In this document: positions 1 to 64,000 of the stretch, piece after piece
How the letters are laid out: every line of letters starts with the position of its first letter
Position numbering within the stretch: position 1 is the first letter of the stretch
NCBI RefSeq assembly: GCF_003788635.1
Contig: NZ_AYKH01000041.1
Span: 62,001 to 126,000 of the forward strand
DNA: 64,000 nucleotides
Reading direction: 5' to 3'
Source of the DNA: Salinisphaera orenii subsp. orenii MK-B5
Lineage (GTDB): Bacteria > Pseudomonadota > Gammaproteobacteria > Nevskiales > Salinisphaeraceae
Notes under the pieces: model-generated
Database searches by the model: none
Seen by the model: only the letters and a program-made list of their open reading frames with translations
Told to the model about the DNA's origin: nothing
Made by a program: the position numbers and the translations under genes

Positions 1-143
1 GCAGGGGTTCGAGCCAGCGTTTCATCGGGGCGCGTCCGGCGGCGTCGTGACGGTCATGACGGCAATGTAGCGCCTGCGCCGCGTCGCGCCAACCGCCCGT
101 CCCCGGCCCGCCGTCGGACTGCGCCCGGCTTGCGCGCCCGCCA

Positions 144-1190
144 TCAGCGGGCCGAGAATTCGTGCACCGCGTCGACCAGCGCGGCGACGTGGTCGGGCTT
201 GATGTCCGGGGTGACGCCGTGGCCGAGGTTGAACACATGCCCGGGACCGTCGCCGAAGCGCGCCAGCACGTCGCGCACGTGTTCACGGATGACCGCCGGC
301 CGGGCGTGCAGTACCGCCGGGTCGAGGTTGCCCTGCAGCGCGACCCGGTCGCCCACGCGGGCGCGGGCGGCGTCGATGTCGATGGTCCAGTCCAGCCCGA
401 GCGCGGCCGCGCCGGTATCGGCCATCGATTCCAGCCACGGCCCGCCGCCCTTGGTGAACAGGATCGCGGGCACGCGGCTGCCGTCCGGCGCCGGCTCCAG
501 CGCGTCCACGATCGCCTGCATGTAGGCCAACGAGAACTCGCGATAGCCGGCGGGGGTCAGCACGCCGCCCCAGGTGTCGAAGATCTGCACCGCCTGGGCG
601 CCGGCGGCGATCTGGGCGTTGAGATAGGCCGCGACCGAGCGCGCGAGCACGTCCAGCAGCTGGTGCAGCGCCTCGGGCGCGTCGTACATCAGCTTCTTGA
701 TGTGGGCGTAGTTCTTGGACGGGCCGCCCTCGACCATATAAGTCGCCAGCGTCCACGGGCTGCCGGCGAAACCGATCAGCGGCGTGCGCCCGTCCAGCTC
801 GCGCCGGATCAGCTCGACCGCGGCCGGCACGTAGCCGAGCTCGCGATCGATGTCGGGCACGGTGAGCCGGGCGATCTCGTCGGGGGTGCGCACCGGATGA
901 TGGAAATGCGGCCCCTCGCCGGCGACGAAATGCAGGCCCAGGCCCATGGCCTCGGGAATGGTGAGGATGTCCGAGAACAGGATGGCGGCGTCGAAGTCGA
1001 AGCGCCGCAGCGGCTGCAGCGTGACCTCGCAGGCGAGCTCCGGGTTCTGGCACAGGGTCAGGAAGCTGCCGGCCTGTTCGCGCAGCTTGCGGTATTCGGG
1101 CAGATAGCGTCCGGCCTGACGCATCAGCCAGACCGGCGTGGCGTCGACGGGTTCGCGCGCGAGCGCGCGCAGCAGGCGATCGTGTGACAT
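144..1190 (-). CDS. hemE: Uroporphyrinogen decarboxylase HemE
   Basis: HemE is a cytoplasmic enzyme that removes four carboxyl groups from uroporphyrinogen III to give coproporphyrinogen III in heme synthesis. The 348-residue length is normal for the family. Both family signatures are visible: the N-terminal one around residues 20-34 ([14 protein letters not shown]) and a second near residue 145 ([13 protein letters not shown]). The conserved [14 protein letters not shown] stretch is also present. The ATG at 1190 gives the standard MSHDRLL-type N-terminus. The gene is followed on the same strand at some distance by whatever lies off the left edge, and pyrF lies upstream on the same strand 91 bp away, so the two could be co-transcribed. 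No regulatory site was recognised. Identification is very secure. Confidence 0.97.
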
Positions 1191-1281
1191 GCAAAGGGCT
1201 CTTGGGGCCGGCAGTGGCTGCCGACGGACGATTCTGGCGGGCAGTTTACCGGTCCCGAACCGGCGGCCGATAGGCGTGCGG

Positions 1282-2010
1282 TCAGTCGCCGCGTTCGGCC
1301 ACCGCGGCCGCGATCTCGTCCTGGATGGCCGCGGCCGCCGCGGCCGGGTCCGCGGCCTCGCGGATCGGGCGGCCCACGACCAGATGATCGGCCCCGGAGG
1401 CGATGGCGCGGCGCGGCGTCATCACCCGTTTCTGGTCGTCCGGAGCGCGCTCGTCGTTGGCCACCGGTCGGATGCCGGGCGTGACCGCGATCAGCCGCTC
1501 GGGTGCTTCCGCGCGCAGCCGCTCGACCTCCAGGCCGGAGGACACGACCCCGTCGCAGCCGGCCGCCAGCGCGCGCCGCGCCCGCGAGAGCACGAGTGTC
1601 GGGATGTCGCAGGCAAAGCCCATGTCGTCGAGGTCGCCCTGGTCGAGACTGGTCAGGGCGGTCACCGCCAGGATGCGGGCGCTGCCGCTGCGCGCCTCGG
1701 CCGCCGCCGCCATGATGCCCTGATTGCCGTGCACGGTGATGAAGTCGACGTCGCGCGCGCACAGCCGCGTCACCGCCGCCGCCACCGTGGCCGGCACGTC
1801 GAACAGCTTGACGTCCACGAACACCTTCTTGCCCCGGGCCTTGAGCCAGTCCACCAGCTCGAAGTAGCCGGGCGACATCGCCAGCTCCAGACCCACCTTG
1901 TAGAAAGTCACGGTATCGCCCAGACGCACGACCAGCGACCGGGCCGACTCGGTGTCGGCCACGTCGAGTGCGAAGATCAGGCGGTCGCGGTCGTCCGGTA
2001 TCGGCGTCAT
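1282..2010 (-). CDS. pyrF: Orotidine 5'-phosphate decarboxylase PyrF
   Basis: PyrF decarboxylates OMP to UMP, the last step of de novo pyrimidine synthesis. The 242-residue protein starts [18 protein letters not shown] longer reading upstream to 2103 exists but adds non-conserved sequence. The catalytic signature [11 protein letters not shown] is present around residues 65-75. Other conserved blocks are FYKVGLEL (substrate binding), TVHGNQG, TPGIRP and the C-terminal VVGRPI phosphate-binding loop. The gene is on the same strand as hemE. The roughly 290 bp upstream, to the next gene, hold no convincing ORF and presumably carry its promoter. The family assignment is not in doubt. Confidence 0.96.
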
Positions 2011-2304
2011 GGCGGGATCGGAGCGGCGAGTGAAATCGACGGCCGCAATTCTGGCATGTCGGGAACCGGTTGGCTCGGTCCCGCGAGTGTGCCATGGGGC
2101 CATCGGCGGCCGAAGCGGCCGCCTTGGATCACGCGACGTGTCCCGTACGGGCGCCGGCGTCGATCACGCCGCAGCCGACTCGGCCGCGACCGTTGAAATG
2201 CACGGCGATGACAGACCGGGCTTGTATCCATCGGCCCGCGCTCGGCCTGTGCCGGTCTGTCGTACCGCCGCGTGACCCGAACCGGTTCGGCGCGCGATCG
2301 GGTG

Positions 2305-3375
2305 CTACGCGCGTATCGGTGGAATGATCCGCTCGGCCGCGAGACGGTCGAACAGGTCGAAGAACACGGAACGGGTCTCGCGGTGGGCGTGGAAGCCGAA
2401 ATTCCGGCACTTGTTGATGTCGTTCACGCATTCCTGGGTACGGCCCAGATCACCGTCGGTATGCCACCAGGACGCGAGCTTCGTCACATCCGGTTCGATC
2501 AGGCCGTGGGTCTGGGCGATCGTGCGCCAGGTGTCTTCGACGCCCGCCATCTGCGAGGCGAGCGGCCGCGGCGTGTCGGGGCAGTCGGCGACCTCGACAC
2601 CGAAGTAGCCGCCGATCTCATGCCACAGGCGCCGCCAGCGGAAGACATCGCCGTTGACCGTGTTGAATGCCTGGTTGGCCGCCCCTGGCGCGAGCGCGGC
2701 CCATTCCATCTGACGTGCGAGCAGCAGCGCGTCGGTTAGGTCGGTGAGATAGTGCCACTGCTCCTGTGAGCCGGGGAACGTGAACGCCTTGCCGGTCTCG
2801 CGGCAGATCGTGGCATACACCGCGAGCGTCGTGCCCATATTCATGATGTTGCCGGGCGCATAGCCGATCACGGTATGCGGGCGGTGCACGTTCCAGGCGA
2901 TGCCGTAGCGTTCGGCGACATCGCGCATGATGTCTTCGAGCGTGTAGTAGAAGTTGGGGCCGGGCACGCGCTCGGCCGACTCGCGAAAGGGTGTTTCCAC
3001 CCGGCCGCTGCCATAGGCCTCGAACGAACCGAGGTACTGCTTGGTGCCGGTCACGAGCGAGATGTGTTCGAGCCGCTCCGGGTCGAGCGCGGCGAACAGG
3101 TTGTTCATCATCGCACCGTTGGCTTCGACGTTGTCTTTTTCGTTGTCGCGCTGGGTCCAGGTGCAATAGAACACGTGGGTGATCGGCAGCGACTTCAGTG
3201 CCGTGGCCGTACTGTCGGCGTCCAGCAGGTCGGCCGCGACCGGGATGACGCCGCCGGTGCGCTCGGCGCGGCGCGACAGGCCATAGACCGTCCAGCCGCT
3301 GGCGACCAGATACTGCGCGAGGTTGCCGCCGGTGATGCCGGTGGCGCCGACGACTAGGGCGTTGCCTTTCTGCAT
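2305..3375 (-). CDS. PRISE-type SDR reductase (progesterone 5-beta-reductase/iridoid synthase-like)
   Basis: This 356-residue NAD(P)-dependent short-chain reductase belongs to the PRISE group. The start at 3375 (MQKGNALVVGATGITGGN) places the glycine-rich Rossmann motif at the N-terminus, as expected; the longer frame upstream reads through the regulator's control region. PRISE hallmarks are visible: HVFYCTW, VTGTKQYLG with the likely catalytic Lys, NFYYTLEDI with the likely catalytic Tyr, and HRPHTVIGYAPGNIMN. Family members reduce activated C=C bonds of enones, and many bacterial homologues are annotated NAD-dependent epimerases. The gene is divergent from a LysR regulator 100 bp away, so it is probably that regulator's target. 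The natural substrate cannot be told from sequence. Confidence 0.82.
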   Translation of the reverse strand: MQKGNALVVGATGITGGNLAQYLVASGWTVYGLSRRAERTGGVIPVAADLLDADSTATALKSLPITHVFYCTWTQRDNEKDNVEANGAMMNNLFAALDPERLEHISLVTGTKQYLGSFEAYGSGRVETPFRESAERVPGPNFYYTLEDIMRDVAERYGIAWNVHRPHTVIGYAPGNIMNMGTTLAVYATICRETGKAFTFPGSQEQWHYLTDLTDALLLARQMEWAALAPGAANQAFNTVNGDVFRWRRLWHEIGGYFGVEVADCPDTPRPLASQMAGVEDTWRTIAQTHGLIEPDVTKLASWWHTDGDLGRTQECVNDINKCRNFGFHAHRETRSVFFDLFDRLAAERIIPPIRA

Positions 3376-3440
3376 GAGATCGATCCGGGCGGAAACCGCC
3401 GGTTGGAGTGGATGGATGTCGATTGTCCGCCGATCGGCTC

Positions 3441-3477
3441 TTGCAACAAGCGCAAATTTTGCAATTATTTGTTGCAT
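3441..3477. promoter_or_regulatory. Probable LysR operator with phased TTGCAA half-sites
   Basis: The AT-rich stretch between the divergent reductase and LysR genes contains TTGCAA at 3441-3446 and again at 3459-3464, with TTGCAT at 3472-3477. It also holds an 11-bp palindrome GCAAATTTTGC (3452-3462) and GCAACAA/TTGTTGC inverted arms (3443-3449 and 3469-3475). The symmetry and position are what is expected of a LysR-type autoregulatory and activation site. The element runs right up to the regulator's ATG and leaves no room for a Shine-Dalgarno sequence. Confidence 0.55.
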
Positions 3478-4423
3478 GAAAAGCAATCTGGATCTCAACG
3501 CGTTGCGGACGTTCCGTCTGGTCGTGGATACGGGCGGTTTCACCGCCGCCGCGCATCGCAGCCATCGGGCGGTGTCCTCGGTGTCGCGACAGATTGCGGC
3601 ACTCGAGCGCAGTCTGGGCCAGACGCTGTTTCACCGGCACACGCGGGCCGTAGCGCTCACTGAAGCGGGCGCGCGGTATATCGAGGCGATCCGCCCGCTG
3701 CTCGCGGACCTCGATCAGGCGACGGATGCGGTGCGGGCCGCGCATGACGAACCGACGGGGATGCTGGTCATCAATGCCCCGGTCGCCTTTGGCGAGCGCC
3801 AGGTCGTGCCGCTCGTTCGGGCCTTTTCACAGCGATACCCGAACATCAGGACCGAACTGCGGCTGACAGACCACATCGTCGATCCGGTGTACAGCGCGAG
3901 CGACGTGACCTTCCGCGTCGGCCCGCTGACGGCGTCGAACCTGGTGGCCCGCACCCTGGCGCCCATGCGCTATGTGGTCGCTGCCGCCCCCGATTATCTG
4001 CGCCGTTGCGGGTGGCCCGATACGCCGCAGGCGCTGCGCGGACACGATTGCCTGCGCTACCAGGGCGAGTACGGTCGCCAGCACTGGTACTGGCGCGAGC
4101 ACGGCGCGGAGGCATTCCAGCGCCTGGATGTGGACGGCTCGCTGTACAGCGACGATGCGCCCAGCCTGCGGCACGCCGCGGTGCTGGGTCAGGGCATCGT
4201 CCTGTTTCCGACGTGGCTCATCGATCGGGAACTCCAGAGCGGCAGTCTGGTTTCGCTTCTGGGCGGCTGGCAGTGGGAGGTGGCTCCGGAGGTGCGCTCG
4301 GTGCACATCCTCTACGCCGCCCCGCGTCTCGGTCCGCGCAAGGTCCAGGCGTTTGTGGATCACGTGCTGGAAGCGGTGGGCGATCCGCCGATCTGGGACC
4401 GCACCGCATCGATCAGGCGATAG
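3476..4423 (+). CDS. LysR-family transcriptional regulator
   Basis: A 315-residue LysR protein. The N-terminal winged helix-turn-helix (about residues 1-62) reads LDLNALRTFRLVVDTGGFTA, then SSVSRQIAALERSLGQTLF, the typical recognition helix. The periplasmic-binding-like effector domain follows (about 90-300), with the VAAAPDYL strand of the CrgA/DsdC-like subgroup. The ATG at 3476 gives the canonical N-terminus; an upstream reading from 3323 runs through the operator and the divergent gene's start. No clear ribosome-binding site precedes the ATG, so the mRNA may be leaderless. It most likely regulates itself and the divergent PRISE reductase. The inducer is unknown. Confidence 0.9.
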   Translation: MKSNLDLNALRTFRLVVDTGGFTAAAHRSHRAVSSVSRQIAALERSLGQTLFHRHTRAVALTEAGARYIEAIRPLLADLDQATDAVRAAHDEPTGMLVINAPVAFGERQVVPLVRAFSQRYPNIRTELRLTDHIVDPVYSASDVTFRVGPLTASNLVARTLAPMRYVVAAAPDYLRRCGWPDTPQALRGHDCLRYQGEYGRQHWYWREHGAEAFQRLDVDGSLYSDDAPSLRHAAVLGQGIVLFPTWLIDRELQSGSLVSLLGGWQWEVAPEVRSVHILYAAPRLGPRKVQAFVDHVLEAVGDPPIWDRTASIRR

Positions 4424-4718
4424 CGCGAGCGTCGTGACACTCGGGCTGACCCGCGGTGCCGCTTCCGGTCGAGCGCCGGCAATGCGTGTTTCCCGGCCGT
4501 AGCCTGTGCCATGCCGCAATGCTTGCGGCATCGGCCGGCCGGCGATGCAAGGTAATCCCGATGACGTTCGCGCCGCGCCACGGGGATTGATAGTGTTTTC
4601 GCGAGAGCACGGCGGGCTGTTCGATCCATCGGACAGCGCCGCGATGGCGTGCGGGCCATGGGGATGCGCCCGCCGCCGGCAATCGGTTAAGTGCCGACAT
4701 AACCGAGGGGACAAGACG

Positions 4719-5731
4719 ATGGACGAGGTGCTCGAGCAGCTCGCGACGGCGGTCGAGAGCGATGATCTGGAGGCGCTCGTGCGCCCGTTTCTGTCGATTC
4801 TGGAACGCGTGAGCGGGCTCGAATCGACCTATATGACGCGAATCGATACGGACCGCGGCATCCAGGATATCCTGTTCGCACGCAACAGCGGCGATCTGAC
4901 GGTCGCCGAAGGCTTGACGGTGCCCTGGGGCGACACGCTCTGCAAGCGCGCGCTCGAGGACGACGTGACCTGGGCCACGGACGTGCCGACGCGCTGGGGT
5001 GATTCGGCCGCGGCGGGCGAGCTCGGTCTGGTGACTTACGTCAACGAACCGGTGACGATCGGCGACGATCGCGTCTACGGCACGTGTGCGGCGCGAGCAC
5101 GACGCGGGTGCCGGAAGCGGCCGACGCGCGCCGCCTGATGCGGGTGTTCGCCAAGCTCATCGGGCGTCATATCGAACGCGAGCAGTTGCTCGAGACGCTC
5201 AGGCGCGAGCACGACTCCTACCGGGCCTTCGCGCTGACCGATCCGCTCACGCTGATACCGAACCGTCGAGCCATGGTCAGCGAATTGAATCGGGCGCTGG
5301 CCAACGCCGAACGTCGCGGCGAGGTCCTCCATCTGGCGTTCATCGATCTCGACGGCTTCAAGCAGATCAACGACGCCTACGGCCACGATGCGGGCGACCG
5401 GTTTCTGATCGCGATCGCCGAGAAGCTGCAGAACGCGCTGCGCGGTGGCGACTTCGTGGCCCGCATCGGCGGCGACGAATTCGTGGTGTTCGGGCCCTGT
5501 TCCTCCGGTACGCCGGATGCGGGCCGTGCGGCGATGCGGGAACGCCTGTCCGAGGTGACGTCCGGCACATTCGACCTCGGTGTGGCCGGGCTGGACTATG
5601 CCGGCCCGAGCATCGGTGCGGTCAATTCCTCGCCGGGGGAGCGCGACTGCGCAGCAGTGCTCGCCCGCGCCGACGAGGCGATGTACGCGATCAAGCGGTC
5701 GAGGAACAGGCGCCGCGTGGTCAACGGCTAG
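4719..5731 (+). pseudogene. GAF-GGDEF diguanylate cyclase, interrupted by a frameshift near 5078
   Basis: Two overlapping frames together encode one sensor protein. The first (start ATG 4719 preceded by GAGGGG, in frame to 5138) gives a GAF domain beginning MDEVLEQLATAVES and ends in non-homologous sequence after VYGT. The second frame resumes immediately with CGASTTRVPEAADARRLMRVFAKLIGRH and continues through a GGDEF domain (DPLTLIPNRRAM, FIDLDGFKQIND, GGDEF) to 5731. Inserting a single base in the VYGT codon region (about 5078-5085) restores one open frame of about 337 residues reading VYGTLCGAS. The product would make cyclic di-GMP; an RxxD product-inhibition site (RGGD) lies five residues before GGDEF. 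This is either a real one-base deletion or a sequencing error. Confidence 0.8.
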
Positions 5732-5862
5732 GCCGGAACGGACCGCGGTTCGAGCGCACGGCCCCTCACGCGAGGTAGTAGCGGCGGCCGGATAGGCGCG
5801 ATGCCAACGGCCCCGCCGAGCGAGCTCTCCCCGGCATCCCGCCACTTTGATCGGCATGTACG

Positions 5863-5891
5863 AAAAAGGCCCGCGCCTGATGACGCGGGCC
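5863..5891 (-). terminator. Rho-independent terminator of the PEP-CTERM-like gene
   Basis: Arms GGCCCGCG (5868-5875) and CGCGGGCC (5884-5891) form a perfect 8-bp GC stem with an 8-base loop. On the minus strand the stem is followed by five T residues (AAAAA at 5863-5867 on the plus strand). It lies 20 bp beyond the stop of the minus-strand gene ending at 5911. Confidence 0.85.
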
Positions 5892-5910
5892 CGTGCGGCC
5901 GGTCCTTCGA

Positions 5911-6483
5911 TCAGCCGTCGATATCGCGCCGGCGCACGAGCGCGAGCGCCCCGATCATGGCCAGGCCCATGAAACCGAGCACGCCGCCGGGCGCGGGAAC
6001 GTCGGCGGCGCTGAGTTCGACGGTGGCCGTCAGGTCGCCGAGGATGCGGCCGCCGGCGGTGAAGTGGTCGATGGTGAAGCCGTCCTCGGTGATCTCGGCG
6101 CTGCAGAAGCTGCACGCGGGTCCGAGGGCCGAGATGCCGGTGAAGGCCAGGAAGTCGTCGAGGCCGAGGCCGTTCGGGCCGAGCGTGCCGGCGATGGAGG
6201 TGCGGTCGTTGGTCAGCGCGGTATCGCCGACGCTGAACCGGTAGTCGCGGATGTCGGCGTTGCCGAAGGCTGCGCCGGGCGCCAGCGCCTCGTCGGCGAC
6301 ATCCAGTACGCCGCTGAAGGCGTCGCCCACCGCGAACGACGAGACGGGAGTCGCCACCGGGTTGCCGCCGAGGTCGGCAAAGCCGGTCACGGCACCGGAA
6401 AAGTGAATCATCCCGGCCTGGGCGCCCGCGGAGGCGAACAGCAGGGCGCCTGTCAGGGCGGCGGTGGAAAGAAAGCGGTTCAT
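5911..6483 (-). CDS. Exported protein with PEP-CTERM-like (VPAPG) sorting tail
   Basis: A 190-residue protein of unknown function. The start at 6483 (MNRFLSTAALTGALLF) is preceded by AGGGAG and yields a clear Sec signal peptide with cleavage near AGAQA. The body is a beta-rich domain of low complexity with a single CSFC cysteine pair. The C-terminus is a tripartite sorting signal: VPAPG, a hydrophobic helix (VLGFMGLAMIGALALV) and a terminal RRR. This resembles PEP-CTERM/VPxPA domains processed by exosortases, although no exosortase gene is in this window. It lies 56 bp downstream of the secreted nuclease gene on the same strand and could share its transcript. Confidence 0.75.
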   Translation of the reverse strand: MNRFLSTAALTGALLFASAGAQAGMIHFSGAVTGFADLGGNPVATPVSSFAVGDAFSGVLDVADEALAPGAAFGNADIRDYRFSVGDTALTNDRTSIAGTLGPNGLGLDDFLAFTGISALGPACSFCSAEITEDGFTIDHFTAGGRILGDLTATVELSAADVPAPGGVLGFMGLAMIGALALVRRRDIDG

Positions 6484-6539
6484 GGTCTGTACTCCCTGGG
6501 TCGATGAATATGTGAGCGGGGTCGTATGGGTCGCCGCGT

Positions 6540-8885
6540 TCATTGCGGCGCAGCGAGGTCGAGCTGGATCACGACCGGGTCGTGATCGGAGGCCCGATAC
6601 GGGCCGGGGTTGTAGAAGCTGCCGATCTGGGCCGGCGACTTGTACTCGATGTTGTAGTCCAGAGCCGGCGGCTCGTCCGCGTTGATATGGAAGGGCACCG
6701 CGGCCAGGACTCGATCCTGCAGCGCGCCGTTGGCCAGCGCGTGGTCGAGCGCACCGCTCTGGGCGTCGAAGACATACGTCGTGGCCGGCGTGTCGTCGCT
6801 GCGCTCGAGCAGCGTGCGGTAGCCCGCCCGCTCGAAGGCGGTGATCGGGTCCTCCTGGGCGTAGGCGTTGAGATCGCCGATGACCAGCACCTGATCGGTG
6901 TCGCCGTCGGTCGGATCGTCGGCGAGCCAGTCGATCTGGTCCTCGGCGGCCTGTGTCCGCAGGACGTTCCAGCAGCTCTGGCCGTCGCCCTGGTCGGCGT
7001 TCGGATCGTCGCCGCCGGGGCAGCTGCCCTTGGACTTGAAATGGTTGACGGCGACGGTCACCCGGCCGCCGTTGGGCGCGGCGAAGGTCTGCGCGATCGG
7101 CTGGCGGTTGCCGGTCACATAGGGCGTGGTGGTCAGGGTCGCCGGCTCACCGACCGGGCGGACCCGCTGGCTGTCGTAGATCAGGCCCACCGCGATGGCG
7201 TCGGCGCCGAGTCGCGGGCTGCCCGGATCGACGACGGCATAACTGGCGTCGCTGTCGCCGGCCGCGTTCAGGCTGTCGACGAGTTCCTGAATCGCGCTGT
7301 CGGGGCCGTAGCCGTCGTTCTCGATTTCCATCAGGCCCACGATATCGGCGTCGAGCGCGGTGATGGCCGCCACCAGCTTGGCCCGCTGTCGTGCCAGCTC
7401 CTCCGGGCTGTCGGCGCCGCGCGCGGTCGGAAAGCCGCCGCCTTGGCCGTTGCCGTTGAAGAAGTTCAGAACGTTGGCGCTGGCCACCCGCAGGTTGCCG
7501 CCCTGGGGCAGGACCGCGGGTGTCGGCCGCGGATTGACCGGGTCGAAGACCGGGGTCGCCGTGGGCTGCACGCGCCAGTCGCCGAAGCCGTAGCTCAGCA
7601 CGCCTTCGATGCCGGTGACCGCGTCGCCGAGGCGCAGCGTGTTGAACGCCGACAGCGCGGGCGCCGGGTAGATGACCGGATCCGGGTTCTCCGTGGACAG
7701 GCCGTCGTCGAGCACCAGCCGATTGCGCGCATTGAGCTCGGCCAGCGCGCGAGCCGGTTCGCCGGGCGGGACCACGTTGGTCGGCGTCTGCAGGCGACCG
7801 CCGGCCGAGAGCACGACTTCACCGAAACGCCCGAGCGTGTAATTGCCGGATACGGTCAGACGCTGGCGCAGCGTCACGCGCATGCCCTCTAGCGCTTCCG
7901 GCGCGTCCGGGCTGGCGAAGGGGAGGGCCAGCAGGGACGGCGACACGGCGTAGCCGCTGCCGCAGACCGCGGCCCGGTCCGTGCGCCGCAGTTCGGTGAG
8001 GCCGTTGAACTCGGTCACCTCGCCGCGCAGACGCACCCGCTGGCCGGTGGCGAAATCCGCGGCCGCGATGTCGTCGGTGTCGCCGGTGTAGACGAACAGG
8101 CCCTCGGAGGTGCGCGGGTCGCTGTCGTGGGCGCCGTCGGCGGCCTGTACGAAAAAGCCCTCGAGACCGTTCGAACCGCCGTAGACGGCGGTCACGATCG
8201 CTTCCACGACGTGCATCTCGTTGACCAGCGGCGAATCGGCCCCCGGGCCCTGGATGGCGTGGATGGCGGTGGCGTCGTCGCCGCAGCTGCCGAAGGCGAC
8301 GGTGCTCGGCGGCTGCGACTCGCCGAACGTGCCGAGATCGGCGAAGGTGTCGGCGGGGTAGCCGCTCCATTCATTGGCGGGATCGAAGGGCGTGTCGCCG
8401 TCGGCGCGGCCGTTCGTGACCGACGTATCGCGGCGCAGCGTGTGGTCGCGCGTCGAGACGCTGCCCGAGCCCCAGGCCGAGCCGGGGTCGACGCCGATGC
8501 GGCCGATGACGTCGACCGGCGCGCCGTCGTCGAGCAGTGCGATCGTATCGTCGCCGTTGTACAGCGAGCCGCCGTAGGTCTGGTCGGCCGCGGCCAGCAC
8601 GACGGCGTCGGCACGCTGGTCGGCGAACACGAAGGTCTCGCCGGCTTCGATCGTGCCTTCTAGCGCGATCGTGGCGCCGGCGTCGGCCGAGCCGTTGAAA
8701 TACACCGCGATCGCGTAGTCGTCCAGGTCGACCGCGGCATCGGTCGGGTTGTAGATTTCGAGCGACTTGTTGTAACTGCTGCCTTCGACGTACTCGCTGA
8801 AGAACAGACCCGGCGCGGCATGCACGACGGGCGCGAATGCGCCCAGCGTGAGCGCGGCGAGTCCGGCTCGTCCGAATGAGGTCAC
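6540..8885 (-). CDS. Secreted ExeM/NucH-family endonuclease with lamin-tail domain
   Basis: A 781-residue extracellular nuclease. The chosen GTG start at 8885 has AGGGAG about 8 bp upstream and gives a signal peptide ending VVHA-APG. Domains in order are a lamin-tail (LTD) fold at about residues 22-160 (FFSEYVEGSSYNKSLEIYNP), an OB-like region (about 195-350, ending near the AAVCGSGYA stretch), and an endonuclease/exonuclease/phosphatase domain from about 463 to the end. Catalytic blocks of the last domain are ASANVLNFF, GLMEIEND, GDLNAY (about 667) and SDHDPV (about 768). ExeM/NucH enzymes degrade extracellular DNA for nutrient use or biofilm dispersal. Unlike many relatives, it ends directly after the catalytic domain with no membrane anchor, so release into the medium is likely. 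Confidence 0.9.
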   Translation of the reverse strand: MTSFGRAGLAALTLGAFAPVVHAAPGLFFSEYVEGSSYNKSLEIYNPTDAAVDLDDYAIAVYFNGSADAGATIALEGTIEAGETFVFADQRADAVVLAAADQTYGGSLYNGDDTIALLDDGAPVDVIGRIGVDPGSAWGSGSVSTRDHTLRRDTSVTNGRADGDTPFDPANEWSGYPADTFADLGTFGESQPPSTVAFGSCGDDATAIHAIQGPGADSPLVNEMHVVEAIVTAVYGGSNGLEGFFVQAADGAHDSDPRTSEGLFVYTGDTDDIAAADFATGQRVRLRGEVTEFNGLTELRRTDRAAVCGSGYAVSPSLLALPFASPDAPEALEGMRVTLRQRLTVSGNYTLGRFGEVVLSAGGRLQTPTNVVPPGEPARALAELNARNRLVLDDGLSTENPDPVIYPAPALSAFNTLRLGDAVTGIEGVLSYGFGDWRVQPTATPVFDPVNPRPTPAVLPQGGNLRVASANVLNFFNGNGQGGGFPTARGADSPEELARQRAKLVAAITALDADIVGLMEIENDGYGPDSAIQELVDSLNAAGDSDASYAVVDPGSPRLGADAIAVGLIYDSQRVRPVGEPATLTTTPYVTGNRQPIAQTFAAPNGGRVTVAVNHFKSKGSCPGGDDPNADQGDGQSCWNVLRTQAAEDQIDWLADDPTDGDTDQVLVIGDLNAYAQEDPITAFERAGYRTLLERSDDTPATTYVFDAQSGALDHALANGALQDRVLAAVPFHINADEPPALDYNIEYKSPAQIGSFYNPGPYRASDHDPVVIQLDLAAPQ

Positions 8886-9531
8886 GGCTGTCTCCCTGAT
8901 TTTTCCGTTGGTTGGGGCAGCGTGGCGAGCCCATGTTGCGACCACGCTACGGCCGCGGCGCGGCCACGCCGGGCCGGGGCACGGCCCAAGTGAAACCACT
9001 TTCGGCTCAGCAACCTGGCGCTGGAGGTCGCGTTATAAGAAGATTCCGTGACATCCGACTGTTTCGGGGTTCAGTTTTGGTAGCAGCGGCCGGTTGCCAC
9101 GAATGCCGGCAGCCGGGCGTCGGCCGCTCGACGCCGATGGAGCGCCGCAGAACCGGCGTCGAGGCGCTCTCCATGTGGTGTCGGTGGGCACGCGGGCCGA
9201 ACGTGCGGTAAGCCGGCGAGGTGGAGTTCGGTACCCGCGGTGCAGCGGACGGTGGGGTTCCGCGTCGCGCCGGCCGAGCGATCGGCGCCGTTGAATCCAA
9301 GCGGGTTGGTCGCGGGTCGGAGCGGCGGATCAGTGACGCTCCGACTCCGACGGCCTGTGCTGCGGGTCTTGCACCGGTCGCGGCTGTGCCCGTAGGGACG
9401 GCTCGCGCTAACATGACGAACGCATTGGCACGGCCGGGACGGCGCATGAAGACATTGTCCACGATCGATCGAGTCGCTCCTGGCGTGGCCCGGAGGAAGC
9501 CGGCCCGCGCCGTATCGGCCGGGTGCGGTCG
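8886..9531. other. Intergenic region with no supported gene
   Basis: These 646 bp separate the divergent nuclease and sugar-kinase genes. Short frames on both strands have biased composition without recognisable domains, and none has a convincing ribosome-binding site. The segment must contain the promoters for both neighbours. I could not identify specific boxes with confidence. Confidence 0.5.
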
Positions 9532-10455
9532 ATGAGCGCCACGTCGGGACTGCGGCTCGGCATCGATCTGGGCGGTACCAAGATCGAGGGCACGGTCATC
9601 GACGCCGCCGATCAGGTGTGCAGCCAGCGACGCGTCGACACGCCGCAGGGCGATTACGACGCCACCGTGGCCGCGGTGGTCGATCTGGTGCAGGCGCTGG
9701 AACAGGATGTCGCGGTCACCGGTCTGCCCGTCGGCATCGGCACGCCGGGCAGCGTCGACCCGCGTTCCGGGCTGCTGCGCAACGCCAATTCCCAGTGTCT
9801 GAACGGCCGTCCGCTGGCGGTGGATCTGCAGAGCGCGATCGGGCGCGAGCTGCGCATCGCGAACGACGCCGACTGTCTGGCGCTGTCCGAGGCTCTCGAC
9901 GGCGCCGGAGCCGGATACGCCAGCGTCTTCGGCGTGATCATGGGGACCGGCGTCGGCGGTGGCGTGGTCATCGACGGTCGCCTGCTGACCGGCTGCAACG
10001 GCGTGGCGGGCGAGTGGGGGCACATCCCGCTGCCCTGGGCGCGGGCCGCTGAGGTCCGCAGTGCGCCGCGCTGCTGGTGCGGCATGGACAGCTGTCTGGA
10101 GACCTGGCTGTCGGGGCCGGCGATGACGGCCGACCACATGCGTCGCGGCGGCCACGAACTGAGCGCGCACGAGATCGTCGAGCGGGCCGAAGCCGGCGAG
10201 CGGCTGGCCGGCGCCACGCTCAAGGCCTGGCTCGAGCGGGTCGCGCGGGCGCTGGCCATGGTCATCAATCTGCTCGATCCGGATGTGATCGTCATCGGCG
10301 GCGGGCTGTCGCAGATCCGCTGGTTGTACAGCGAGGTGCCCAAGGTCTGGGCGCAGCACGTCTTTGCCGATCAGGTGGATACGCCGCTGTGTCCGGCGCA
10401 GCACGGCGCCGCCTCGGGCGTGCGCGGCGCAGCGCGGCTGTGGCCGGGCGCCTGA
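9532..10455 (+). CDS. ROK-family sugar kinase (fructokinase/NagK-like)
   Basis: A 307-residue ROK kinase that phosphorylates a hexose with ATP. The N-terminal phosphate loop GIDLGGTKIEG is at residues 8-18. The ROK zinc-binding signature is present as CWCGMDSCLETW, with the preceding GEWGHIPL metal/sugar motif, and a glycine-rich MGTGVGGGVV loop follows NDADCLALSE. The C-terminal DPDVIVIGGGLS adenosine motif is intact. This pattern is closest to proteobacterial fructokinase Mak and N-acetylglucosamine kinase NagK, and substrate choice cannot be made from motifs alone. ATG 9532 was preferred over an in-frame GTG at 9523. It stands alone, without a transporter or catabolic partner. Confidence 0.88.
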   Translation: MSATSGLRLGIDLGGTKIEGTVIDAADQVCSQRRVDTPQGDYDATVAAVVDLVQALEQDVAVTGLPVGIGTPGSVDPRSGLLRNANSQCLNGRPLAVDLQSAIGRELRIANDADCLALSEALDGAGAGYASVFGVIMGTGVGGGVVIDGRLLTGCNGVAGEWGHIPLPWARAAEVRSAPRCWCGMDSCLETWLSGPAMTADHMRRGGHELSAHEIVERAEAGERLAGATLKAWLERVARALAMVINLLDPDVIVIGGGLSQIRWLYSEVPKVWAQHVFADQVDTPLCPAQHGAASGVRGAARLWPGA

Positions 10456-10642
10456 CGCGCCGCGGCACTCGCGGGCTGCCTCGCGTTGGGGTGTTCACGC
10501 AAGTCGTGTCGTCACGATCACCGCATTTCATCGATTAAGCCTTCTTATTCAGTGCGCGTTCCATGCGTTTTGGTGCGGCCGCCGTCGGTGCGAATGAGAG
10601 TGTGCTACCGTCATCAAGAACTCCATTGACCAACGGAAAGCC

Positions 10643-11869
10643 ATGAGCGAGAAGGATCCGGACAAGGGCTATATCGCCCTGCTGGGCTGGTCTCTCGGCG
10701 CCATCGAGGCCGCCGAGCGTTTCGATCGCCGTTACATCGTCGTCGCGCCCGAGTGGGCCGAGGACTACTGCAAGCAGCACGATATCCCCTACATGGCGTG
10801 GAACTTCGAGCGGTTGAACGACCGTTCGCTGGAGATTGCCGAAAAACTGCGGGACGAAGGCGTCGATGCCGCCGTGCCGCTGTTCGAGGAGGTCGTCGAA
10901 TGGGCCGGCGCGATCAACGCCGTGCTCATGGGCAACCCGCGCCTGCACGGCCAGGCCGTGCTGTTCCGCGACAAGGCGTTGATGAAGCGCCGCGCCCAGC
11001 TCGGCGGCATTCGCGTGGGCATCTTCGAGGAAGCCCACGAGAAGGACGACGTCTATCGTTTCTTCAAGCGCGTCAACCAGACGCTGCTCAAGCTCGACGG
11101 CGACGTCGACGATCCGATCCACCTCAAGGCCTTCGACAAGGCGGGTTGTCTCGGTCATCGGATGATCCGGACCGCCGAGGAGATCGAGCAGATCCCGGAG
11201 GCCGAGTATCCGCTGCTCATGGAAAGCCATCTCGACGGCTGGGAGTTCGCGGTCGAGGCCTGGATCTGGAACGGCGAGATCCAGTTCCTCAACATCTCCG
11301 AATACGTCACGCTCGGCTATTCGGTTTTCGTGCCGGCGACCCCCGAGCTGGAATCCTGGCGGGCCCTGATCACCAAGCAGATCGAACTGCTGATCGAGGC
11401 CTTCGACATCAAGTTCGGCCAGATCCATCCCGAGTACTTCGTGACCTCCGACGGCACCATGTACTTCGGCGAGGTCGCCTATCGGCCGCCGGGCTTCAAG
11501 GCCTTTGAGCTGATCGAGCGCGCCTACGGCTTCAACGCCTATCAGGCCTCGATGCTGGTGTTCGATCCCAAGACCACCGAGGACGAGGTGCGCAACTTCT
11601 TCCCCGAGCCGGTTACGGGGGCGAAGGGCTATGCCGGCTGCTTCGGCGTCTATCCGCGCAAGCGCGTGGTCAGCAAGCTCGCGATTCCCGAAGAGGTCGA
11701 GGAGCACGAGTACTTCGACTTCCACGAGTTGACGGAACCCCTGCAGGAGACCGTGACCAAGCGCAATGCCTTCGGCACCCACTGGGGCCTGATCTTCTAT
11801 TTCGGCGACAACGCCCACCGCATGCGCGACTGGCTCAAGCGCAACGAGGAGCTGGACTTCTACCTCTGA
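10643..11869 (+). CDS. Orphan ATP-grasp-fold protein
   Basis: A 408-residue protein with the overall plan of an ATP-grasp ligase. An N-terminal pre-ATP-grasp Rossmann-like part (GYIALLGWSLGAIEAAERF to about residue 90) is followed by an ATP-grasp core with LFRDKALMKRRAQLGG, LLKLDGD, LLMESHLDGWEFAVEAW and the metal-binding IHPEYFVTSDGTMYFGEVAYRPPG region. Such enzymes join a carboxylate to an amine or thiol through an acyl-phosphate. No carrier, peptide substrate or amidotransferase gene is nearby, and it appears monocistronic. A GGAAAG ribosome-binding site precedes the ATG. It differs from biotin carboxylase, D-Ala ligase and PurK in its motifs, so its substrate is unknown. Confidence 0.75.
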   Translation: MSEKDPDKGYIALLGWSLGAIEAAERFDRRYIVVAPEWAEDYCKQHDIPYMAWNFERLNDRSLEIAEKLRDEGVDAAVPLFEEVVEWAGAINAVLMGNPRLHGQAVLFRDKALMKRRAQLGGIRVGIFEEAHEKDDVYRFFKRVNQTLLKLDGDVDDPIHLKAFDKAGCLGHRMIRTAEEIEQIPEAEYPLLMESHLDGWEFAVEAWIWNGEIQFLNISEYVTLGYSVFVPATPELESWRALITKQIELLIEAFDIKFGQIHPEYFVTSDGTMYFGEVAYRPPGFKAFELIERAYGFNAYQASMLVFDPKTTEDEVRNFFPEPVTGAKGYAGCFGVYPRKRVVSKLAIPEEVEEHEYFDFHELTEPLQETVTKRNAFGTHWGLIFYFGDNAHRMRDWLKRNEELDFYL

Positions 11870-11891
11870 TCGGCGGCCACCCCGATAGCGA

Positions 11892-11927
11892 AACCCCGCT
11901 CCGGCTTCGGCCGGGCGGGGTTTTTTT
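11892..11927 (+). terminator. Strong Rho-independent terminator between convergent genes
   Basis: CCCCG plus TCCGGC pairs with GCCGGG plus CGGGG across a TTCG tetraloop, with one bulged C, and is followed by seven T residues. It ends transcription of the ATP-grasp gene. The AAA on the other side means it may also work, more weakly, for the minus-strand deacetylase operon that ends at 11940. Confidence 0.92.
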
Positions 11928-11939
11928 GTGGCGCGAGAA

Positions 11940-13064
11940 TCAGCGCGCGAGCGCGGCCAGGTTGTCGGCGTGGTACGCCGCGGCTTCGGTCACGGCGGCG
12001 CGGCCCGGATCGTTTGCAAGCACGTTGACCGCGGCGACAGGCGCGCTGCCGGCCAGGGCGCCGACGAGGGCATGGGTGCTGTCCGCGAGGGCCTGGGCGT
12101 TGTAGCCGCCTTCCAACACACAGACGAGCCGGCCCCCGCACAGCGAATCCGCCAGCGCGGCCATCTGCTGGGCGAGCACCGCATAGCCGGTGTCGTCCAT
12201 CGCACAGGTCATATCCAGGTAGTGGCAGTCGAAACCGGCGGAGACCAGAATCAGGTCCGGGCGAAAAGCCTGGGCTGCGGGGTGGACGATCTGTTCGAAT
12301 ACGTCGATCAGCGTCGCGTTGCCGAAGCCCGGCGGCAGCGGCACATTGAGGTGGTAGCCGGTGGCGTCGCCGGCGCCGGTCTCCTCCAGGTGCCCGGTGC
12401 CCGGGTAGAAGGGCGCGGCGCAATGACTGTCGATCACCAGCACGCCGGGATCATCGTAGAAGATGTCCTGGGTGCCGTTGCCGTGGTGCATGTCCCAATC
12501 CCAGATCAGCACGCGCTCGTAGCCGAGCGCGGCGCGGGCATGCGCGGCGGTCACCGCGACGTTGTTGTACAGGCAAAAGCCCATCGCCTGGTCGGCCGGG
12601 GCGTGATGGCCCGGCGGACGAACGATGCAGAAGGCACGCTCTGCCTCGCCGCGGGCAATGGCTTCCAGAGCGCTGACGCCGGCACCGGCGGCCAGACGCG
12701 CCGCGGCGACACTGAACGGCGATACGGCGGTCGTGTCCTTGGCCAGCCAGCCGGATTCGCCTTCCAGACCTTCGATATAGGCGACATGCTGTGCGGTGTG
12801 CGCGCGCTCGAGCTCGGTGGGCGTGGCCGGCAGGGGCAGCGCCCAGCGGACGTTGTCCACCGCGGCCTTGAGCAGGCGATCGACGATCGCGGTCAGGCGT
12901 TCTGGGCGCTCCGGATGCGCATAGGACTCGAGCTGGGCGTCCGGGTACTGGATCGCGATCATCGCCTTGACCGCATCCGTCCACTCCGGATGCTCGGGGT
13001 CCCAGCCGTGTGGATTGTGCCCGAGCATGGCGTAGTCGTAATAGATCAGCAGCGGGTTGTTCAT
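11940..13064 (-). CDS. HDAC-fold zinc deacetylase (AcuC/HDAH class)
   Basis: A 374-residue member of the arginase/deacetylase superfamily. The conserved active-site parts are present: RPPGHHA with the tandem His pair (153-154), DWDMHHGNGTQ with zinc ligands Asp191 and His193, AGFDCH with the third ligand Asp279, and the C-terminal LEGGYN that carries the catalytic Tyr. Bacterial members deacetylate proteins, acetylpolyamines or other small amides. The N-terminus has an extra segment (HNPHGWDPEHPEW) before the usual HPERPERL. Its ATG overlaps the stop codon of the upstream 674-residue gene by 4 bp (ATGA), so the two proteins are made together. The substrate is unknown, but the partner suggests a joint protein-processing role. 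Confidence 0.93.
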   Translation of the reverse strand: MNNPLLIYYDYAMLGHNPHGWDPEHPEWTDAVKAMIAIQYPDAQLESYAHPERPERLTAIVDRLLKAAVDNVRWALPLPATPTELERAHTAQHVAYIEGLEGESGWLAKDTTAVSPFSVAAARLAAGAGVSALEAIARGEAERAFCIVRPPGHHAPADQAMGFCLYNNVAVTAAHARAALGYERVLIWDWDMHHGNGTQDIFYDDPGVLVIDSHCAAPFYPGTGHLEETGAGDATGYHLNVPLPPGFGNATLIDVFEQIVHPAAQAFRPDLILVSAGFDCHYLDMTCAMDDTGYAVLAQQMAALADSLCGGRLVCVLEGGYNAQALADSTHALVGALAGSAPVAAVNVLANDPGRAAVTEAAAYHADNLAALAR

Positions 13065-15085
13065 GCCTTGTCACCGGCGGCGTCGATGTCCACAGGTTGC
13101 TCGTCGTTCCAGGGCATGTCGGCGGCCCAGCTGTCGGCGATCCGCCGGCGCACGCGCGCCACGGCGTCCGCGGGTATCCGCGCCGGGTCGCCGGTCTCGC
13201 GTGTCTTGTAGTGAAAGACATAGACGCGCGCCAGGAACTGCTCGAAGGGCAGTGAGGACTCGCCTTCCAGTTCGCCGTGATCGTGGGTCGAGGTGACGAT
13301 ACCTTGTCCCCAGTTCTGCTCCTTGTCGCGATTCGGGTTGAAGAAGTAGACGCGCCATTCCCCGGCCGGATCGAAGGCCACGCGCTGGATCGATATCGCG
13401 TGCCAGCCCACCAGCGCCCCCTGATGGTTCGTCGTGGCGATGCCGCAGGGCTGGGCATAGACCAGATCCCGACCGCCGTTGTAGAGCGGATGATAGGCGG
13501 CGTGGAAATCGCGGATGAAATCGTCGCAGCGCGTCACCGTGCCGGTGGCCGTGTCGATCAGCTCGCCGAAGCCGCGATGCACCCACCAGCCGTGCAGCTC
13601 CGGGTTGACCCAGCGGTGACCGTCGCCGATGCGCCCGATCGTGTGGCGGCTCATCTCCATGTAGATGCGGTCGAGGTGCGGTGTCAGCAGCAGCGAGACC
13701 GGATCGAGTTCGGTATGCAGCTCCGTCGCCAGACCGAAGGTCAGCTCGCTGGCGCGGATGTTGAGGCCCTCGAACTGCAGGACGAGATCGTTCTCGCGGG
13801 CGGCGTAGGCGATCAGTTCGAGCAGATAACCGACATCGTTCTGGGCCCAAAGGCTGATCGCCCGGGCCGACTGGCATGTGGGGTTGAGCCCCTGATCCAC
13901 GCCGCGCGGCTGGCCGAGCACCGACAGCGTGCCGGCGAGCAGGAGTACGTTGGCGTCCGGCGGATCCGTCCATTCGCTGGCCTCGCGCAGCGTGGCCGCC
14001 ACCTCCGGATTGATCGCCAGCACCATCAGCCGGCGCAGGCCCGGCAGCACCGGCCGGATGAAGGTCATGCCCTGTTCCAGCAGCTTCGACAGACCGTAGA
14101 TCGAGCGCGCGGTCTCGCGTCGGATCGCGAACTGGATCAGCTCCGAGATCAGCGTCTGATGGGCACCCAGACTCACCTTGCCGACGGCGTTGAGGGCGAG
14201 CGCCGGACCGACCAGCTCCGGCGCCCGGTCCACCAGATGGCACAGCAGATCGGCGTGCTGTGCGGACACCAGCCCGGTGCGCGCCATGGCATCGCCGAAG
14301 GTCTGGGCCTCCTCGGCGAGCGCGTTGGTATCCAGCGCGGCGAGCGCGGCGACATAGTCGTCGCGGCTGCCCGCCCGCGACAGACGGCTCGGCCCCTTCA
14401 GCGCGTGGATCCACGCCCGGGCCCGGGTGGCCGCGGCGTCGTCCTCGGGCAGCTCTGCGGTGGCCCGGTCGGCCGCGCGCAGCAGGGCCTCCGCCCGCTG
14501 GATCATGATCGGGCGCTGGAGCAGAACGCGCTCGACCTCGATGACCAGCGCGTTGAGGATCGTGGCCGCGCCGATGCGCTCGAGAATGAATTCGAACAGC
14601 GTGCGCACGCGCTCGCCGATCGCCGGATCCGCCTCGCGGGTTTCCTCCGTGGCGACCGGGAACAGCAGATCGAGGTTCGCGGCCAGCACCTGCTCGAGGA
14701 AACTGCGCGCACCGGCGGCATCCATCGACGCACTGCGGCATTCGCCCTGGGCGATCGCCAGCAGCCGCAGTTCGCTCAGACACTCCAGCGTGGCGTTGGC
14801 GCCGCCGGCGCGCAGCGTGCTGCCGGCCAGGCCCGGCTGGAGATCGGCCGGGTCGTACCAGTCACCGCCGAGGAACACCCCGGCGGCGTCGAAACGGCCG
14901 GCGTGAGCGTACAGCGCGGCGATGCCCGCGGGATCGCTCAGCAGCTTCCGCGCGCGGGCCAGCAGCTGGGACTGATGGTTGAACTTGGAGAAACGGGGCG
15001 CCGTCTCGAGGCGCTCGAGCGTCGCTTCGAAATCCTCGGTCAGTCTCGCGAACCGCGGCGTCTGTGAAGGGGTGGGCTCACCCAA
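13061..15085 (-). CDS. Large uncharacterised protein with papain-like cysteine-peptidase motifs
   Basis: A 674-residue cytoplasmic protein (no signal peptide or membrane helix) that I do not recognise as a named family. Residues 1-390 are helical and leucine-rich. Residues 395-630 carry a layout like a C1/C39-type cysteine peptidase. Gln398 lies six residues before Cys404 in QGLNPTCQSARAISLW, the spacing of papain Gln19-Cys25. Then come the GWHAISI strand with His562 and VYFFNPN with Asn583, followed by NWG. These are inferred oxyanion-hole and catalytic residues, not proven ones. The gene overlaps the downstream deacetylase by ATGA. It may be a peptidase, an amide-transferring enzyme or an inactive relative. 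Confidence 0.6.
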   Translation of the reverse strand: MGEPTPSQTPRFARLTEDFEATLERLETAPRFSKFNHQSQLLARARKLLSDPAGIAALYAHAGRFDAAGVFLGGDWYDPADLQPGLAGSTLRAGGANATLECLSELRLLAIAQGECRSASMDAAGARSFLEQVLAANLDLLFPVATEETREADPAIGERVRTLFEFILERIGAATILNALVIEVERVLLQRPIMIQRAEALLRAADRATAELPEDDAAATRARAWIHALKGPSRLSRAGSRDDYVAALAALDTNALAEEAQTFGDAMARTGLVSAQHADLLCHLVDRAPELVGPALALNAVGKVSLGAHQTLISELIQFAIRRETARSIYGLSKLLEQGMTFIRPVLPGLRRLMVLAINPEVAATLREASEWTDPPDANVLLLAGTLSVLGQPRGVDQGLNPTCQSARAISLWAQNDVGYLLELIAYAARENDLVLQFEGLNIRASELTFGLATELHTELDPVSLLLTPHLDRIYMEMSRHTIGRIGDGHRWVNPELHGWWVHRGFGELIDTATGTVTRCDDFIRDFHAAYHPLYNGGRDLVYAQPCGIATTNHQGALVGWHAISIQRVAFDPAGEWRVYFFNPNRDKEQNWGQGIVTSTHDHGELEGESSLPFEQFLARVYVFHYKTRETGDPARIPADAVARVRRRIADSWAADMPWNDEQPVDIDAAGDKA

Positions 15086-15281
15086 GTACGACCTCCGGAG
15101 CCCGGCCTGCGCGTGCGCGGCGTGATGTCCGCACGCCGGTCATCGCACCGCGGTGTACCGTTCGGCACAGTCCGGCAAATGGGTTTCGGCGACATTAACA
15201 CAACGGCTGCGTGGCCACGGCACCGTGCGCTGCCGGCTTGCGTCGACGCTGAGCCGCCTGCGGCCCCGGCATCCACCGGCG

Positions 15282-15770
15282 CTACGCCGGGGCTCGATCC
15301 ATCCAGCGCAGCCAGCGTCGGATCAGGCGGACGCTCAGCCAGAGGGTGACGATCAGCCAGCCGGCGATGGCGACGAAGGCGGCCAGCATGAGGGTGCCGA
15401 TGCCCAGTTCCGGCCAGGCGGCGGCCAGCGTCTCCATCGGGTGCGGGGCGTAGGCCATCGTGTTGAGCACGGTCATGGTGGTGTCGAGCAGTGTCGGGAT
15501 CGCCAGCAGCGGGGCGATCAGCACCAGCAGCAGGGTGGCGGCGGACCACAGGTGATGGCGCATCAGCCAGCGGTGGTGGCCGGCGATCACCGGATCGGCG
15601 CCGCCGGTGGCCAGGCCGTGGGGGATGGCCAGCACGGCGATGACGGGTATGAGCACCACGCCGACCCCGACCCAGAGGGCGGCGAGCACGGCGGCGGCGG
15701 TGAGGTAGCCCAAGGTCACACCGGCGCCGCCGGCGCCGGCGGCCGGCCGCGGATGGTCGATATCGTTCAT
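15282..15770 (-). CDS. Small integral membrane protein, second of a coupled pair
   Basis: A 162-residue protein with about four transmembrane helices (residues 20-50, 72-95, 120-145 and a partial C-terminal one) and a basic tail. No named family is recognised. Between helices it carries IAGHHRWLMRHHLW, nearly the same HHRWLMR motif found in the protein encoded immediately upstream. The ATG at 15770 overlaps that gene's stop (ATGA). The shared motif and coupling suggest the two form one membrane complex, possibly a divergent duplication. There is no clue to the function. Confidence 0.7.
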   Translation of the reverse strand: MNDIDHPRPAAGAGGAGVTLGYLTAAAVLAALWVGVGVVLIPVIAVLAIPHGLATGGADPVIAGHHRWLMRHHLWSAATLLLVLIAPLLAIPTLLDTTMTVLNTMAYAPHPMETLAAAWPELGIGTLMLAAFVAIAGWLIVTLWLSVRLIRRWLRWMDRAPA

Positions 15771-16126
15771 GGCGCCGGCATGGCCCGGTGTTCGGCGAAG
15801 GCGAGCACGCCGCGCACGATGCGGTAGACGAACCAGATCCAGAGCACGACATAGCCGACCAGGCCGATGCCGACGCCGGCCAGCACGAGGCAGACCAGCG
15901 ACCAGAGCACCCCGAACCAGAAGGTGCGCATCAGCCAGCGGTGGTGCGTCCAGGCCACGCCGTCGCGCCGGTCGCCGATCTTGACGTGATTGATGATCAC
16001 GCCCGCGATCGCGGTGACGCCGGCGAAGAACGCCAGACCGTAGAGAACGTAGGTCACCAGCAGCACGTTGCGCTCGATCTCGCTGCGCGTGGCCGGCGTG
16101 TTGTCGGGGTGATGGGCCATGGTCAT
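15767..16126 (-). CDS. Small integral membrane protein, first of a coupled pair
   Basis: A 119-residue protein with three predicted transmembrane helices (LLVTYVLYGLAFFAGVTAIAGVII, FWFGVLWSLVCLVLAGVGIGLVG and a following segment ending VYRIVRGVLAF). The central loop VAWTHHRWLMR recurs in its downstream partner. The general plan resembles DUF4870-type small membrane proteins, which have no known activity. The start could be 16126 or the ATG two codons later; neither has a strong ribosome-binding site. It is divergent from the GST gene 67 bp away. Confidence 0.7.
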   Translation of the reverse strand: MTMAHHPDNTPATRSEIERNVLLVTYVLYGLAFFAGVTAIAGVIINHVKIGDRRDGVAWTHHRWLMRTFWFGVLWSLVCLVLAGVGIGLVGYVVLWIWFVYRIVRGVLAFAEHRAMPAP

Positions 16127-16193
16127 GGGTGGGGCAGGGCAGTCAGTTTGCTAGAATCGGGCGTCAATCGCGTTCGAAAACGGTCGCCGGCTC

Positions 16194-16847
16194 ATGCTTC
16201 AGCTGTTCACTCACCATCGCAGCGTCTCGGCGCACCGGGTGCGCATCGCGCTCAACTACAAGGGCGTGTCCTACAAGTCGATCCTCACGGATCTGGACCA
16301 TGCCAGGGGCGATCGACTGTCGTACCTGAACGTGAATCCGCAGGGGCTCATCCCGGCGCTGTGGGCCGAGAACGATCTGGTGATATCCCAGTCGTCGGCC
16401 ATTCTAGAATATCTCGAGGAGCGCTATCCTGAACGCCCGCTGATCCAAGGCGACATCGCCGAGCGCGCGCGCATCCGCTCCTTCGCCCAGATCGCGATCG
16501 CGGACACGCACCCGCTGAATAATCTGCGCGTGCTGCGCTATCTGCGCGACGCCATGGGCGTGCCCTATGACAAGCGCCGCGAATGGTTCGAGCACTGGAT
16601 CCACAAGGCCTTCGGGCCGATGGAATCCATTCTCGCCGGCCACGCCCGCGAGCACGACGCGCACAGCTACTGCTTCGGCGAGCGGCCGAGCCTGGCGGAC
16701 GTCTGTCTGGTGCCCCAGGTGTCGCTGGCCGAACGTTATCAGGTCGATCTGTCGGACTATCCGACCATCCGCCGCGTCTATCGCGCCTGCATGACCATGG
16801 CCGCCTTTCAGGCCGCGGACCCGGACACCCAGCCCGACACCCGCTGA
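16194..16847 (+). CDS. Zeta-class glutathione S-transferase (maleylacetoacetate isomerase-like)
   Basis: A 217-residue cytosolic GST. The N-terminal thioredoxin fold has the zeta-like HRSVSAHRVRIALNYKGV active-site segment, in which a Ser is the likely thiolate-stabilising residue. NPQGLIPAL with the cis-Pro and SSAILEYLEERYP for glutathione gamma-Glu binding follow. The C-terminal helical domain has the zeta-type DTHPLNNLRVL stretch and the YCFGERPSLADVCLVPQ N-capping box. Maleylacetoacetate isomerase acts in tyrosine catabolism, but no hmgA or fahA gene is adjacent, so the exact substrate is inferred from family only. Confidence 0.87.
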   Translation: MLQLFTHHRSVSAHRVRIALNYKGVSYKSILTDLDHARGDRLSYLNVNPQGLIPALWAENDLVISQSSAILEYLEERYPERPLIQGDIAERARIRSFAQIAIADTHPLNNLRVLRYLRDAMGVPYDKRREWFEHWIHKAFGPMESILAGHAREHDAHSYCFGERPSLADVCLVPQVSLAERYQVDLSDYPTIRRVYRACMTMAAFQAADPDTQPDTR

Positions 16848-17168
16848 CCCGCGCCGGCCCGCCGCGCCGGGTGCGGGGCGGCGCCGCACGCCGCGGCGGA
16901 GGTTCACGCGCCGGTCGGGTCTTTTGTCGTCGGCGAAAGCGGGACGGCCCGGATACACAGCGCGTCGAGACGCGCGGCGGGCCGCCACCGTGCGGCGCAG
17001 CGCTAGAGAGGCGCGTGTCGTGCCGGCGGCCGCGTCCGCCCGACGCGCCGACGCGGCGTTGCAGCCCCTGCCGATGCGCCGCCATGATGCGGCGGAAGCA
17101 CTGTGACGATACAGAACCAGGCGAAATAAGGTACTAATCGGGACGGACCGACAACCGGATGACGCGCG
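16848..17168. other. Intergenic region upstream of gdhB
   Basis: This 321-bp gap between the GST and glutamate dehydrogenase genes has a very GC-rich first half and a more AT-rich last 60 bp. The last part (GCGAAATAAGGTACTAAT and on) is where a gdhB promoter would be expected. No RNA gene, terminator or riboswitch was recognised. Confidence 0.45.
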
Positions 17169-20100
17169 ATGAACAGTACGGCGACCCTACTTGCGGATCT
17201 GCACGCCCGGGCGGTGGCGCATGACGAGGCCGGCGAGGCCGGCGCGTTCGTCGCCTTCGTCGATATCTGTTTCGACGGTATCGCCGCCGACACGCTCGCC
17301 GCGCGCTCGCCGGCCGCGCTGTTCGCCGCCGCGCGGCAGCAGTTCGAGCTGCTGGCCCGGCCGCGGCGGCACGGCGAGTTCCGGATCGCGGTGGAGCCGC
17401 TGACCGACGGCGACGGCCGCTGCGACACCGCGCTGATGACGGTCATCGACGACATGCCGTTTCTGGTCGACACCCTCGGCATGGCCGTGCGCGAGACCGG
17501 CGCCGAGATCGACTGGATGATCCACCCCGTGGTGCGGGTCGCCCGCGACGCCGACGGCCGGCTGGCGGGTCCGCCGAGTCACGCGGGCGCCAACGAGCAC
17601 GCTGACGACGAATCCGTCATCCGCATCGAGTTCGCCGCGCCCGCCGGGCTGGACGTGGCCGCACTGGAGGCCCGCATCCGCGCCAGCCTCGACGACCTGG
17701 CGCGGGTGGTGGCCGACTGGCATCCGATGCGTCGCCAGCTTCAGCGCGTGATGGCGGATCTGGACACCGCACCGAGTGGCGTGGACCCCGACGAATGCGC
17801 CGAGACCCAGGCCTTTCTGCGCTGGGTCGCCGACGATCACTTCACCTTTCTCGGCTACCGCTGCCGCGAGGTCGTGGCCACCGGCGGCGACGCCGACAGC
17901 ATGGTCGACGTGCCCGACAGCAGTCTCGGCCTGCTGCGCGAGGATCGCCCCGGCATCGACCCGGACGGCTATGTCGCCCCGGCGGCGATGATGGACAAGT
18001 ACAGCCAGTCGGGGCGGGTGCTGGTGGTGACCAAGGCCAACGCGCGCGCCTGGATCCACCACCCGGAGACCATGGACGTCATCGCGATCAAGCGCTTCGA
18101 CGAGACCGGCAACGTCGTCGGCGCGCATCGCTTTCTGGGGCTGTTCTCGGGCGAGGCCTACGCCGCCAGCCCGCGCCATATTCCGCTGCTGCGCCAGAAG
18201 GTGCGCCATGTGATGACGCGGGCCGCGCTGCGTCCGGGCTCGCATGCGGCCAAGAGCCTGCGCTACATCCTCGAGACCTTCCCGCGCGACGAGCTGTTCC
18301 AGTCCTCCGAGGACGAGCTCTACGACACGGTCATCGGCGTGCTCGGCATGCGCGAGACCGAGCGCCTGCGCCTGTTCCTGCGCCGCGATCGCTACGAGCG
18401 CTTTCATTCCTGCATCGTCTACCTGCCGCGCGAACGCTACACCGTCGAACTGCGCGACCGCATCGTGCGCGAACTCGAGCGCCGTCTGAACGGCAGCGCC
18501 CAGGAGACCGACGCCCAGTTCCTGCGCGGTGCGGTAGTGCGCGTGCACTGTCAGATCGCCACCGACGGCCCGGTCGACGGCGGCATCGACGCCCGCAGTC
18601 TCGAAGCCGACCTGATCGCCGCCACCCGCGACTGGAGCGATCGCTTCGCCGCCGCCGCCCGCGATGCGGGCACGCTCATGCCCGCCTACGCCCAGGCCTT
18701 CGACATCGGCTATCGCGAGCGCTTCGACGCCGAGGCCGCGGTCGCCGACGCGCGCCTGCTGGCCGGGCTCGACGCCGAGGCGCCGCCGGTGCTGCGTTTC
18801 GTGGGGCTCACGCGGGACGGCGACGTGGCGCTCAAGCTCTACGGCGGCGGCTCGGAGATGACGCTGTCGCGGGTGCTGCCGATCCTCGAGAACTTCGGCC
18901 TGTCCGTGCACACCCAGCGGCCGTATGCCGTGGCTCGCCCCGGGCACGACCGCCAGTGGATCCACGAATACGAGGCCGAGCATCCGGAGGCCGAATGCCT
19001 GGCCGCCGGCGAGCGCGCGGACTACGTCGCCGAAGCGTTCGCCGACATCGTCGCCGGCCGCGCCGAGGACGACGGCCTCAACCGGCTGGTGATCGCCGCC
19101 GGTCTGGCGCCGCGCCAGGTCGTGCTGGTGCGCACGGTCACGCGCTATCTGCTGCAGACCGAGCTGCCGTTCTCGCCGGTCTACGTGCAGATGCAGCTGG
19201 CCGCCCACGCCGAACTGGTGGCCGACCTGGTGGCCCTGTTCGAGCAGCGCTTCGACCCCGACGGCGCCGCTGAGCGGGTCTCGGAGGACGATATCCTCGC
19301 CGCGCTCGACGCCGTGGCCAGCCTCGACGCCGACCGCGTGCTGCGCGCCTTCCACGGCGTCGTCACGGCGACCCTGCGCAGCAACTATTTCCAGCGCGAC
19401 GCCGACGGCCGGTCCAAGCCCTACGTCAGCATCAAGCTGGACCCGCACCGGGTGCCGGAACTGCCGCGCCCGGTGCCGATGTTCGAGGCCTTCGTCTACG
19501 CCCCCGAGGTCGAGGGCGTGCACCTGCGCGGCGGTCCGGTCGCCCGTGGCGGGCTGCGCTGGTCCGACCGGCGCGAGGATTTCCGCACCGAGGTGCTGGG
19601 CCTGATGAAGGCGCAGATGGTCAAGAACGCGGTAATCGTGCCGGTCGGCGCCAAGGGCGGTTTCGTGCTCAAGGACACGCCCGCCGAGGAGACGCGCGAG
19701 GCCCGCCAGGCGCGCGGCATCGCCGGCTACAAGATCTTCATCCGCGGCCTGCTGGACATCACCGACAATCGGGTGGGCGACGCCGTCGAGCCGCCGCCGC
19801 GGGTGGTGCGCCTGGACGCGGACGACCCCTATCTGGTGGTCGCCGCCGACAAGGGCACGGCCACCTTCTCGGACATCGCCAACGGCCTGTCGCAGGAATA
19901 CGGCTTCTGGCTGGACGACGCCTTCGCCTCCGGCGGGTCCGCCGGCTACGACCACAAGGTCATGGGCATCACCGCCCGCGGCGCCTGGGAGGGCGTCAAG
20001 CGCCACTTCCGCGAGCTCGGCCGCGACATCCAGCGCGAGCCGTTCACGGTGGTCGGCATCGGCGACATGGCCGGCGACGTCTTCGGCAACGGCATGCTGC

Positions 20101-21953
20101 TCTCGGAGCAGATCCGCCTGGTCGCGGCCTTCAACCACCGCCACATCTTCATCGACCCGGATCCCGATCCGGCGGCCACCTTCGCCGAGCGCAAGCGCCT
20201 GTTCGAGGCGGCCGGCGCGGCCTGGAGCGACTACGACCCGGCGCTGATCTCGGCCGGCGGCGGCGTCTACGAGCGCAGCGCCAAGACCATCGAGCTCTCG
20301 TCCGAGGCGCGGGCCGCGCTGGCGATAGACGACCGGCGCCTGACGCCGAACGCGCTCATCCGCGAGATCCTGCGGGCGCCGGTGGACCTGCTCTGGAACG
20401 GTGGTATCGGCACTTACGTCAAGGCGCGCACCGAGTCGCACGCCGATGTCGGCGACCGCGCCAACGACAGCGTGCGCCTGGACGGCCGCGAGCTGCGCGC
20501 CCGGGTCGTGGGCGAGGGCGGCAACCTCGGCCTGACCCAGGCCGGGCGTATCGAGTACGCCCTGGCCGGCGGCTATCTCAACACCGACGCCATCGACAAC
20601 TCCGGCGGCGTGGATTCCTCCGATCTGGAGGTCAACATCAAGATCGCGCTGGGCGCGGTCGAGGCCGCCGGCCGGCTCGACCGGGACGACCGCAACGCAC
20701 TGCTGGCGGAGATGACCCCGGACGTGGTCGAGCTGGTGCTGCGCACCAACTATCTGCAGACCCAGCAGATCAGCCTCATGGCCGCGGACAGCATCACCCG
20801 CTTCGACGAGCAGGTGAGCTACATGCGCACGCTGGAGCGCGACGGCGTACTCGATCGGCGCCTCGAGCGGCTGCCCGACGACGAGGCGATCGAAGAGCGC
20901 CTGCGTAGCCGTCAGGGGCTGACCCGGCCGGAGCTCGCGGTACTGGTCTCCTACGCCAAGATCGCCGTGGCCGAGGCGGTCGTCGCCGGTGATCTCCCGG
21001 ACGATCCGTGGCTGGAACGCACGCTCGCCGACGGCTTTCCCGCGGCGCTGGCCGAGCGCCACCCCGACGCCGTGACCGGCCATCGGCTCAAGCGCGAGCT
21101 GATCACCACGCTGGTGACCAACCAGATGGTGGATCGGCTGGGCATCGCCACCGCCCACCGGCTGCCGGCCGGTTTCGGCAGCCGCATGGACGCGGCGGTG
21201 CGGGCCTATCTGCTGGCCGACGCCTGGCTGGACGGCGAAGCCCTGTTCCACGATATCGAGGCACTGGACAACCGCCTGCCCACGGAACAGCAGTACGCCC
21301 TGCACAAGATCGTCATCGGGCTGCTCAAGCACGTCATGAGCTGGTGGCTGGCCACGCCGGAGATCGACGGCGACATGGCCACGCTGATCGAGCGCTTCGG
21401 CGCCGACGCCCGCCGGCTGCTCGCGGATCTGCCGCAATTCCTCGCCGGCAGCTACCACGCGCACTGGCAGGCCGACTTCGAGGCCTGGACCGAGGCCGGC
21501 CTCGACGAGGCGCTGGCCGCCCGCATCGCCAGCGCGGACGCCGGCGGCGGCGTGCTCGACGTGGTTTCGCTGGCCGAGGGCCGCGGCCGCGACGTGGGCG
21601 AGGTCGCGAGCATCTACTACGCCGTCGGCGACGAGCTCGGCGTCGCCTGGCTGCAGGATGCGATCCACGACCTCGGCGCGGACGGCCGCTGGGCCGCGCT
21701 CGCCCGGGCCGGGCTGCGCGGCGACAGTTACCGCATCCACCAGCAGATCGCCGCCCAGGTGCTCGACATGCCGGGGCCGACACCGCTGGACGACTGGCGC
21801 GAGGCCCACCGCCGCACCATCGAATACGTCGCCGCGCGCATGGCCGAACTGCAGGCGATCGACCGCCCGGGTCACGCCCACCTGACCGTGGCCGTGCGCG
21901 ATCTGGCGCGTCTGACCACCGCCCGGCCGACGAGTCTGGGCGGCGCCGTCTGA
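17169..21953 (+). CDS. gdhB: Large NAD-specific glutamate dehydrogenase
   Basis: A 1594-residue enzyme of the 180-kDa NAD-GDH class, which deaminates glutamate to 2-oxoglutarate in glutamate, arginine or histidine catabolism. The N-terminal ACT-like regulatory region includes DDMPFLVDTLGMAVRE and DDHFTFLGYRCREV. The catalytic region, roughly residues 770-1240, contains ARGGLRWSDRREDFRTEVLG (about 792), MVKNAVIVPVGAKGGFV, the nucleotide site GIGDMAGDVFGNGMLL (about 964) and WNGGIGTYVK. The C-terminal third (NYLQTQQISLMAA) is the domain typical of this class. Length and motif order are complete, with no frameshift. A membrane-protein gene follows directly and overlaps its stop. In Pseudomonas such enzymes are controlled by arginine; nothing here shows the control. 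Confidence 0.97.
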   Translation: MNSTATLLADLHARAVAHDEAGEAGAFVAFVDICFDGIAADTLAARSPAALFAAARQQFELLARPRRHGEFRIAVEPLTDGDGRCDTALMTVIDDMPFLVDTLGMAVRETGAEIDWMIHPVVRVARDADGRLAGPPSHAGANEHADDESVIRIEFAAPAGLDVAALEARIRASLDDLARVVADWHPMRRQLQRVMADLDTAPSGVDPDECAETQAFLRWVADDHFTFLGYRCREVVATGGDADSMVDVPDSSLGLLREDRPGIDPDGYVAPAAMMDKYSQSGRVLVVTKANARAWIHHPETMDVIAIKRFDETGNVVGAHRFLGLFSGEAYAASPRHIPLLRQKVRHVMTRAALRPGSHAAKSLRYILETFPRDELFQSSEDELYDTVIGVLGMRETERLRLFLRRDRYERFHSCIVYLPRERYTVELRDRIVRELERRLNGSAQETDAQFLRGAVVRVHCQIATDGPVDGGIDARSLEADLIAATRDWSDRFAAAARDAGTLMPAYAQAFDIGYRERFDAEAAVADARLLAGLDAEAPPVLRFVGLTRDGDVALKLYGGGSEMTLSRVLPILENFGLSVHTQRPYAVARPGHDRQWIHEYEAEHPEAECLAAGERADYVAEAFADIVAGRAEDDGLNRLVIAAGLAPRQVVLVRTVTRYLLQTELPFSPVYVQMQLAAHAELVADLVALFEQRFDPDGAAERVSEDDILAALDAVASLDADRVLRAFHGVVTATLRSNYFQRDADGRSKPYVSIKLDPHRVPELPRPVPMFEAFVYAPEVEGVHLRGGPVARGGLRWSDRREDFRTEVLGLMKAQMVKNAVIVPVGAKGGFVLKDTPAEETREARQARGIAGYKIFIRGLLDITDNRVGDAVEPPPRVVRLDADDPYLVVAADKGTATFSDIANGLSQEYGFWLDDAFASGGSAGYDHKVMGITARGAWEGVKRHFRELGRDIQREPFTVVGIGDMAGDVFGNGMLLSEQIRLVAAFNHRHIFIDPDPDPAATFAERKRLFEAAGAAWSDYDPALISAGGGVYERSAKTIELSSEARAALAIDDRRLTPNALIREILRAPVDLLWNGGIGTYVKARTESHADVGDRANDSVRLDGRELRARVVGEGGNLGLTQAGRIEYALAGGYLNTDAIDNSGGVDSSDLEVNIKIALGAVEAAGRLDRDDRNALLAEMTPDVVELVLRTNYLQTQQISLMAADSITRFDEQVSYMRTLERDGVLDRRLERLPDDEAIEERLRSRQGLTRPELAVLVSYAKIAVAEAVVAGDLPDDPWLERTLADGFPAALAERHPDAVTGHRLKRELITTLVTNQMVDRLGIATAHRLPAGFGSRMDAAVRAYLLADAWLDGEALFHDIEALDNRLPTEQQYALHKIVIGLLKHVMSWWLATPEIDGDMATLIERFGADARRLLADLPQFLAGSYHAHWQADFEAWTEAGLDEALAARIASADAGGGVLDVVSLAEGRGRDVGEVASIYYAVGDELGVAWLQDAIHDLGADGRWAALARAGLRGDSYRIHQQIAAQVLDMPGPTPLDDWREAHRRTIEYVAARMAELQAIDRPGHAHLTVAVRDLARLTTARPTSLGGAV

Positions 21954-23104
21954 ACGACACGCTCGCGCGCGCGTGTGCCCGGGCGGAGCGCCGGCCCGGG
22001 CAGGCCGCCGCACTGCTATTCGCCGCCGGGTTCGGCGTCCAGTTCGTCGCCGCGCTGGCGGCGGGCGATGTCCGCTTGTTCAGCGGCTTCAACGCCCTGC
22101 ATTTTCACGTCGACTACGTGGCCCACGGCTTCGTGCGCCGTGGCCTGGTCGGCACGCTGCTGTCGCCGTTGCCCGACCCCGTGCGCGGCATCGCGGCGCT
22201 GGCGTTCGGCGTCGCCGTGGCCGCCGGCCTGATCGCGGTGATGACCCGGATGCTGCGCACGGCCCGCGCGTGTCTGGCCCCGGCCGATGCCCGCGGGCTG
22301 ACTGCGCTCGTCGTCGCCTCGCCGGCGACCTTTCTCGCCTTCGGCTACGATTTCGCCCGCTACGACCAGCTTAACCTGCTGCTGGCGGCAGCCGCCGTGT
22401 GGCTCGTTCGTCGCCAGCGGGTCTGGGCCGCCGCCGCGGTCTGCGTGCTCGCGCTGCTGGTTCACGAAGCGTTTCTGTTCTACGGCGTGCCGCTGGTGCT
22501 GGCTGCGGCCGGGGCGGCGGCCCACGCGTCGGACGCGGCGCCGGCCGCGCAGTTCCGCCGCGCGCTGACGCGAGGCGCGCCGGTGCTGGTCGCCTGCGTG
22601 CCGACGGTCGCGGTCATCATGGTGTTCGGCCGCTACGAGCCGGGCCACGACGCGCTCGCCGCGAGTCTGGCCGAACATCTGACGCCGGCCAATCGCAACG
22701 CCCTGTTCGTCTGGCTGCGGGATTCGGATGCCGCGGCGGGCTATGTTGCCGGCCGCCTGGGGCAGGGGCTGTTCTCGCCGCTCGAGGTGGGCCTGCTGAT
22801 GGCCACCGTCGGGGGTATCGTCGCGGCGTTCGTGGCCACGTACCGCGCCAACGCGCGTCGTCTCGATCTGTGGGCGCTCGTGCCGCTGGGCGTGCTGCCG
22901 CTGTTCGCGGTGGGCGTGGACTATGCGCGCTGGCTGGGGGTCGCCTGGATGCTGGCGCTGGCCGTGGTGGTGCTGCAGGTGCGCGACGGCCGTTTCACGC
23001 GGCTGCCGCGGGGGCTGTCCGGGCGCTGGCCGTGGCTGCTGGCGCTCGCGGGCCCGCTGGGTACGGTCGGCGGCCTGCCGCTGCTGCGGCTGGTCTTCGG
23101 CTAG
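21950..23104 (+). CDS. Polytopic membrane protein of unknown function
   Basis: About 384 residues with some nine or ten transmembrane helices and no recognised family name. The motif YVAHGFVRRGLVGTLLSPL follows the first helix, and FGYDFARYDQLNLLLAAAAVWLV lies in the middle. The overall look is of a GT-C or EpsG-like membrane enzyme without a clear catalytic Asp-rich loop. The frame opens at the gdhB stop. No ATG, GTG or TTG is available before the first helix, and the only candidate is a CTG at 21950 overlapping TGA as CTGA. The next in-frame TTG would remove the first helix. Either a rare CTG start or translation coupled to gdhB is implied. Confidence 0.6.
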   Translation: MNDTLARACARAERRPGQAAALLFAAGFGVQFVAALAAGDVRLFSGFNALHFHVDYVAHGFVRRGLVGTLLSPLPDPVRGIAALAFGVAVAAGLIAVMTRMLRTARACLAPADARGLTALVVASPATFLAFGYDFARYDQLNLLLAAAAVWLVRRQRVWAAAAVCVLALLVHEAFLFYGVPLVLAAAGAAAHASDAAPAAQFRRALTRGAPVLVACVPTVAVIMVFGRYEPGHDALAASLAEHLTPANRNALFVWLRDSDAAAGYVAGRLGQGLFSPLEVGLLMATVGGIVAAFVATYRANARRLDLWALVPLGVLPLFAVGVDYARWLGVAWMLALAVVVLQVRDGRFTRLPRGLSGRWPWLLALAGPLGTVGGLPLLRLVFG

Positions 23105-23151
23105 GGCCCGCTAACACCTCATATGAGCACCGCGTTGGAGAGCTCAAATCG

Positions 23152-23382
23152 TGTTCTGCAAGGCGCGAGTCGCCGATCGTGGCGAGCCACGATCCAGACT
23201 GGCAACGCCGCAGCGCGCCCATGGTTGTTTCATGAGCGGCCCAACCCTTCGGGCCAGGCGCTATCGTGCAGCAATCCAGCGTTGTCGCACGCTGGTGCAG
23301 AACGACTGCGCGGCGCGCACGACGCCTCGTCTTCCCGCCCCTAATCAATTTTCAGGAGGCGCTTGGCGCGGGCTCGCATGAA
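23152..23382 (+). repeat. Copy 1 of a structured dispersed intergenic repeat (~240 bp)
   Basis: This segment matches 57863-58106 in the same orientation. The best block (23168-23212) agrees with 57879-57923 at 43 of 45 positions by hand count. A second block (23300-23329) agrees with 58025-58054 at 29 of 30, and GCGGGCTCGCATG at 23368-23380 recurs at 58092. The first block contains a perfect 9-bp hairpin (GATCGTGGC/GCCACGATC, 23175-23194). A second hairpin has GGCCC/GGGCC arms (23238-23255). The element fills the space between two convergent genes and does not encode a convincing protein. Confidence 0.85.
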
Positions 23383-23405
23383 GGGTCAACAGGCTCTGGA
23401 TCGGC

Positions 23406-24422
23406 TCAGCCGTTCCGGCGCCGCCAGGCCGCGGGCGGCAGGCCGTGCCAGCGACGAAAGGCGCGCTGGAACGCGCTCTGCTCCGAGAAGCCGAGCCGCA
23501 GGCCGATATCGCCGATCGACAGCGAGGCGTCGCGCAGGTGCCGCTCGGCGAGCCGGCGGCGGGTGTCGTCCACGCATTGACGAAAGCCGGTGCCGGCGTC
23601 GTGCAGCTGTTGCTGCAGGCTTCGTTCGCCGAGGTTCATGGCGGCGGCGGCATCGGCCAGGCCGGGCGCGCCGTGGGCCAGCCGCGCGGCAATCCAGTCC
23701 TGCAGCGCGGCGACCAGGGCATGGCTGTCGTGCCGGGCCTGGCGGGTGTCGACCCGGGCCGCGAGCGCTGTGGCGAGCACAGCATCCGGCGAGCGCAGCG
23801 GCGCGGCAAGCAGCTCCGAGTCGAAGCGCAGCCGATGGCCGGGCGCCTCGAAATGGACCGGGCAGCGGAAAAAGGCCCGATAGACGGCGGGATCGCCCTG
23901 CGCGCGGTGCCGGAAGCTGACCGCGATCGGCGCCCGGTCGCGCTGGCTGGCCCAGCGGGCGAAACCCACCCAGGCCGCGAAGGCTTCTTCCACCAGCGCC
24001 GGCATCGTGGGCTCTGCGTCACGCCATTCGATCGTCGTCTCGCCGTCGTGCTCGCTGATGGTGGTGCGGCCGGCGGCGTTGACGAGGTGGACATAGCGCG
24101 TCTGGAAGGCGATCGCCTCGCCGAGTGTGGCGCAGTGCACGAGCAGGCGGCCGAGCCCGCCCCAGCGTTCGGGGTGGACCGCCATGCCGAATTCCAGCCC
24201 CAGCAGCGGGTTGTGACTGGCCACGATCGCCGCCTGCAGCAGCCGTTCGTAGTGGCGCGCCTCGATCGCGCGTTCGGCGTCGGCGATATCGCGGGCGGCG
24301 AGCCCGGCGGCCTGGAGCAGGGCGTCGGCATCATGGCCGCGGGCGGCGAGATAGCCATGCAGTGAGCGCAGCATCGAGGCCGCGACGGTCGGCCGCGGTG
24401 TCGTGGCGGCGTGGTGTGTCAT
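23406..24422 (-). CDS. AraC-family transcriptional regulator (OruR/ArgR-like)
   Basis: A 338-residue regulator starting MTHHAATTPRP at 24422. The long N-terminal effector domain (about residues 20-210, Arabinose_bd type) includes RHYERLLQAA and LLGLEFGMAVHPERWGGLG. The C-terminal AraC DNA-binding domain (about 240-335) has NLGERSLQQQLHDAGTGF in the first helix-turn-helix and the diagnostic DIGLRLGFSEQSAFQRAFRRWHG in the second. It is divergent from the FAD-oxidase/GlpD/kinase operon 99 bp away, which it most likely controls. The inducer is unknown; glycerol or an alkylglycerol derivative fits the neighbours. Confidence 0.92.
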   Translation of the reverse strand: MTHHAATTPRPTVAASMLRSLHGYLAARGHDADALLQAAGLAARDIADAERAIEARHYERLLQAAIVASHNPLLGLEFGMAVHPERWGGLGRLLVHCATLGEAIAFQTRYVHLVNAAGRTTISEHDGETTIEWRDAEPTMPALVEEAFAAWVGFARWASQRDRAPIAVSFRHRAQGDPAVYRAFFRCPVHFEAPGHRLRFDSELLAAPLRSPDAVLATALAARVDTRQARHDSHALVAALQDWIAARLAHGAPGLADAAAAMNLGERSLQQQLHDAGTGFRQCVDDTRRRLAERHLRDASLSIGDIGLRLGFSEQSAFQRAFRRWHGLPPAAWRRRNG

Positions 24423-24521
24423 GTCGGCATGAGATCGGGCCGTGCGCGTCGAGTCAATTTTTGTGACTTCAGAATCCGATAGCCTTGGTCGCGACGGCAC
24501 ACGAGCGGCGGAGATCGGGCA

Positions 24522-26118
24522 ATGCGGCGATGGAACGGCTGGGGCGAGGCGCGCCGCGAGACACCGCTGCCGGAGGCGGCGTGGGCGTTTCTCGCACAGC
24601 GGCTGGGCGAGGGCGATCGCGGCGGCGATGCGAGTCTGGCGTCGGCCTGCGCGGGGGTGCCGGCGGCCCGGCTGCCGGCCAGGCCGGGTTGGGACCGGGA
24701 CGCCGAATCGCGGCTGCGCCACGCCCACGGCCAGAGCTTCGCCGACTGGGCGGCACTGCGTCACGGCGCGGTCGGGCCGTTTCCGGATGCGGTCGCCCGG
24801 CCGCGCGACCACGCCGAGACGCGGGCGGTGCTGGCCGCGGCCGAACGCGCCGGGGCGGTGGTCATCCCCTACGGCGGCGGCACCAGCGTGGTCGGGCATC
24901 TGCAGGTGGTCGACGACGGCCGGCCGGTGATCTCGCTGGACATGAGTCGCCAGGTGCGGCTGCTGGACATCGACCCGCACGACCGGCTCGCGCGAATCGC
25001 CGCCGGCGCGCCCGGGCCGCTGGTGGAGTCCCAGCTGCGGGCCCACGGCTTCGTGCTCGGCCACTATCCGCAGTCGTTCGAATACTCCACGCTCGGCGGC
25101 TGGATCGTGACCCGCTCCGCCGGCCAGCAGTCGCGCCGCTACGGCCGCATCGAGCACTGTCTCCACGGCGCGCGGCTGGCCTGTCCGGGCGGCGAACTCG
25201 AGGTCGGCGGGCGCGTGGCCTCCTCGGCCGGGCCGGACCTGCGCCAGCTGGTGCTGGGTTCGGAGGGCCGGCTCGGCGTGCTCACCGAGGCCTGCGTGCA
25301 CGTCACGCCCACGCCCGAACACGAGCGCTTCCACGCGGTGTTCTTCGGCGACTGGGCGGCGGGGCTCGCCGCTGCGCGGGCGATCAGCCAGGCCGGGGTG
25401 GCGGTGTCGATGCTGCGTGTCTCCAACGCCGACGAGACCGATACCCAGCTGCGCATCGCCGGCCACGAGTCGGCCATCGCCTGGCTGCGCCGCTATCTCG
25501 GCTGGCGCCGCCTGGGCGACCGGCCGGTGATGATGCTGTTCGGCGTCACCGGCAGCCGGCGCGAGGCAGGGCGCGCGCGTGCCGATGCGCTGGCGCTGGC
25601 CCGTGCGGCCGGAGGCGTGGCGGTGGGCACCGCCCTCGGCCGCGCCTGGGCCGCCGGCCGCTTCGCCGGGGCCTATCTGCGCAACGGCCTGTGGGAGGCC
25701 GGCTACTGCGTGGACACCATGGAGACCGCGGTGCCCTGGTCGCGCGCCACCGCGACCGTGAGCGCCATGCAGCAGGCCGCCCACGAGGCATTGCACGCCC
25801 ACGGCGAGCGCGCGCTGGCCTTCAGCCATCTGTCGCACGTCTATGCCGCCGGCTGCAGCCTGTACATGACCGTGATCTGGCGGCGCGGGCCGGACCACGC
25901 CACCGACATCGAGCGTTGGCGCCGGCTCAAGCGCGACGTCAGCCGGACGATCGTGGCCCGGGGCGGCACCATCAGCCACCAGCACGGCGTGGGCCGCGAC
26001 CACGCGCCCTATCTGGCCGCCGAAACCGGCGCCTCGGGGCGGCGATTGATGCGGGCCGCGCTCGCCGAGCTCGATCCGGAGGGCATGATGAACCCGCACA
26101 AGCTCTGGGAGGACGATC

Positions 26119-26129
<11 letters not shown>
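24522..26129 (+). CDS. FAD-linked oxidase of the alkyldihydroxyacetonephosphate synthase (AGPS) type
   Basis: A 535-residue flavoprotein. The FAD-binding PCMH domain shows VVIPYGGGTSVVGH and STLGGWIVTRSAGQQSRRYG, both characteristic of AGPS rather than D-lactate or glycolate oxidases. HVYAAGCSLYMTV and the His-rich C-terminal ISHQHGVGRDHAPYL, ending DPEGMMNPHKLW, complete the family pattern. In animals AGPS swaps an acyl for an alkyl chain on DHAP in ether-lipid synthesis; bacterial homologues are poorly characterised. It leads a tight operon, overlapping the GlpD start by 11 bp, so its substrate or product is probably a glycerol-phosphate or DHAP derivative. Confidence 0.85.
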
Positions 26130-27668
<1,539 letters not shown>

Positions 27669-27672
<4 letters not shown>

Positions 27673-29258
27673 GCGCGCGCGATCGCGTGCTGGCGATCGA
27701 CGTCGGCACCCAGAGCGTGCGGGCGCTCGTCTTCGACGCCGCCGGCACGCTGTGTGCCCGCGCCCAGGTCCCGATCGAGCCGCCGTACCACGCCCCCGAA
27801 CCGGGTTGGGCCGAGCAGGAGGCCGAGGTGTTCTGGCAGGCGACGGTCTCGGCCTGCCGGGCGCTGGCCGATGAGCCGCAAGCGGCGGTCGATCGCATCG
27901 CCGGCATCGCCCTGACCACACAGCGGGCGACCACGGTCTTCGCCGCCGAGGACGGCACGCCGCTTCGCCCGGCGATCTCGTGGTTGGACCAGCGTGAGGC
28001 CGCCACCGTGCCGGCGCTGCCGGGACACTGGCGCGCGGTCTTCGCGCTGCTCGGCCTCGCCGGCACGATCGAGCGCTTCCAGCGCGCCGCGCCGGCGAAC
28101 TGGCTGGCCGCGCATGAGCCGACATTGCATGCCCGCACCACGCGCATGCCGCTGCTGTCCGGCTGGCTGGTTCATCGCCTGACCGGGCGCTGGCGCGACA
28201 GCGTGGCCGCCCAGGTCGGCTATCTGCCGTTCGACTATCGACGCCGGCGCTGGGCGAAGGCGGGGGACTGGAAATGGCGGGCCATCGCGGCGACGCCCGG
28301 GCAGATGCCTGAACTGGTCGAGCCGGGCGGCGTGCTCGGCGAGGTCAGCGACGCGGCCGCGCGAGCGCTCGGCCTGCCCGCGGGGCTGCCCGTGTTCTCG
28401 GCCGGCGCCGACAAGGCCTGCGAGGTGCTGGGCGCCGGCGCCGTCACGCCGGAGACCGCCTGCGTGTCGCTCGGTACCACCGCGACGCTCAACACCTGCC
28501 GCGCGGATTACCGCGAGGTCACGCGCTTCGTCCCCGCCTATCCGGCCGCCATGCCTGGCGCCTACACCGACGAGATCCAGATCTATCGCGGCTTCTGGCT
28601 CGTGTCCTGGTTCAAGCACGAATTCGCCGTCGACACCGTCCAAGCCGCGGCCGCCGCCCACCGCAGCGCCGAAACGCTCCTAGACGAGGCCATCGCGCCG
28701 ATCCCACCCGGCAGCGACGGCCTGTTCGTGCTGCCGACCTGGTCGCCCGGGGTGCGCGACCCCGGCCCCGAGGCCCGCGGCGCGATCGTGGGCTTTACCG
28801 ACGTTCACGGCCGCGCCCACGTCTATCGCGCCATTCTCGAAGGCCTGGCCTACGCGCTGCGTGCCGGGCGCGAGCGCATCGAACGCCGCACCCGCACGCC
28901 CGTGACGCGCCTGCGCGTGGCCGGCGGCGGCTCGCAGTCGGACGCCGCCATGCAGATCCTCGCCGACGTCTTCGGCCTGCCCGCGCAGCGCAGCCACACC
29001 CACGATACCAGCGGCCTGGGTGCGGCCATCAACGCCGCCGTGGGGCTCGGCTGGCACCCCGACCACACCGCGGCCGCCCGCGCCATGGTCCACGATGGAG
29101 CGCGGTTCGAGCCGGATCCAGACACCAGCCGCCGATACGACCGCCTGTACCACGAAGTCTATCGCGGACTGTACCCAGCCCTGGCGCCGACGTTTCGGCG
29201 TATCGCCGGCCAGTACGCCGGTACGGGATTCCGTCGTGCTGCCGACAACTGGGATTGA
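27669..29258 (+). CDS. FGGY-family carbohydrate kinase
   Basis: A 529-residue kinase starting MSARDRVLAIDVGTQSVRALVFD at the ATGA overlap with glpD. The N-terminal phosphate motif (DVGTQS), the ISWLDQRE segment, the SLGTTATLN motif and the C-terminal RLRVAGGGSQSDAAMQILADVFG signature place it in the FGGY family. It is more distant from classical GlpK than expected for a pure glycerol kinase: the GlpK-type SINWLVE block is absent, replaced by the sequence around IYRGFWLVSWFKHEF. With GlpD next door, glycerol or a glycerol-like polyol is a reasonable substrate, but xylulose-like sugars are not excluded. Confidence 0.85.
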
Positions 29259-29760
29259 AACGATTGATAGACCACGCGTGAGTTTAGGGCCAGGTTGTTG
29301 GCCGCAGGCTAAATCACAGACGGAGATGCCGCGTGTTGATCGACGAAACACGCCGTCTGTCGTCAGCGTAGTTATCTGTTGACCTAATCGAGTGGCGGCT
29401 TTCCACCCAAAGCGGACCATCCCAGTCAGCGATCGGCACCCACGCCAAGCCTTTCGAAATTGACTTGACGGGCAGTCGTATCAGGCACCCTTAATTCGAT
29501 GTGGTTTGATGCCCAGCGAAACAGATGCTCGGCGGCGACGCTCGCCAGGATTTGCTCATTCAGTGAATACAGTCGCCAACGGTTCAAACCGTATCGGTCA
29601 CCCACTACAGGCAAGCATGAACCTCCACCAAAATTTACCAGCACCGAGTCGGTCCGATTTGAACTTGCACCGCCCGCGACTGGATAGGCGCTGGTGACGG
29701 CGCATCGCGTATGTCTTGTTGCTACCGTATTTACGCGTCGCAAATTGAACCTGAAACGAC
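29259..29760. other. Lower-GC junction between the glycerol operon and the mer island
   Basis: These 502 bp are visibly richer in A and T than the preceding genes. The segment includes a 27-bp imperfect inverted repeat (29392-29418) resembling two other copies in the window. A 105-codon minus-strand frame (29426-29743) is possible but has no recognised domain or ribosome-binding site, so it is not called. No transposase or terminal repeat of a transposon was seen. Confidence 0.5.
29392..29418 (+). repeat. Short imperfect inverted repeat, copy A
   Basis: GCGGCTT and AAGCGGAC-type arms flank a loop of about ten bases. The same degenerate unit, CCGCTT to AAGCGG on one strand or the other, appears at 33518-33542 and 41501-41526, in each case outside genes. 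Confidence 0.45.
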
Positions 29761-30162
29761 ATGGCTGAGACTGGACTAACGATCGGAAAACTCGCGGCGG
29801 CCGCCGGCGTAAATCTGCAAACTGTGCGCTATTACCAGCGACGCGGATTGATCGATCAGCCGCCCAAACCGTCCACTGGCTATCGTCGCTATCCGCGCGC
29901 GACCGTTGACCGCATTCGTTTCATCAAGCGCGCGCAGGGCCTGGGTTTCAGCCTTGACGAAATCGGCGACTTGCTGATTTTGGGTGACGGTCATTGCGAT
30001 GACGTACGCCGCGTTGCGGAAAATCAGCGTGCCTTGGTGGCAGCCCGCATTGCCGATTTAACGGCGATGCAGGACACGCTGGATGGGCTGATCGATCGCT
30101 GCCGGAACGCGCAAGTGTCCAATCATTGTCCGCTGATCAAGACGCTGTCCCACCGCGACTGA
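29761..30162 (+). CDS. merR: Mercury-responsive regulator MerR
   Basis: A 133-residue MerR-family protein. The N-terminal helix-turn-helix reads LTIGKLAAAAGVNLQTVRYYQRRGLI, and the dimerisation coiled coil spans about 80-115. The three mercury-binding cysteines are present at 79, 114 and 123, with the same 35- and 9-residue spacing as C82, C117 and C126 of Tn501 MerR. It represses and, with Hg(II), activates the mer promoter. Here it lies upstream of merT in the same orientation rather than divergent, with the operator between the two genes. Expression of merR itself therefore comes from a separate upstream promoter. Confidence 0.95.
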   Translation: MAETGLTIGKLAAAAGVNLQTVRYYQRRGLIDQPPKPSTGYRRYPRATVDRIRFIKRAQGLGFSLDEIGDLLILGDGHCDDVRRVAENQRALVAARIADLTAMQDTLDGLIDRCRNAQVSNHCPLIKTLSHRD

Positions 30163-30179
30163 AATAACTCAGCCAGCCC

Positions 30180-30211
30180 TTGACACGGTACCTGAGTACC
30201 GCGTTTAAGCT
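30180..30211 (+). promoter_or_regulatory. mer structural-gene promoter and MerR operator
   Basis: A TTGACA -35 box (30180-30185) is followed, after an unusually long 19-20 bp spacer, by the -10 region TTAAGCT (30205-30211). The spacer contains the perfect dyad CGGTAC-CTGA-GTACCG (30186-30201), closely matching the Tn501 operator (CCGTAC-ATGA-GTACGG). The long spacer is the hallmark of MerR-activated promoters, which need DNA untwisting for transcription. Confidence 0.93.
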
Positions 30212-30250
30212 GCGCTTCGTCCGATTATCGAACCGGCACGGAGCCTTTTC

Positions 30251-30613
30251 ATGAACGACCCCACGACCGCGACCGGTCGCACCACCTGGGCCCAGATCGG
30301 CGCCGTGCTCGCCGCGGTCGGGGCTTCCCTGTGCTGTGTAGCGCCGGTGTTGTTGATATCGATCGGTGTCGGCGGCGCTTGGATGAGCTCGCTCACTGCA
30401 CTGGAACCGTATCGGCCGATATTCGTTGTTATCACGCTGGCGCTGCTGATTTTTGCCGGTTGGCGGCTGTATCGCTGCGGGCCGAGTTGCGATTCCGATA
30501 CAGCGTGCGCCCGACCGGCGGTCAAGCGCCGTCAGCGCCTCATTTTCTGGCTGCTCGCATTACTCGTCACGGCACTGCTCACCTTTCCCTGGTACGCGCC
30601 GGCTTTTCTCTAA
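30251..30613 (+). CDS. merT: Mercuric transport protein MerT
   Basis: A 120-residue inner-membrane protein with three transmembrane helices that carries Hg(II) into the cytoplasm to MerA. The vicinal cysteine pair in the first helix is at 28-29 (SLCCVAPVLL). The second pair lies in the cytoplasmic loop (RCGPSC), which is usual for MerT. It is the first gene after the MerR-controlled promoter and is followed by merP after 12 bp (taking the merP start at 30626). Length and topology match the family. Confidence 0.95.
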   Translation: MNDPTTATGRTTWAQIGAVLAAVGASLCCVAPVLLISIGVGGAWMSSLTALEPYRPIFVVITLALLIFAGWRLYRCGPSCDSDTACARPAVKRRQRLIFWLLALLVTALLTFPWYAPAFL

Positions 30614-30625
30614 GGAATGATCGTC

Positions 30626-30925
30626 ATGGTTCGAAAACAACGCATGATTTTAGTGGCAACCATGCTGCTGGTGGGCACGGTCTGGATACAAGGCGCTTTT
30701 GCGGCGGCTGAACGGACCGTAACGCTTGCGGTGGATCATATGACCTGCGCGACCTGTCCCTTTGTGGTGCGCAAGGCGCTCCAGCAGGTCGACGGCGTCG
30801 ACACGGTGCGCGTGGACTACGAGTCCAAGACCGCCACGGTCGCCTTCGATCCGGAGATTGCTTCGGTCTCGGACTTAACCGCGGCCACGACCCGCGCTGG
30901 CTATCCGTCCAAGCCAAAGGAGTAA
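30626..30925 (+). CDS. merP: Periplasmic mercury-binding protein MerP
   Basis: A 99-residue exported HMA-domain protein that captures Hg(II) in the periplasm and hands it to MerT. A signal peptide (MILVATMLLVGTVWIQGAFA) is followed by the mature domain with DHMTCATCPF, cysteines 41 and 44, and the ferredoxin-like fold ending TTRAGYPS. The ATG at 30626 is preferred over 30617 because AAGGA at 30612-30616 sits nine bases before it, whereas it would abut the first ATG. Confidence 0.94.
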   Translation: MVRKQRMILVATMLLVGTVWIQGAFAAAERTVTLAVDHMTCATCPFVVRKALQQVDGVDTVRVDYESKTATVAFDPEIASVSDLTAATTRAGYPSKPKE

Positions 30926-30931
30926 TACCAC

Positions 30932-32813
<1,882 letters not shown>

Positions 32814-33027
32814 CTGTCGCCGTTAGCGATCGGTTGATCGATCGAGCCGTTGTTCGTCTACCTCTTTAAGTTCGGCGCGAGGCGAGCCTCGCAGCGCTGG
32901 ATTCGCCATCAAGTCTTGGGGTATTTTCGCGTGACCCGATGTCTTTGATTGGGGCACGACCCAATACAGACCTGCAAAGATCGGTTCACCTAGTTTGCCC
33001 CTGATGTATGCGATTCAAGCACAAGGT

Positions 33028-33354
33028 TCACGTCGCATGCGGGGCCCACAGAATGATCGCTGCGCCGGCAAGACAAACCACTGCGCCCAGTGCATCCCAG
33101 GCGTCTGGCGCGTGCCCTTCTATAGCCCACATCCAAAGGATTGAAGCGACTATATATAAGCCTCCATAGGCAGCGTAAGCGCGTCCTGCTTGATCAGCGG
33201 GGCTGAGCGTTAATAACCAAGCGAACGCCGCCAGTGAAACCATGCCCGGAAAAAGCCATAGCGCACTATTCCCCGATCGGAGCCAAGACCAGAACGCGAA
33301 GCAGCCGGCGATCTCAGCAAGCGCAGCGCAGGTATAGACCACAAGTGTCGGCAT
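33028..33354 (-). CDS. YnfA-family (UPF0060) small membrane protein
   Basis: A 108-residue protein with four transmembrane helices, close in size to the SMR-like UPF0060 family. The start at 33354 gives the standard [23 protein letters not shown]-terminus, with the conserved Glu in the first helix. [27 protein letters not shown] is the diagnostic central block. YnfA homologues have been linked to efflux of cationic compounds, but physiological roles are uncertain. It sits on the edge of the mer island, on the opposite strand, and such genes are common neighbours of metal-resistance modules. Confidence 0.92.
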
Positions 33355-33517
33355 GAGTGACCAGCAGATTTGCTTTTGGCGATGCAGTTTAACGCGAGCA
33401 AACCAGCACTGAGCGTTCACGAACTAGGCTGAACTGAAAAACTGTTCGAATCCCGAAGGCGTGTCATGTCGATGCGTGTGCGATAACAGCGCATTAGTGA
33501 GTTCGGAAGCTCCGAGA

Positions 33518-33542
33518 GCGTCTGCTTTGGCGGATAGCGGGC
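33518..33542 (+). repeat. Short imperfect inverted repeat, copy B
   Basis: GTCTGCTTTGG followed by CGGATAGCGGGC forms a weak hairpin and resembles copies at 29392-29418 and 41501-41526 (reverse orientation). It lies next to the NuoN fragment, outside intact genes. Confidence 0.4.
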
Positions 33543-33591
33543 TATGGAACCCCGCGTGTCTTCGCCTCGACACCGCTCATCCGTTGCTCGC

Positions 33592-33711
33592 CGCGCATTG
33601 CGCCTGAGCCTCCTCTCGCTCGCAGGTATTCCGCCGCTTGCCGGTTTCGTCGGCAAACTCGCGCTGTTCGTCACCACGATTGAACCCGGCTACGCTTGGC
33701 TGGTGCTGTTG
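33592..33711 (+). pseudogene. nuoN: Fragment of NADH-quinone oxidoreductase subunit N (nuoN)
   Basis: About 40 codons read ALRLSLLSLAGIPPLAGF, then VGKLALFVTTIEPGYAWLVLL. This is the strongly conserved segment of NuoN (and, less likely, an Mrp-antiporter subunit) that includes the GIPP-GF-K signature. Neither flank continues the protein; the frame carries on with unrelated residues to 33852. The complete nuo operon is not in the window. This is therefore a remnant, probably left by the recombination that placed the mer module here. Confidence 0.75.
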
Positions 33712-33800
33712 CGTCGTGCGATCGAGGATCGCCTACGGCCCGTCGATGTGGAACAGGCCCTGGCGGTGAGCCGGCGCACGGACTGGATGGCCGAATGCCA

Positions 33801-35495
33801 CTACTGGTTTAGGGCGCCAAGACCATCTTCCCGGTTCGCGGCTCGGCACTGACCAAATATATCGGCGTCTGGCTTGTAGACCGACGTCCGCACCGCGAAC
33901 AGCCCGAGCACCGAATCAAACAGATTGTCTTGTGAGTAGGGATTGCCGGCAATCCGGGTGAGGCAGCCGCGATCAAGGCCGAACTCGGACGAGAACCAGG
34001 CCAATGCAGGAACGTGGGTCTGCACCGCCGGTGCGAGCGCGTAGGGAAAGCCGTGCAGGTAGAGCCCGTTCTCGCCCAGCGACTCGCCGTGATCGGAGAG
34101 ATACAGCAACGCGGTGGCGTCCTGGTTCTGCCGCGCATCCTGTTCCAGCAGGCCGATGATCTGGTCGAGCACGTGGTCGGTATAGACAATCGTGTTGTCG
34201 TAGGCGTTGATGATCGCCTGCCTATCGCAGTCCTGCGGCAGGTTGCTTGAACACACGGGCGTGAAGCGCTCGAAGCGGTCGGGATAGCGTTTGTAGTATT
34301 CCGGGCCATGACTGCCCTGCTGGTGCAGCACCACAAGCAGATCGCCCTTGGCGCCGTCGATCCGGTCCTGCAATCCCTGCAGCAGGATCTCGTCGTGGCA
34401 TTCACCGTCGCCGCACAACGCGGGGTCGTCCGCGTTGGACAAATCCTCGCTGGGCACACGGGCACAGACGCCCTTGCAGCCGGAGTTGTTGTCACGCCAG
34501 AGCACCTCCACGCCGGCATGTGCGAGGACATCGAGCAGGCCTTCGGTATGGCGCGCCTCGTACTCGTCGTAATCGCCGCGATCGAGCCGCGAGAACATGC
34601 AGGGCACCGATACCGACGTCGACGTGCCGCAGGAGGAGAATTCCGGGAAGTTGATCAGATCGCGCTTCGCGAGCCGTGGATTCGTGTCCCGCGCGTAGCC
34701 GTTGAGCGAGAAGTTGGCGGCACGCGCCGTTTCGCCGACCACCAGCACGACGACACGGCGCGACGTTCCGACCGGGCGTTGCTGATGGGCGTCGCGACCG
34801 AGCGGCGCCACCGGCGTGTTGGCCGCTTCGGCGGTCTGCATCGCCGTATCCACCGCGGCATAGAGCGGATAGGTCGGGTTGATCAGATAGCGCAGCTCAC
34901 GATGCTCGCGCAGGACCAGCGAGAAGTCCTTGTAGTGCGCGTATACGCTGACGCCCAACACGCCCACCGCGAGCGTCACGGTGAGCGCGCGAATGCCCAG
35001 CTCGCGCCAGAACGGTCGATAGCGGATGCGCCATGCCAGGACCACAAGCGACGGCAGGACTGCGGTCAGCAGCAGATGGCCGATCAACCGTGCGCTGAGC
35101 AGGCCCGACGCCTCGCCGCTGTCGGTCTCGAGCACGTTGTGGATCATCGTGTCGTCGATGACCACGCCGTAGACGTTCATGAAATAACTGGCGAGCGAGG
35201 CGATGAACAGCAACACGACGATCGCCGGCTTGAACAGATAACGCAGGCCGAACAGCGATACCAGCAGCACGAAGAAAGCGAGCATGGCCGCCGCCAGCGA
35301 CAGGCCGAAACCCAGATTGCGGGCCATGCCGATATCGGCTGCCGCGATCACCGCTTTCCAGAACGCGCTATTCAGAAAGATCGCCAGAAACGCCGCGACC
35401 GCGAGCGTCAGACCAGCCGTGCCGCTTTCCGGACGCGGCAGCGCAAGGAGAAAACGACGCAGGCGTGAAGAGGATTCGGGCGTGGTCGACGACAT
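33801..35495 (-). CDS. eptA: Lipid A phosphoethanolamine transferase
   Basis: A 564-residue inner-membrane enzyme that adds phosphoethanolamine to lipid A phosphates, lowering negative charge and polymyxin binding; MCR enzymes belong to the same family. Five N-terminal transmembrane helices cover about residues 25-185. The periplasmic sulfatase-like domain holds VVGETARAANFSLNGYARDTNP with metal ligand Glu255, CGTSTSVSVPCMFS with the likely nucleophile Thr293, and SDHGESLGENGLYLHG. Disulfide cysteines are retained. ATG 35495 was taken; a TTG start at 35534 is possible. It is the last gene of the lipid A operon, downstream of its two-component system. Confidence 0.94.
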   Translation of the reverse strand: MSSTTPESSSRLRRFLLALPRPESGTAGLTLAVAAFLAIFLNSAFWKAVIAAADIGMARNLGFGLSLAAAMLAFFVLLVSLFGLRYLFKPAIVVLLFIASLASYFMNVYGVVIDDTMIHNVLETDSGEASGLLSARLIGHLLLTAVLPSLVVLAWRIRYRPFWRELGIRALTVTLAVGVLGVSVYAHYKDFSLVLREHRELRYLINPTYPLYAAVDTAMQTAEAANTPVAPLGRDAHQQRPVGTSRRVVVLVVGETARAANFSLNGYARDTNPRLAKRDLINFPEFSSCGTSTSVSVPCMFSRLDRGDYDEYEARHTEGLLDVLAHAGVEVLWRDNNSGCKGVCARVPSEDLSNADDPALCGDGECHDEILLQGLQDRIDGAKGDLLVVLHQQGSHGPEYYKRYPDRFERFTPVCSSNLPQDCDRQAIINAYDNTIVYTDHVLDQIIGLLEQDARQNQDATALLYLSDHGESLGENGLYLHGFPYALAPAVQTHVPALAWFSSEFGLDRGCLTRIAGNPYSQDNLFDSVLGLFAVRTSVYKPDADIFGQCRAANREDGLGALNQ

Positions 35496-35618
35496 GGGCA
35501 GCGTGCTCGCGAGCGGATGGACCTGGAAGGCCAATCCTTGCGCGCGCGCCGTGTGCCGCCCGTCCTGCTGCCGTGGGTATTGCGTTAGTTCGGGCGGATC
35601 GCCGCCGGAAACGCCCGA

Positions 35619-36905
35619 CTAGTGGAAACGCAGATCGAACCGGGTGCCGGTACCGAGCGTGCTGCTGACATCGACCGTCCAGCCAAAGCGCTCGCTGATG
35701 CGCTTGACCAGATACAGCCCCAGACCCTGGCCCCGGCTGTGGGCACCGCGAAAACGTCGATCGAACAGGCGCGACAAGGCCGCCGGCGCGATGCCCTTGC
35801 CGTGGTCGCGAATCGTCAGGCAGCCACGATCGAGTACGATATCGATCCGTGCCGTACCGCCATGCTCAATGGCGTTGCGCAGCAGGTTGTTGACCACCGA
35901 CAACAGCATGCTCGCGGGCGCCGACACCTCGGCTTCGCCGCGCGCATCGAACCCGATCTCGGGACACGGCTGAGCGGCGCCGGCAAACAGCTCCTGCTGC
36001 ATCGCAATCGCTTCGCGCACCACCGGGCTGACCGGCGTAATACAACGCTCGTCGGTCTCCTCGCGGGCAAAAAGCAGCAGCGACTCGATAAGCTCGTGCA
36101 TGCGCGCGGTGGCCGAGCGCGCCCGCATCAAGCGCGTGCGCGACTTGGTCGACAGGCTCTCGTCGGCGGCCATCAGATCGATCGAACTGATCGCGGTGGC
36201 CAGCGGCGTGCGCAGTTCATGGCTGGCGTCTTCGGTAAACGCCTGCTCGCGGGCGACGAACGCATCGAAGCGGTCCAGCACGCTGTCGAACGCTTCGACG
36301 ATCACGTCCAGCTGTCGATCACCGGTGGCGATACGCAGCTGTGGGCGCTGCTGGCCGGGCACCACCCGCGATACGCGTTCGGCCAGCCCGCGTACCGGCC
36401 GCATCACCAGCTGCGACAGCCACAACGCCAGCGTCACGGCCAGGAACAGCGCGCCGAGGCCGACCACCCAGGCCACGCCAATCAGCTCTTTTTCCAGCCG
36501 TTCGACCGGCGTGAGATCGAGCAGCAGGTACAGACTCTTGTCGCCGATATCGCGTCGCGTGGCGCCGTATTCGTACTCGGCGTCCGGCACCTCCACCTCG
36601 TGCGAGCGTCCGTCGGGCAGATGCGCCAGCGATGGCGGCAGACTCGCCGTGTCGCCACGCGGCACGACGAACACCTGCAGCCCGGGCTCGGTAACCTGCA
36701 GCAGCGCCGGGTCTCGCTCGTACAAGGCCGCGATCCGGTCCATGTCGCGCGCCAGTTCGCCGTGGATCATGTCGTCTTCGAGCACGTCCAGGAACTCGGA
36801 CACGGCATAGACAAAACCGCCGAGCACGACGAACACCAACGCCAGCGTGGCGAGCAGAAAACGTGGCCGTAGCCCCAGCCGTGGCAGCAGCCTAGAGCGA
36901 CTCAT
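35619..36905 (-). CDS. PmrB/QseC-like sensor histidine kinase
   Basis: A 428-residue membrane sensor. It has two transmembrane helices (about residues 15-35 and 145-170) around a periplasmic segment of about 110 residues, then a HAMP linker. The HisKA box FTEDASHELRTPLATAIS and the ATPase blocks NLLRNAIEHGG, DHGKGI and GQGLGLYLVKRI follow. The start at 36905 lies 14 bp inside the response-regulator gene, so the two are translated together. Placement between lipid A glycosylation genes and eptA points to control of lipid A charge, as PmrAB does in enterics. The stimulus is unknown. Confidence 0.93.
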   Translation of the reverse strand: MSRSRLLPRLGLRPRFLLATLALVFVVLGGFVYAVSEFLDVLEDDMIHGELARDMDRIAALYERDPALLQVTEPGLQVFVVPRGDTASLPPSLAHLPDGRSHEVEVPDAEYEYGATRRDIGDKSLYLLLDLTPVERLEKELIGVAWVVGLGALFLAVTLALWLSQLVMRPVRGLAERVSRVVPGQQRPQLRIATGDRQLDVIVEAFDSVLDRFDAFVAREQAFTEDASHELRTPLATAISSIDLMAADESLSTKSRTRLMRARSATARMHELIESLLLFAREETDERCITPVSPVVREAIAMQQELFAGAAQPCPEIGFDARGEAEVSAPASMLLSVVNNLLRNAIEHGGTARIDIVLDRGCLTIRDHGKGIAPAALSRLFDRRFRGAHSRGQGLGLYLVKRISERFGWTVDVSSTLGTGTRFDLRFH

Positions 36906-37572
36906 CGTCCGCCAGTCGGTAGCCAATGCCGTGCACGGTCTTGAGCAGCTTGGTCGGAAACGGCTTGTCGATAATGCCCCGCAGCTGGTGGATATGGCCG
37001 CGCAACGCGGCCTCGCTGTCGGGCGGGTCGTCGCCCCAGATGGCGCGCTCCACGGTGGCGGTCCGCACCACCGCAGGCGATGCGCGCATGAGCAGCTCCA
37101 GCATGCGCATCCCGGTCGGGGTGAGCGTCAGGCGCCGCCCGCCGCGGCGCACGATCAGGGTGCGCAGATCGAAGATCAGGTCCGAAACCACCAGATGATC
37201 TGTGGCGCCAGCCGCGCGGCGCACCAACGCCTTGAGCCGCATATGCAGTTCCTGCAACGAAAACGGCTTGGTCAGATAGTCGTCCGCCCCGGTTTCGAAG
37301 CCGGTCAGGCGATCGCGCAGGGTATCGCGGGCGGTGAGCATCAGAATCGGCACGTTGTTACCGGCATCCAGGCGCAGCCGCTCGCACAGCGATAGCCCGT
37401 CGAGGCCGGGCAGGCTCAGATCCAGAACCAGCACATCGTAGCTATTGACTACCGCAAGATGCAGGCCGGTCAGGCCATCGCCGGCATAGTCGACGATATC
37501 ACCCTGCTCTTCACAGTATTCGCCGATATTGGCTGCCAGATCGTCGTTGTCTTCCACGATCAGGATATACAT
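36892..37572 (-). CDS. OmpR/PhoB-family response regulator
   Basis: A 226-residue regulator starting MYILIVEDNDDLAANIG. The receiver domain (1-120) has the acidic pair in VEDND, phosphoacceptor Asp51 in VLVLDLSLPGLDG, the TARDT loop and KPF. The winged-helix domain (about 130-226) ends with the OmpR-type RGHIHQLRGIIDKP recognition helix and LKTVHGIGYRL. It begins 4 bp after the stop of the ArnT-like gene, within one operon. It probably activates this same operon or the divergent PAP2 gene, but no binding-site repeats were identified. Confidence 0.94.
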   Translation of the reverse strand: MYILIVEDNDDLAANIGEYCEEQGDIVDYAGDGLTGLHLAVVNSYDVLVLDLSLPGLDGLSLCERLRLDAGNNVPILMLTARDTLRDRLTGFETGADDYLTKPFSLQELHMRLKALVRRAAGATDHLVVSDLIFDLRTLIVRRGGRRLTLTPTGMRMLELLMRASPAVVRTATVERAIWGDDPPDSEAALRGHIHQLRGIIDKPFPTKLLKTVHGIGYRLADDESL

Positions 37573-37576
37573 GACG

Positions 37577-39172
37577 TCAGGCTCCAGCGTTCTGGGGAGC
37601 ACGGCAAGCCGTGCCGGGCGGCAGGCGGGTCGCCGCGAATTCGGAATCGTTATCGGCCAGCAGGGGCACGAACGCCAACCACTCGGCCAGTTCGCGCCGT
37701 CGCTCTCGCGGATAGATCAGCAGGGTCGCCGCGGTTTGTCGACCAATCCAGTCGCAGACCGCATCGAGCGCCTCGGCGCCCTTAACCGGGCGGTCGAGAT
37801 AATAAGAGTAGTGGGCCGCATCGATATCCCAGACCACCACCGGCATACCGGGATCGACACGCGGCGACAGCGCCTGGACGAAGGTCAGCTCGTCGTAGCG
37901 CGCGCTGCTCCACAGGCTGGGCACCGCGCCACCCTGGAACAACCCCAAGGCGAAGGCCACTGCCACCAGCGCTGCAGCAGCCGGCGTCTGGCGTCGCCGC
38001 AGCGCCCATCCGGCGCCACCGACAAGCAACACCCCGGCTGCAGCTACCGGCAGCGCAGCCAGCCCGGCTTCATAGATCAGCCAGCCAAGCGCCACGCCCA
38101 CCACCGCGATCACCCACGCGACACAGACTCGCCCCCAGGAAATCCGGACCGCCGCAGCCGCCAATAGCAACATCGCCGGCGCCAGCCAGGGCAGCATGTA
38201 GATCTCGCGGTACTGCGGCCCGAGCGCGAACGCCAGCATGGCGAACACGATCGTGAAGGCGAGCAGCCCTGCCGCCCCACGTCGATCGCGCCAGGCAAGC
38301 AGCACCGCTGCCGGCAACAACAACGCCCACGGCAGCCAAAGCATCGGTGCGCGCAGAAGATAGAACGGCGTGAATAGCCGTAACGGATCGATGGTGAGCA
38401 ACGCGCCGGACAGCTGCGAGTCGCCCAGCGTCTGGCCACCAATCGCCTGACGCAGCAGCAGATACCACGGCACGACCAGCGCGAGCACGATCAACAAGCC
38501 ACGCACGGGACGCAGTCGCCGCCAGAGATCGACCGCGCGTTCATCGCTCAGCACCGCGTGCAATCCCAGGCCGAGCAGCAGAATGAGCGGCGCCTGCGGC
38601 CCCTTGGTCAGCGTCGCGAGTCCGACGAGGACCCACAGCGCCCAGGCCCATCGTGCCTGCGTGGCCAGGCTCGCCTGACGGCTGCCGACCCAGGCCGCGA
38701 GCACGGCCGTGGTCCAGAACGCATAGAGCATGTCGGGCCGCGCGTTGTGGCCGTACTTGAAGGCCGCCAGTGAGGCCACGCACAGCAGCCCGGACAGCAT
38801 CCCGGTGCGGCGATCGAACAGCCGCGTGCCGATCCAGAGCGCGAGCAACGCCACGCCCATCACGGCCAGTACCGAGGGCGCGCGTGCGATACTCGCGCCG
38901 ATATGGTCCTGACCGGCGAACGTTGCCATACCGGCCACCAGCCAATAGCTAAGCGGCGGCTTGGTCAGCCGGTATTCGCCGTTCAGGCGCGGCACCAGCC
39001 AATCGCCGCTTTCGAGCATGTTCTCGGCGGTCTGGGCGACATAGATCTCATGGCTTTCCAATGGAATCTCGCCCATGCCTCGGCTGGCCACGGCCATCGC
39101 GAGCAGCGCGATGACGATCACTGCCACCCATGCCCCCGGCGCTCCAGCCGGTAATCGAAATCCCACGCTCAT
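37577..39172 (-). CDS. ArnT-like lipid A glycosyltransferase (GT39/GT83)
   Basis: A 531-residue polytopic GT-C enzyme with about twelve transmembrane helices. The first periplasmic loop carries the family motif GEIPLESHEIYVAQTAENML then GDWLVPRLNGEYRLTKPPLSYW, in which the usual Asp-Glu pair appears as Glu and His-Glu. KYGHNARPDMLYAFW and the GPQYREIYMLPW region are also ArnT-like. Such enzymes move a sugar from a polyprenyl-phosphate carrier onto lipid A in the periplasm. Arna/ArnB sugar-making genes are absent, so the sugar is unlikely to be Ara4N. The start at 39172 overlaps the upstream gene by ATGA. Confidence 0.88.
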   Translation of the reverse strand: MSVGFRLPAGAPGAWVAVIVIALLAMAVASRGMGEIPLESHEIYVAQTAENMLESGDWLVPRLNGEYRLTKPPLSYWLVAGMATFAGQDHIGASIARAPSVLAVMGVALLALWIGTRLFDRRTGMLSGLLCVASLAAFKYGHNARPDMLYAFWTTAVLAAWVGSRQASLATQARWAWALWVLVGLATLTKGPQAPLILLLGLGLHAVLSDERAVDLWRRLRPVRGLLIVLALVVPWYLLLRQAIGGQTLGDSQLSGALLTIDPLRLFTPFYLLRAPMLWLPWALLLPAAVLLAWRDRRGAAGLLAFTIVFAMLAFALGPQYREIYMLPWLAPAMLLLAAAAVRISWGRVCVAWVIAVVGVALGWLIYEAGLAALPVAAAGVLLVGGAGWALRRRQTPAAAALVAVAFALGLFQGGAVPSLWSSARYDELTFVQALSPRVDPGMPVVVWDIDAAHYSYYLDRPVKGAEALDAVCDWIGRQTAATLLIYPRERRRELAEWLAFVPLLADNDSEFAATRLPPGTACRAPQNAGA

Positions 39173-39468
39173 GTCCCGGCCGGCGACGATTCGGCCCGCC
39201 CCGCGCGAATGAGATAGAGGTTGCGCGCATAGATGAACACGCCCGTGCTCTGGCCGAGAATGAACACCGGGTCGGCGCGATAGATCGCGTAGGTGAGCAG
39301 CGTGACTCCGCCGGCGATGCTCAAATACCAGAATGCGACCGGAATATGGCTCTGGCGCCGGCGTTCGCTGGCGATCCATTGCACCAGAAAGCGGGCCGAG
39401 AACAGCGCCTGCCCGACCAGGCCCAGCCCGATCCACACGATGTCCTGGGTCTGTAGCGCGTCAAACAT
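39169..39468 (-). CDS. LAB_N-domain membrane protein (lipid A biosynthesis N-terminal-like)
   Basis: A 99-residue protein with three transmembrane helices. WIGLGLVGQALFSARFLVQWIASERR and SHIPVAFWYLSIAGGVTLLTYAIYR are the signature of the LAB_N (lipid-A-disaccharide synthase N-terminal) domain. Stand-alone versions typically sit between a GT2 polyprenyl-phosphate glycosyltransferase and an ArnT-like enzyme, as here, and are thought to help carry or flip the lipid-linked sugar. The start is uncertain by a few codons. ATG 39468, preceded by GAGG, was chosen, which overlaps the end of the GT2 gene by 8 bp. Confidence 0.87.
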   Translation of the reverse strand: MFDALQTQDIVWIGLGLVGQALFSARFLVQWIASERRRQSHIPVAFWYLSIAGGVTLLTYAIYRADPVFILGQSTGVFIYARNLYLIRAGRAESSPAGT

Positions 39469-40252
39469 CATCCACCTCATATTCGATACGACAGGCACGC
39501 CGCTGCAGCCAGTACACGCCGGCCATATCCAGCAAACCGGTCCAGAGCCGGTTGCCCACGCCGTATTTCGACCGCCCGGCGCGCCGCGGCCGATGCGCCA
39601 CCGGCACGCTGATCACCTGCGTGCCCGCGCGTACGAACAGCGCCGGCAGAAAACGATGCATATGCCGAAAACGCGGCAGCGCGAGAAAATCATCACGGGC
39701 GAAGACCTTGAGACCACAGCCCGTATCCGGGCAGCCGTCGCCCAACAACGCGCCGCGCAGGCCGTTGGCCACGCGCGACGACAGTCGTCGCAAGGCACTG
39801 TCGTTGCGTTGGCGGCGCCAGCCGACTACAAGACAGCGGCCGGCGTGTGCCTGCTCTCGATACGCGTCGACCAGGCGGGCGATATCGGCCGGCGGATTCT
39901 GGCCATCGCCGTCGAGGGTCGCGATCAAGGGCGCGCGTGCGGCATGAATGCCGTTGGCCAGCGCCGCGCTCTGGCCGCAGTTCTGCGGCAGGCGCACGAC
40001 ACGCAGCGCGGCGACCCGCCCGGCGGCAAGTGACAGCACGGCCGCCGTATCGTCGGTCGAACCGTCGTCTACGGCGATCAGCTCGTAGTCGATCTGGCCG
40101 GCGAGCGCACGATCAATCTCCGCAAGCAGCGCGGCTACGCTGTCCTGCTCGTTGTAGAAGGGGATGACCACGGCCAGGGACGGCGGCGTACGGCAGTCGC
40201 GATTAAGCAAACGCTTCGATCCTCGTGCGTGCCGCCCCACAAGGAGCGGCAC
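39461..40252 (-). CDS. GT2 polyprenyl-phosphate glycosyltransferase (ArnC/DPM-like)
   Basis: A 263-residue family 2 glycosyltransferase with SLAVVIPFYNEQDSVAALLAEI, DDGSTDDT and LDGDGQNPPADI, the nucleotide-sugar and metal motifs of DPM1/ArnC-type enzymes. It lacks C-terminal transmembrane helices and so resembles the soluble DPM1 form. It should attach a sugar to undecaprenyl phosphate on the cytoplasmic side, the first step of this lipid A glycosylation operon. It leads the minus-strand operon; about 200 bp upstream, shared with the divergent PAP2 gene, must hold the promoter. Confidence 0.92.
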   Translation of the reverse strand: MPLLVGRHARGSKRLLNRDCRTPPSLAVVIPFYNEQDSVAALLAEIDRALAGQIDYELIAVDDGSTDDTAAVLSLAAGRVAALRVVRLPQNCGQSAALANGIHAARAPLIATLDGDGQNPPADIARLVDAYREQAHAGRCLVVGWRRQRNDSALRRLSSRVANGLRGALLGDGCPDTGCGLKVFARDDFLALPRFRHMHRFLPALFVRAGTQVISVPVAHRPRRAGRSKYGVGNRLWTGLLDMAGVYWLQRRACRIEYEVDDV

Positions 40253-40458
40253 GCTTTAGTATTTACGTTGTACCGAATTATCGACAGCGCAGGTCGCGTG
40301 ACCGTTGGCATTGCGTTTGTTTTTCGTTGGTTCGTGAATTCTGCAGCGATCTAGACCGCGTACGAGCGGTCCGACGCCGTGGTGACGGCATACCCACGTT
40401 TTCCGCACGCGGCCCGGGCCAGGCTCTTTAGGGTTAGCCGCTTCCAGGATTCGTTGCC

Positions 40459-41205
40459 ATGTCCAAACCCGCCCACGCCGATCGTCGAACGGCTGTCGGT
40501 CATCCCGCCTGGACGCCACGTCCCTGGCAGGACGACCCGTTATTCGTCTGCCCGTTGCTGGCGCTGGTGCTTGGCTTGTTGATCACCCAGGGGCTCGATC
40601 TCGATCGCTACTGGGCCGACCTGCTGTTCCGGCTGGAAGGCGACGACTGGGACTTGCGCTATGCCTGGCTGACATCGCGGGTGCTGCACGAATACGGTCA
40701 ACGGTTCTCCATCGCCTGGGGCGTGGGCCTGCTCGCACTGACCGCGGTGAGCAGCTGGAGCCAACGGCTGCGCCCCTATCGGCGCGGGCTCGTCTGCCTG
40801 TGCATCGCGGTGATCACAAGCCTGCTGCTGGTGTCGCTGGGCAAGCATATGCTCGCGCTGCCCTGCCCCTGGGATCTGTCGCGCTATGGCGGCGACGTCG
40901 CCGGCGCGGCGGTTTATGCCCTGCACCCCGGCGAAGTCGGCGGCTGCTTTCCGGCCGGCCATGCCGCCGGCGGCTATTGCCTGTTCGCGCTGTTCTTCTT
41001 TGCCCGTCAATATCCGCTGGGCCGGGCGATCTGGTGGCTGGCACCCGGTATCGTGGTCGGCATCACCTACGGTTTCGCACAGGAGCTGCGCGGCGCGCAT
41101 TTCCTGTCACACGACATGGTCAGCGCGGGCCTGTGCTGGTTCGTGAGCTATGCGGTCTTTCGTATCGGATTCGCCAAGGCGAGCGACCGCGTCAATCAGA
41201 GCTGA
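40459..41205 (+). CDS. PAP2-family lipid phosphatase (LpxT/PgpB-like)
   Basis: A 248-residue membrane protein with about six helices and the three PAP2 phosphatase motifs in altered form: KHMLALPCP (Arg of KX6RP replaced by Cys), CFPAGHAAGGY (PSGH as PAGH) and RGAHFLSHDMVSA with its catalytic His. Relatives dephosphorylate lipid A, undecaprenyl pyrophosphate or phosphatidylglycerol phosphate; this subtype often accompanies eptA genes. It is divergent from the lipid A operon and probably belongs to the same regulon. The nonstandard motif 1 leaves some doubt about activity. Confidence 0.85.
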   Translation: MSKPAHADRRTAVGHPAWTPRPWQDDPLFVCPLLALVLGLLITQGLDLDRYWADLLFRLEGDDWDLRYAWLTSRVLHEYGQRFSIAWGVGLLALTAVSSWSQRLRPYRRGLVCLCIAVITSLLLVSLGKHMLALPCPWDLSRYGGDVAGAAVYALHPGEVGGCFPAGHAAGGYCLFALFFFARQYPLGRAIWWLAPGIVVGITYGFAQELRGAHFLSHDMVSAGLCWFVSYAVFRIGFAKASDRVNQS

Positions 41206-41587
41206 TGTGAATAGAACTCTCTTAAGGTGACCCAGGACTATCTGGGAAAACGAGGGAATTAGAGCTCTCTATTACTTCACGTGTAAACCATCGCCGGACT
41301 TGCGCCGAGTTTTTTTCATTCCCTTCCCTGGGCGTGCTTCGCCGCCAAATTAATCTGGGAGTCGACGTGAGCCTGCTTCGCGGCTTTCAAATACCACAAA
41401 GTGGAATCCACGTCATTCTGGGGCGCCCCATTCTGGAGCACCCCAATCGAGTAGCGGCCCATCTAGAGGCATCGCAAGCTAGCCGAATCGATGGTGACAA
41501 GGTCCGCTTCTGGCCGATAGCTGACGCCCCGAAAGCCGAGTTATGGAAGACATCTGAAATAGCATATCGCCTGCTAAGCGGAGGCGA
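41206..41587. other. Lower-GC intergenic segment
   Basis: This 382-bp gap separates the PAP2 gene from the end of the arabinose-like operon. An 85-codon plus-strand frame (41334-41591) runs through the short repeat at 41501-41526 and translates to sequence without recognised homology, so it is not called. No terminator was identified. Confidence 0.45.
41501..41526 (-). repeat. Short imperfect inverted repeat, copy C
   Basis: GTCCGCTTCTGG then CCGATAGCTGAC makes a weak hairpin matching copies at 29392-29418 and 33518-33542. The match to the first copy is clearest when read on the minus strand (AGCGGACC at the end of both). Confidence 0.4.
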
Positions 41588-43048
41588 TTAGACGTGCGGT
41601 TCCCGCTCTCGCCGGGAACGAATCGCCGCGGAAACACGCTCGGCCAGTACGGATAGCATTGCCGCAATGAACGGATTGACCGAGAAGCGGAAGCGCTGGT
41701 TTTCGTCGACTTCGAAGGCGTTGCCGATGACGCTGACGTACATGATGTTCAGCCACAGGAAGATGAGCGTGGCTTCGGCGGTGGAGATGCGCCGTCGCAT
41801 GGCGCAGCGCACGAGCAGCACCAGGCCGAAGCCGACGGCCAGTGCGTAGCCGAGGGCGATGAGGACGCCGATGTGGCCGGGCTGCAGGTCGAAGCCGGGC
41901 TCTTCGGGATAGACCGGCTGACCGGCGAGGACGAGCGAGAACGCCCGGCTGTAGGGGGCGATGTCGGCGCGGTTGTCGGCGAGGAAGGGGTAGTCGCTGG
42001 AGGGCCGCAGGAACATCAGCCAGGCGGTGCCCATCGAGCGCAGATAGGCCTCTGGGTGCCGGCGTAGCGAGGCCATGGCGTCGTCGAGCGCCTGCTGGGA
42101 GACCTGTGCGTAGCCGATGTGATTGAAGTTGACGTGGCCGGTGGACTTGCGCCGCTGGTCGAGCACCGCAATGCCGGTAGGCTCGAGGTCGTCGAATATC
42201 CACGGATAGGCTTCGGGCGGTTTGAACGGCGCGTCGTGCAGGGCCATTTCCGACAGCGCGCCGGCGGCGACCAGCCGTTCGCGTTCGTCGTGATCGATGG
42301 CCAGCGTCGTGAGCTTGGACAGGCTCATGCCCATCCAGTCGGAGGTCGCGAAATGCCCGGTAATCGCGAGGTTCTTGCCATAGAGCGCGAATACGATCAG
42401 CAGCGGGATGGCGGCCGCGGCGAACACCTGGCGGCGGTGGCCCGGCAGCACCAGCGCACAGAAGAGCGCCAGCACCACGAACCATTGCCACTGGAACATC
42501 GAACGCAGATAGATCAGCGCCGCCATGGCCGCGAACAGGGCGCAGAGCCGGCCGAAGGCGGGACGTTCGATGCAGGCGTGGAACAGCCACGCGATCCCGC
42601 CGAGCAGGACGAGGATCGGCAGCGTGTAATAGGGAATGGCTTCGTAGAGCACGAGCGCCGGGGTCAGCATGAACACCAGCGCCGTCGAGAAGGCGATGGC
42701 CACGCGCACGCCCAGCCGCCGCATCAGCGCGTAGAGCAGCAGCACGGTGGCCAGCGCCATGGCGCTGTACAGACAGCGAAAGAGCAGCGCCAGTACCGTG
42801 TCGTTGCCGCCCGTCTTGAGCACCAGGCCGAGCATCAGGTTGTACAGCGGCGGCTGCCCCGGCATGTAGAACAGGCTTTCGAGCAGGTCGTGGCGCAGCA
42901 GGACCGGGTCGAGAATCTGCCAGGAGGTGTCCAGCGGCCGCAGGTCGAAGCGCACGCCCGCGGCGCGAAAGGCCAGCCGCGAGATCGCGTAGAGCGCGAT
43001 CAGCCAGAGGACCGGGCGGGCCCCGGCCCGGCGCGCGGGTGCTGCCAC
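41588..43048 (-). CDS. GT-C-type membrane glycosyltransferase, possible arabinosyltransferase
   Basis: About 486 residues with roughly ten transmembrane helices. The first extracytoplasmic loop has the layout of GT-C enzymes (RPLDTSWQILDPVLLRHDL, then MPGQPPLYNLMLGL). No close named family is recognised. It is the last gene of the operon with DprE1/DprE2/UbiA homologues, so an inferred role is transfer of the polyprenyl-linked sugar to an acceptor such as LPS or another envelope glycan. The GTG at 43048 starts 2 bp after the DprE2-like stop; an in-frame GTG at 43114 would overlap that gene by 64 bp and is less likely. Confidence 0.7.
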   Translation of the reverse strand: MAAPARRAGARPVLWLIALYAISRLAFRAAGVRFDLRPLDTSWQILDPVLLRHDLLESLFYMPGQPPLYNLMLGLVLKTGGNDTVLALLFRCLYSAMALATVLLLYALMRRLGVRVAIAFSTALVFMLTPALVLYEAIPYYTLPILVLLGGIAWLFHACIERPAFGRLCALFAAMAALIYLRSMFQWQWFVVLALFCALVLPGHRRQVFAAAAIPLLIVFALYGKNLAITGHFATSDWMGMSLSKLTTLAIDHDERERLVAAGALSEMALHDAPFKPPEAYPWIFDDLEPTGIAVLDQRRKSTGHVNFNHIGYAQVSQQALDDAMASLRRHPEAYLRSMGTAWLMFLRPSSDYPFLADNRADIAPYSRAFSLVLAGQPVYPEEPGFDLQPGHIGVLIALGYALAVGFGLVLLVRCAMRRRISTAEATLIFLWLNIMYVSVIGNAFEVDENQRFRFSVNPFIAAMLSVLAERVSAAIRSRREREPHV

Positions 43049-43050
43049 GG

Positions 43051-43788
43051 CTACAACTGCGTGCGGTGGAAGACTGCTCGCGGCAGAGACTGGATGACGG
43101 TCATGATGAGCCACCAGAACCCGGGCGTGTAGCAGACCGCGCGGCGCTTGCCGATGGCCTTGTGTATGTCGCCGCCGACCTTTTCGGGGCTGGCGAACAG
43201 CGGGCCCTTGTCGAATTCGGCGGTCATGGGCGTGTCGACCATGCCGGGTCGGATCGTCAGCACCTGCACGCCGGAACCGAACAGTCGGTGCCGCAGGCCG
43301 TCGAGGAAGGCGTTCAGCCCGGCCTTGGCGCTGCCGTAGACATAGTTGCTGGCCCGGCCACGGTCGCCGGCCACCGAGGAGATCGCGGCGATCAGGCCGT
43401 GGCCCTGACGCTCGAAGCGGTTGGCGACGTCGGTGAGCAGGGCGATCTGGCTCACGGCGTTGGTGTGCCAGGCCGCGACCGCGGTCGCCGGTTCGGCGGC
43501 GCAGGCGGCCTGATCGGGCAGGGTGCCGTAGGCCACGAGCACCGTGTCCAGTCCGCCGAGGGCGGCCTCGGCGGCGTCGAGCATGGGCGCGTGGGCGGCG
43601 AGGTCGTCGGCGTCCATGACGTGGGTGCCGGTGGTGTGGGCGCCGCGCACCTTCAGGTCGTCGGCCACGGCCTCGAGCCGGTCGGCGCGGCGGCCGACCA
43701 GGAACAGGGCGTCGCCGTCGGCGGCGAAGCGGCGCGCGGCCTGTTCGGCGATGGCCGAGGTCGCGCCCACGATCAGGATCTTTCTCAT
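43051..43788 (-). CDS. DprE2-like SDR (decaprenylphosphoryl-2-keto-ribose reductase homologue)
   Basis: A 245-residue short-chain dehydrogenase with the N-terminal motif ILIVGATSAIAEQAARRFA, the active-site Ser in ISSVAGDRG and the catalytic YVYGSAKAG Tyr-Lys pair. RPGMVDTPMT follows. In mycobacteria DprE2 reduces the keto sugar made by DprE1 to decaprenylphosphoryl-arabinose. Here the ATG overlaps the DprE1-like stop (ATGA), which strongly supports the same two-step epimerisation. The C-terminus FWWLIMTVIQSLPRAVF is a hydrophobic tail seen in DprE2-type proteins, giving membrane association. Confidence 0.86.
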   Translation of the reverse strand: MRKILIVGATSAIAEQAARRFAADGDALFLVGRRADRLEAVADDLKVRGAHTTGTHVMDADDLAAHAPMLDAAEAALGGLDTVLVAYGTLPDQAACAAEPATAVAAWHTNAVSQIALLTDVANRFERQGHGLIAAISSVAGDRGRASNYVYGSAKAGLNAFLDGLRHRLFGSGVQVLTIRPGMVDTPMTAEFDKGPLFASPEKVGGDIHKAIGKRRAVCYTPGFWWLIMTVIQSLPRAVFHRTQL

Positions 43789-45104
43789 TGCGCTTCTTCC
43801 ATGACGCGGCGCCAGAAACTGGAGGATACGCCGGGGTCGACGTACGAAGAGAAATGGCGCCATTCGGGGAAATACTGGCGGAAGGCCGCGCCCGACATGC
43901 GGGCGTCTTTGGCCGGATAGACCCCCCCGCCGGCGGCCATGACCACGCCGTCCAGCGCGTCGAGCAGCTCGAAAGTGGGTCGGCCCCGGTTGGGAAAATC
44001 CAGCGCCAGGGTCACGCCCGGGCGCGGAAACGACATCAGACCGGGCGAGGGGACGTCGCCGAAGACCTTGAGCACGGACAGGAACGAGCCGGCGCCGGCG
44101 GCGGCGATGCGTTCCAGCAGCTCGGTGATGCTGGCGCGGGCGTCGGCGTGCGGGACCACGCACTGATACTGCAGAAACCCCGTCGGCCCGTAGGCGCGGT
44201 TCCAGTGCCGGATGCCGTCCAGGGGATAGAAATAGGGCTGATAGTGCTGGGTGTCGCGCCAGGCACTGCGCCAGCGGCGATGGAAATACAGCGTGTTCAG
44301 CGGCCGCAGCGTGGCGCGGTTGATCATCGACACCGGCGTCGTGAACGGGAACGCCGGCGCGCCGCGGCGACGCGGATCGGGCTTCTGGCCCAGCGCCGGC
44401 TTGTGGTTGGCCTGCATGAACCAGCCGCGCCCGACGGCGCTGCCGCGGGCGGTGCAGTCTGTCCAGGCCACGGTGTATTCGTGGTCGTCATCTGCGGCCG
44501 CGGACAGCTTCAGAAAAGTGTCGAGGTCGTCGAAGCGGCGCGTGTCGACGTCCATGTACGGGCCTTCGATCCGGCGCAGGCCGATGCGCGCGCGGGTGAC
44601 CAGCCCGGTCAGCCCGAGCCCGCCCACGGTGGCCGCGAACCAGTCGGCGTTGAGCTGGCGGCTGCAGTGCAGGCAGTCGCCGTCGGTGCGCCGCAGTTCG
44701 AGTTCGTGCACGTGGCGGCCGAAGGTGCCCGCAACGTGGTGGTTCTTGCCGTGCACGTCATTGGCGATGGCGCCGCCGACGGTCACGTACTGCGTGCCCG
44801 GGGTGACCGGCAAAAACCAGCCCTGCGGCACCGCGAGCGCGAGGATCTCCGCCAGCAGCACGCCGGCCTCGCAGTCGAGCACGCCGGTGGCCGGGTCGAA
44901 GGCGATGAAGCGGTCCAGGCCGCGCGTCTCGACGAGCGTGCCGCCGTTGTTCAGGCAGCTGTCGCCGTAGCTGCGGCCGTTACCGTAGGCCAGTACCGGC
45001 GTGGCCGCTTCCGGCACGGCGCGATGGCGGTCGGTGGCGCGGGTGACCGCCGCCGGACGGCTGGCGGGGTAACGGCCCCAGGAGGCGTGGGCGGAATCGG
45101 CCAT
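43785..45104 (-). CDS. DprE1-like FAD oxidase (polyprenylphosphoryl-ribose 2'-oxidase)
   Basis: A 439-residue flavoprotein close in length to mycobacterial DprE1 (461). The FAD domain has AYGNGRSYGDSCLN and VTVGGAIANDVHGKNHHVAGTFG, which is nearly diagnostic. The catalytic-domain segment GGGVYPAKDARMS retains the essential Lys. The position of the benzothiazinone-reactive Cys387 of M. tuberculosis (ICVDFP) is Ala here (LALDFP). DprE1 oxidises polyprenylphosphoryl-ribose, and the product passes to DprE2, whose gene overlaps this one. The HAD-UbiA gene that should make the substrate ends 9 bp upstream. Confidence 0.9.
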   Translation of the reverse strand: MADSAHASWGRYPASRPAAVTRATDRHRAVPEAATPVLAYGNGRSYGDSCLNNGGTLVETRGLDRFIAFDPATGVLDCEAGVLLAEILALAVPQGWFLPVTPGTQYVTVGGAIANDVHGKNHHVAGTFGRHVHELELRRTDGDCLHCSRQLNADWFAATVGGLGLTGLVTRARIGLRRIEGPYMDVDTRRFDDLDTFLKLSAAADDDHEYTVAWTDCTARGSAVGRGWFMQANHKPALGQKPDPRRRGAPAFPFTTPVSMINRATLRPLNTLYFHRRWRSAWRDTQHYQPYFYPLDGIRHWNRAYGPTGFLQYQCVVPHADARASITELLERIAAAGAGSFLSVLKVFGDVPSPGLMSFPRPGVTLALDFPNRGRPTFELLDALDGVVMAAGGGVYPAKDARMSGAAFRQYFPEWRHFSSYVDPGVSSSFWRRVMEEAQ

Positions 45105-45113
45105 GGCGGGGCG

Positions 45114-46544
45114 CTACAGTGCCAGAACCATGATCGCCGCGCCCAACAGCAGGCAGACGCGGCTGCCGTTGTCGCGGGCGGCGAACACGATCGGGTCGTC
45201 GTGCATCTCCCCGCGCAGGGTCTTCAGCCAGATCCGGCTGATCCAATAGAGCACGACCGGGCACAGCAGCCAGATCCGGGCCGGATGCGTGTAGTGGTCG
45301 GTGATGTCGGGGCTGTTGATGTAGAGCGCGAGGATCACGACGGCGGTGTAGCCGGCCGCGGTGCCCAGGCTGCGCAGCGGCGCCAGATCGGTCGCCATGT
45401 AGCCGCGGCCGAGCGGGGCGTCGCCGGAATGATCGGCCATGACCTGCAGCTCGGTGCAGCGCTTGGCCATGGCCAGACTCAGAAACAGCGACATCGACAG
45501 CGCCAGCAGCCAGAACGACAGATCGATGCCGGTGGCGGCGCCGCCGGCGATGATGCGCAGCGTGTAGAGACTGGCCAGCGTGATCACGTCGATCAGGGCG
45601 AGCTGCTTCAGGCCGAGCGAATAGGCCAGCGTCAGCGCGTAGTAGGCCGCGAGCACCAGCCAGAAGACGGGCGGCAGGAACACGGCGATGACCAGGGTCG
45701 CCAGCAGCAGCGCGGGAATCGCGAGCACGCCGTGCAGGATCGGCAGCCGGCCGGAGGCAAAGGGGCGCTCGCGCTTGCGCGGATGCTGGCGGTCGTCGCC
45801 GAGATCGACCAGATCGTTGAGCAGATAGACGCTGGAGGCCAGCAGGCTGTAGGCGATGAAGGCCAGCACGGCCATCACCAGCATGCTGGCGTCGGCGTAC
45901 TGATGGGCGGCGAGCAGCGGCACGAAGATCAGCGCGTTCTTGGCCCACTGATGCACCCGGAGCGCGCGTGTCCAGGTCCGCCAGTCGGCGGGCTCGGCGT
46001 GGAAGGTCGCGCCGATCTCGAATTCGTCGCGGGTACGTGCGATCAGCCGGTCGTTGGCGTTGACCAGGATGGCCTGGCGCGCATGCCGCCAGATCACGGT
46101 GTCGACGTCATCGTCGGCCGCGTAGTCGAAGGCGCCGCCGTCCAGATGCGCCCGCAGCGCGTCCAGCTTGGCCTGACCGCTGAGATTGGTCTGGTCGTCG
46201 CTGGCCAGCACCGTGTCGAACAGGCCCAGATGATCGGCCACGGCCCGGGCGTAGCGCTCGTTGGCCGCGGTGGCGAGAATCAGCGTGCGGCCGGTTTCCT
46301 TCTGCCCGCGCAGATAGGCGATCAGCGCCTCGTTGTAGGGCAGCTCGGCGATACCGAGATCGGCGCGCCGGGCGATCTCGGCCTTCAGCCGGGCCTTGCC
46401 CCCGCGCAGCCAGCCCGGCAGATTCAGCAGGCTCTGCGGCGAGCGCTTGGCGAGCACGAAGGCGGACTCCACCAGCAGATCGCTGTTGACCAGGGTGCCG
46501 TCGAGGTCGACGACCAGCGGCGGCGCGGATTGCGAATCGGACAT
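45114..46544 (-). CDS. HAD phosphatase-UbiA prenyltransferase fusion (DPPR synthase-like)
   Basis: A 476-residue two-domain protein. Residues 1-190 form a HAD-type phosphatase, with PLVVDLDGTLVNSDLL as motif I and ILATAANERYA as motif II. Residues 200-476 form a UbiA prenyltransferase with about eight helices; the Asp-rich motif YLLNDLVDLGDDRQHPRKRERP and second motif IDVITLASLYTLRIIAGG are present. In mycobacteria UbiA (Rv3806c) attaches phosphoribose to decaprenyl phosphate, and a separate phosphatase removes the 5-phosphate. Here the fused HAD domain is a natural candidate for that removal (inference). The start overlaps the upstream stop as TGATG. Confidence 0.88.
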   Translation of the reverse strand: MSDSQSAPPLVVDLDGTLVNSDLLVESAFVLAKRSPQSLLNLPGWLRGGKARLKAEIARRADLGIAELPYNEALIAYLRGQKETGRTLILATAANERYARAVADHLGLFDTVLASDDQTNLSGQAKLDALRAHLDGGAFDYAADDDVDTVIWRHARQAILVNANDRLIARTRDEFEIGATFHAEPADWRTWTRALRVHQWAKNALIFVPLLAAHQYADASMLVMAVLAFIAYSLLASSVYLLNDLVDLGDDRQHPRKRERPFASGRLPILHGVLAIPALLLATLVIAVFLPPVFWLVLAAYYALTLAYSLGLKQLALIDVITLASLYTLRIIAGGAATGIDLSFWLLALSMSLFLSLAMAKRCTELQVMADHSGDAPLGRGYMATDLAPLRSLGTAAGYTAVVILALYINSPDITDHYTHPARIWLLCPVVLYWISRIWLKTLRGEMHDDPIVFAARDNGSRVCLLLGAAIMVLAL

Positions 46545-47512
46545 CAGCGTTTTCCTTCGGACGATATCGGCGCGGACTCCGGATGGCGGCGCCGGTCGAT
46601 TTCCAGACCGAGCATGGCGATCAGCCCGAGCAGCACGGCGAACCACAGCGTGGCGATGCGCGCGATAAGGGTGATGGCGATGGCCAGCGCGCCGCCCGCG
46701 CCGGAGAGCTTGAGCAGCAGCGCCATCACCGCTTCGGTGCCGCCCAGCCCGCCGGGCACGAACGACAGCGCACCGACGAGCATGCTCACCGCGTAGATCC
46801 CGATGGCCGTCTCCACGGCCAGTTCCAGCCCGAGACCGTGGGCGATGACGTAGACGGATACGCCTTCGGCGGCCCAGGCCACCAGCCCGAGCGCCAGACC
46901 CGCATACAGCGGCCGGTCGCCGAGCAGCGCGAAGGCCTGATCCCAGGCCGAGACCAGCCCGTGCATGAGCCGGGCGACACGGGTTTCGGGCGTGGCGTAG
47001 CGCCGTTTCATGGCCTCCAGCAGGCGCCGCTGACGAATGGCCACGAGCAGGCCGGCGAGCACCGCGAGCGGCGCGATCACCCACAGCACGTAGCCCGAGA
47101 AGGCGATCAGCACCAGCATCGACAGCATCGCGATGGTGAGCAGGTCCAGAAAGCGTTCGGCGAAGAAGGCGGCGAGGCTGTGCGGGTAGGGCACGCCCAG
47201 ACGCGCGAGATAGATCGAGCGCATGCCCTCGCCGGCCTTGCCGGGGGTCGTCGTGAGGGCGAATCCGGCGATGTAGATCAGCGCGTGCCGGCCGGGATGA
47301 ATACGGTTGCCCAGCCAGCGCAGATAGCCGTGCCAGCGCACGAAGCGCAGCGCATAGTTGATCAGCGACAGCGCCAGGATGAGCAGCCACCAGCGCCCGT
47401 CGAGCCGGCCCACGGCGGCGATTGTGCGTTCGGTGTCGATGCCGGCGACCACGGTCGCGTAGAGCAGGGCCGCCAGACAGAGCGAGAAAACGATGGTGCG
47501 TGGACGGGGCAA
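46544..47512 (-). CDS. Flippase-like membrane protein (lysylphosphatidylglycerol-synthase TM domain)
   Basis: A 322-residue protein with about eight transmembrane helices of the LPG_synthase_TM (DUF/TIGR00374) family. FALTTTPGKAGEGMRSIYLARLG, with the family Pro-Gly-Lys-x-Gly-Glu motif, and the FVPGGLGGTEAVMALLL block are diagnostic. The TTG at 47512, preceded by GAAGG, gives the expected start before the first helix. Reading further upstream adds non-conserved GC-rich sequence. As first gene of the operon it may flip the polyprenyl-phosphate sugar to the periplasm; this is inferred from its position and from related flippase proposals. Confidence 0.85.
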   Translation of the reverse strand: MPRPRTIVFSLCLAALLYATVVAGIDTERTIAAVGRLDGRWWLLILALSLINYALRFVRWHGYLRWLGNRIHPGRHALIYIAGFALTTTPGKAGEGMRSIYLARLGVPYPHSLAAFFAERFLDLLTIAMLSMLVLIAFSGYVLWVIAPLAVLAGLLVAIRQRRLLEAMKRRYATPETRVARLMHGLVSAWDQAFALLGDRPLYAGLALGLVAWAAEGVSVYVIAHGLGLELAVETAIGIYAVSMLVGALSFVPGGLGGTEAVMALLLKLSGAGGALAIAITLIARIATLWFAVLLGLIAMLGLEIDRRRHPESAPISSEGKR

Positions 47513-47842
47513 TGCGACGCCTTCGGTTGGTTGACGAGGCCCCGCGCCGCAGGGCGCGTGACCGCCGGGGCTGACGGCCGATGCGGGCCGTCTCCACGAT
47601 GTCACTCGACCGCGGCGTGCCACCCCATCCCGTGCCGTACACGCGCGCGTCGGTAGCAGAGCATAGCGTAAACCGGGTCGGTCGCTGCAATACACGCATC
47701 CGGGCGTACCCCGGGTGCGCGCGACGCGGACCGGGGTCGGACGGCGCACGTCGACCGCTCGGGTAATTATCGTTACCCATATCATGAGGCGCCCGGCGCG
47801 CCGCGGTGCGGCGCTTCAACCGATGCATCCGAGGGCAGAGCC

Positions 47843-49591
47843 ATGGCCGATTATCACGCGCCCACCCGCGATCTCATGTTCATGCTGACGGAAGTGCTCG
47901 ACGACGCGCACATCCGCGGCCTGCCCGACTGCGACGACTACGAGCCAGACACGATCTCGGCGATCGTCGACGAAGCCGGGCGGTTCGCCTCGTCGGTGCT
48001 GGCGCCGCTGAACGCCAGCGGCGACGCCGAGGGCGTGGACTGGTCGGCCGACGGCGTGACCAGCGCGTCCGGCTTCGCCGATGCCTACGACCGGTTCGTC
48101 GAGGCCGGCTGGAACGGCCTGACCGGCGATCCCGAGCACGGCGGCATGGGCATGCCACGGGTGCTGGGCGCGGCGACGACCGAACTCTGGAACGCCGCCA
48201 ACATGTCGTTCGCGCTGTGTCCGCTGCTCACCGCCAGCGCGGTCGATGCGCTCGCTCATCATGGTAGCGATGATCTGAAGGCGGTCTATCTCGACAGGCT
48301 CGTCTCCGGGGAATGGACCGGCTGCATGGACCTCACCGAGCCGCAGGCCGGCTCCGATCTCGCGCAGGTGCGCACCCGCGCCGAGCCCGACGGCGAGGCC
48401 TGGCGCCTGTTCGGCCAGAAGATCTACATCACCTGGGGCGAGCACGACATGGCCGGCAACATCGTGCACTTGGTGCTCGCGCGGCTGCCCGACGCGCCCG
48501 CCGGCGTGAAGGGCATCTCGCTGTTTCTGGTGCCGAAGTATATTCCCGATGCCGACGGCAATCCCGGCGAGCGCAACGACATGCGCTGTGCCTCGGTCGA
48601 GCACAAGCTCGGCATCCACGCCTGCCCGACCTGCACCATGACCTACGGCGAGGACGGCCGGGGCGCGCTCGGCTGGCTCGTCGGCGAGGCCAACCGCGGC
48701 CTGGCGCATATGTTCACGATGATGAACGCCGCGCGCCACAAGATGGGTGTGCAGGGCCTGGGCGTGGCCGACCGCGCCTATCAGCAGGCCCTGGCCCACG
48801 CGCGCGAACGCGAGCAGGGCGGCGCCGCGATCGTCGAGCACGCCGACGTCAAGCGCATGCTGCTGTCGATGCGCAGCCGCATCGACGTCCTGCGCGCCCT
48901 GTGCCTGGATTCGGCCGCGGCCATGGACGTCGCCGAGCGCAGCGATGACGACGCCGAGCGCGCCGCCGCCCAGACCCGGGTCGACGTGCTCACCCCCATC
49001 GTCAAGGGCTGGGGTACCGAGCTCGGTGTGTCGCTGGCCGACACCGGCATCCAGATCCACGGCGGCATGGGCTATATCGAGGAGACCGGCGCCGCCCAGC
49101 CGCTGCGCGACGTACGTATCGCGCCCATCTACGAAGGCACCAACGGCATCCAGGCGATCGACCTGGTCGGCCGCAAGCTCCTGCGCGACGAAGGCCGCGG
49201 CATGCGCGCGCTGATCGCCGACATGCGGGCGACCGCCGACGGCCGCGCCGATGGCGCCAACCCACATCCGGCTCTGGCTGAAGGTCTCGATCTGCTGGAA
49301 CAGGCCACGGACACGCTGCTGGCCGCCGGCCGCGACGCGGCGATGGCCAACGCCTTCAACTACCTCATGCTCTGCGGGACCGTGGTCGGCGCCTGGTACG
49401 CCGCGCGCATCGCGGATGTGGCCCAAGCCGCCCTGGCTGCGGGCACCGACGAGACCGACTTCTACGAAGCCCGTCAGGCCTGCGCGCGCTTCTACGTGCG
49501 TCAGGTTCTGCCCGACGCCCGCGGCTACGCCGCCCGAATCGAGGGCGGGGCGGATGCGATCGACACGGTGGACGCCGCGCGGCATCTCTAG
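47843..49591 (+). CDS. Acyl-CoA dehydrogenase (DmdC/long-form type)
   Basis: A 582-residue flavoprotein of the long acyl-CoA dehydrogenase subgroup, with an extra C-terminal domain of about 130 residues. Visible blocks are TGCMDLTEPQAGSDLAQVRT (FAD and substrate), IYITWGEHDM, the DIHGGMGY-like IQIHGGMGYIEE and the catalytic glutamate in APIYEGTNGIQAIDLVGRKL. This subgroup includes 3-methylmercaptopropionyl-CoA dehydrogenase DmdC, but dmdA, dmdB and dmdD are not adjacent. It may therefore act on another short or medium acyl-CoA. A GAGGGCAG ribosome-binding site precedes the ATG. It is divergent from the arabinose-like operon. Confidence 0.92.
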   Translation: MADYHAPTRDLMFMLTEVLDDAHIRGLPDCDDYEPDTISAIVDEAGRFASSVLAPLNASGDAEGVDWSADGVTSASGFADAYDRFVEAGWNGLTGDPEHGGMGMPRVLGAATTELWNAANMSFALCPLLTASAVDALAHHGSDDLKAVYLDRLVSGEWTGCMDLTEPQAGSDLAQVRTRAEPDGEAWRLFGQKIYITWGEHDMAGNIVHLVLARLPDAPAGVKGISLFLVPKYIPDADGNPGERNDMRCASVEHKLGIHACPTCTMTYGEDGRGALGWLVGEANRGLAHMFTMMNAARHKMGVQGLGVADRAYQQALAHAREREQGGAAIVEHADVKRMLLSMRSRIDVLRALCLDSAAAMDVAERSDDDAERAAAQTRVDVLTPIVKGWGTELGVSLADTGIQIHGGMGYIEETGAAQPLRDVRIAPIYEGTNGIQAIDLVGRKLLRDEGRGMRALIADMRATADGRADGANPHPALAEGLDLLEQATDTLLAAGRDAAMANAFNYLMLCGTVVGAWYAARIADVAQAALAAGTDETDFYEARQACARFYVRQVLPDARGYAARIEGGADAIDTVDAARHL

Positions 49592-50337
49592 CGTATTTTC
49601 TGCTTTTTAGTGAGAGTCTCTTAGCGGGGGACTAAGTTCGCATGAGCAGGAACAGTCATGTCGAATGTCTATTCTCTGCCTACTATGTGTGATAGCTCGT
49701 GGCCAATCTAGCCGAGGCACGGCGGATTCATCTGACCTCAGATTGGCGATAGTTACTTGACGGGCGGATCAATGGCTATCGATCAAGATGCAAAAGTAAA
49801 CAACTCAGCGGCCGGATAGGAAATCGGATCACGATATGAAGCGCGATATCCATGCTGCGCCTAATCAAACGCAGATTGTGCATCAGTCCTGCGATGCCCG
49901 GCCCAACTCGCGCGACGTCTGGACAACCAGCTCGGCGGCAGACGCCCCCGAGAGATCTCGTGCCGATTTCGCAATCGTGAGGGCCTTACGTGTAAACCTC
50001 TACGGTGAGCGTGACTAAACAGCGGTATCCGGATGTCGTCTGAGCTTGCCAGTCGCGGTTTGGCCCACAAGTGCTCTGCAATGCCGGTCCACCTGGTCGT
50101 TATCGATCAGACGGCCGCTGTCACTTGGGTCGCGATGGCGCACGCTTACGACGTGGTCCCGTCATGAGACGAGCGTGCGGCGTGATGGCTGACCGGCCAT
50201 GACCTTCACGGTATCGTTATCCCTTTTGGCGCTCGGCTAGGATACAGGCCGTGCATTATGCTGGCCTATACAGAACAAATGCGCTAGCACATCTTTAGCC
50301 GCTGGTCTGGGTAATCAAGCTAGTGAGCAGTCCGCAG
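49592..50337. other. Noncoding, lower-GC region before the amide transport operon
   Basis: These 746 bp contain only short frames with no domain, repeat or ribosome-binding site that I can defend (for example 49836-50018). The base composition is more AT-rich than the neighbouring genes. It could be decayed DNA from an old insertion, but no remnant was recognised. Confidence 0.5.
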
Positions 50338-51045
50338 CTACTCTGCCAACGCGAGATGCTTGTGCACAGAACCCTCGGCAGCCAACTGCTCGGCGTCGCC
50401 TTCGAGCACGACCGTACCGTTTTCCAGCACCACGCAGCGGTCGGCCATGGCAAAGATCATGGGCAGATTCTGCTCCACCACAACGATCGTCATGCTCTCG
50501 CGCCGGTTGATCTCGCGCAGCTGCACGCCGATTTGTTCGACAAGCGTGGGCATGATGCCGTCGGAGGGCTCGTCGAGGAGCATCACGTTCGGGTCGGTCA
50601 TCAGTCCGGTACCGATTGCGAGCATCTGCTGCTCGCCGCCGCTGAGCGTGCCCGCGCGCTGACGCAGCCGCTCCTCGAGGCGCGGAAAATACGACAGCAC
50701 TTCGGCGAGGCGGTCGCGCTTGCCGCGCTGGCCGGCGACGCGGCCCATCGTCAGGTGTTCGCGCACGCTCAGGTTGGCGAAGATGCCGCGGCCCTGGACG
50801 ATCGTCGTGAGACCGCGGCGAGCACGCGCGTGCGACGGCTCGCGGGTGACATCGACGCCGTCGAGAATGACCGTGCCCGCGCTTGGCGTGATCAGCCCGG
50901 CCATCGTGCGTATCAGCGTCGATTTGCCCATCCCGTTGCGTCCGGCGATGCCCAGCACGCTGCCGGACTCCGCGCTGACGCTGACATCGCGCAGCACACC
51001 GATGTCGCCGTAGCCGGCGCTGACGTGGTCGAGTTCGAGCTTCAT
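50338..51045 (-). CDS. ABC transporter ATPase, LivF/UrtE type
   Basis: A 235-residue ATPase with Walker A GRNGMGKSTL, the signature LSGGEQQMLAIG and Walker B VMLLDEPSDGIMP. Together with its neighbours it energises a HAAT-family importer for amino acids, urea or amides. GRNGMGKST matches the LivF/UrtE subfamily. The ATG overlaps the LivG-like gene's stop by 4 bp. It is the last gene of the operon and ends beside a noncoding stretch. Confidence 0.95.
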   Translation of the reverse strand: MKLELDHVSAGYGDIGVLRDVSVSAESGSVLGIAGRNGMGKSTLIRTMAGLITPSAGTVILDGVDVTREPSHARARRGLTTIVQGRGIFANLSVREHLTMGRVAGQRGKRDRLAEVLSYFPRLEERLRQRAGTLSGGEQQMLAIGTGLMTDPNVMLLDEPSDGIMPTLVEQIGVQLREINRRESMTIVVVEQNLPMIFAMADRCVVLENGTVVLEGDAEQLAAEGSVHKHLALAE

Positions 51046-51764
51046 GCCTGCTGTCCAAGATAGACGTCCGCAACGCGCGGATCGGCCGCGATTTCATCGA
51101 AACGGCCGTTCGCGATCACCCGTCCGAGATGCAGCACGGTGATCTCGGCGTCGAGGTCGCGGATGAAATCCATGTTGTGCTCGATCACGATGATGGCCAA
51201 TCCCCGTTCGGCCACCAGCTTCTGAAGGAGGGCGCCCGTGGCCGCGGTCTCGCCCGCAGTCATGCCCGCCGCCGGTTCGTCGAGCAGCAGCACCTTGGCC
51301 TGCATCGCGAGGAGCATGCCGATCTCGAGCCATTGCCGCTGCCCGTGCGACAGGTGTGCGGCGAGCCGCTGCGCCTGCGCGCTGAGCCCGATGGTCTCCA
51401 GCACTTCGTCGATACGCGCGCGCCGCTCACCCCGGCTGCCCGAGCCGCGCAGGGCGGCCAGTTCGATATTCGTACGAGTGGTCAAACCATGGAAGACGGA
51501 CGGCGTCTGAAACTTGCGGGCAATGCCGGATCGCGCGCGGGCTACCGTCGCCAGCCGGGTGATGTCCGCGTTGTTATAGAAGATGCGGCCGCTACTCGGC
51601 GCGAGATGGCCCGAGATCATGCTCAGAAAGGTCGTCTTGCCGGCGCCGTTGGGCCCGATCACGCAATGTATCGAGCGTGGCTCGATCGCGAAGTCGATAT
51701 CCGCGTTAGCCGCCAGGCCGCGGAAAGTCTTGCCCAGCCCCTGGGTCTGCAGCAGCGCGCTCAT
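51042..51764 (-). CDS. ABC transporter ATPase, LivG/UrtD type
   Basis: A 240-residue ATPase starting MSALLQTQGLGKTFRGL. Walker A is GPNGAGKTTF, the signature region is LSHGQRQWLEIG, and Walker B is VLLLDEPAAGMTAGE. The LSHGQ signature, in place of LSGGQ, and the following QWLEIGMLL are characteristic of the UrtD urea-transport ATPase group. It is flanked on both sides by 4-bp overlaps with LivM- and LivF-like genes. Confidence 0.94.
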   Translation of the reverse strand: MSALLQTQGLGKTFRGLAANADIDFAIEPRSIHCVIGPNGAGKTTFLSMISGHLAPSSGRIFYNNADITRLATVARARSGIARKFQTPSVFHGLTTRTNIELAALRGSGSRGERRARIDEVLETIGLSAQAQRLAAHLSHGQRQWLEIGMLLAMQAKVLLLDEPAAGMTAGETAATGALLQKLVAERGLAIIVIEHNMDFIRDLDAEITVLHLGRVIANGRFDEIAADPRVADVYLGQQA

Positions 51765-52777
51765 GACACCTCCCGCGGACGCAACCGCTGGCCCAGGCGC
51801 GCGAACATGCCCGCGAACCCGTCTTTGAAGAAAATGATCACGAGCATGAAGGCCACGCCCAGAATCAGCTGCCAGTACTGCGGCATGGTTGCACTGAGGT
51901 AGTTCGAGGCAGTGGCCACGACCATCGCCCCGACGAGCCCGCCCAGCAGTGAGGACCGCCCGCCGATTGCGACCCATACGACGACCTGTGTCGAGAACAG
52001 CACCCCGGCGAGCGAGGGCGACACGAAGCTGGCGGTTGTGGCATAAAGCGCACCCGCCAGGCCCGCAATCGCACCCGACAGGGCGAAGGCAAGCGTCTTG
52101 TATTGATCGATGCGATAGCCCAGCGCCGTTAGCCGGTCCTCGTTCTCGCGCACGCCGGCGAGCACAGTGCCGAAGCTGCTCGCCATCAGCCAGCGCAGCA
52201 ACGCGTAGACCACGGCCACTACGCCCAGCACGAAGAAATAGAGGGCGATATCGCCGGCGATCGCGCCGCCCTCGAAGGGCGAAAGCGCCATGCGGTTGAC
52301 GAACATGCCGTTGAAGCCGCCGGTGAGCTGGGACTGGCTCACGGCAACCTGCTCGGTAATGATCGACAGTGCGAGCGTGATCAACACGAAATAGGTCGCC
52401 TTGACTCCGGCACTGAACAGGAACCAGCCGGTCACCCCGGCCAACAGGCCGCCTGCGAGGGCGCCACTCGCCAGGCCGGCATAGCCGGAGTTGAAACCGA
52501 GGTCGCTCTGTCCCATGCACAGCCCCATGGCGTAGGCGCCGATGGCGAAGAATGCGGCCTGGCCGAAGCTGACGATGCCGACCACGCCCCAGAGCATCAC
52601 CAGCGACACCGCGAGCAGGCCGTAAAGCATGTACTGAGGCAATATATAGGCGATATAGTCGCCCGCGACGAACGGCGCAACCACCAGCAATGCCAGCAGG
52701 GCGAACGCCGCCGCGTTTTCGCCGCCGAAGTGTGCGGCCCGCGGTCTGCGTTTGATCGTGGAGTTGGCGTGGCTCAT
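51761..52777 (-). CDS. ABC transporter permease, LivM/UrtC type
   Basis: A 338-residue inner-membrane permease with about ten transmembrane helices. The HAAT signature GIVSFGQAAFFAIGAYAMGL is near residue 70, and the conserved coupling region GVRENEDRLTALGYRIDQYKTLAFALSGAIAGLAGAL follows. The N-terminus MSHANSTIKRRPRAAHFG is the best start, because its ATG overlaps the stop of the LivH-like gene. It pairs with that permease to form the translocation pore. Confidence 0.94.
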   Translation of the reverse strand: MSHANSTIKRRPRAAHFGGENAAAFALLALLVVAPFVAGDYIAYILPQYMLYGLLAVSLVMLWGVVGIVSFGQAAFFAIGAYAMGLCMGQSDLGFNSGYAGLASGALAGGLLAGVTGWFLFSAGVKATYFVLITLALSIITEQVAVSQSQLTGGFNGMFVNRMALSPFEGGAIAGDIALYFFVLGVVAVVYALLRWLMASSFGTVLAGVRENEDRLTALGYRIDQYKTLAFALSGAIAGLAGALYATTASFVSPSLAGVLFSTQVVVWVAIGGRSSLLGGLVGAMVVATASNYLSATMPQYWQLILGVAFMLVIIFFKDGFAGMFARLGQRLRPREVS

Positions 52778-53631
52778 TTGTTTTTCAGAATGCCGTTCGG
52801 TCGAAACCGGAGGATGAGAATCGCGAGCGCGAATACCGCGGTCTGGGCGACCGCCTGGCTCGAAAACAGCGCGAATAGCGTTTCCGAACCGCCGGTGAAA
52901 AAGCTGCCGATGAGGGTGCCGCTGAGTAGTTGGCCCATGCCGCCGACGAGCACGACGAAGAACGAACGCACCAGATAGACGTTGCCGATATAGGGATCGA
53001 TGCTCAGCATCGGGCTGATCAAACCACCGGCCAGGCCGGCCATGAATGCGCCGATGCCGAACACGATCTTGTAGGTCAGCGAGATGTTGAGCCCCAGCAG
53101 GCCGGCGACCTCCCGGTTCTGGATCAGCCCGCGAATGCGAATGCCCAGCGATGTGCGATAGAACAGCCACGCCGTCGCCCCGATCACGCCGACCGCGATC
53201 AGCGCGACCGTCGCGCGATAGACCGGGACTCGCACGCCGCCCAGATCGATCGCGCCGGGCAGGGGGTTCGAGACGGTGCGCAGATCGGTACCGAACACGA
53301 TCTTGATGACCTCGGTGACGATCATGAAGAACGCCCAGGTCAGCAGCAGCGTATCGAACGGGCGCTCATAGAAATGGCGAATCACCAGATGCTCGAAGAT
53401 TAGCCCGATCACGCATACACCACACGCGGCGAATAGCACCGCGAGCGGGAAGGGTATCTGCCAGGCGGTGGCCTGCCAGGTGAGATAGGCGCCGAGCGTG
53501 AGCAGGGCACCGTGGCCCATGTTGATGACGCCGACCAACCCGTAGACGATGGCGAGCCCGAAGGCCGCCAGCGCCAGAACGAGCGTGATCAGCGTCAGGT
53601 CGACCGCGATGCTGAGTAGCGAATTGAGCAT
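52774..53631 (-). CDS. ABC transporter permease, LivH/UrtB type
   Basis: A 285-residue permease starting MLNSLLSIAVDLTLIT with about eight helices. The family motif GLVGVINMGHGALLTLGAY is intact, and the IQNREVAGLLGLN coupling helix and SIDPYIGNVYLVRSFFVVLVGG region are typical. It is the first membrane component downstream of the binding-protein gene, separated by 25 bp. Confidence 0.94.
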   Translation of the reverse strand: MLNSLLSIAVDLTLITLVLALAAFGLAIVYGLVGVINMGHGALLTLGAYLTWQATAWQIPFPLAVLFAACGVCVIGLIFEHLVIRHFYERPFDTLLLTWAFFMIVTEVIKIVFGTDLRTVSNPLPGAIDLGGVRVPVYRATVALIAVGVIGATAWLFYRTSLGIRIRGLIQNREVAGLLGLNISLTYKIVFGIGAFMAGLAGGLISPMLSIDPYIGNVYLVRSFFVVLVGGMGQLLSGTLIGSFFTGGSETLFALFSSQAVAQTAVFALAILILRFRPNGILKNK

Positions 53632-53656
53632 GGGGGCTCCGTGACGAGGCCTGGCC

Positions 53657-54916
53657 TCAGGCTTCCAGGGGCAGGTTCGAACAGGCGGCGTCCTGAGGCT
53701 CGACGGATTCGAACATCTGCACCTCTTCGAACATGTCGTTGACGCTGGTCCAATTCTCACGCACCCGCATCAGATAGGACGGCAGTACCGCCTGGTTATC
53801 GAGCTCACGCATGGTGACCGGGCCCTGCGGGGCGTCCTCGAAGGTCAGCCCCTTCAAGCCCTTGCGCAGGGCGGCGGTGCTGACTTCGCCACTCTTGCGC
53901 AGCGCCATTGCGGCCATGTGGCCGGCGTTGTACATGGCCACGCCCACCGTATCCATGAGGGCGTCATCGCCGGCGTGGGCACGGAACTTCTCGAGAAAAG
54001 TCGCGTTACTCGGCTTGTTGATCGACATGAAGTAGTCGAAGCTCACATAGGTGCCCGCCGAGACTTCCGGGCCGAGACCGGAGGTCACCACTTCCTCGTC
54101 GTCGACGGTCCAGAGGGTGAAGTCCTTGTTCATGCCGGCCGCCGCGAGCTGCTTGCGGAAGTTGACCGTGTCGCTGCCGGTCAGACTATGGAAGATCACG
54201 TCGGCGCCAGAATTGCGGATATCGCGCAGCACCGATTCGTACTGTGGCGTATTGAAGGGGATATAGACCTCGCCGACGACTTCGCCGCCGAGCTCGCGGA
54301 GCTTGGGCTTGGTGACTTCGTTGGTCACCCGCGGCCAAGCGTAGTCCGAACCGATCATGAAGAACTTCTTGCCGAAGTTCTTGACCATGTATTCCAGATG
54401 CGGCCAGACCTGCTGGGATGGAACCGGGCCGAACATGAACATGTTCTTGTTGCACACGCCGGGGTAGTACTTCTGCTGCTGGCCTTCGTAGAAGGTCGGA
54501 TAGAGCAGGACTTTATCGGCCGCGGCGACCACGGGGCCGGCCGCGTTGCGCTCGGCGCTCGAGAAGGTACCGGCCAGAAAATCGACGCGCTCGTGCCGGA
54601 TCAGGCGGTTCGCCTGTTCGACCACGATACGCGGCTCGGTCTTGGAGTCGGCAACCACCAGTTCGAACGGCCGGCCGTTGACGCCGCCGGCGGCATTGAT
54701 CTCTTCGATAGCCATCTCCATACCAGCGAGATGCGCCTTCCCGTAGACCGTCCAGGCCCCTGTCAGTGGCGAGATCACCCCGACGCGGATCGGGTCTGCA
54801 GCGTACGCGCTGCGAATGAAATTCGGCCCCGCCAGGCCGAGCGCGCCAGCGGCACCCAGCGACTTGATCAGGCTGCGGCGCGACAGGCCGCCTGTGGTCT
54901 TGATGGTATCGGTCAT
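53657..54916 (-). CDS. Periplasmic binding protein of the amide/urea type (UrtA/AmiC-like), Tat-exported
   Basis: A 419-residue solute-binding protein. GAGGG precedes the ATG at 54916. The twin-arginine signal SRRSLIKSLGAAGALGL ends near SAYA-ADP, so export is by Tat. The mature part has the type-I periplasmic-binding fold with RVGVISPLTGAWTVYGKAHLAGMEMAIEEINAAGGVNG. The YYPGVCNKNMFMFGPVPSQQVWPHLEYM block is like AmiC/UrtA/FmdD proteins that bind urea or short-chain amides. With the nitrilase directly upstream, the likely ligand is an amide or carbamoyl compound. Confidence 0.9.
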   Translation of the reverse strand: MTDTIKTTGGLSRRSLIKSLGAAGALGLAGPNFIRSAYAADPIRVGVISPLTGAWTVYGKAHLAGMEMAIEEINAAGGVNGRPFELVVADSKTEPRIVVEQANRLIRHERVDFLAGTFSSAERNAAGPVVAAADKVLLYPTFYEGQQQKYYPGVCNKNMFMFGPVPSQQVWPHLEYMVKNFGKKFFMIGSDYAWPRVTNEVTKPKLRELGGEVVGEVYIPFNTPQYESVLRDIRNSGADVIFHSLTGSDTVNFRKQLAAAGMNKDFTLWTVDDEEVVTSGLGPEVSAGTYVSFDYFMSINKPSNATFLEKFRAHAGDDALMDTVGVAMYNAGHMAAMALRKSGEVSTAALRKGLKGLTFEDAPQGPVTMRELDNQAVLPSYLMRVRENWTSVNDMFEEVQMFESVEPQDAACSNLPLEA

Positions 54917-54963
54917 GATTGAGCCCTCGTGGATAATCCATTGGTGGCAGCGGGCGCTGCGTT

Positions 54964-55797
54964 CTAGCCCGCGCTGCGGTATTCGCCGGGACGGCGGTCG
55001 CCCAGCGGGTTGTCGTTGAACGCGTTCCAGGCGCGGGACCGGGCGGTATCGTCGAGATCGGCGTCGGCGTAGAGGATCTGTTCTGCGTCGGCACTCGCCG
55101 GCCCGCCGATGGGCCAACCGGTATAGCTCACGATCAGGCTCTGGCCGATGAAGGGTTGGCCGCGCTCGGTGCCGACCCGGTCCGCACAGGCAACGAACAC
55201 CGAGTTTGAATGCGCCGCCGCCATCGTGAGGATGTTGGCCATGGCCTCGCGGTTGGGGTCTTGACCGTTGATCGGCACCCAGTTCGTCGGCACACAGACG
55301 ATGTCAGCCTGCTGCAGCGCGCATTCGCGATAGCTTTCGGGGAACCAGCCGTCATAGCAGATCAGTGCGCCGATCCGGCCCAGCGGCGTATCGAATACCG
55401 GAAACGCCAGGTCGCCGGGCGTGAAGAAGACATTCTCGCGATTCCACAGGTGCACCTTGCGAAAGGTGCCCAGGTAGCCGCCGGGCCCGATGACCACCGC
55501 CGAGTTGTAGAGCGTGTCGCCGTCGGCTTCGTCGATGCCGGCCACGATATGCAAACCGCGCTCGGCAGCGATCTTCTCCCAGGCATCGACGGTCGGCCCG
55601 CCGGGAACGGGTTCGGCAAGAGCGCGCGTTTCCTCGAGCGACTCGAACACGTAACCTGAATTGCACAGTTCGGGCAGCACGACCAGATCGGCGCCGTTAT
55701 CCGCAGCTTCGGCTATGTACTGCAGACTCTTTGCGATATTGCCGGCTTTGTCGCCGACGGTCGGCTCCATCTGTATGCACGCAATCCTTATTGTCAT
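54964..55797 (-). CDS. Carbon-nitrogen hydrolase (nitrilase superfamily amidase)
   Basis: A 277-residue amidase-fold enzyme with the full catalytic triad: Glu43 in VVLPELCNSGY, Lys114 in FRKVHLW and Cys147 in LICYDGWFPES. AAGGGG sits about 7 bp before the ATG at 55797. It hydrolyses a C-N bond of an amide, N-carbamoyl compound or nitrile; the exact substrate is not predictable, although N-carbamoyl-putrescine or beta-ureidopropionate hydrolases are nearest in look. It is the first gene of an operon with its own ABC importer, so imported amide is probably its substrate. Confidence 0.92.
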   Translation of the reverse strand: MTIRIACIQMEPTVGDKAGNIAKSLQYIAEAADNGADLVVLPELCNSGYVFESLEETRALAEPVPGGPTVDAWEKIAAERGLHIVAGIDEADGDTLYNSAVVIGPGGYLGTFRKVHLWNRENVFFTPGDLAFPVFDTPLGRIGALICYDGWFPESYRECALQQADIVCVPTNWVPINGQDPNREAMANILTMAAAHSNSVFVACADRVGTERGQPFIGQSLIVSYTGWPIGGPASADAEQILYADADLDDTARSRAWNAFNDNPLGDRRPGEYRSAG

Positions 55798-56819
55798 TGG
55801 GTAACCCCTTCGCATGTCGCCGTACAGGTTTGGATTTAGCTGGATTCAAGTACTTGAATAGGGCTAGCAAGTGATATGCCAAGAACACCTCGCCCGGACG
55901 GCTAGCGGTTGACTCAATGCCTGGAAGTGTTGCGGGAAAGGGCAGGCGGAGGTAGCTAGCTAGCGAGCGAGCAGTCTGCAGCCGAGGGATCGGGTCGTTA
56001 TATGAAGTGGCGCGAGGAGGCGGTAATGGCCATTGACGCAATAGGGTTCGGCAGGATAGTTATGGTGCAGGTGCCATTCTCTGGTGCATATCTTGAGCAA
56101 GAACAGTGCGTGCTGGTGCTAGCATTTTGGATTGACTGGTTTGTTCTGGCCGAGTCCGAGAGCGCTGGGGGTACGTGGCAGGCTTGATAAACCTTCGCGC
56201 GATTTCGGTTGCTCGCGTGTAGCAAGTGCGTATCAGCTCCGCTCGCATTGGCGTCTTTAGACCTTCAGGAGGCGGCCCAACTGGGATGCGACACCCTGTC
56301 GGTCGTCCCTCCGCCTTGGATAGTGGTGAGCGTGGCTATGTGCTGGTGTCCGAGCTCGGCTCTAAGGCATACCGGGACACGACTAAGCGGTCACACTCGC
56401 GGTTGCCGGCGAGAATGTGCTCGAGCGCACCGCCGTTGCCTTTGATACGGCAGGGCCGAAGATGAATGCGGCGACTGTGCTCCGGCGATCGAGCACTGCT
56501 CACGCGATGGCCGGGCCAGCTAAAGTGGCCAAGCCCTCGTGTGCACACCGTGCCCGTCGAACAGGGGTCTCGCGTAGGCGAGTCTCGTTCTCGACGCGAT
56601 AGCCTCGTGACTCATTTTGGACTGCACGCGTGCTTGCGTCCGATGCCTGCGCCTTGTTCAGTGGACGCAGACCGTCCCGGGTCCGATCGATCGGTAGCGC
56701 TCGAGGACGTTGGTCGGACGCGCATGCCGCAAATGTGCACATGGCCGGCGCCTTTGGCCGGTGGCGTGCGAAATGCCGTCGACCTCGGGTCAATGCCCGG
56801 ATGAAACCCGTGATCTACC
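55798..56819. other. One-kilobase region without a supported gene
   Basis: This gap between the amide operon (minus) and beta-lactamase (plus) contains short frames on both strands (for example 56002-56187 and 56336-56548) with no domains. Base composition is mixed and lower in GC than the flanking genes. The promoters for both flanking operons must lie here. No transposase, inverted terminal repeat, RNA gene or riboswitch was identified. Confidence 0.45.
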
Positions 56820-57743
56820 ATGAAGAATAAAGCCACCCCCGAGACTGTCCAGCGCATGCTCCGCCGTCGCGATTTGCTCAAGGGATTCGCCGCCGGCGCG
56901 GCGGTATCAGTGCTCGGCACGCCGCCGCTGGCCGCACGAACGGCCGCCGAGGCGTTTCACGCCGAGATCGCCGACCTGGAGAAACGCCACGGCGGCCGCC
57001 TCGGTGTGGCTGTACGGGATACGGCCGGTGAGCAGCGGGTCGCGCATCGCGCCGATGAGCGTTTTCTGATGTGCAGCACGTTGAAGTTTCCCCTTGCGGG
57101 GCTGATTCTCTCCCGCGTGGATGCCGGCGAGGAATCGCTGGACCGACACATCACCTACGACGCCGGTGATGTCGTGACTTACTCGCCCGAAACCGGGCGG
57201 CACGTCGGCACCGGCATGACGCTCGGGGCGGTCTGTCGTGCCGGGCTCACCCTCAGCGACAACACGGCTGCCAACCTCATGTTGCGCAGCGTCGGTGGCC
57301 CGGCGGCTTTGACCGCCTTCGTGCGTGCGCTCGGCGATACGGTCACGCGGTCCGATCGCTACGAGACCGCGCTCAATGCGTACACCCCCGGCAGCGATCA
57401 CGACACCACCTCGCCGTCGGCGATGGGCCACCTCATGCAGCGCCTGTTGCTCGACGATGTATTGAGCGCGCCCTCCAGAGGACAGCTGACGCGCTGGCTG
57501 ATCGCCAACGAGACCGGTGACCATCGTCTGCGCGCCGGCATGCCGGGCCACTGGCGTATCGGTGACAAGACGGGGTCCGGCGGTAACAATACGGCCAACG
57601 ACATCGCCATCGTCTGGCCGCAGCCCGACGCGCCGGTGATCGTGTCCGCCTATTACGCCGGTTCCGATGCCGGCCGTTCCCAGCGAGACCGTGTGCTGGC
57701 TGACGTCGGGCGGGCCACAGTGCGGTGGCTCGGCACGGGATAG
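56820..57743 (+). CDS. Class A serine beta-lactamase, Tat-exported
   Basis: A 307-residue enzyme with a twin-arginine-like signal (RRRDLLKGFAAGAAVSVLG, residues 15-33). All class A motifs are present: CSTLKF with nucleophile Ser86 and Lys89, SDN at 146-148, Glu182 in YETALN (the Glu166 equivalent) and the KTG triad at 250-252 in GDKTGSGG. Cys85 precedes the catalytic Ser, as in KPC and PenA-like enzymes, but position 238 is Gly. The carbapenemase disulfide therefore cannot form. It should hydrolyse penicillins or cephalosporins; the spectrum is unknown. No ampR-type regulator is adjacent. It is followed by the second copy of the dispersed repeat. Confidence 0.95.
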   Translation: MKNKATPETVQRMLRRRDLLKGFAAGAAVSVLGTPPLAARTAAEAFHAEIADLEKRHGGRLGVAVRDTAGEQRVAHRADERFLMCSTLKFPLAGLILSRVDAGEESLDRHITYDAGDVVTYSPETGRHVGTGMTLGAVCRAGLTLSDNTAANLMLRSVGGPAALTAFVRALGDTVTRSDRYETALNAYTPGSDHDTTSPSAMGHLMQRLLLDDVLSAPSRGQLTRWLIANETGDHRLRAGMPGHWRIGDKTGSGGNNTANDIAIVWPQPDAPVIVSAYYAGSDAGRSQRDRVLADVGRATVRWLGTG

Positions 57744-57862
57744 ACACCGAGTGTCCAGGGGCGGCGTGCCCGGCGCGACCCGAGCGGGTCGAAAGCCGTC
57801 ACGGCCTCCGGCCAGGGCCTGTCAGCACTTCAGGCGAACGCCGCCTTGGCGACCGCACGTCG

Positions 57863-58106
57863 TGTGCGGCAAGACACCAGTCGCCGATCGTGGCGTGCCA
57901 CGATCCAGACTGGCGACGCCGCAACGCCTATAGTCGATTGTTTCATGGACGGCCCAATCCGAAGGGCCAAGCGCCCCATGCAACGACCAGGGTGCGACCT
58001 CCGGCGTCGTCGGACCCTAACGCGGAACGACTGCGCGGTGCGCACGACGCCTCGCCCCGGCGCCCGTAGCCGTTTTAAGCAAGCGCTAGATGCGGGCTCG
58101 CATGCA
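57863..58106 (+). repeat. Copy 2 of the structured dispersed intergenic repeat
   Basis: This matches 23152-23382. The hairpin GATCGTGGC/GCCACGATC is kept (57886-57905), with GT in place of GA in the loop. The second hairpin has GGCCC/GGGCC arms at 57951-57968 with a changed loop. The GAACGACTGCGCGG block starts at 58025 and GCGGGCTCGCATG is at 58092-58104. As with copy 1, it occupies a gap between convergent genes. Confidence 0.85.
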
Positions 58107-58135
58107 GTCTTGACGGACCCGACCCACCGCGCACG

Positions 58136-58168
58136 AAAAGGCCCGGCCGCCGTGGAGCGAGCCGGGCC
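58136..58168 (-). terminator. Rho-independent terminator of the acyl-CoA synthetase gene
   Basis: GGCCCGGC (58140-58147) pairs with GCCGGGCC (58161-58168) around a 13-base loop. On the minus strand the stem is followed by TTTT (AAAA at 58136-58139). It lies 24 bp past the stop of the minus-strand gene. Confidence 0.82.
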
Positions 58169-58192
58169 CGGTGCCCGTGGGCGATCGCGCGT

Positions 58193-59803
58193 CTAGGCGG
58201 TGTCGAGCAGCTGCTTGCGCAGGTCCAGCTTGCTGAACTTGCCGGTCGAGGTGCGCGGGATGGCGTCGATGAACACGTAGTCGTCGGGCACCATCCACTT
58301 GGCCATGCGCTCGAGCAGAAAGGCGCGCAGTGTGTCGGCGTCGAGCGTCTCGCCCTTGCGCAGTACGACCGCAGCCAGCGGCCGTTCACCCCACTTGTCG
58401 TCGGGCTGGGCGACCACCGCGGCCTCGGCGACCGCGTCGTGCGCCATGATCGCGTTCTCCAGTTGCACCGAGGAGATCCATTCGCCGCCGGACTTGATGA
58501 CATCCTTGGTGCGGTCCGTGATGTCGATGTAGCCGTCGGCGTCGACGGTGGCGATGTCGCCGGTGCGCAGCCAGCCGTCGGTGGTGAACTTCTCGTCGCT
58601 GTTGTCGAGCCGGAAGTAGCTGCCGGTGATCCACGGACCGCGGATCTGGATCTCGCCCATATCCTCGCCGTTCCAGGGTTGCGGATTGCCGTCGTCGCCC
58701 ACGATGCGCACCTCGACGAAGGGCACCGCCACGCCCGCGGTCGCCCGCTTGGCGTAGCGTTCGTCCTCGCTGCGTGCGGTGACCGCCGGCTTGAGCCGCG
58801 CCGCGGAACCCAGCGGCGAGGTCTCGGTCATGCCCCAGGCCTGGATCACGGTCAGGCCGTGGCCATCGAAGCGGCGGATCATCGACTCGGGGGCCGCCGA
58901 GCCGCCCACGATCATGCTCAAATCATCGCGCAGGGCCCAGCGGTCGGGTTCGGCGTCGAGGGCCTCCAGGATGCCCATCCAGATTGTCGGCACGCCGGCG
59001 GTGGTATTGACCCGCTCGGCGGCGTAGACGTCGAGCAGGCTCTCCGGATCCATGTGCGGGCCGGGGTAGACCTGCTTGGCGCCGGTCAGCGTGGCCACGT
59101 AAGGAATGCCCCAGGCGTTGACGTGGAACATCGGCACGACCGGTAGCACCGTGTCGTTGAAGGACAGATTCAGCGTATCCGGCATGGCCGCGGTCATGGC
59201 GTGCAGCACGGTCGAGCGGTGCGAATAGACCACGCCCTTCGGTTTGCCGGTGGTGCCTGAGGTGTAGCACATGCCGCAGGCGTCGTTCTCGTCCTTGTCG
59301 GGATAGACGAACTCGCCGTCGGCCGAGGCCAGGAAGTCCTCGTAGCTCTCCATGCCCTCGGGAATCGGCTTGCCGGCGAGCGGCACGACGATGATGCGCT
59401 CGAAGTTCACCCGGTCGGCGAACTTCTCGTAGAGCGGCAGCAGCACGTCGTCGATGATCAGAATGCGATCCTCGGCGTGATTCACGATCCACGACACGTC
59501 GTCGGGCGGCAGGCGCAGGTTGAGCGTGTGCAGCACGGCGCCGGTGATCGGAATGCCGAAATAGGCCTCGAGATGGGCGTGCGTGTTCCAGGAGAACGTC
59601 GCGACGCGGTCGCCGGGCTTGATGCCGGCCTGGGTCAGGGCCTGTGCCAGCTGCTTGGCGCGCCGGACCATGTCGCCGTACGTCTGCCGGTGCAGGGTCT
59701 TGTCCGGCATGTTCGTGACGATTTCCACGTCGGGAAATTGTGCGCCCGCGCGCTCGAGGATGTCGTCGAGCAGCAGGGGGCGGTCCATCATGGTCGATCG
59801 CAT
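58193..59803 (-). CDS. Fatty acyl-CoA synthetase (AMP-forming)
   Basis: A 536-residue ANL-superfamily enzyme that activates a fatty or aryl acid with ATP and CoA. The AMP-binding motif CYTSGTTGKPKGVVYSHRS, WGMTETSP and TGDIATVDADGYIDITDRTKDVIKSGGEWISS are visible. The C-terminal catalytic Lys in RTSTGKFSKLDLR is also present. A strong AAGGAG ribosome-binding site precedes the ATG at 59803. Size and motifs resemble medium/long-chain fatty acid ligases such as AlkK. It is divergent from the pentapeptide-repeat gene and lies in a region with other acyl-CoA genes (MaoC proteins), so a role in fatty acid catabolism is likely. Confidence 0.94.
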   Translation of the reverse strand: MRSTMMDRPLLLDDILERAGAQFPDVEIVTNMPDKTLHRQTYGDMVRRAKQLAQALTQAGIKPGDRVATFSWNTHAHLEAYFGIPITGAVLHTLNLRLPPDDVSWIVNHAEDRILIIDDVLLPLYEKFADRVNFERIIVVPLAGKPIPEGMESYEDFLASADGEFVYPDKDENDACGMCYTSGTTGKPKGVVYSHRSTVLHAMTAAMPDTLNLSFNDTVLPVVPMFHVNAWGIPYVATLTGAKQVYPGPHMDPESLLDVYAAERVNTTAGVPTIWMGILEALDAEPDRWALRDDLSMIVGGSAAPESMIRRFDGHGLTVIQAWGMTETSPLGSAARLKPAVTARSEDERYAKRATAGVAVPFVEVRIVGDDGNPQPWNGEDMGEIQIRGPWITGSYFRLDNSDEKFTTDGWLRTGDIATVDADGYIDITDRTKDVIKSGGEWISSVQLENAIMAHDAVAEAAVVAQPDDKWGERPLAAVVLRKGETLDADTLRAFLLERMAKWMVPDDYVFIDAIPRTSTGKFSKLDLRKQLLDTA

Positions 59804-60046
59804 GGCATCTCCTTCCGGCGTGGCCGTGTAATGTTGTTTTCGCGCTTCGCGGGCAGCATCGCATTGCCTGTTGCGGGGCGTCCATTGGCGCATACATTGA
59901 TCGTCGCCGGGAGCTATGGTAAGAGAAATTACATCGTGTCCGGGCAGGGCGGCGGCGCGCGGGCGTTCAGCTCTCGTACGGTCGTCGGCGTATCCTCGGC
60001 CGCGGCGCGGACCATGCGCCCACATGCCGATTCGGAGGCATTGCAC

Positions 60047-60820
60047 ATGAAGATGAAGATCGGTTCTCTACTGCTGTCCATGGCCGTTGTCATCGGTCAT
60101 GCGGGCGGCGCCCTGGCCGGCGAGCTGTCGGTGGACGATGTGCAGGCGCGCATCGACACCGCCACGCCGGAGGAGCCCGCGGATTTCTCCGGCCGCGATC
60201 TCAGCCGGCTGGACCTGTCCGGACTCGATCTGTCCGGCGCCAATCTCGCCGGTGCGGATCTGACCAACGCACGCCTGGAGGACACGCGGTTGTCCGGCGC
60301 GAATCTGAGCGGCGCCAACCTCAACGGCACCTGGCTGATCGGGGCGGATTTCTCCAACGCCGATCTTAGCGGCGCGCAGCTGTTCGGGCCGGTGGTGGCC
60401 CAGGGGCTGGAGGCCTCGCGGGAGCAGTCGCCGCTGTTCGCCGGTGCCGACTTCAGCGGCGCGCGGGTGATCGCGCGTCTGTCGATGGGCGACGCGCACG
60501 GCGCGGATTTCTCGAATGCCCGGCTCGGGGCGGACATGAAGAACCAGTCGATGGGGTTGATGCGCTTCGAGGCCGAAAACGCGGATCTGTCGAACGCGAA
60601 CTTTGCGGGCGCGGATCTCAGCCACGCGCTGCTGCGTTTCGCCAATCTCCGGCACGCGGATTTCACGAACGCCGACATCCGCGACGCGGAGTTCGACGGG
60701 GCCGATCTGAGCGGGGCGCGATTCGCCGGCGCCCGGGCCGAGGGCGCGCGTTTCGCGGGCGCGACGCTGACCGGGGCCACCGGCATCGACACCGCCGACG
60801 GCATGGTCGTGGCCCAGTGA
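60047..60820 (+). CDS. Exported pentapeptide-repeat protein
   Basis: A 257-residue protein starting MKMKIGSLLLSMAVVI, with GGAGG nine bases upstream. A Sec signal peptide ends near GGALA-GEL. The mature part is made of some 30 pentapeptide repeats of the A(D/N)LxX type (for example LSGANLSGANLNG, DFSNADLSGAQL and DFTNADIRDAEFDGADL). These should form a right-handed quadrilateral beta-helix. A region at about residues 115-160 breaks the repeat pattern. Most repeats of this kind are cytoplasmic; periplasmic ones are of unknown role. Qnr-like gyrase protection is unlikely for an exported protein. Confidence 0.85.
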   Translation: MKMKIGSLLLSMAVVIGHAGGALAGELSVDDVQARIDTATPEEPADFSGRDLSRLDLSGLDLSGANLAGADLTNARLEDTRLSGANLSGANLNGTWLIGADFSNADLSGAQLFGPVVAQGLEASREQSPLFAGADFSGARVIARLSMGDAHGADFSNARLGADMKNQSMGLMRFEAENADLSNANFAGADLSHALLRFANLRHADFTNADIRDAEFDGADLSGARFAGARAEGARFAGATLTGATGIDTADGMVVAQ

Positions 60821-60898
60821 ATCGCGCCGCGGCGGCGCGCCCCGCGCGGCGACTTGCTATAGTCGCGCGCTGATCGGCCGTACCACTGCCGCGGGGCC

Positions 60899-61348
60899 AT
60901 GCGTTACTGGGAAGACTTCGAGCCGGGTCGCGTTGAGACCTTCGGCGCTTATACCGTCACCGAGGACGAGATCGTCGCTTTCGGCCGCGCCTATGATCCG
61001 CTGCCGTTCCACGTCGACCCCGAAGCCGCGGCCGACGGTCCGTACGGCGGCCTGACGGCCCCGGGCCTGCTGACCTGTGCGATCTTCATGCGCATTCTCG
61101 TCGACAACGTGCTGTCGCAGTCGGCCTCGATGGGGTCGCCGGGCGTGGACTCGGTGCGCTGGCCGCGGCCGGTGTTTGCCGGCGACACGCTCTCGGTGCG
61201 GCAGGAGACGATGGAGGCGCGCGTGCTCAACAGCCGGCCCGAGCTCGGGCTGGTCAAGAACCGTTTCATCGTGCTGAACCAGGACGGCGAGGCCGTGGCC
61301 GAACTGGCCTCGAACGCTCTGTTCCGCCGCCGCACGGCCCCGGCATGA
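60899..61348 (+). CDS. MaoC-like hot-dog dehydratase, first of a pair
   Basis: A 149-residue single hot-dog domain protein. FGRAYDPLPFHVDPEAAADGPYGGLTAPGLLT contains the hydratase Asp/His pair and the following glycine turn of MaoC proteins, which hydrate enoyl-CoA esters. The stop overlaps the start of a second MaoC gene by ATGA. The two probably form a heterodimer, as is common for paired small MaoC proteins that act on larger acyl-CoAs. Confidence 0.85.
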   Translation: MRYWEDFEPGRVETFGAYTVTEDEIVAFGRAYDPLPFHVDPEAAADGPYGGLTAPGLLTCAIFMRILVDNVLSQSASMGSPGVDSVRWPRPVFAGDTLSVRQETMEARVLNSRPELGLVKNRFIVLNQDGEAVAELASNALFRRRTAPA

Positions 61349-61794
61349 TCCACTACGAAGACATGCAGCCGGGTGACGTCGCCGATCTGGGCCCGACCGA
61401 GGCGATCACCGCCGAGGCGATCGTGGCGTTTGCCGAACGCTACGATCCGCAGCCGTTCCATCTCAGCGACGCCGGCGCCGCCGACACCTATTTCGAGACG
61501 CTGGCGGCATCGGGTTGGCACACGGCCGCGCTGACGATGAAGCTGCTGATGACCGGCCGCGACGAACCGCTGGCCAGCCTCGGATCGCCGGGTTTCGACG
61601 ACCTGCGCTGGCATAGCCCCGTGCACGTCGGCGACCGGCTGTCGGTGCGCTGCACGGTCACCGACAAGCGGGTGTCGAAGTCGCGCCCGGAGATGGGCCT
61701 GGTGCATTTCGCGGTCGAGACGCGCAACCAGGACGACATCACCGTGATGAGCTATCGCACCGTGTCCATGCTCGCGCGGCGCGAGGCCGGCTGA
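61345..61794 (+). CDS. MaoC-like hot-dog dehydratase, second of a pair
   Basis: A 149-residue protein clearly homologous to its upstream partner; FAERYDPQPFHLSDAGAADTYF corresponds to the catalytic segment, and GWHTAALTMKLL to the following helix. Its catalytic Asp and His are retained, so both subunits may be active. It is convergent with the alpha/beta hydrolase gene that ends 15 bp away. Confidence 0.85.
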   Translation: MIHYEDMQPGDVADLGPTEAITAEAIVAFAERYDPQPFHLSDAGAADTYFETLAASGWHTAALTMKLLMTGRDEPLASLGSPGFDDLRWHSPVHVGDRLSVRCTVTDKRVSKSRPEMGLVHFAVETRNQDDITVMSYRTVSMLARREAG

Positions 61795-61809
61795 CGCGAG
61801 CGGTTGGCG

Positions 61810-62790
61810 CTAGCGCGCGGCCGCGCGCTGTTCGCTCTCGGCTGCGGGCAGGGCGCAGGCGCGATGGTCGTCGGCGATCCGGCGCAGGGCCACGCACACG
61901 CCGTGGACGACCAGGGCGGGCTGTTCGAGCTGGATGTAATGGCCGCTCTCGCCGGCCACGATATGCACCGCCTGCGGATGGCGAGCCACGAATTCGCGCT
62001 GCAGACGCCGCCAGAGCGCTTCCGAGCGTCCGCGCCGGCTGTCCGGGTCGGCGATCGGCGCGCCGCGGCTGAGCACCACCAGCGGCAGATCGGGCAGCGT
62101 GGCGGCGGCGACCTCGCGCTCGCTGGCGCGAAAGCCGCGCCATTCGCGGTAGACCGTGCGCATGGCGGCCGGGTTGGTGATCTGGGCCCTCGCCCGCTCG
62201 GCCGCGGCGGGCGGCAGATCCGATGGAATCTGCGGCGTGAGCGTGAACACGGCGTTGTCGCGGGGGGCGATGACCATGCCGAGCTCGCGCTCGTAGCGCT
62301 CGATTTCGTCGACCTGACTGCTGTCGACGAGCACCAGCGCGGCGACGTCGTCCGGGTTGCGCGAGGCGAACAGCTGCATGTTCCAGCCGCCGAAGGAATG
62401 CCCGACCGGCAGCCAGGGCGGCTCGATGCCGGCGCGCGCGAGCAGCGTCTCCAGTTCGTCGACGATGGTCGCGCTCGTGCGCGGCGGCGGGCCGAGCTCG
62501 CTGTCGCCGTAGCCGGCCCGGTCGTAGCGGCACACCCGCGTCATCGTCGCCAGCCCCGGCATCACGCGGGTCCACACCAGCGAGCTGTCGCCCAGGCCGG
62601 CGTCGAGGATCACGGTCGGCTCGCCGTGACCGGTGCAGACAATGTGCATGGTGCGGCCGTCGATGCGCACCCGTCGGCTCTCGCCAGCGGCAAGCTCCGC
62701 CGCAGCGTGGGCGCTCGCAGCGATCAGCGCACAGGCCAGTGCCGCCGCGAGCAGGCGGCGGATGCGTCCGGATCCCCACAGTCGGTCCAT
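61810..62790 (-). CDS. Exported alpha/beta-fold hydrolase
   Basis: A 326-residue hydrolase with an N-terminal signal (RLLAAALACALIAASAHA-AAE). The start at 62790 (MDRLWGSGR) was chosen over an upstream in-frame start at 62826. VILDAGLGDSSLVW forms the oxyanion strand, GHSFGGWNMQLFASR carries the nucleophilic Ser, and GESGHYIQLEQP the catalytic His. The general pattern is that of esterases or haloperoxidase-like hydrolases; the natural substrate cannot be told. There is no obvious operon partner. Confidence 0.85.
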   Translation of the reverse strand: MDRLWGSGRIRRLLAAALACALIAASAHAAAELAAGESRRVRIDGRTMHIVCTGHGEPTVILDAGLGDSSLVWTRVMPGLATMTRVCRYDRAGYGDSELGPPPRTSATIVDELETLLARAGIEPPWLPVGHSFGGWNMQLFASRNPDDVAALVLVDSSQVDEIERYERELGMVIAPRDNAVFTLTPQIPSDLPPAAAERARAQITNPAAMRTVYREWRGFRASEREVAAATLPDLPLVVLSRGAPIADPDSRRGRSEALWRRLQREFVARHPQAVHIVAGESGHYIQLEQPALVVHGVCVALRRIADDHRACALPAAESEQRAAAR

Positions 62791-62887
62791 GCGGATGCCC
62801 CCGTGCGATCGGCCTGTGGCACACACTGGGAGTGTACGCCAGCCGTCGCCGGTGGATGCGGCCGCGCCGAAGCGGGGCGGCGCGGTG

Positions 62888-63985
62888 CTACTGGCGGTGC
62901 CCCTCGCCGAGGTAGTCGTTCGAACTCATCTCGTGCAGGCGGCTGGCGGTGCGCTCGAATTCGAAGGTCAGCCGCGTGCCGGCGTAGAGATCGTCGGGGC
63001 GCGCCTGGGCGGTGCAGAACAGTTTGACGCGGCGGTCGTAGAATTCGTCGACGGCGTTGATGAAGCGCCGGGCGGCGTTGTTGTCGTCGTCGTCGAAGAC
63101 CGGCACGCCGGAGAGCATGATGGTGTGGAACTCGCGCGCCAGCTCGATGTAGTCGTTGGCCGAACGGCTGCCGCGGCACAGATCCTCGAAGTCGAACCAG
63201 GCGACGCCGTCCGTGCGCCGGCGGACCGGGATCTTGCGTCCGAGCACCTTGACGTTGCCGCCGGTGGCGATCGCGCCCGTGGCCAACCGCTCGAAGTGGC
63301 GGTCGAGCACCGCATCGGCCGCCTCGCCGGGCGGCGTCTGATAGGTCGCCGAGGCCTCGATGTGATCCAGCCGGTAGTCGGTGCCGTCGGCCAGGTGCAG
63401 GACCTCGCAGTGCTGCTTGATGCCCTCGATGGCGGGCATGAAGCGCTCGCGCTGCAGACCGCCGGCGTAGAGATCGTCGGGGGCGATGTTGGAGGTCGTC
63501 ACCAGCGTCACGCCGCGCTTGAACAGGGCCTCGGTCAGGCGCGCCAGGATCATGGCGTCGGCCACGTCGGAGACGAAGAACTCGTCGAAGCAGAGCACGC
63601 GGTCGGCCGACCATTCCTTGGCGATCAGCTTGAGCGGATCCGACTGGTTGGCGTAGCGCTTGCGCGCTTCGTGAACCTTGGCCATGAAGCGGTGGAAATG
63701 CAGCCGGCTCTTCTCCTCGAAGGGCAGCGACTCGTAGAAGCAGTCCATCAGCCAGGTCTTGCCGCGGCCGACACCGCCCCAGAGATAGAGGCCGGTGACC
63801 GGCTGCCGGCGGCTGCGGCCGAACAGGCTGCGCTGGGTCGGATGGGCGACCAGCTCGTCGTGGATGCGCTGGAGCGCGTCCACCGCCTGCGCCTGCGCGG
63901 GATCGCGGACGAGCTCGCCGCGCGCGACGTCGGCCTCGTAGCGCGCGCGCGGGCCGTCGGGGCTGGCTGCACCGTCTGCTGACAT
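62888..63985 (-). CDS. zapE: Cell division protein ZapE (AFG1-like ATPase)
   Basis: A 365-residue AFG1-family ATPase. Walker A GGVGRGKTWLMDCFY and Walker B VLCFDEFFVSDVADAMIL are clear, with sensor 1 in TLVTTSNIAPDDLY. The C-terminal region ends VFDDDDNNAARRFINAVDEFYDRRVKLF, typical of the family. ZapE binds FtsZ at the late divisome in E. coli and is needed under stress. It seems to be a single gene; its promoter would lie in the last bases of the window or beyond. Confidence 0.95.
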   Translation of the reverse strand: MSADGAASPDGPRARYEADVARGELVRDPAQAQAVDALQRIHDELVAHPTQRSLFGRSRRQPVTGLYLWGGVGRGKTWLMDCFYESLPFEEKSRLHFHRFMAKVHEARKRYANQSDPLKLIAKEWSADRVLCFDEFFVSDVADAMILARLTEALFKRGVTLVTTSNIAPDDLYAGGLQRERFMPAIEGIKQHCEVLHLADGTDYRLDHIEASATYQTPPGEAADAVLDRHFERLATGAIATGGNVKVLGRKIPVRRRTDGVAWFDFEDLCRGSRSANDYIELAREFHTIMLSGVPVFDDDDNNAARRFINAVDEFYDRRVKLFCTAQARPDDLYAGTRLTFEFERTASRLHEMSSNDYLGEGHRQ

Positions 63986-64000
63986 GGAGAATCTCGCGTG

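Follow-up and report, generated by a model that had tools for sequence, protein, structure and literature searches.

A predicted calpain-like cysteine enzyme that pairs with an ATP-grasp enzyme, and a possible amide pathway including a branch of bacterial HDACs

Genes at the CYS locus

The window, the whole 64,000-nucleotide stretch of DNA analyzed here, contains three genes that we refer to as CYS, HDAC, and ATPG. CYS (coordinates 13061 to 15085, reverse strand) codes for a 674-residue protein with a helical N-terminal half (residues about 1–370) and a calpain/papain-like C-terminal domain (residues about 372–660) that holds residues Q398, C404, H562, and N583. Direct reading of the sequence gives a TTG start codon at 15085 with a GGAGG ribosome-binding site (15092 to 15096, reverse strand) six bases ahead of it. 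HDAC lies on the same strand (11940 to 13064) and codes for a 374-residue class II-type zinc deacetylase of a subfamily that we call type A. The CYS stop codon (TGA, 13063–13061) overlaps the HDAC start codon (ATG, 13064–13062) in a reverse-strand ATGA (13061 to 13064), an arrangement from which translational coupling of the two genes seems likely. Both reading frames and their overlap had been described in the original prediction for this DNA, and we find them as described.

The third gene, ATPG (10643 to 11869, forward strand), is the convergent neighbor and codes for a 408-residue ATP-grasp enzyme whose nearest solved relatives are L-amino-acid ligases. HDAC and ATPG are separated by an inverted repeat lying between A and T runs (11891 to 11927, read directly), which looks like a two-way terminator. 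ATPG lay outside the finding of the original prediction, and it is the neighbor that matters most.

HDAC is a zinc deacetylase of a separate branch

HDAC matches the Pfam family PF00850 with an E-value of 6.3e-90, and residues H153, H154, D189, D191, H193, D279, and Y321, which we take from their role in the family to be those of the active site, are invariant in all 51 type-A rows (44 distinct). The profile, the zinc site, and the complete catalytic His and Tyr residues place the predicted enzyme in the histone deacetylase superfamily, in keeping with the earlier description of a fully equipped zinc deacetylase. HDAC6 heads the list of PDB matches only on the sum of its two domains; compared domain by domain, it is outscored by the HDAC-like amidohydrolase (183.5 versus 224.7 bits).

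PF00850 and all of the active-site residues are shared with the class II HDAC-like amidohydrolases (HDAH, HDAC6), but the type-A HDACs differ in tracking CYS and in forming a separate branch with 100/100 support, the monophyly of which is partly by construction since the type-A label was assigned from scores before the tree; profile A3 includes HDACs picked from CYS-containing genomes. The drop in HDAC scores from 532 to 308 bits between type A and the rest in the Pseudomonadota sample is better evidence for the grouping than is the tree. An HDAC10-like polyamine deacetylase was considered but is not supported: the position of the HDAC10 gatekeeper Glu, presumably T286 in the window HDAC, is Ala, Cys, Thr, or Gly across the type-A family, and never Glu.

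CYS is a predicted papain-superfamily enzyme

CYS is not named in any of the four family libraries searched: it has no match in Pfam or NCBIfam at an E-value of 1, nor in PADLOC or PHROGs at 0.01, and there is no sequence match in the PDB; the absence of a recognized family for CYS had been anticipated. The four residues Q398, C404, H562, and N583, correctly positioned in the original prediction, do not vary in any of the 134 aligned rows (125 distinct), an alignment that counts the window gene more than once and omits two of 135 fetched matches, 481 and 201 residues long. They are likewise invariant in all 27 rows of a smaller alignment, and because of this invariance the Gln/Cys/His/Asn set is not a chance motif. 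We found no strongly hydrophobic 19-residue segments in CYS, which is probably cytosolic.

A fold search with the full-length model returned, at low probability, mostly large helical proteins, those of ARM/HEAT type among them, and because these swamped the search the C-terminal domain was folded alone, giving a model with a pLDDT of 92.3 and a pTM of 0.89. Among the 50 best of its 447 PDB fold matches the first 31 are all calpains, followed mainly by staphopain and cathepsin-like chains; the match to 6bjd has an E-value of 3.8e-4, a probability of 1.00, and a TM score of 0.41 over 283 columns. The model, its matches, and the invariant residues make CYS a predicted cysteine enzyme of the papain superfamily (clan CA), a group in which the Cys lies on a helix, the His and Asn on or after the following strands, and a Gln serves the oxyanion hole. 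The proposal of a C1- or C39-type enzyme holds as to superfamily and residues, but the nearest fold is that of calpain (C2). Assignments to C1, C39, and transglutaminase were ruled out by the fold search; neither C39 nor transglutaminase appears among the best 50 of the 447 matches, and a single weak TGL match (E-value 0.23) was seen in one of 94 CYS members.

Compared with the calpain protease core (MEROPS C2), CYS shares the fold over most of its C-terminal domain, and has Gln-x5-Cys, His, and Asn in the same order. However, it is only about 15% identical, the Pfam peptidase C2 family (PF00648) matches none of the 94 members at an E-value of 0.5 nor the window protein at an E-value of 1, and it carries a long helical N-terminal half and pairs with an ATP-grasp enzyme. 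The fold would make CYS an additional, distant calpain-like family in bacteria.

ATPG resembles L-amino-acid ligases

An ATPG profile has four PDB matches: two L-amino-acid ligases, phosphoribosylglycinamide synthetase, and a carbamoylphosphate synthase chain. The alignment to the L-amino-acid ligase 4wd3 (2.9e-11) extends over positions 41–401. Pfam ATP-grasp_4 matches all 34 ATPG members at E-values up to 0.1, the best being 2.7e-10, and the match of the window ATPG (1.7e-4) is below the curated Pfam cut-off. Residues E264, E277, and R281 show no variation across the 87 rows (83 distinct); K111 is present in all 87, and K150 in 85. The domain and the metal/ATP residues place ATPG, as a predicted enzyme, in the ATP-grasp/L-amino-acid ligase group. 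It shares the conserved Glu/Glu/Arg of the aligned region with the L-amino-acid ligases (4wd3, BL00235), but is only distantly related to them and differs in that CYS is present in every genome with a strong ATPG match in our three samples.

Such a set of enzymes could act on proteins. The eukaryotic tubulin code employs a TTL-type ATP-grasp ligase, a vasohibin-type cysteine protease, HDAC6, and an acetyltransferase, and the same enzyme classes would here give a reversible protein modification in which a protein gains amino acids or a peptide through ATPG and loses them through CYS, while HDAC together with a GNAT edits acetyl-lysine on this target. Folds of the calpain kind are typical of enzymes that cleave proteins, and the helical half of CYS, with the low-probability ARM/HEAT-type matches of the full-length model, would suit a protein-binding scaffold. 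However, neither RimK nor TTL is among the four PDB matches of the ATPG profile, HDAC6 leads the HDAC list only through its summed domains, and we found no neighboring gene for a candidate target protein; we regard protein modification as unlikely. A specific form of it, a bacterial write-and-erase system in which a peptide or amino-acid mark is placed on a protein by ATPG and taken off by CYS, and the acetylation of this protein is edited by HDAC or GNAT, appears quite improbable; if true, such a system would parallel the tubulin-code enzymes in bacteria. Its editor would be HDAC in the gammaproteobacteria and GNAT in the Bacilli, with CYS as a protease on a helical scaffold.

ATPG is the constant partner of CYS

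CYS and strong ATPG matches share genomes in 17 of 61 relatives, in 11 of 398 Pseudomonadota (belonging to five families), and in 22 of 150 genomes of one Bacillota order, a sample centered on G469, which was picked because it carries CYS. These counts leave out weak ATPG matches (six of the 398 genomes at 30–43 bits, and 14 of the 150 at 69 bits or less), and scoring in the phylum searches covered the best three to five first-look candidates of each genome. The Fisher values computed here take no account of shared ancestry. A pattern scan gave at least 584 confirmed CYS stretches, and the genes are fewer because one gene may contain two patterns. The best-scoring 80 loci range over Pseudomonadota, Bacillota, and Actinomycetota and, being the best-scoring, are skewed towards relatives of the window; 67 contain both ATPG and CYS, 54 with ATPG followed by CYS on the same strand, and for 12 of the 13 others ATPG is elsewhere in the genome. 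G006 has only a second CYS type, and its ATPG lies on another contig; in the bin G478 CYS is present and a search for ATPG found none. The long CYS frames in L130 and L131 are not ATPG–CYS fusions, since their coordinates give different frames. The matching distribution of CYS and ATPG makes two uncharacterized proteins one testable pathway.

Type-A HDACs are present in 16 of 17 CYS-containing relatives and none of 44 lacking CYS, and in 9 of 11 CYS-containing Pseudomonadota and none of 387 others. The two exceptions among the 11 are G455 and G076, and type A is also absent from G016. Among the genomes examined type A occurs only in gamma- and betaproteobacteria, with none in the 150 Bacillota genomes (22 with CYS) or in six actinobacterial genomes containing CYS. 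HDAC adjoins CYS in L071, L073, L078, L087, L110, G253, and the window, although most type-A HDACs do not adjoin CYS. It is missing from the window locus in the sister genome G012, and from all 12 other loci compared (G012 included) that have the window CYS type and ATPG together, and its ATGA coupling to CYS is local to the window genome.

The expected co-occurrence of the deacetylase with CYS is thus borne out at the level of genomes, but adjacency is inconstant, and a two-enzyme unit of HDAC and protease does not stand in that form: the constant partner of CYS is ATPG, and HDAC is accessory. HDAC could even be a bystander, with only ATPG and CYS cooperating and the ATGA junction an accident of gene insertion, as its absence from the 12 compared loci and from the Bacillota and actinobacterial genomes would fit. 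However, we found no type A without CYS in the 398 Pseudomonadota or the 61 relatives. In addition, the Wenzhouxiangella group, G253, an Alcanivorax bin, and the window all link it to CYS, with differing orders and junctions. We consider a bystander role improbable. The link to CYS provides a natural setting for one branch of bacterial HDACs.

A possible make-and-break amide pathway

We propose, with a probability of roughly 0.45, that CYS and ATPG are the core of one cytosolic pathway that makes and breaks an amide, with HDAC a third enzyme in the gammaproteobacteria. ATPG would spend ATP on coupling an amino acid to another amino acid, a peptide, or an amine, and CYS would attack this or a similar amide through Cys404, His562, and Asn583, resulting in amide hydrolysis or acyl transfer, such that the pair may make and break the same bond. 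HDAC would free the substrate or product of an acyl cap, such as acetyl, and in the Bacilli the neighboring GNAT may add such a cap. The substrate is most likely a small acylated peptide or amide. It is possibly a stress or osmotic solute, an idea that is weak because not all CYS hosts are salt-loving; many are, judged by name, with Streptomyces, Nocardia, and Neobacillus as exceptions. In the window genome a second type-A HDAC gene may have lately joined the locus and become coupled to CYS.

Two known systems have a similar logic. In glutathionylspermidine synthetase/amidase one amide is formed by a ligase and broken by a papain-superfamily amidase, but its ligase and CHAP families are not matched by CYS or ATPG. 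The NAGGN osmolyte pathway, with a GNAT/ATP-grasp synthetase and a peptidase, combines an ATP-grasp enzyme, an acetyl group, and a peptidase in one solute pathway, but we saw no fused GNAT/ATP-grasp and no asparagine-synthetase-like gene among the few neighbors scanned.

By BLAST clustering, 18 of the best-scoring 80 loci have a GNAT gene divergent from ATPG, with two cluster members checked by Pfam, and a GNAT lies directly upstream of a type-A HDAC in G234. An AAT-family acyltransferase gene lies beside ATPG in a Pontibacillus locus, and ArgJ lies between two CYS copies in a Neobacillus locus. These last two neighbors would suit a purely biosynthetic pathway in which CYS is an acyl- or aminoacyltransferase (compare the papain-fold BtrH) that does not break the ATPG bond, and HDAC deprotects near the end; one report (PMC2922099) places papain-fold transacylases together with ATP-grasp ligases, GNATs, and NTN acyltransferases in the kinds of peptide pathways predicted there. 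However, no larger conserved cluster surrounds CYS, ATPG, and type-A HDAC across distant groups in the compared loci, a comparison covering genes above 70–80 codons, a size beyond that of small carrier proteins, and we find the purely biosynthetic role doubtful.

Several observations sit against the make-and-break pathway itself: a simple amidase would not be expected to have so large a helical half as CYS does, some genomes have more copies of CYS than of ATPG (three versus two in both G130 and G234), and type-A HDAC is missing from some genomes with CYS. Titles and abstracts gave no account of the CYS–ATPG pair or of the trio, the 2009 Iyer survey of ATP-grasp amidoligases being outside this scope.

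Hosts, mobility, and further neighbors

None of 55 CYS pattern matches in viral contigs was confirmed, no phage record carries CYS, and PADLOC has no match for CYS, HDAC, or ATPG at an E-value of 0.01, a negative test for a known anti-phage system. The plasmid collection contains a single CYS record, a 1.8-Mb Halomonas replicon. On these results and that of PHROGs we reject a mobile, phage, or defense origin. Further recurring neighbors belong to common families or recur among near relatives (Planococcaceae; Halobacillus; a TraB/PrgY-family gene adjoining CYS in L113, L117, L118, and L138).

Organization of the genes

The gene for the 674-residue calpain/papain-like protein (CYS) is on the minus strand, running from a TTG start at 15085, preceded by GGAGG at a spacing of six bases, to a TGA stop at 13061. 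The gene for the 374-residue zinc deacetylase (HDAC) follows from an ATG at 13064 to 11940 on the same strand, its start overlapping the end of CYS as ATGA. The original prediction had both frames, their coordinates and the overlap right, and the 11940-13064 product is a clear PF00850 protein, bearing out its identification as a deacetylase. A 408-residue ATP-grasp enzyme (ATPG) is encoded convergently at 10643-11869, and none of the three proteins contains a strongly hydrophobic 19-residue segment. Upstream of CYS are minus-strand genes for small membrane proteins of 162 and 119 residues (15282-15770 and 15767-16126) that overlap by four bases, and among the fetched loci several from the same genus also have at least one of the two upstream of CYS. 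A ROK-family kinase gene (9523-10455, plus strand) lies just upstream of ATPG, and is also near ATPG in the sister genome G012 and some further loci of the genus.

Conservation and predicted fold of CYS

CYS was described as having no recognised family, and it is without a family match in Pfam, NCBIfam, PADLOC or PHROGs; comparison with PDB sequences gave nothing beyond chance. The proposed catalytic residues, Gln398, Cys404, His562 and Asn583, are all invariant both in an alignment of 27 sequences from relatives (A1) and in all 134 rows (125 distinct sequences) of a larger alignment, two of 135 fetched matches having been dropped as fragments. The full-length model (pLDDT 84.7, pTM 0.78) is helical in its first half; most of its PDB matches are large helical proteins of low probability, and m-calpain ranks second (probability 0.95). 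When the C-terminal domain is modelled alone (94 sequences; pLDDT 92.3, pTM 0.89) the 31 best PDB matches are all calpain protease cores, headed by 6bjd (E 3.8e-4, probability 1.00, TM 0.41), with mostly staphopain and cathepsin-like chains ranking after them. In the full-length model Cys404 opens a helix (404-416), His562 is within a strand (558-571) and Asn583 comes after another (577-582), which is the papain order. The predicted structure agrees with the papain-like order proposed from motif spacing, and places the closest folds among calpain cores. Membership of peptidase family C2 by sequence is ruled out, since the C2 profile has no match among 94 CYS-family members.

Distribution of CYS and its association with ATPG

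One pattern scan of genome contigs gave at least 584 confirmed CYS-matching stretches; since one gene can match two patterns, there are fewer CYS genes than stretches. No match was confirmed in the viral contigs and phage records searched. By their titles, the best 80 loci are from Gammaproteobacteria (one Azoarcus, one Lysobacterales), Bacilli, actinobacteria and two alphaproteobacteria, together with doubtfully labelled records such as a Phormidium and a Chryseobacterium. Many host names point to saline or soda habitats, but Streptomyces, Nocardia and Neobacillus are also represented among these 80. Within the window's genus, Salinisphaera according to record titles, two CYS types, 42-46% alike, are present in 11 of 13 other genomes; G006 has the second type only, and G012 and the window's genome have the first only. 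Three genomes of one family in the phylum sample (f18; G130, G198 and G234) each have three CYS found, two or three ATPG, and one or two deacetylases of type A, the subfamily that tracks CYS; on contig C11 of G198, CYS, two ATPG and one type-A HDAC lie inside 27 kb.

ATPG is the constant partner, present in 67 of the best 80 CYS loci: 54 with ATPG before CYS on the same strand, 2 in reverse order, 7 convergent and 4 divergent. For 12 of the 13 other loci the genome carries a strong ATPG match elsewhere, a metagenome bin (G478) being the single exception in which none was found. CYS and strong ATPG matches occupy identical sets of genomes among the relatives (17 of 61), the Pseudomonadota (11 of 398, with six further genomes having weak ATPG matches of 30-43 bits) and a Bacillota order (22 of 150, with 14 further scoring no more than 69 bits). 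G006 and G016 carry CYS and ATPG on separate contigs. The ATPG profile matches the L-amino-acid ligase 4wd3 (2.9e-11) and BL00235 (3vot, 6.4e-7) in the PDB, and K111, E264, E277 and R281 are invariant in all 87 rows (83 distinct) of an alignment from which seven of 93 matches were dropped as short. CYS might have a purely biosynthetic role, which we consider unlikely. Four gammaproteobacterial bins in which CYS does not adjoin ATPG (L113, L117, L118 and L138) have a TraB/PrgY/gumN-family gene (PF01963, two members scanned) close to CYS on the opposite strand, at 924-1847 in L113 and 6086-7018 in L138.

A deacetylase subfamily linked to CYS

HDAC6 heads the PDB list for HDAC by summing two domains, and the single-domain score is higher for an HDAC-like amidohydrolase. 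At the window locus HDAC is a new arrival. G012 has a CYS 98% identical to that of the window, and there ATPG comes almost directly after the CYS stop. No HDAC lies between CYS and ATPG in any of the 12 loci besides the window's, that of G012 included, that have both with the same CYS type (L009 and L015 are too short on that side to show its presence or absence). The closest relative of the window HDAC among the 61 genomes (72-73%) is at another place in G002, and contig C34 of G000 carries another type-A HDAC.

The link between HDAC and CYS is nevertheless not accidental. Full-length HDAC matches with E below 1e-88 are present in 16 of 17 relatives with CYS versus none of 44 without, the next match being at 2.4e-60. 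Among the 398 Pseudomonadota the type-A profile (A3), built with HDACs from CYS-containing genomes, gives 12 matches of 532-624 bits in nine genomes before falling to 308 bits, and these are nine of the 11 genomes with CYS versus none of the 387 without. Within family f16, type A is absent from G106, G368 and G414, which lack CYS, and also from G455, which has it. The proposed pairing is supported at the genome level in these two samples, but adjacency at the window position is local. That HDAC is a bystander is very unlikely.

Type A (at least 510 bits) is present in 21 of 46 CYS-containing genomes reached from 47 of the best 80 loci. Going by record titles, each of these 21 is a gamma- or betaproteobacterium, and the remaining 25 comprise 12 Bacilli, 6 actinobacteria, 2 alphaproteobacteria, one record labelled as a cyanobacterium, and 4 gammaproteobacteria, of which two give short partial HDAC matches (70 and 22 bits). 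None of the 150 Bacillota genomes has type A, the best score being 298 bits. In a tree with labels pre-set from scores, all 51 type-A rows (44 distinct) group together with 100/100 support, and this branch splits into the window with G002, a Wenzhouxiangella group, and the rest.

A whole type-A HDAC is beside CYS in five of the best 80 loci. Gene order is ATPG-CYS-HDAC with a TGATG junction in L071, L073, L078 and L087, HDAC and CYS are divergent in L110 (an Alcanivorax bin), and they are convergent in G253. With the coupled pair of the window, these make four arrangements over three type-A sub-branches, so that the linkage probably arose more than once. The HDAC can also be lost, as L084 (a Wenzhouxiangella bin) retains only an N-terminal HDAC remnant directly after CYS at 3699.

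Possible roles

All three folds are already known, as is the general type of an ATP-grasp ligase with a papain-superfamily hydrolase. We found no description of the CYS family, the CYS-ATPG pair or the trio in our searches of the open literature, a scope that excludes a 2009 survey of ATP-grasp amidoligases and limits the claim accordingly. The available portions of surveys of bacterial calpains (2015, PMC4631099) and of papain-like families (2023, PMC10318531) do not mention the CYS family.

CYS, ATPG and HDAC are tied together by co-occurrence and linkage, and characterized by fold and residue conservation. We suggest, with a probability of roughly 0.45, that they act on a small molecule, in which ATPG would form an amide, CYS would break or transfer it, and HDAC would trim an acyl cap. 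Action of the trio in protein modification is improbable. Neighbouring GNAT, ArgJ and AAT genes hint at an acyl theme. In 18 of the best 80 loci, 17 titled Bacilli and one Chryseobacterium, a gene for a GNAT of some 190 residues diverges from ATPG (one BLAST cluster, two members scanned), and in G234 a GNAT is directly upstream of the type-A HDAC. An AAT-family acyltransferase is beside ATPG in L111, L112 and L123 (one BLAST cluster, one member scanned); in L111 (Pontibacillus) this NTN enzyme (PF03417) is at 5122-6174, divergent from ATPG. An ArgJ-family gene (PF01960, 3.5e-146) at 10039-11268 in L134 (Neobacillus) lies between two different CYS copies, and a related gene is similarly placed in Ectobacillus (L140; one member scanned).
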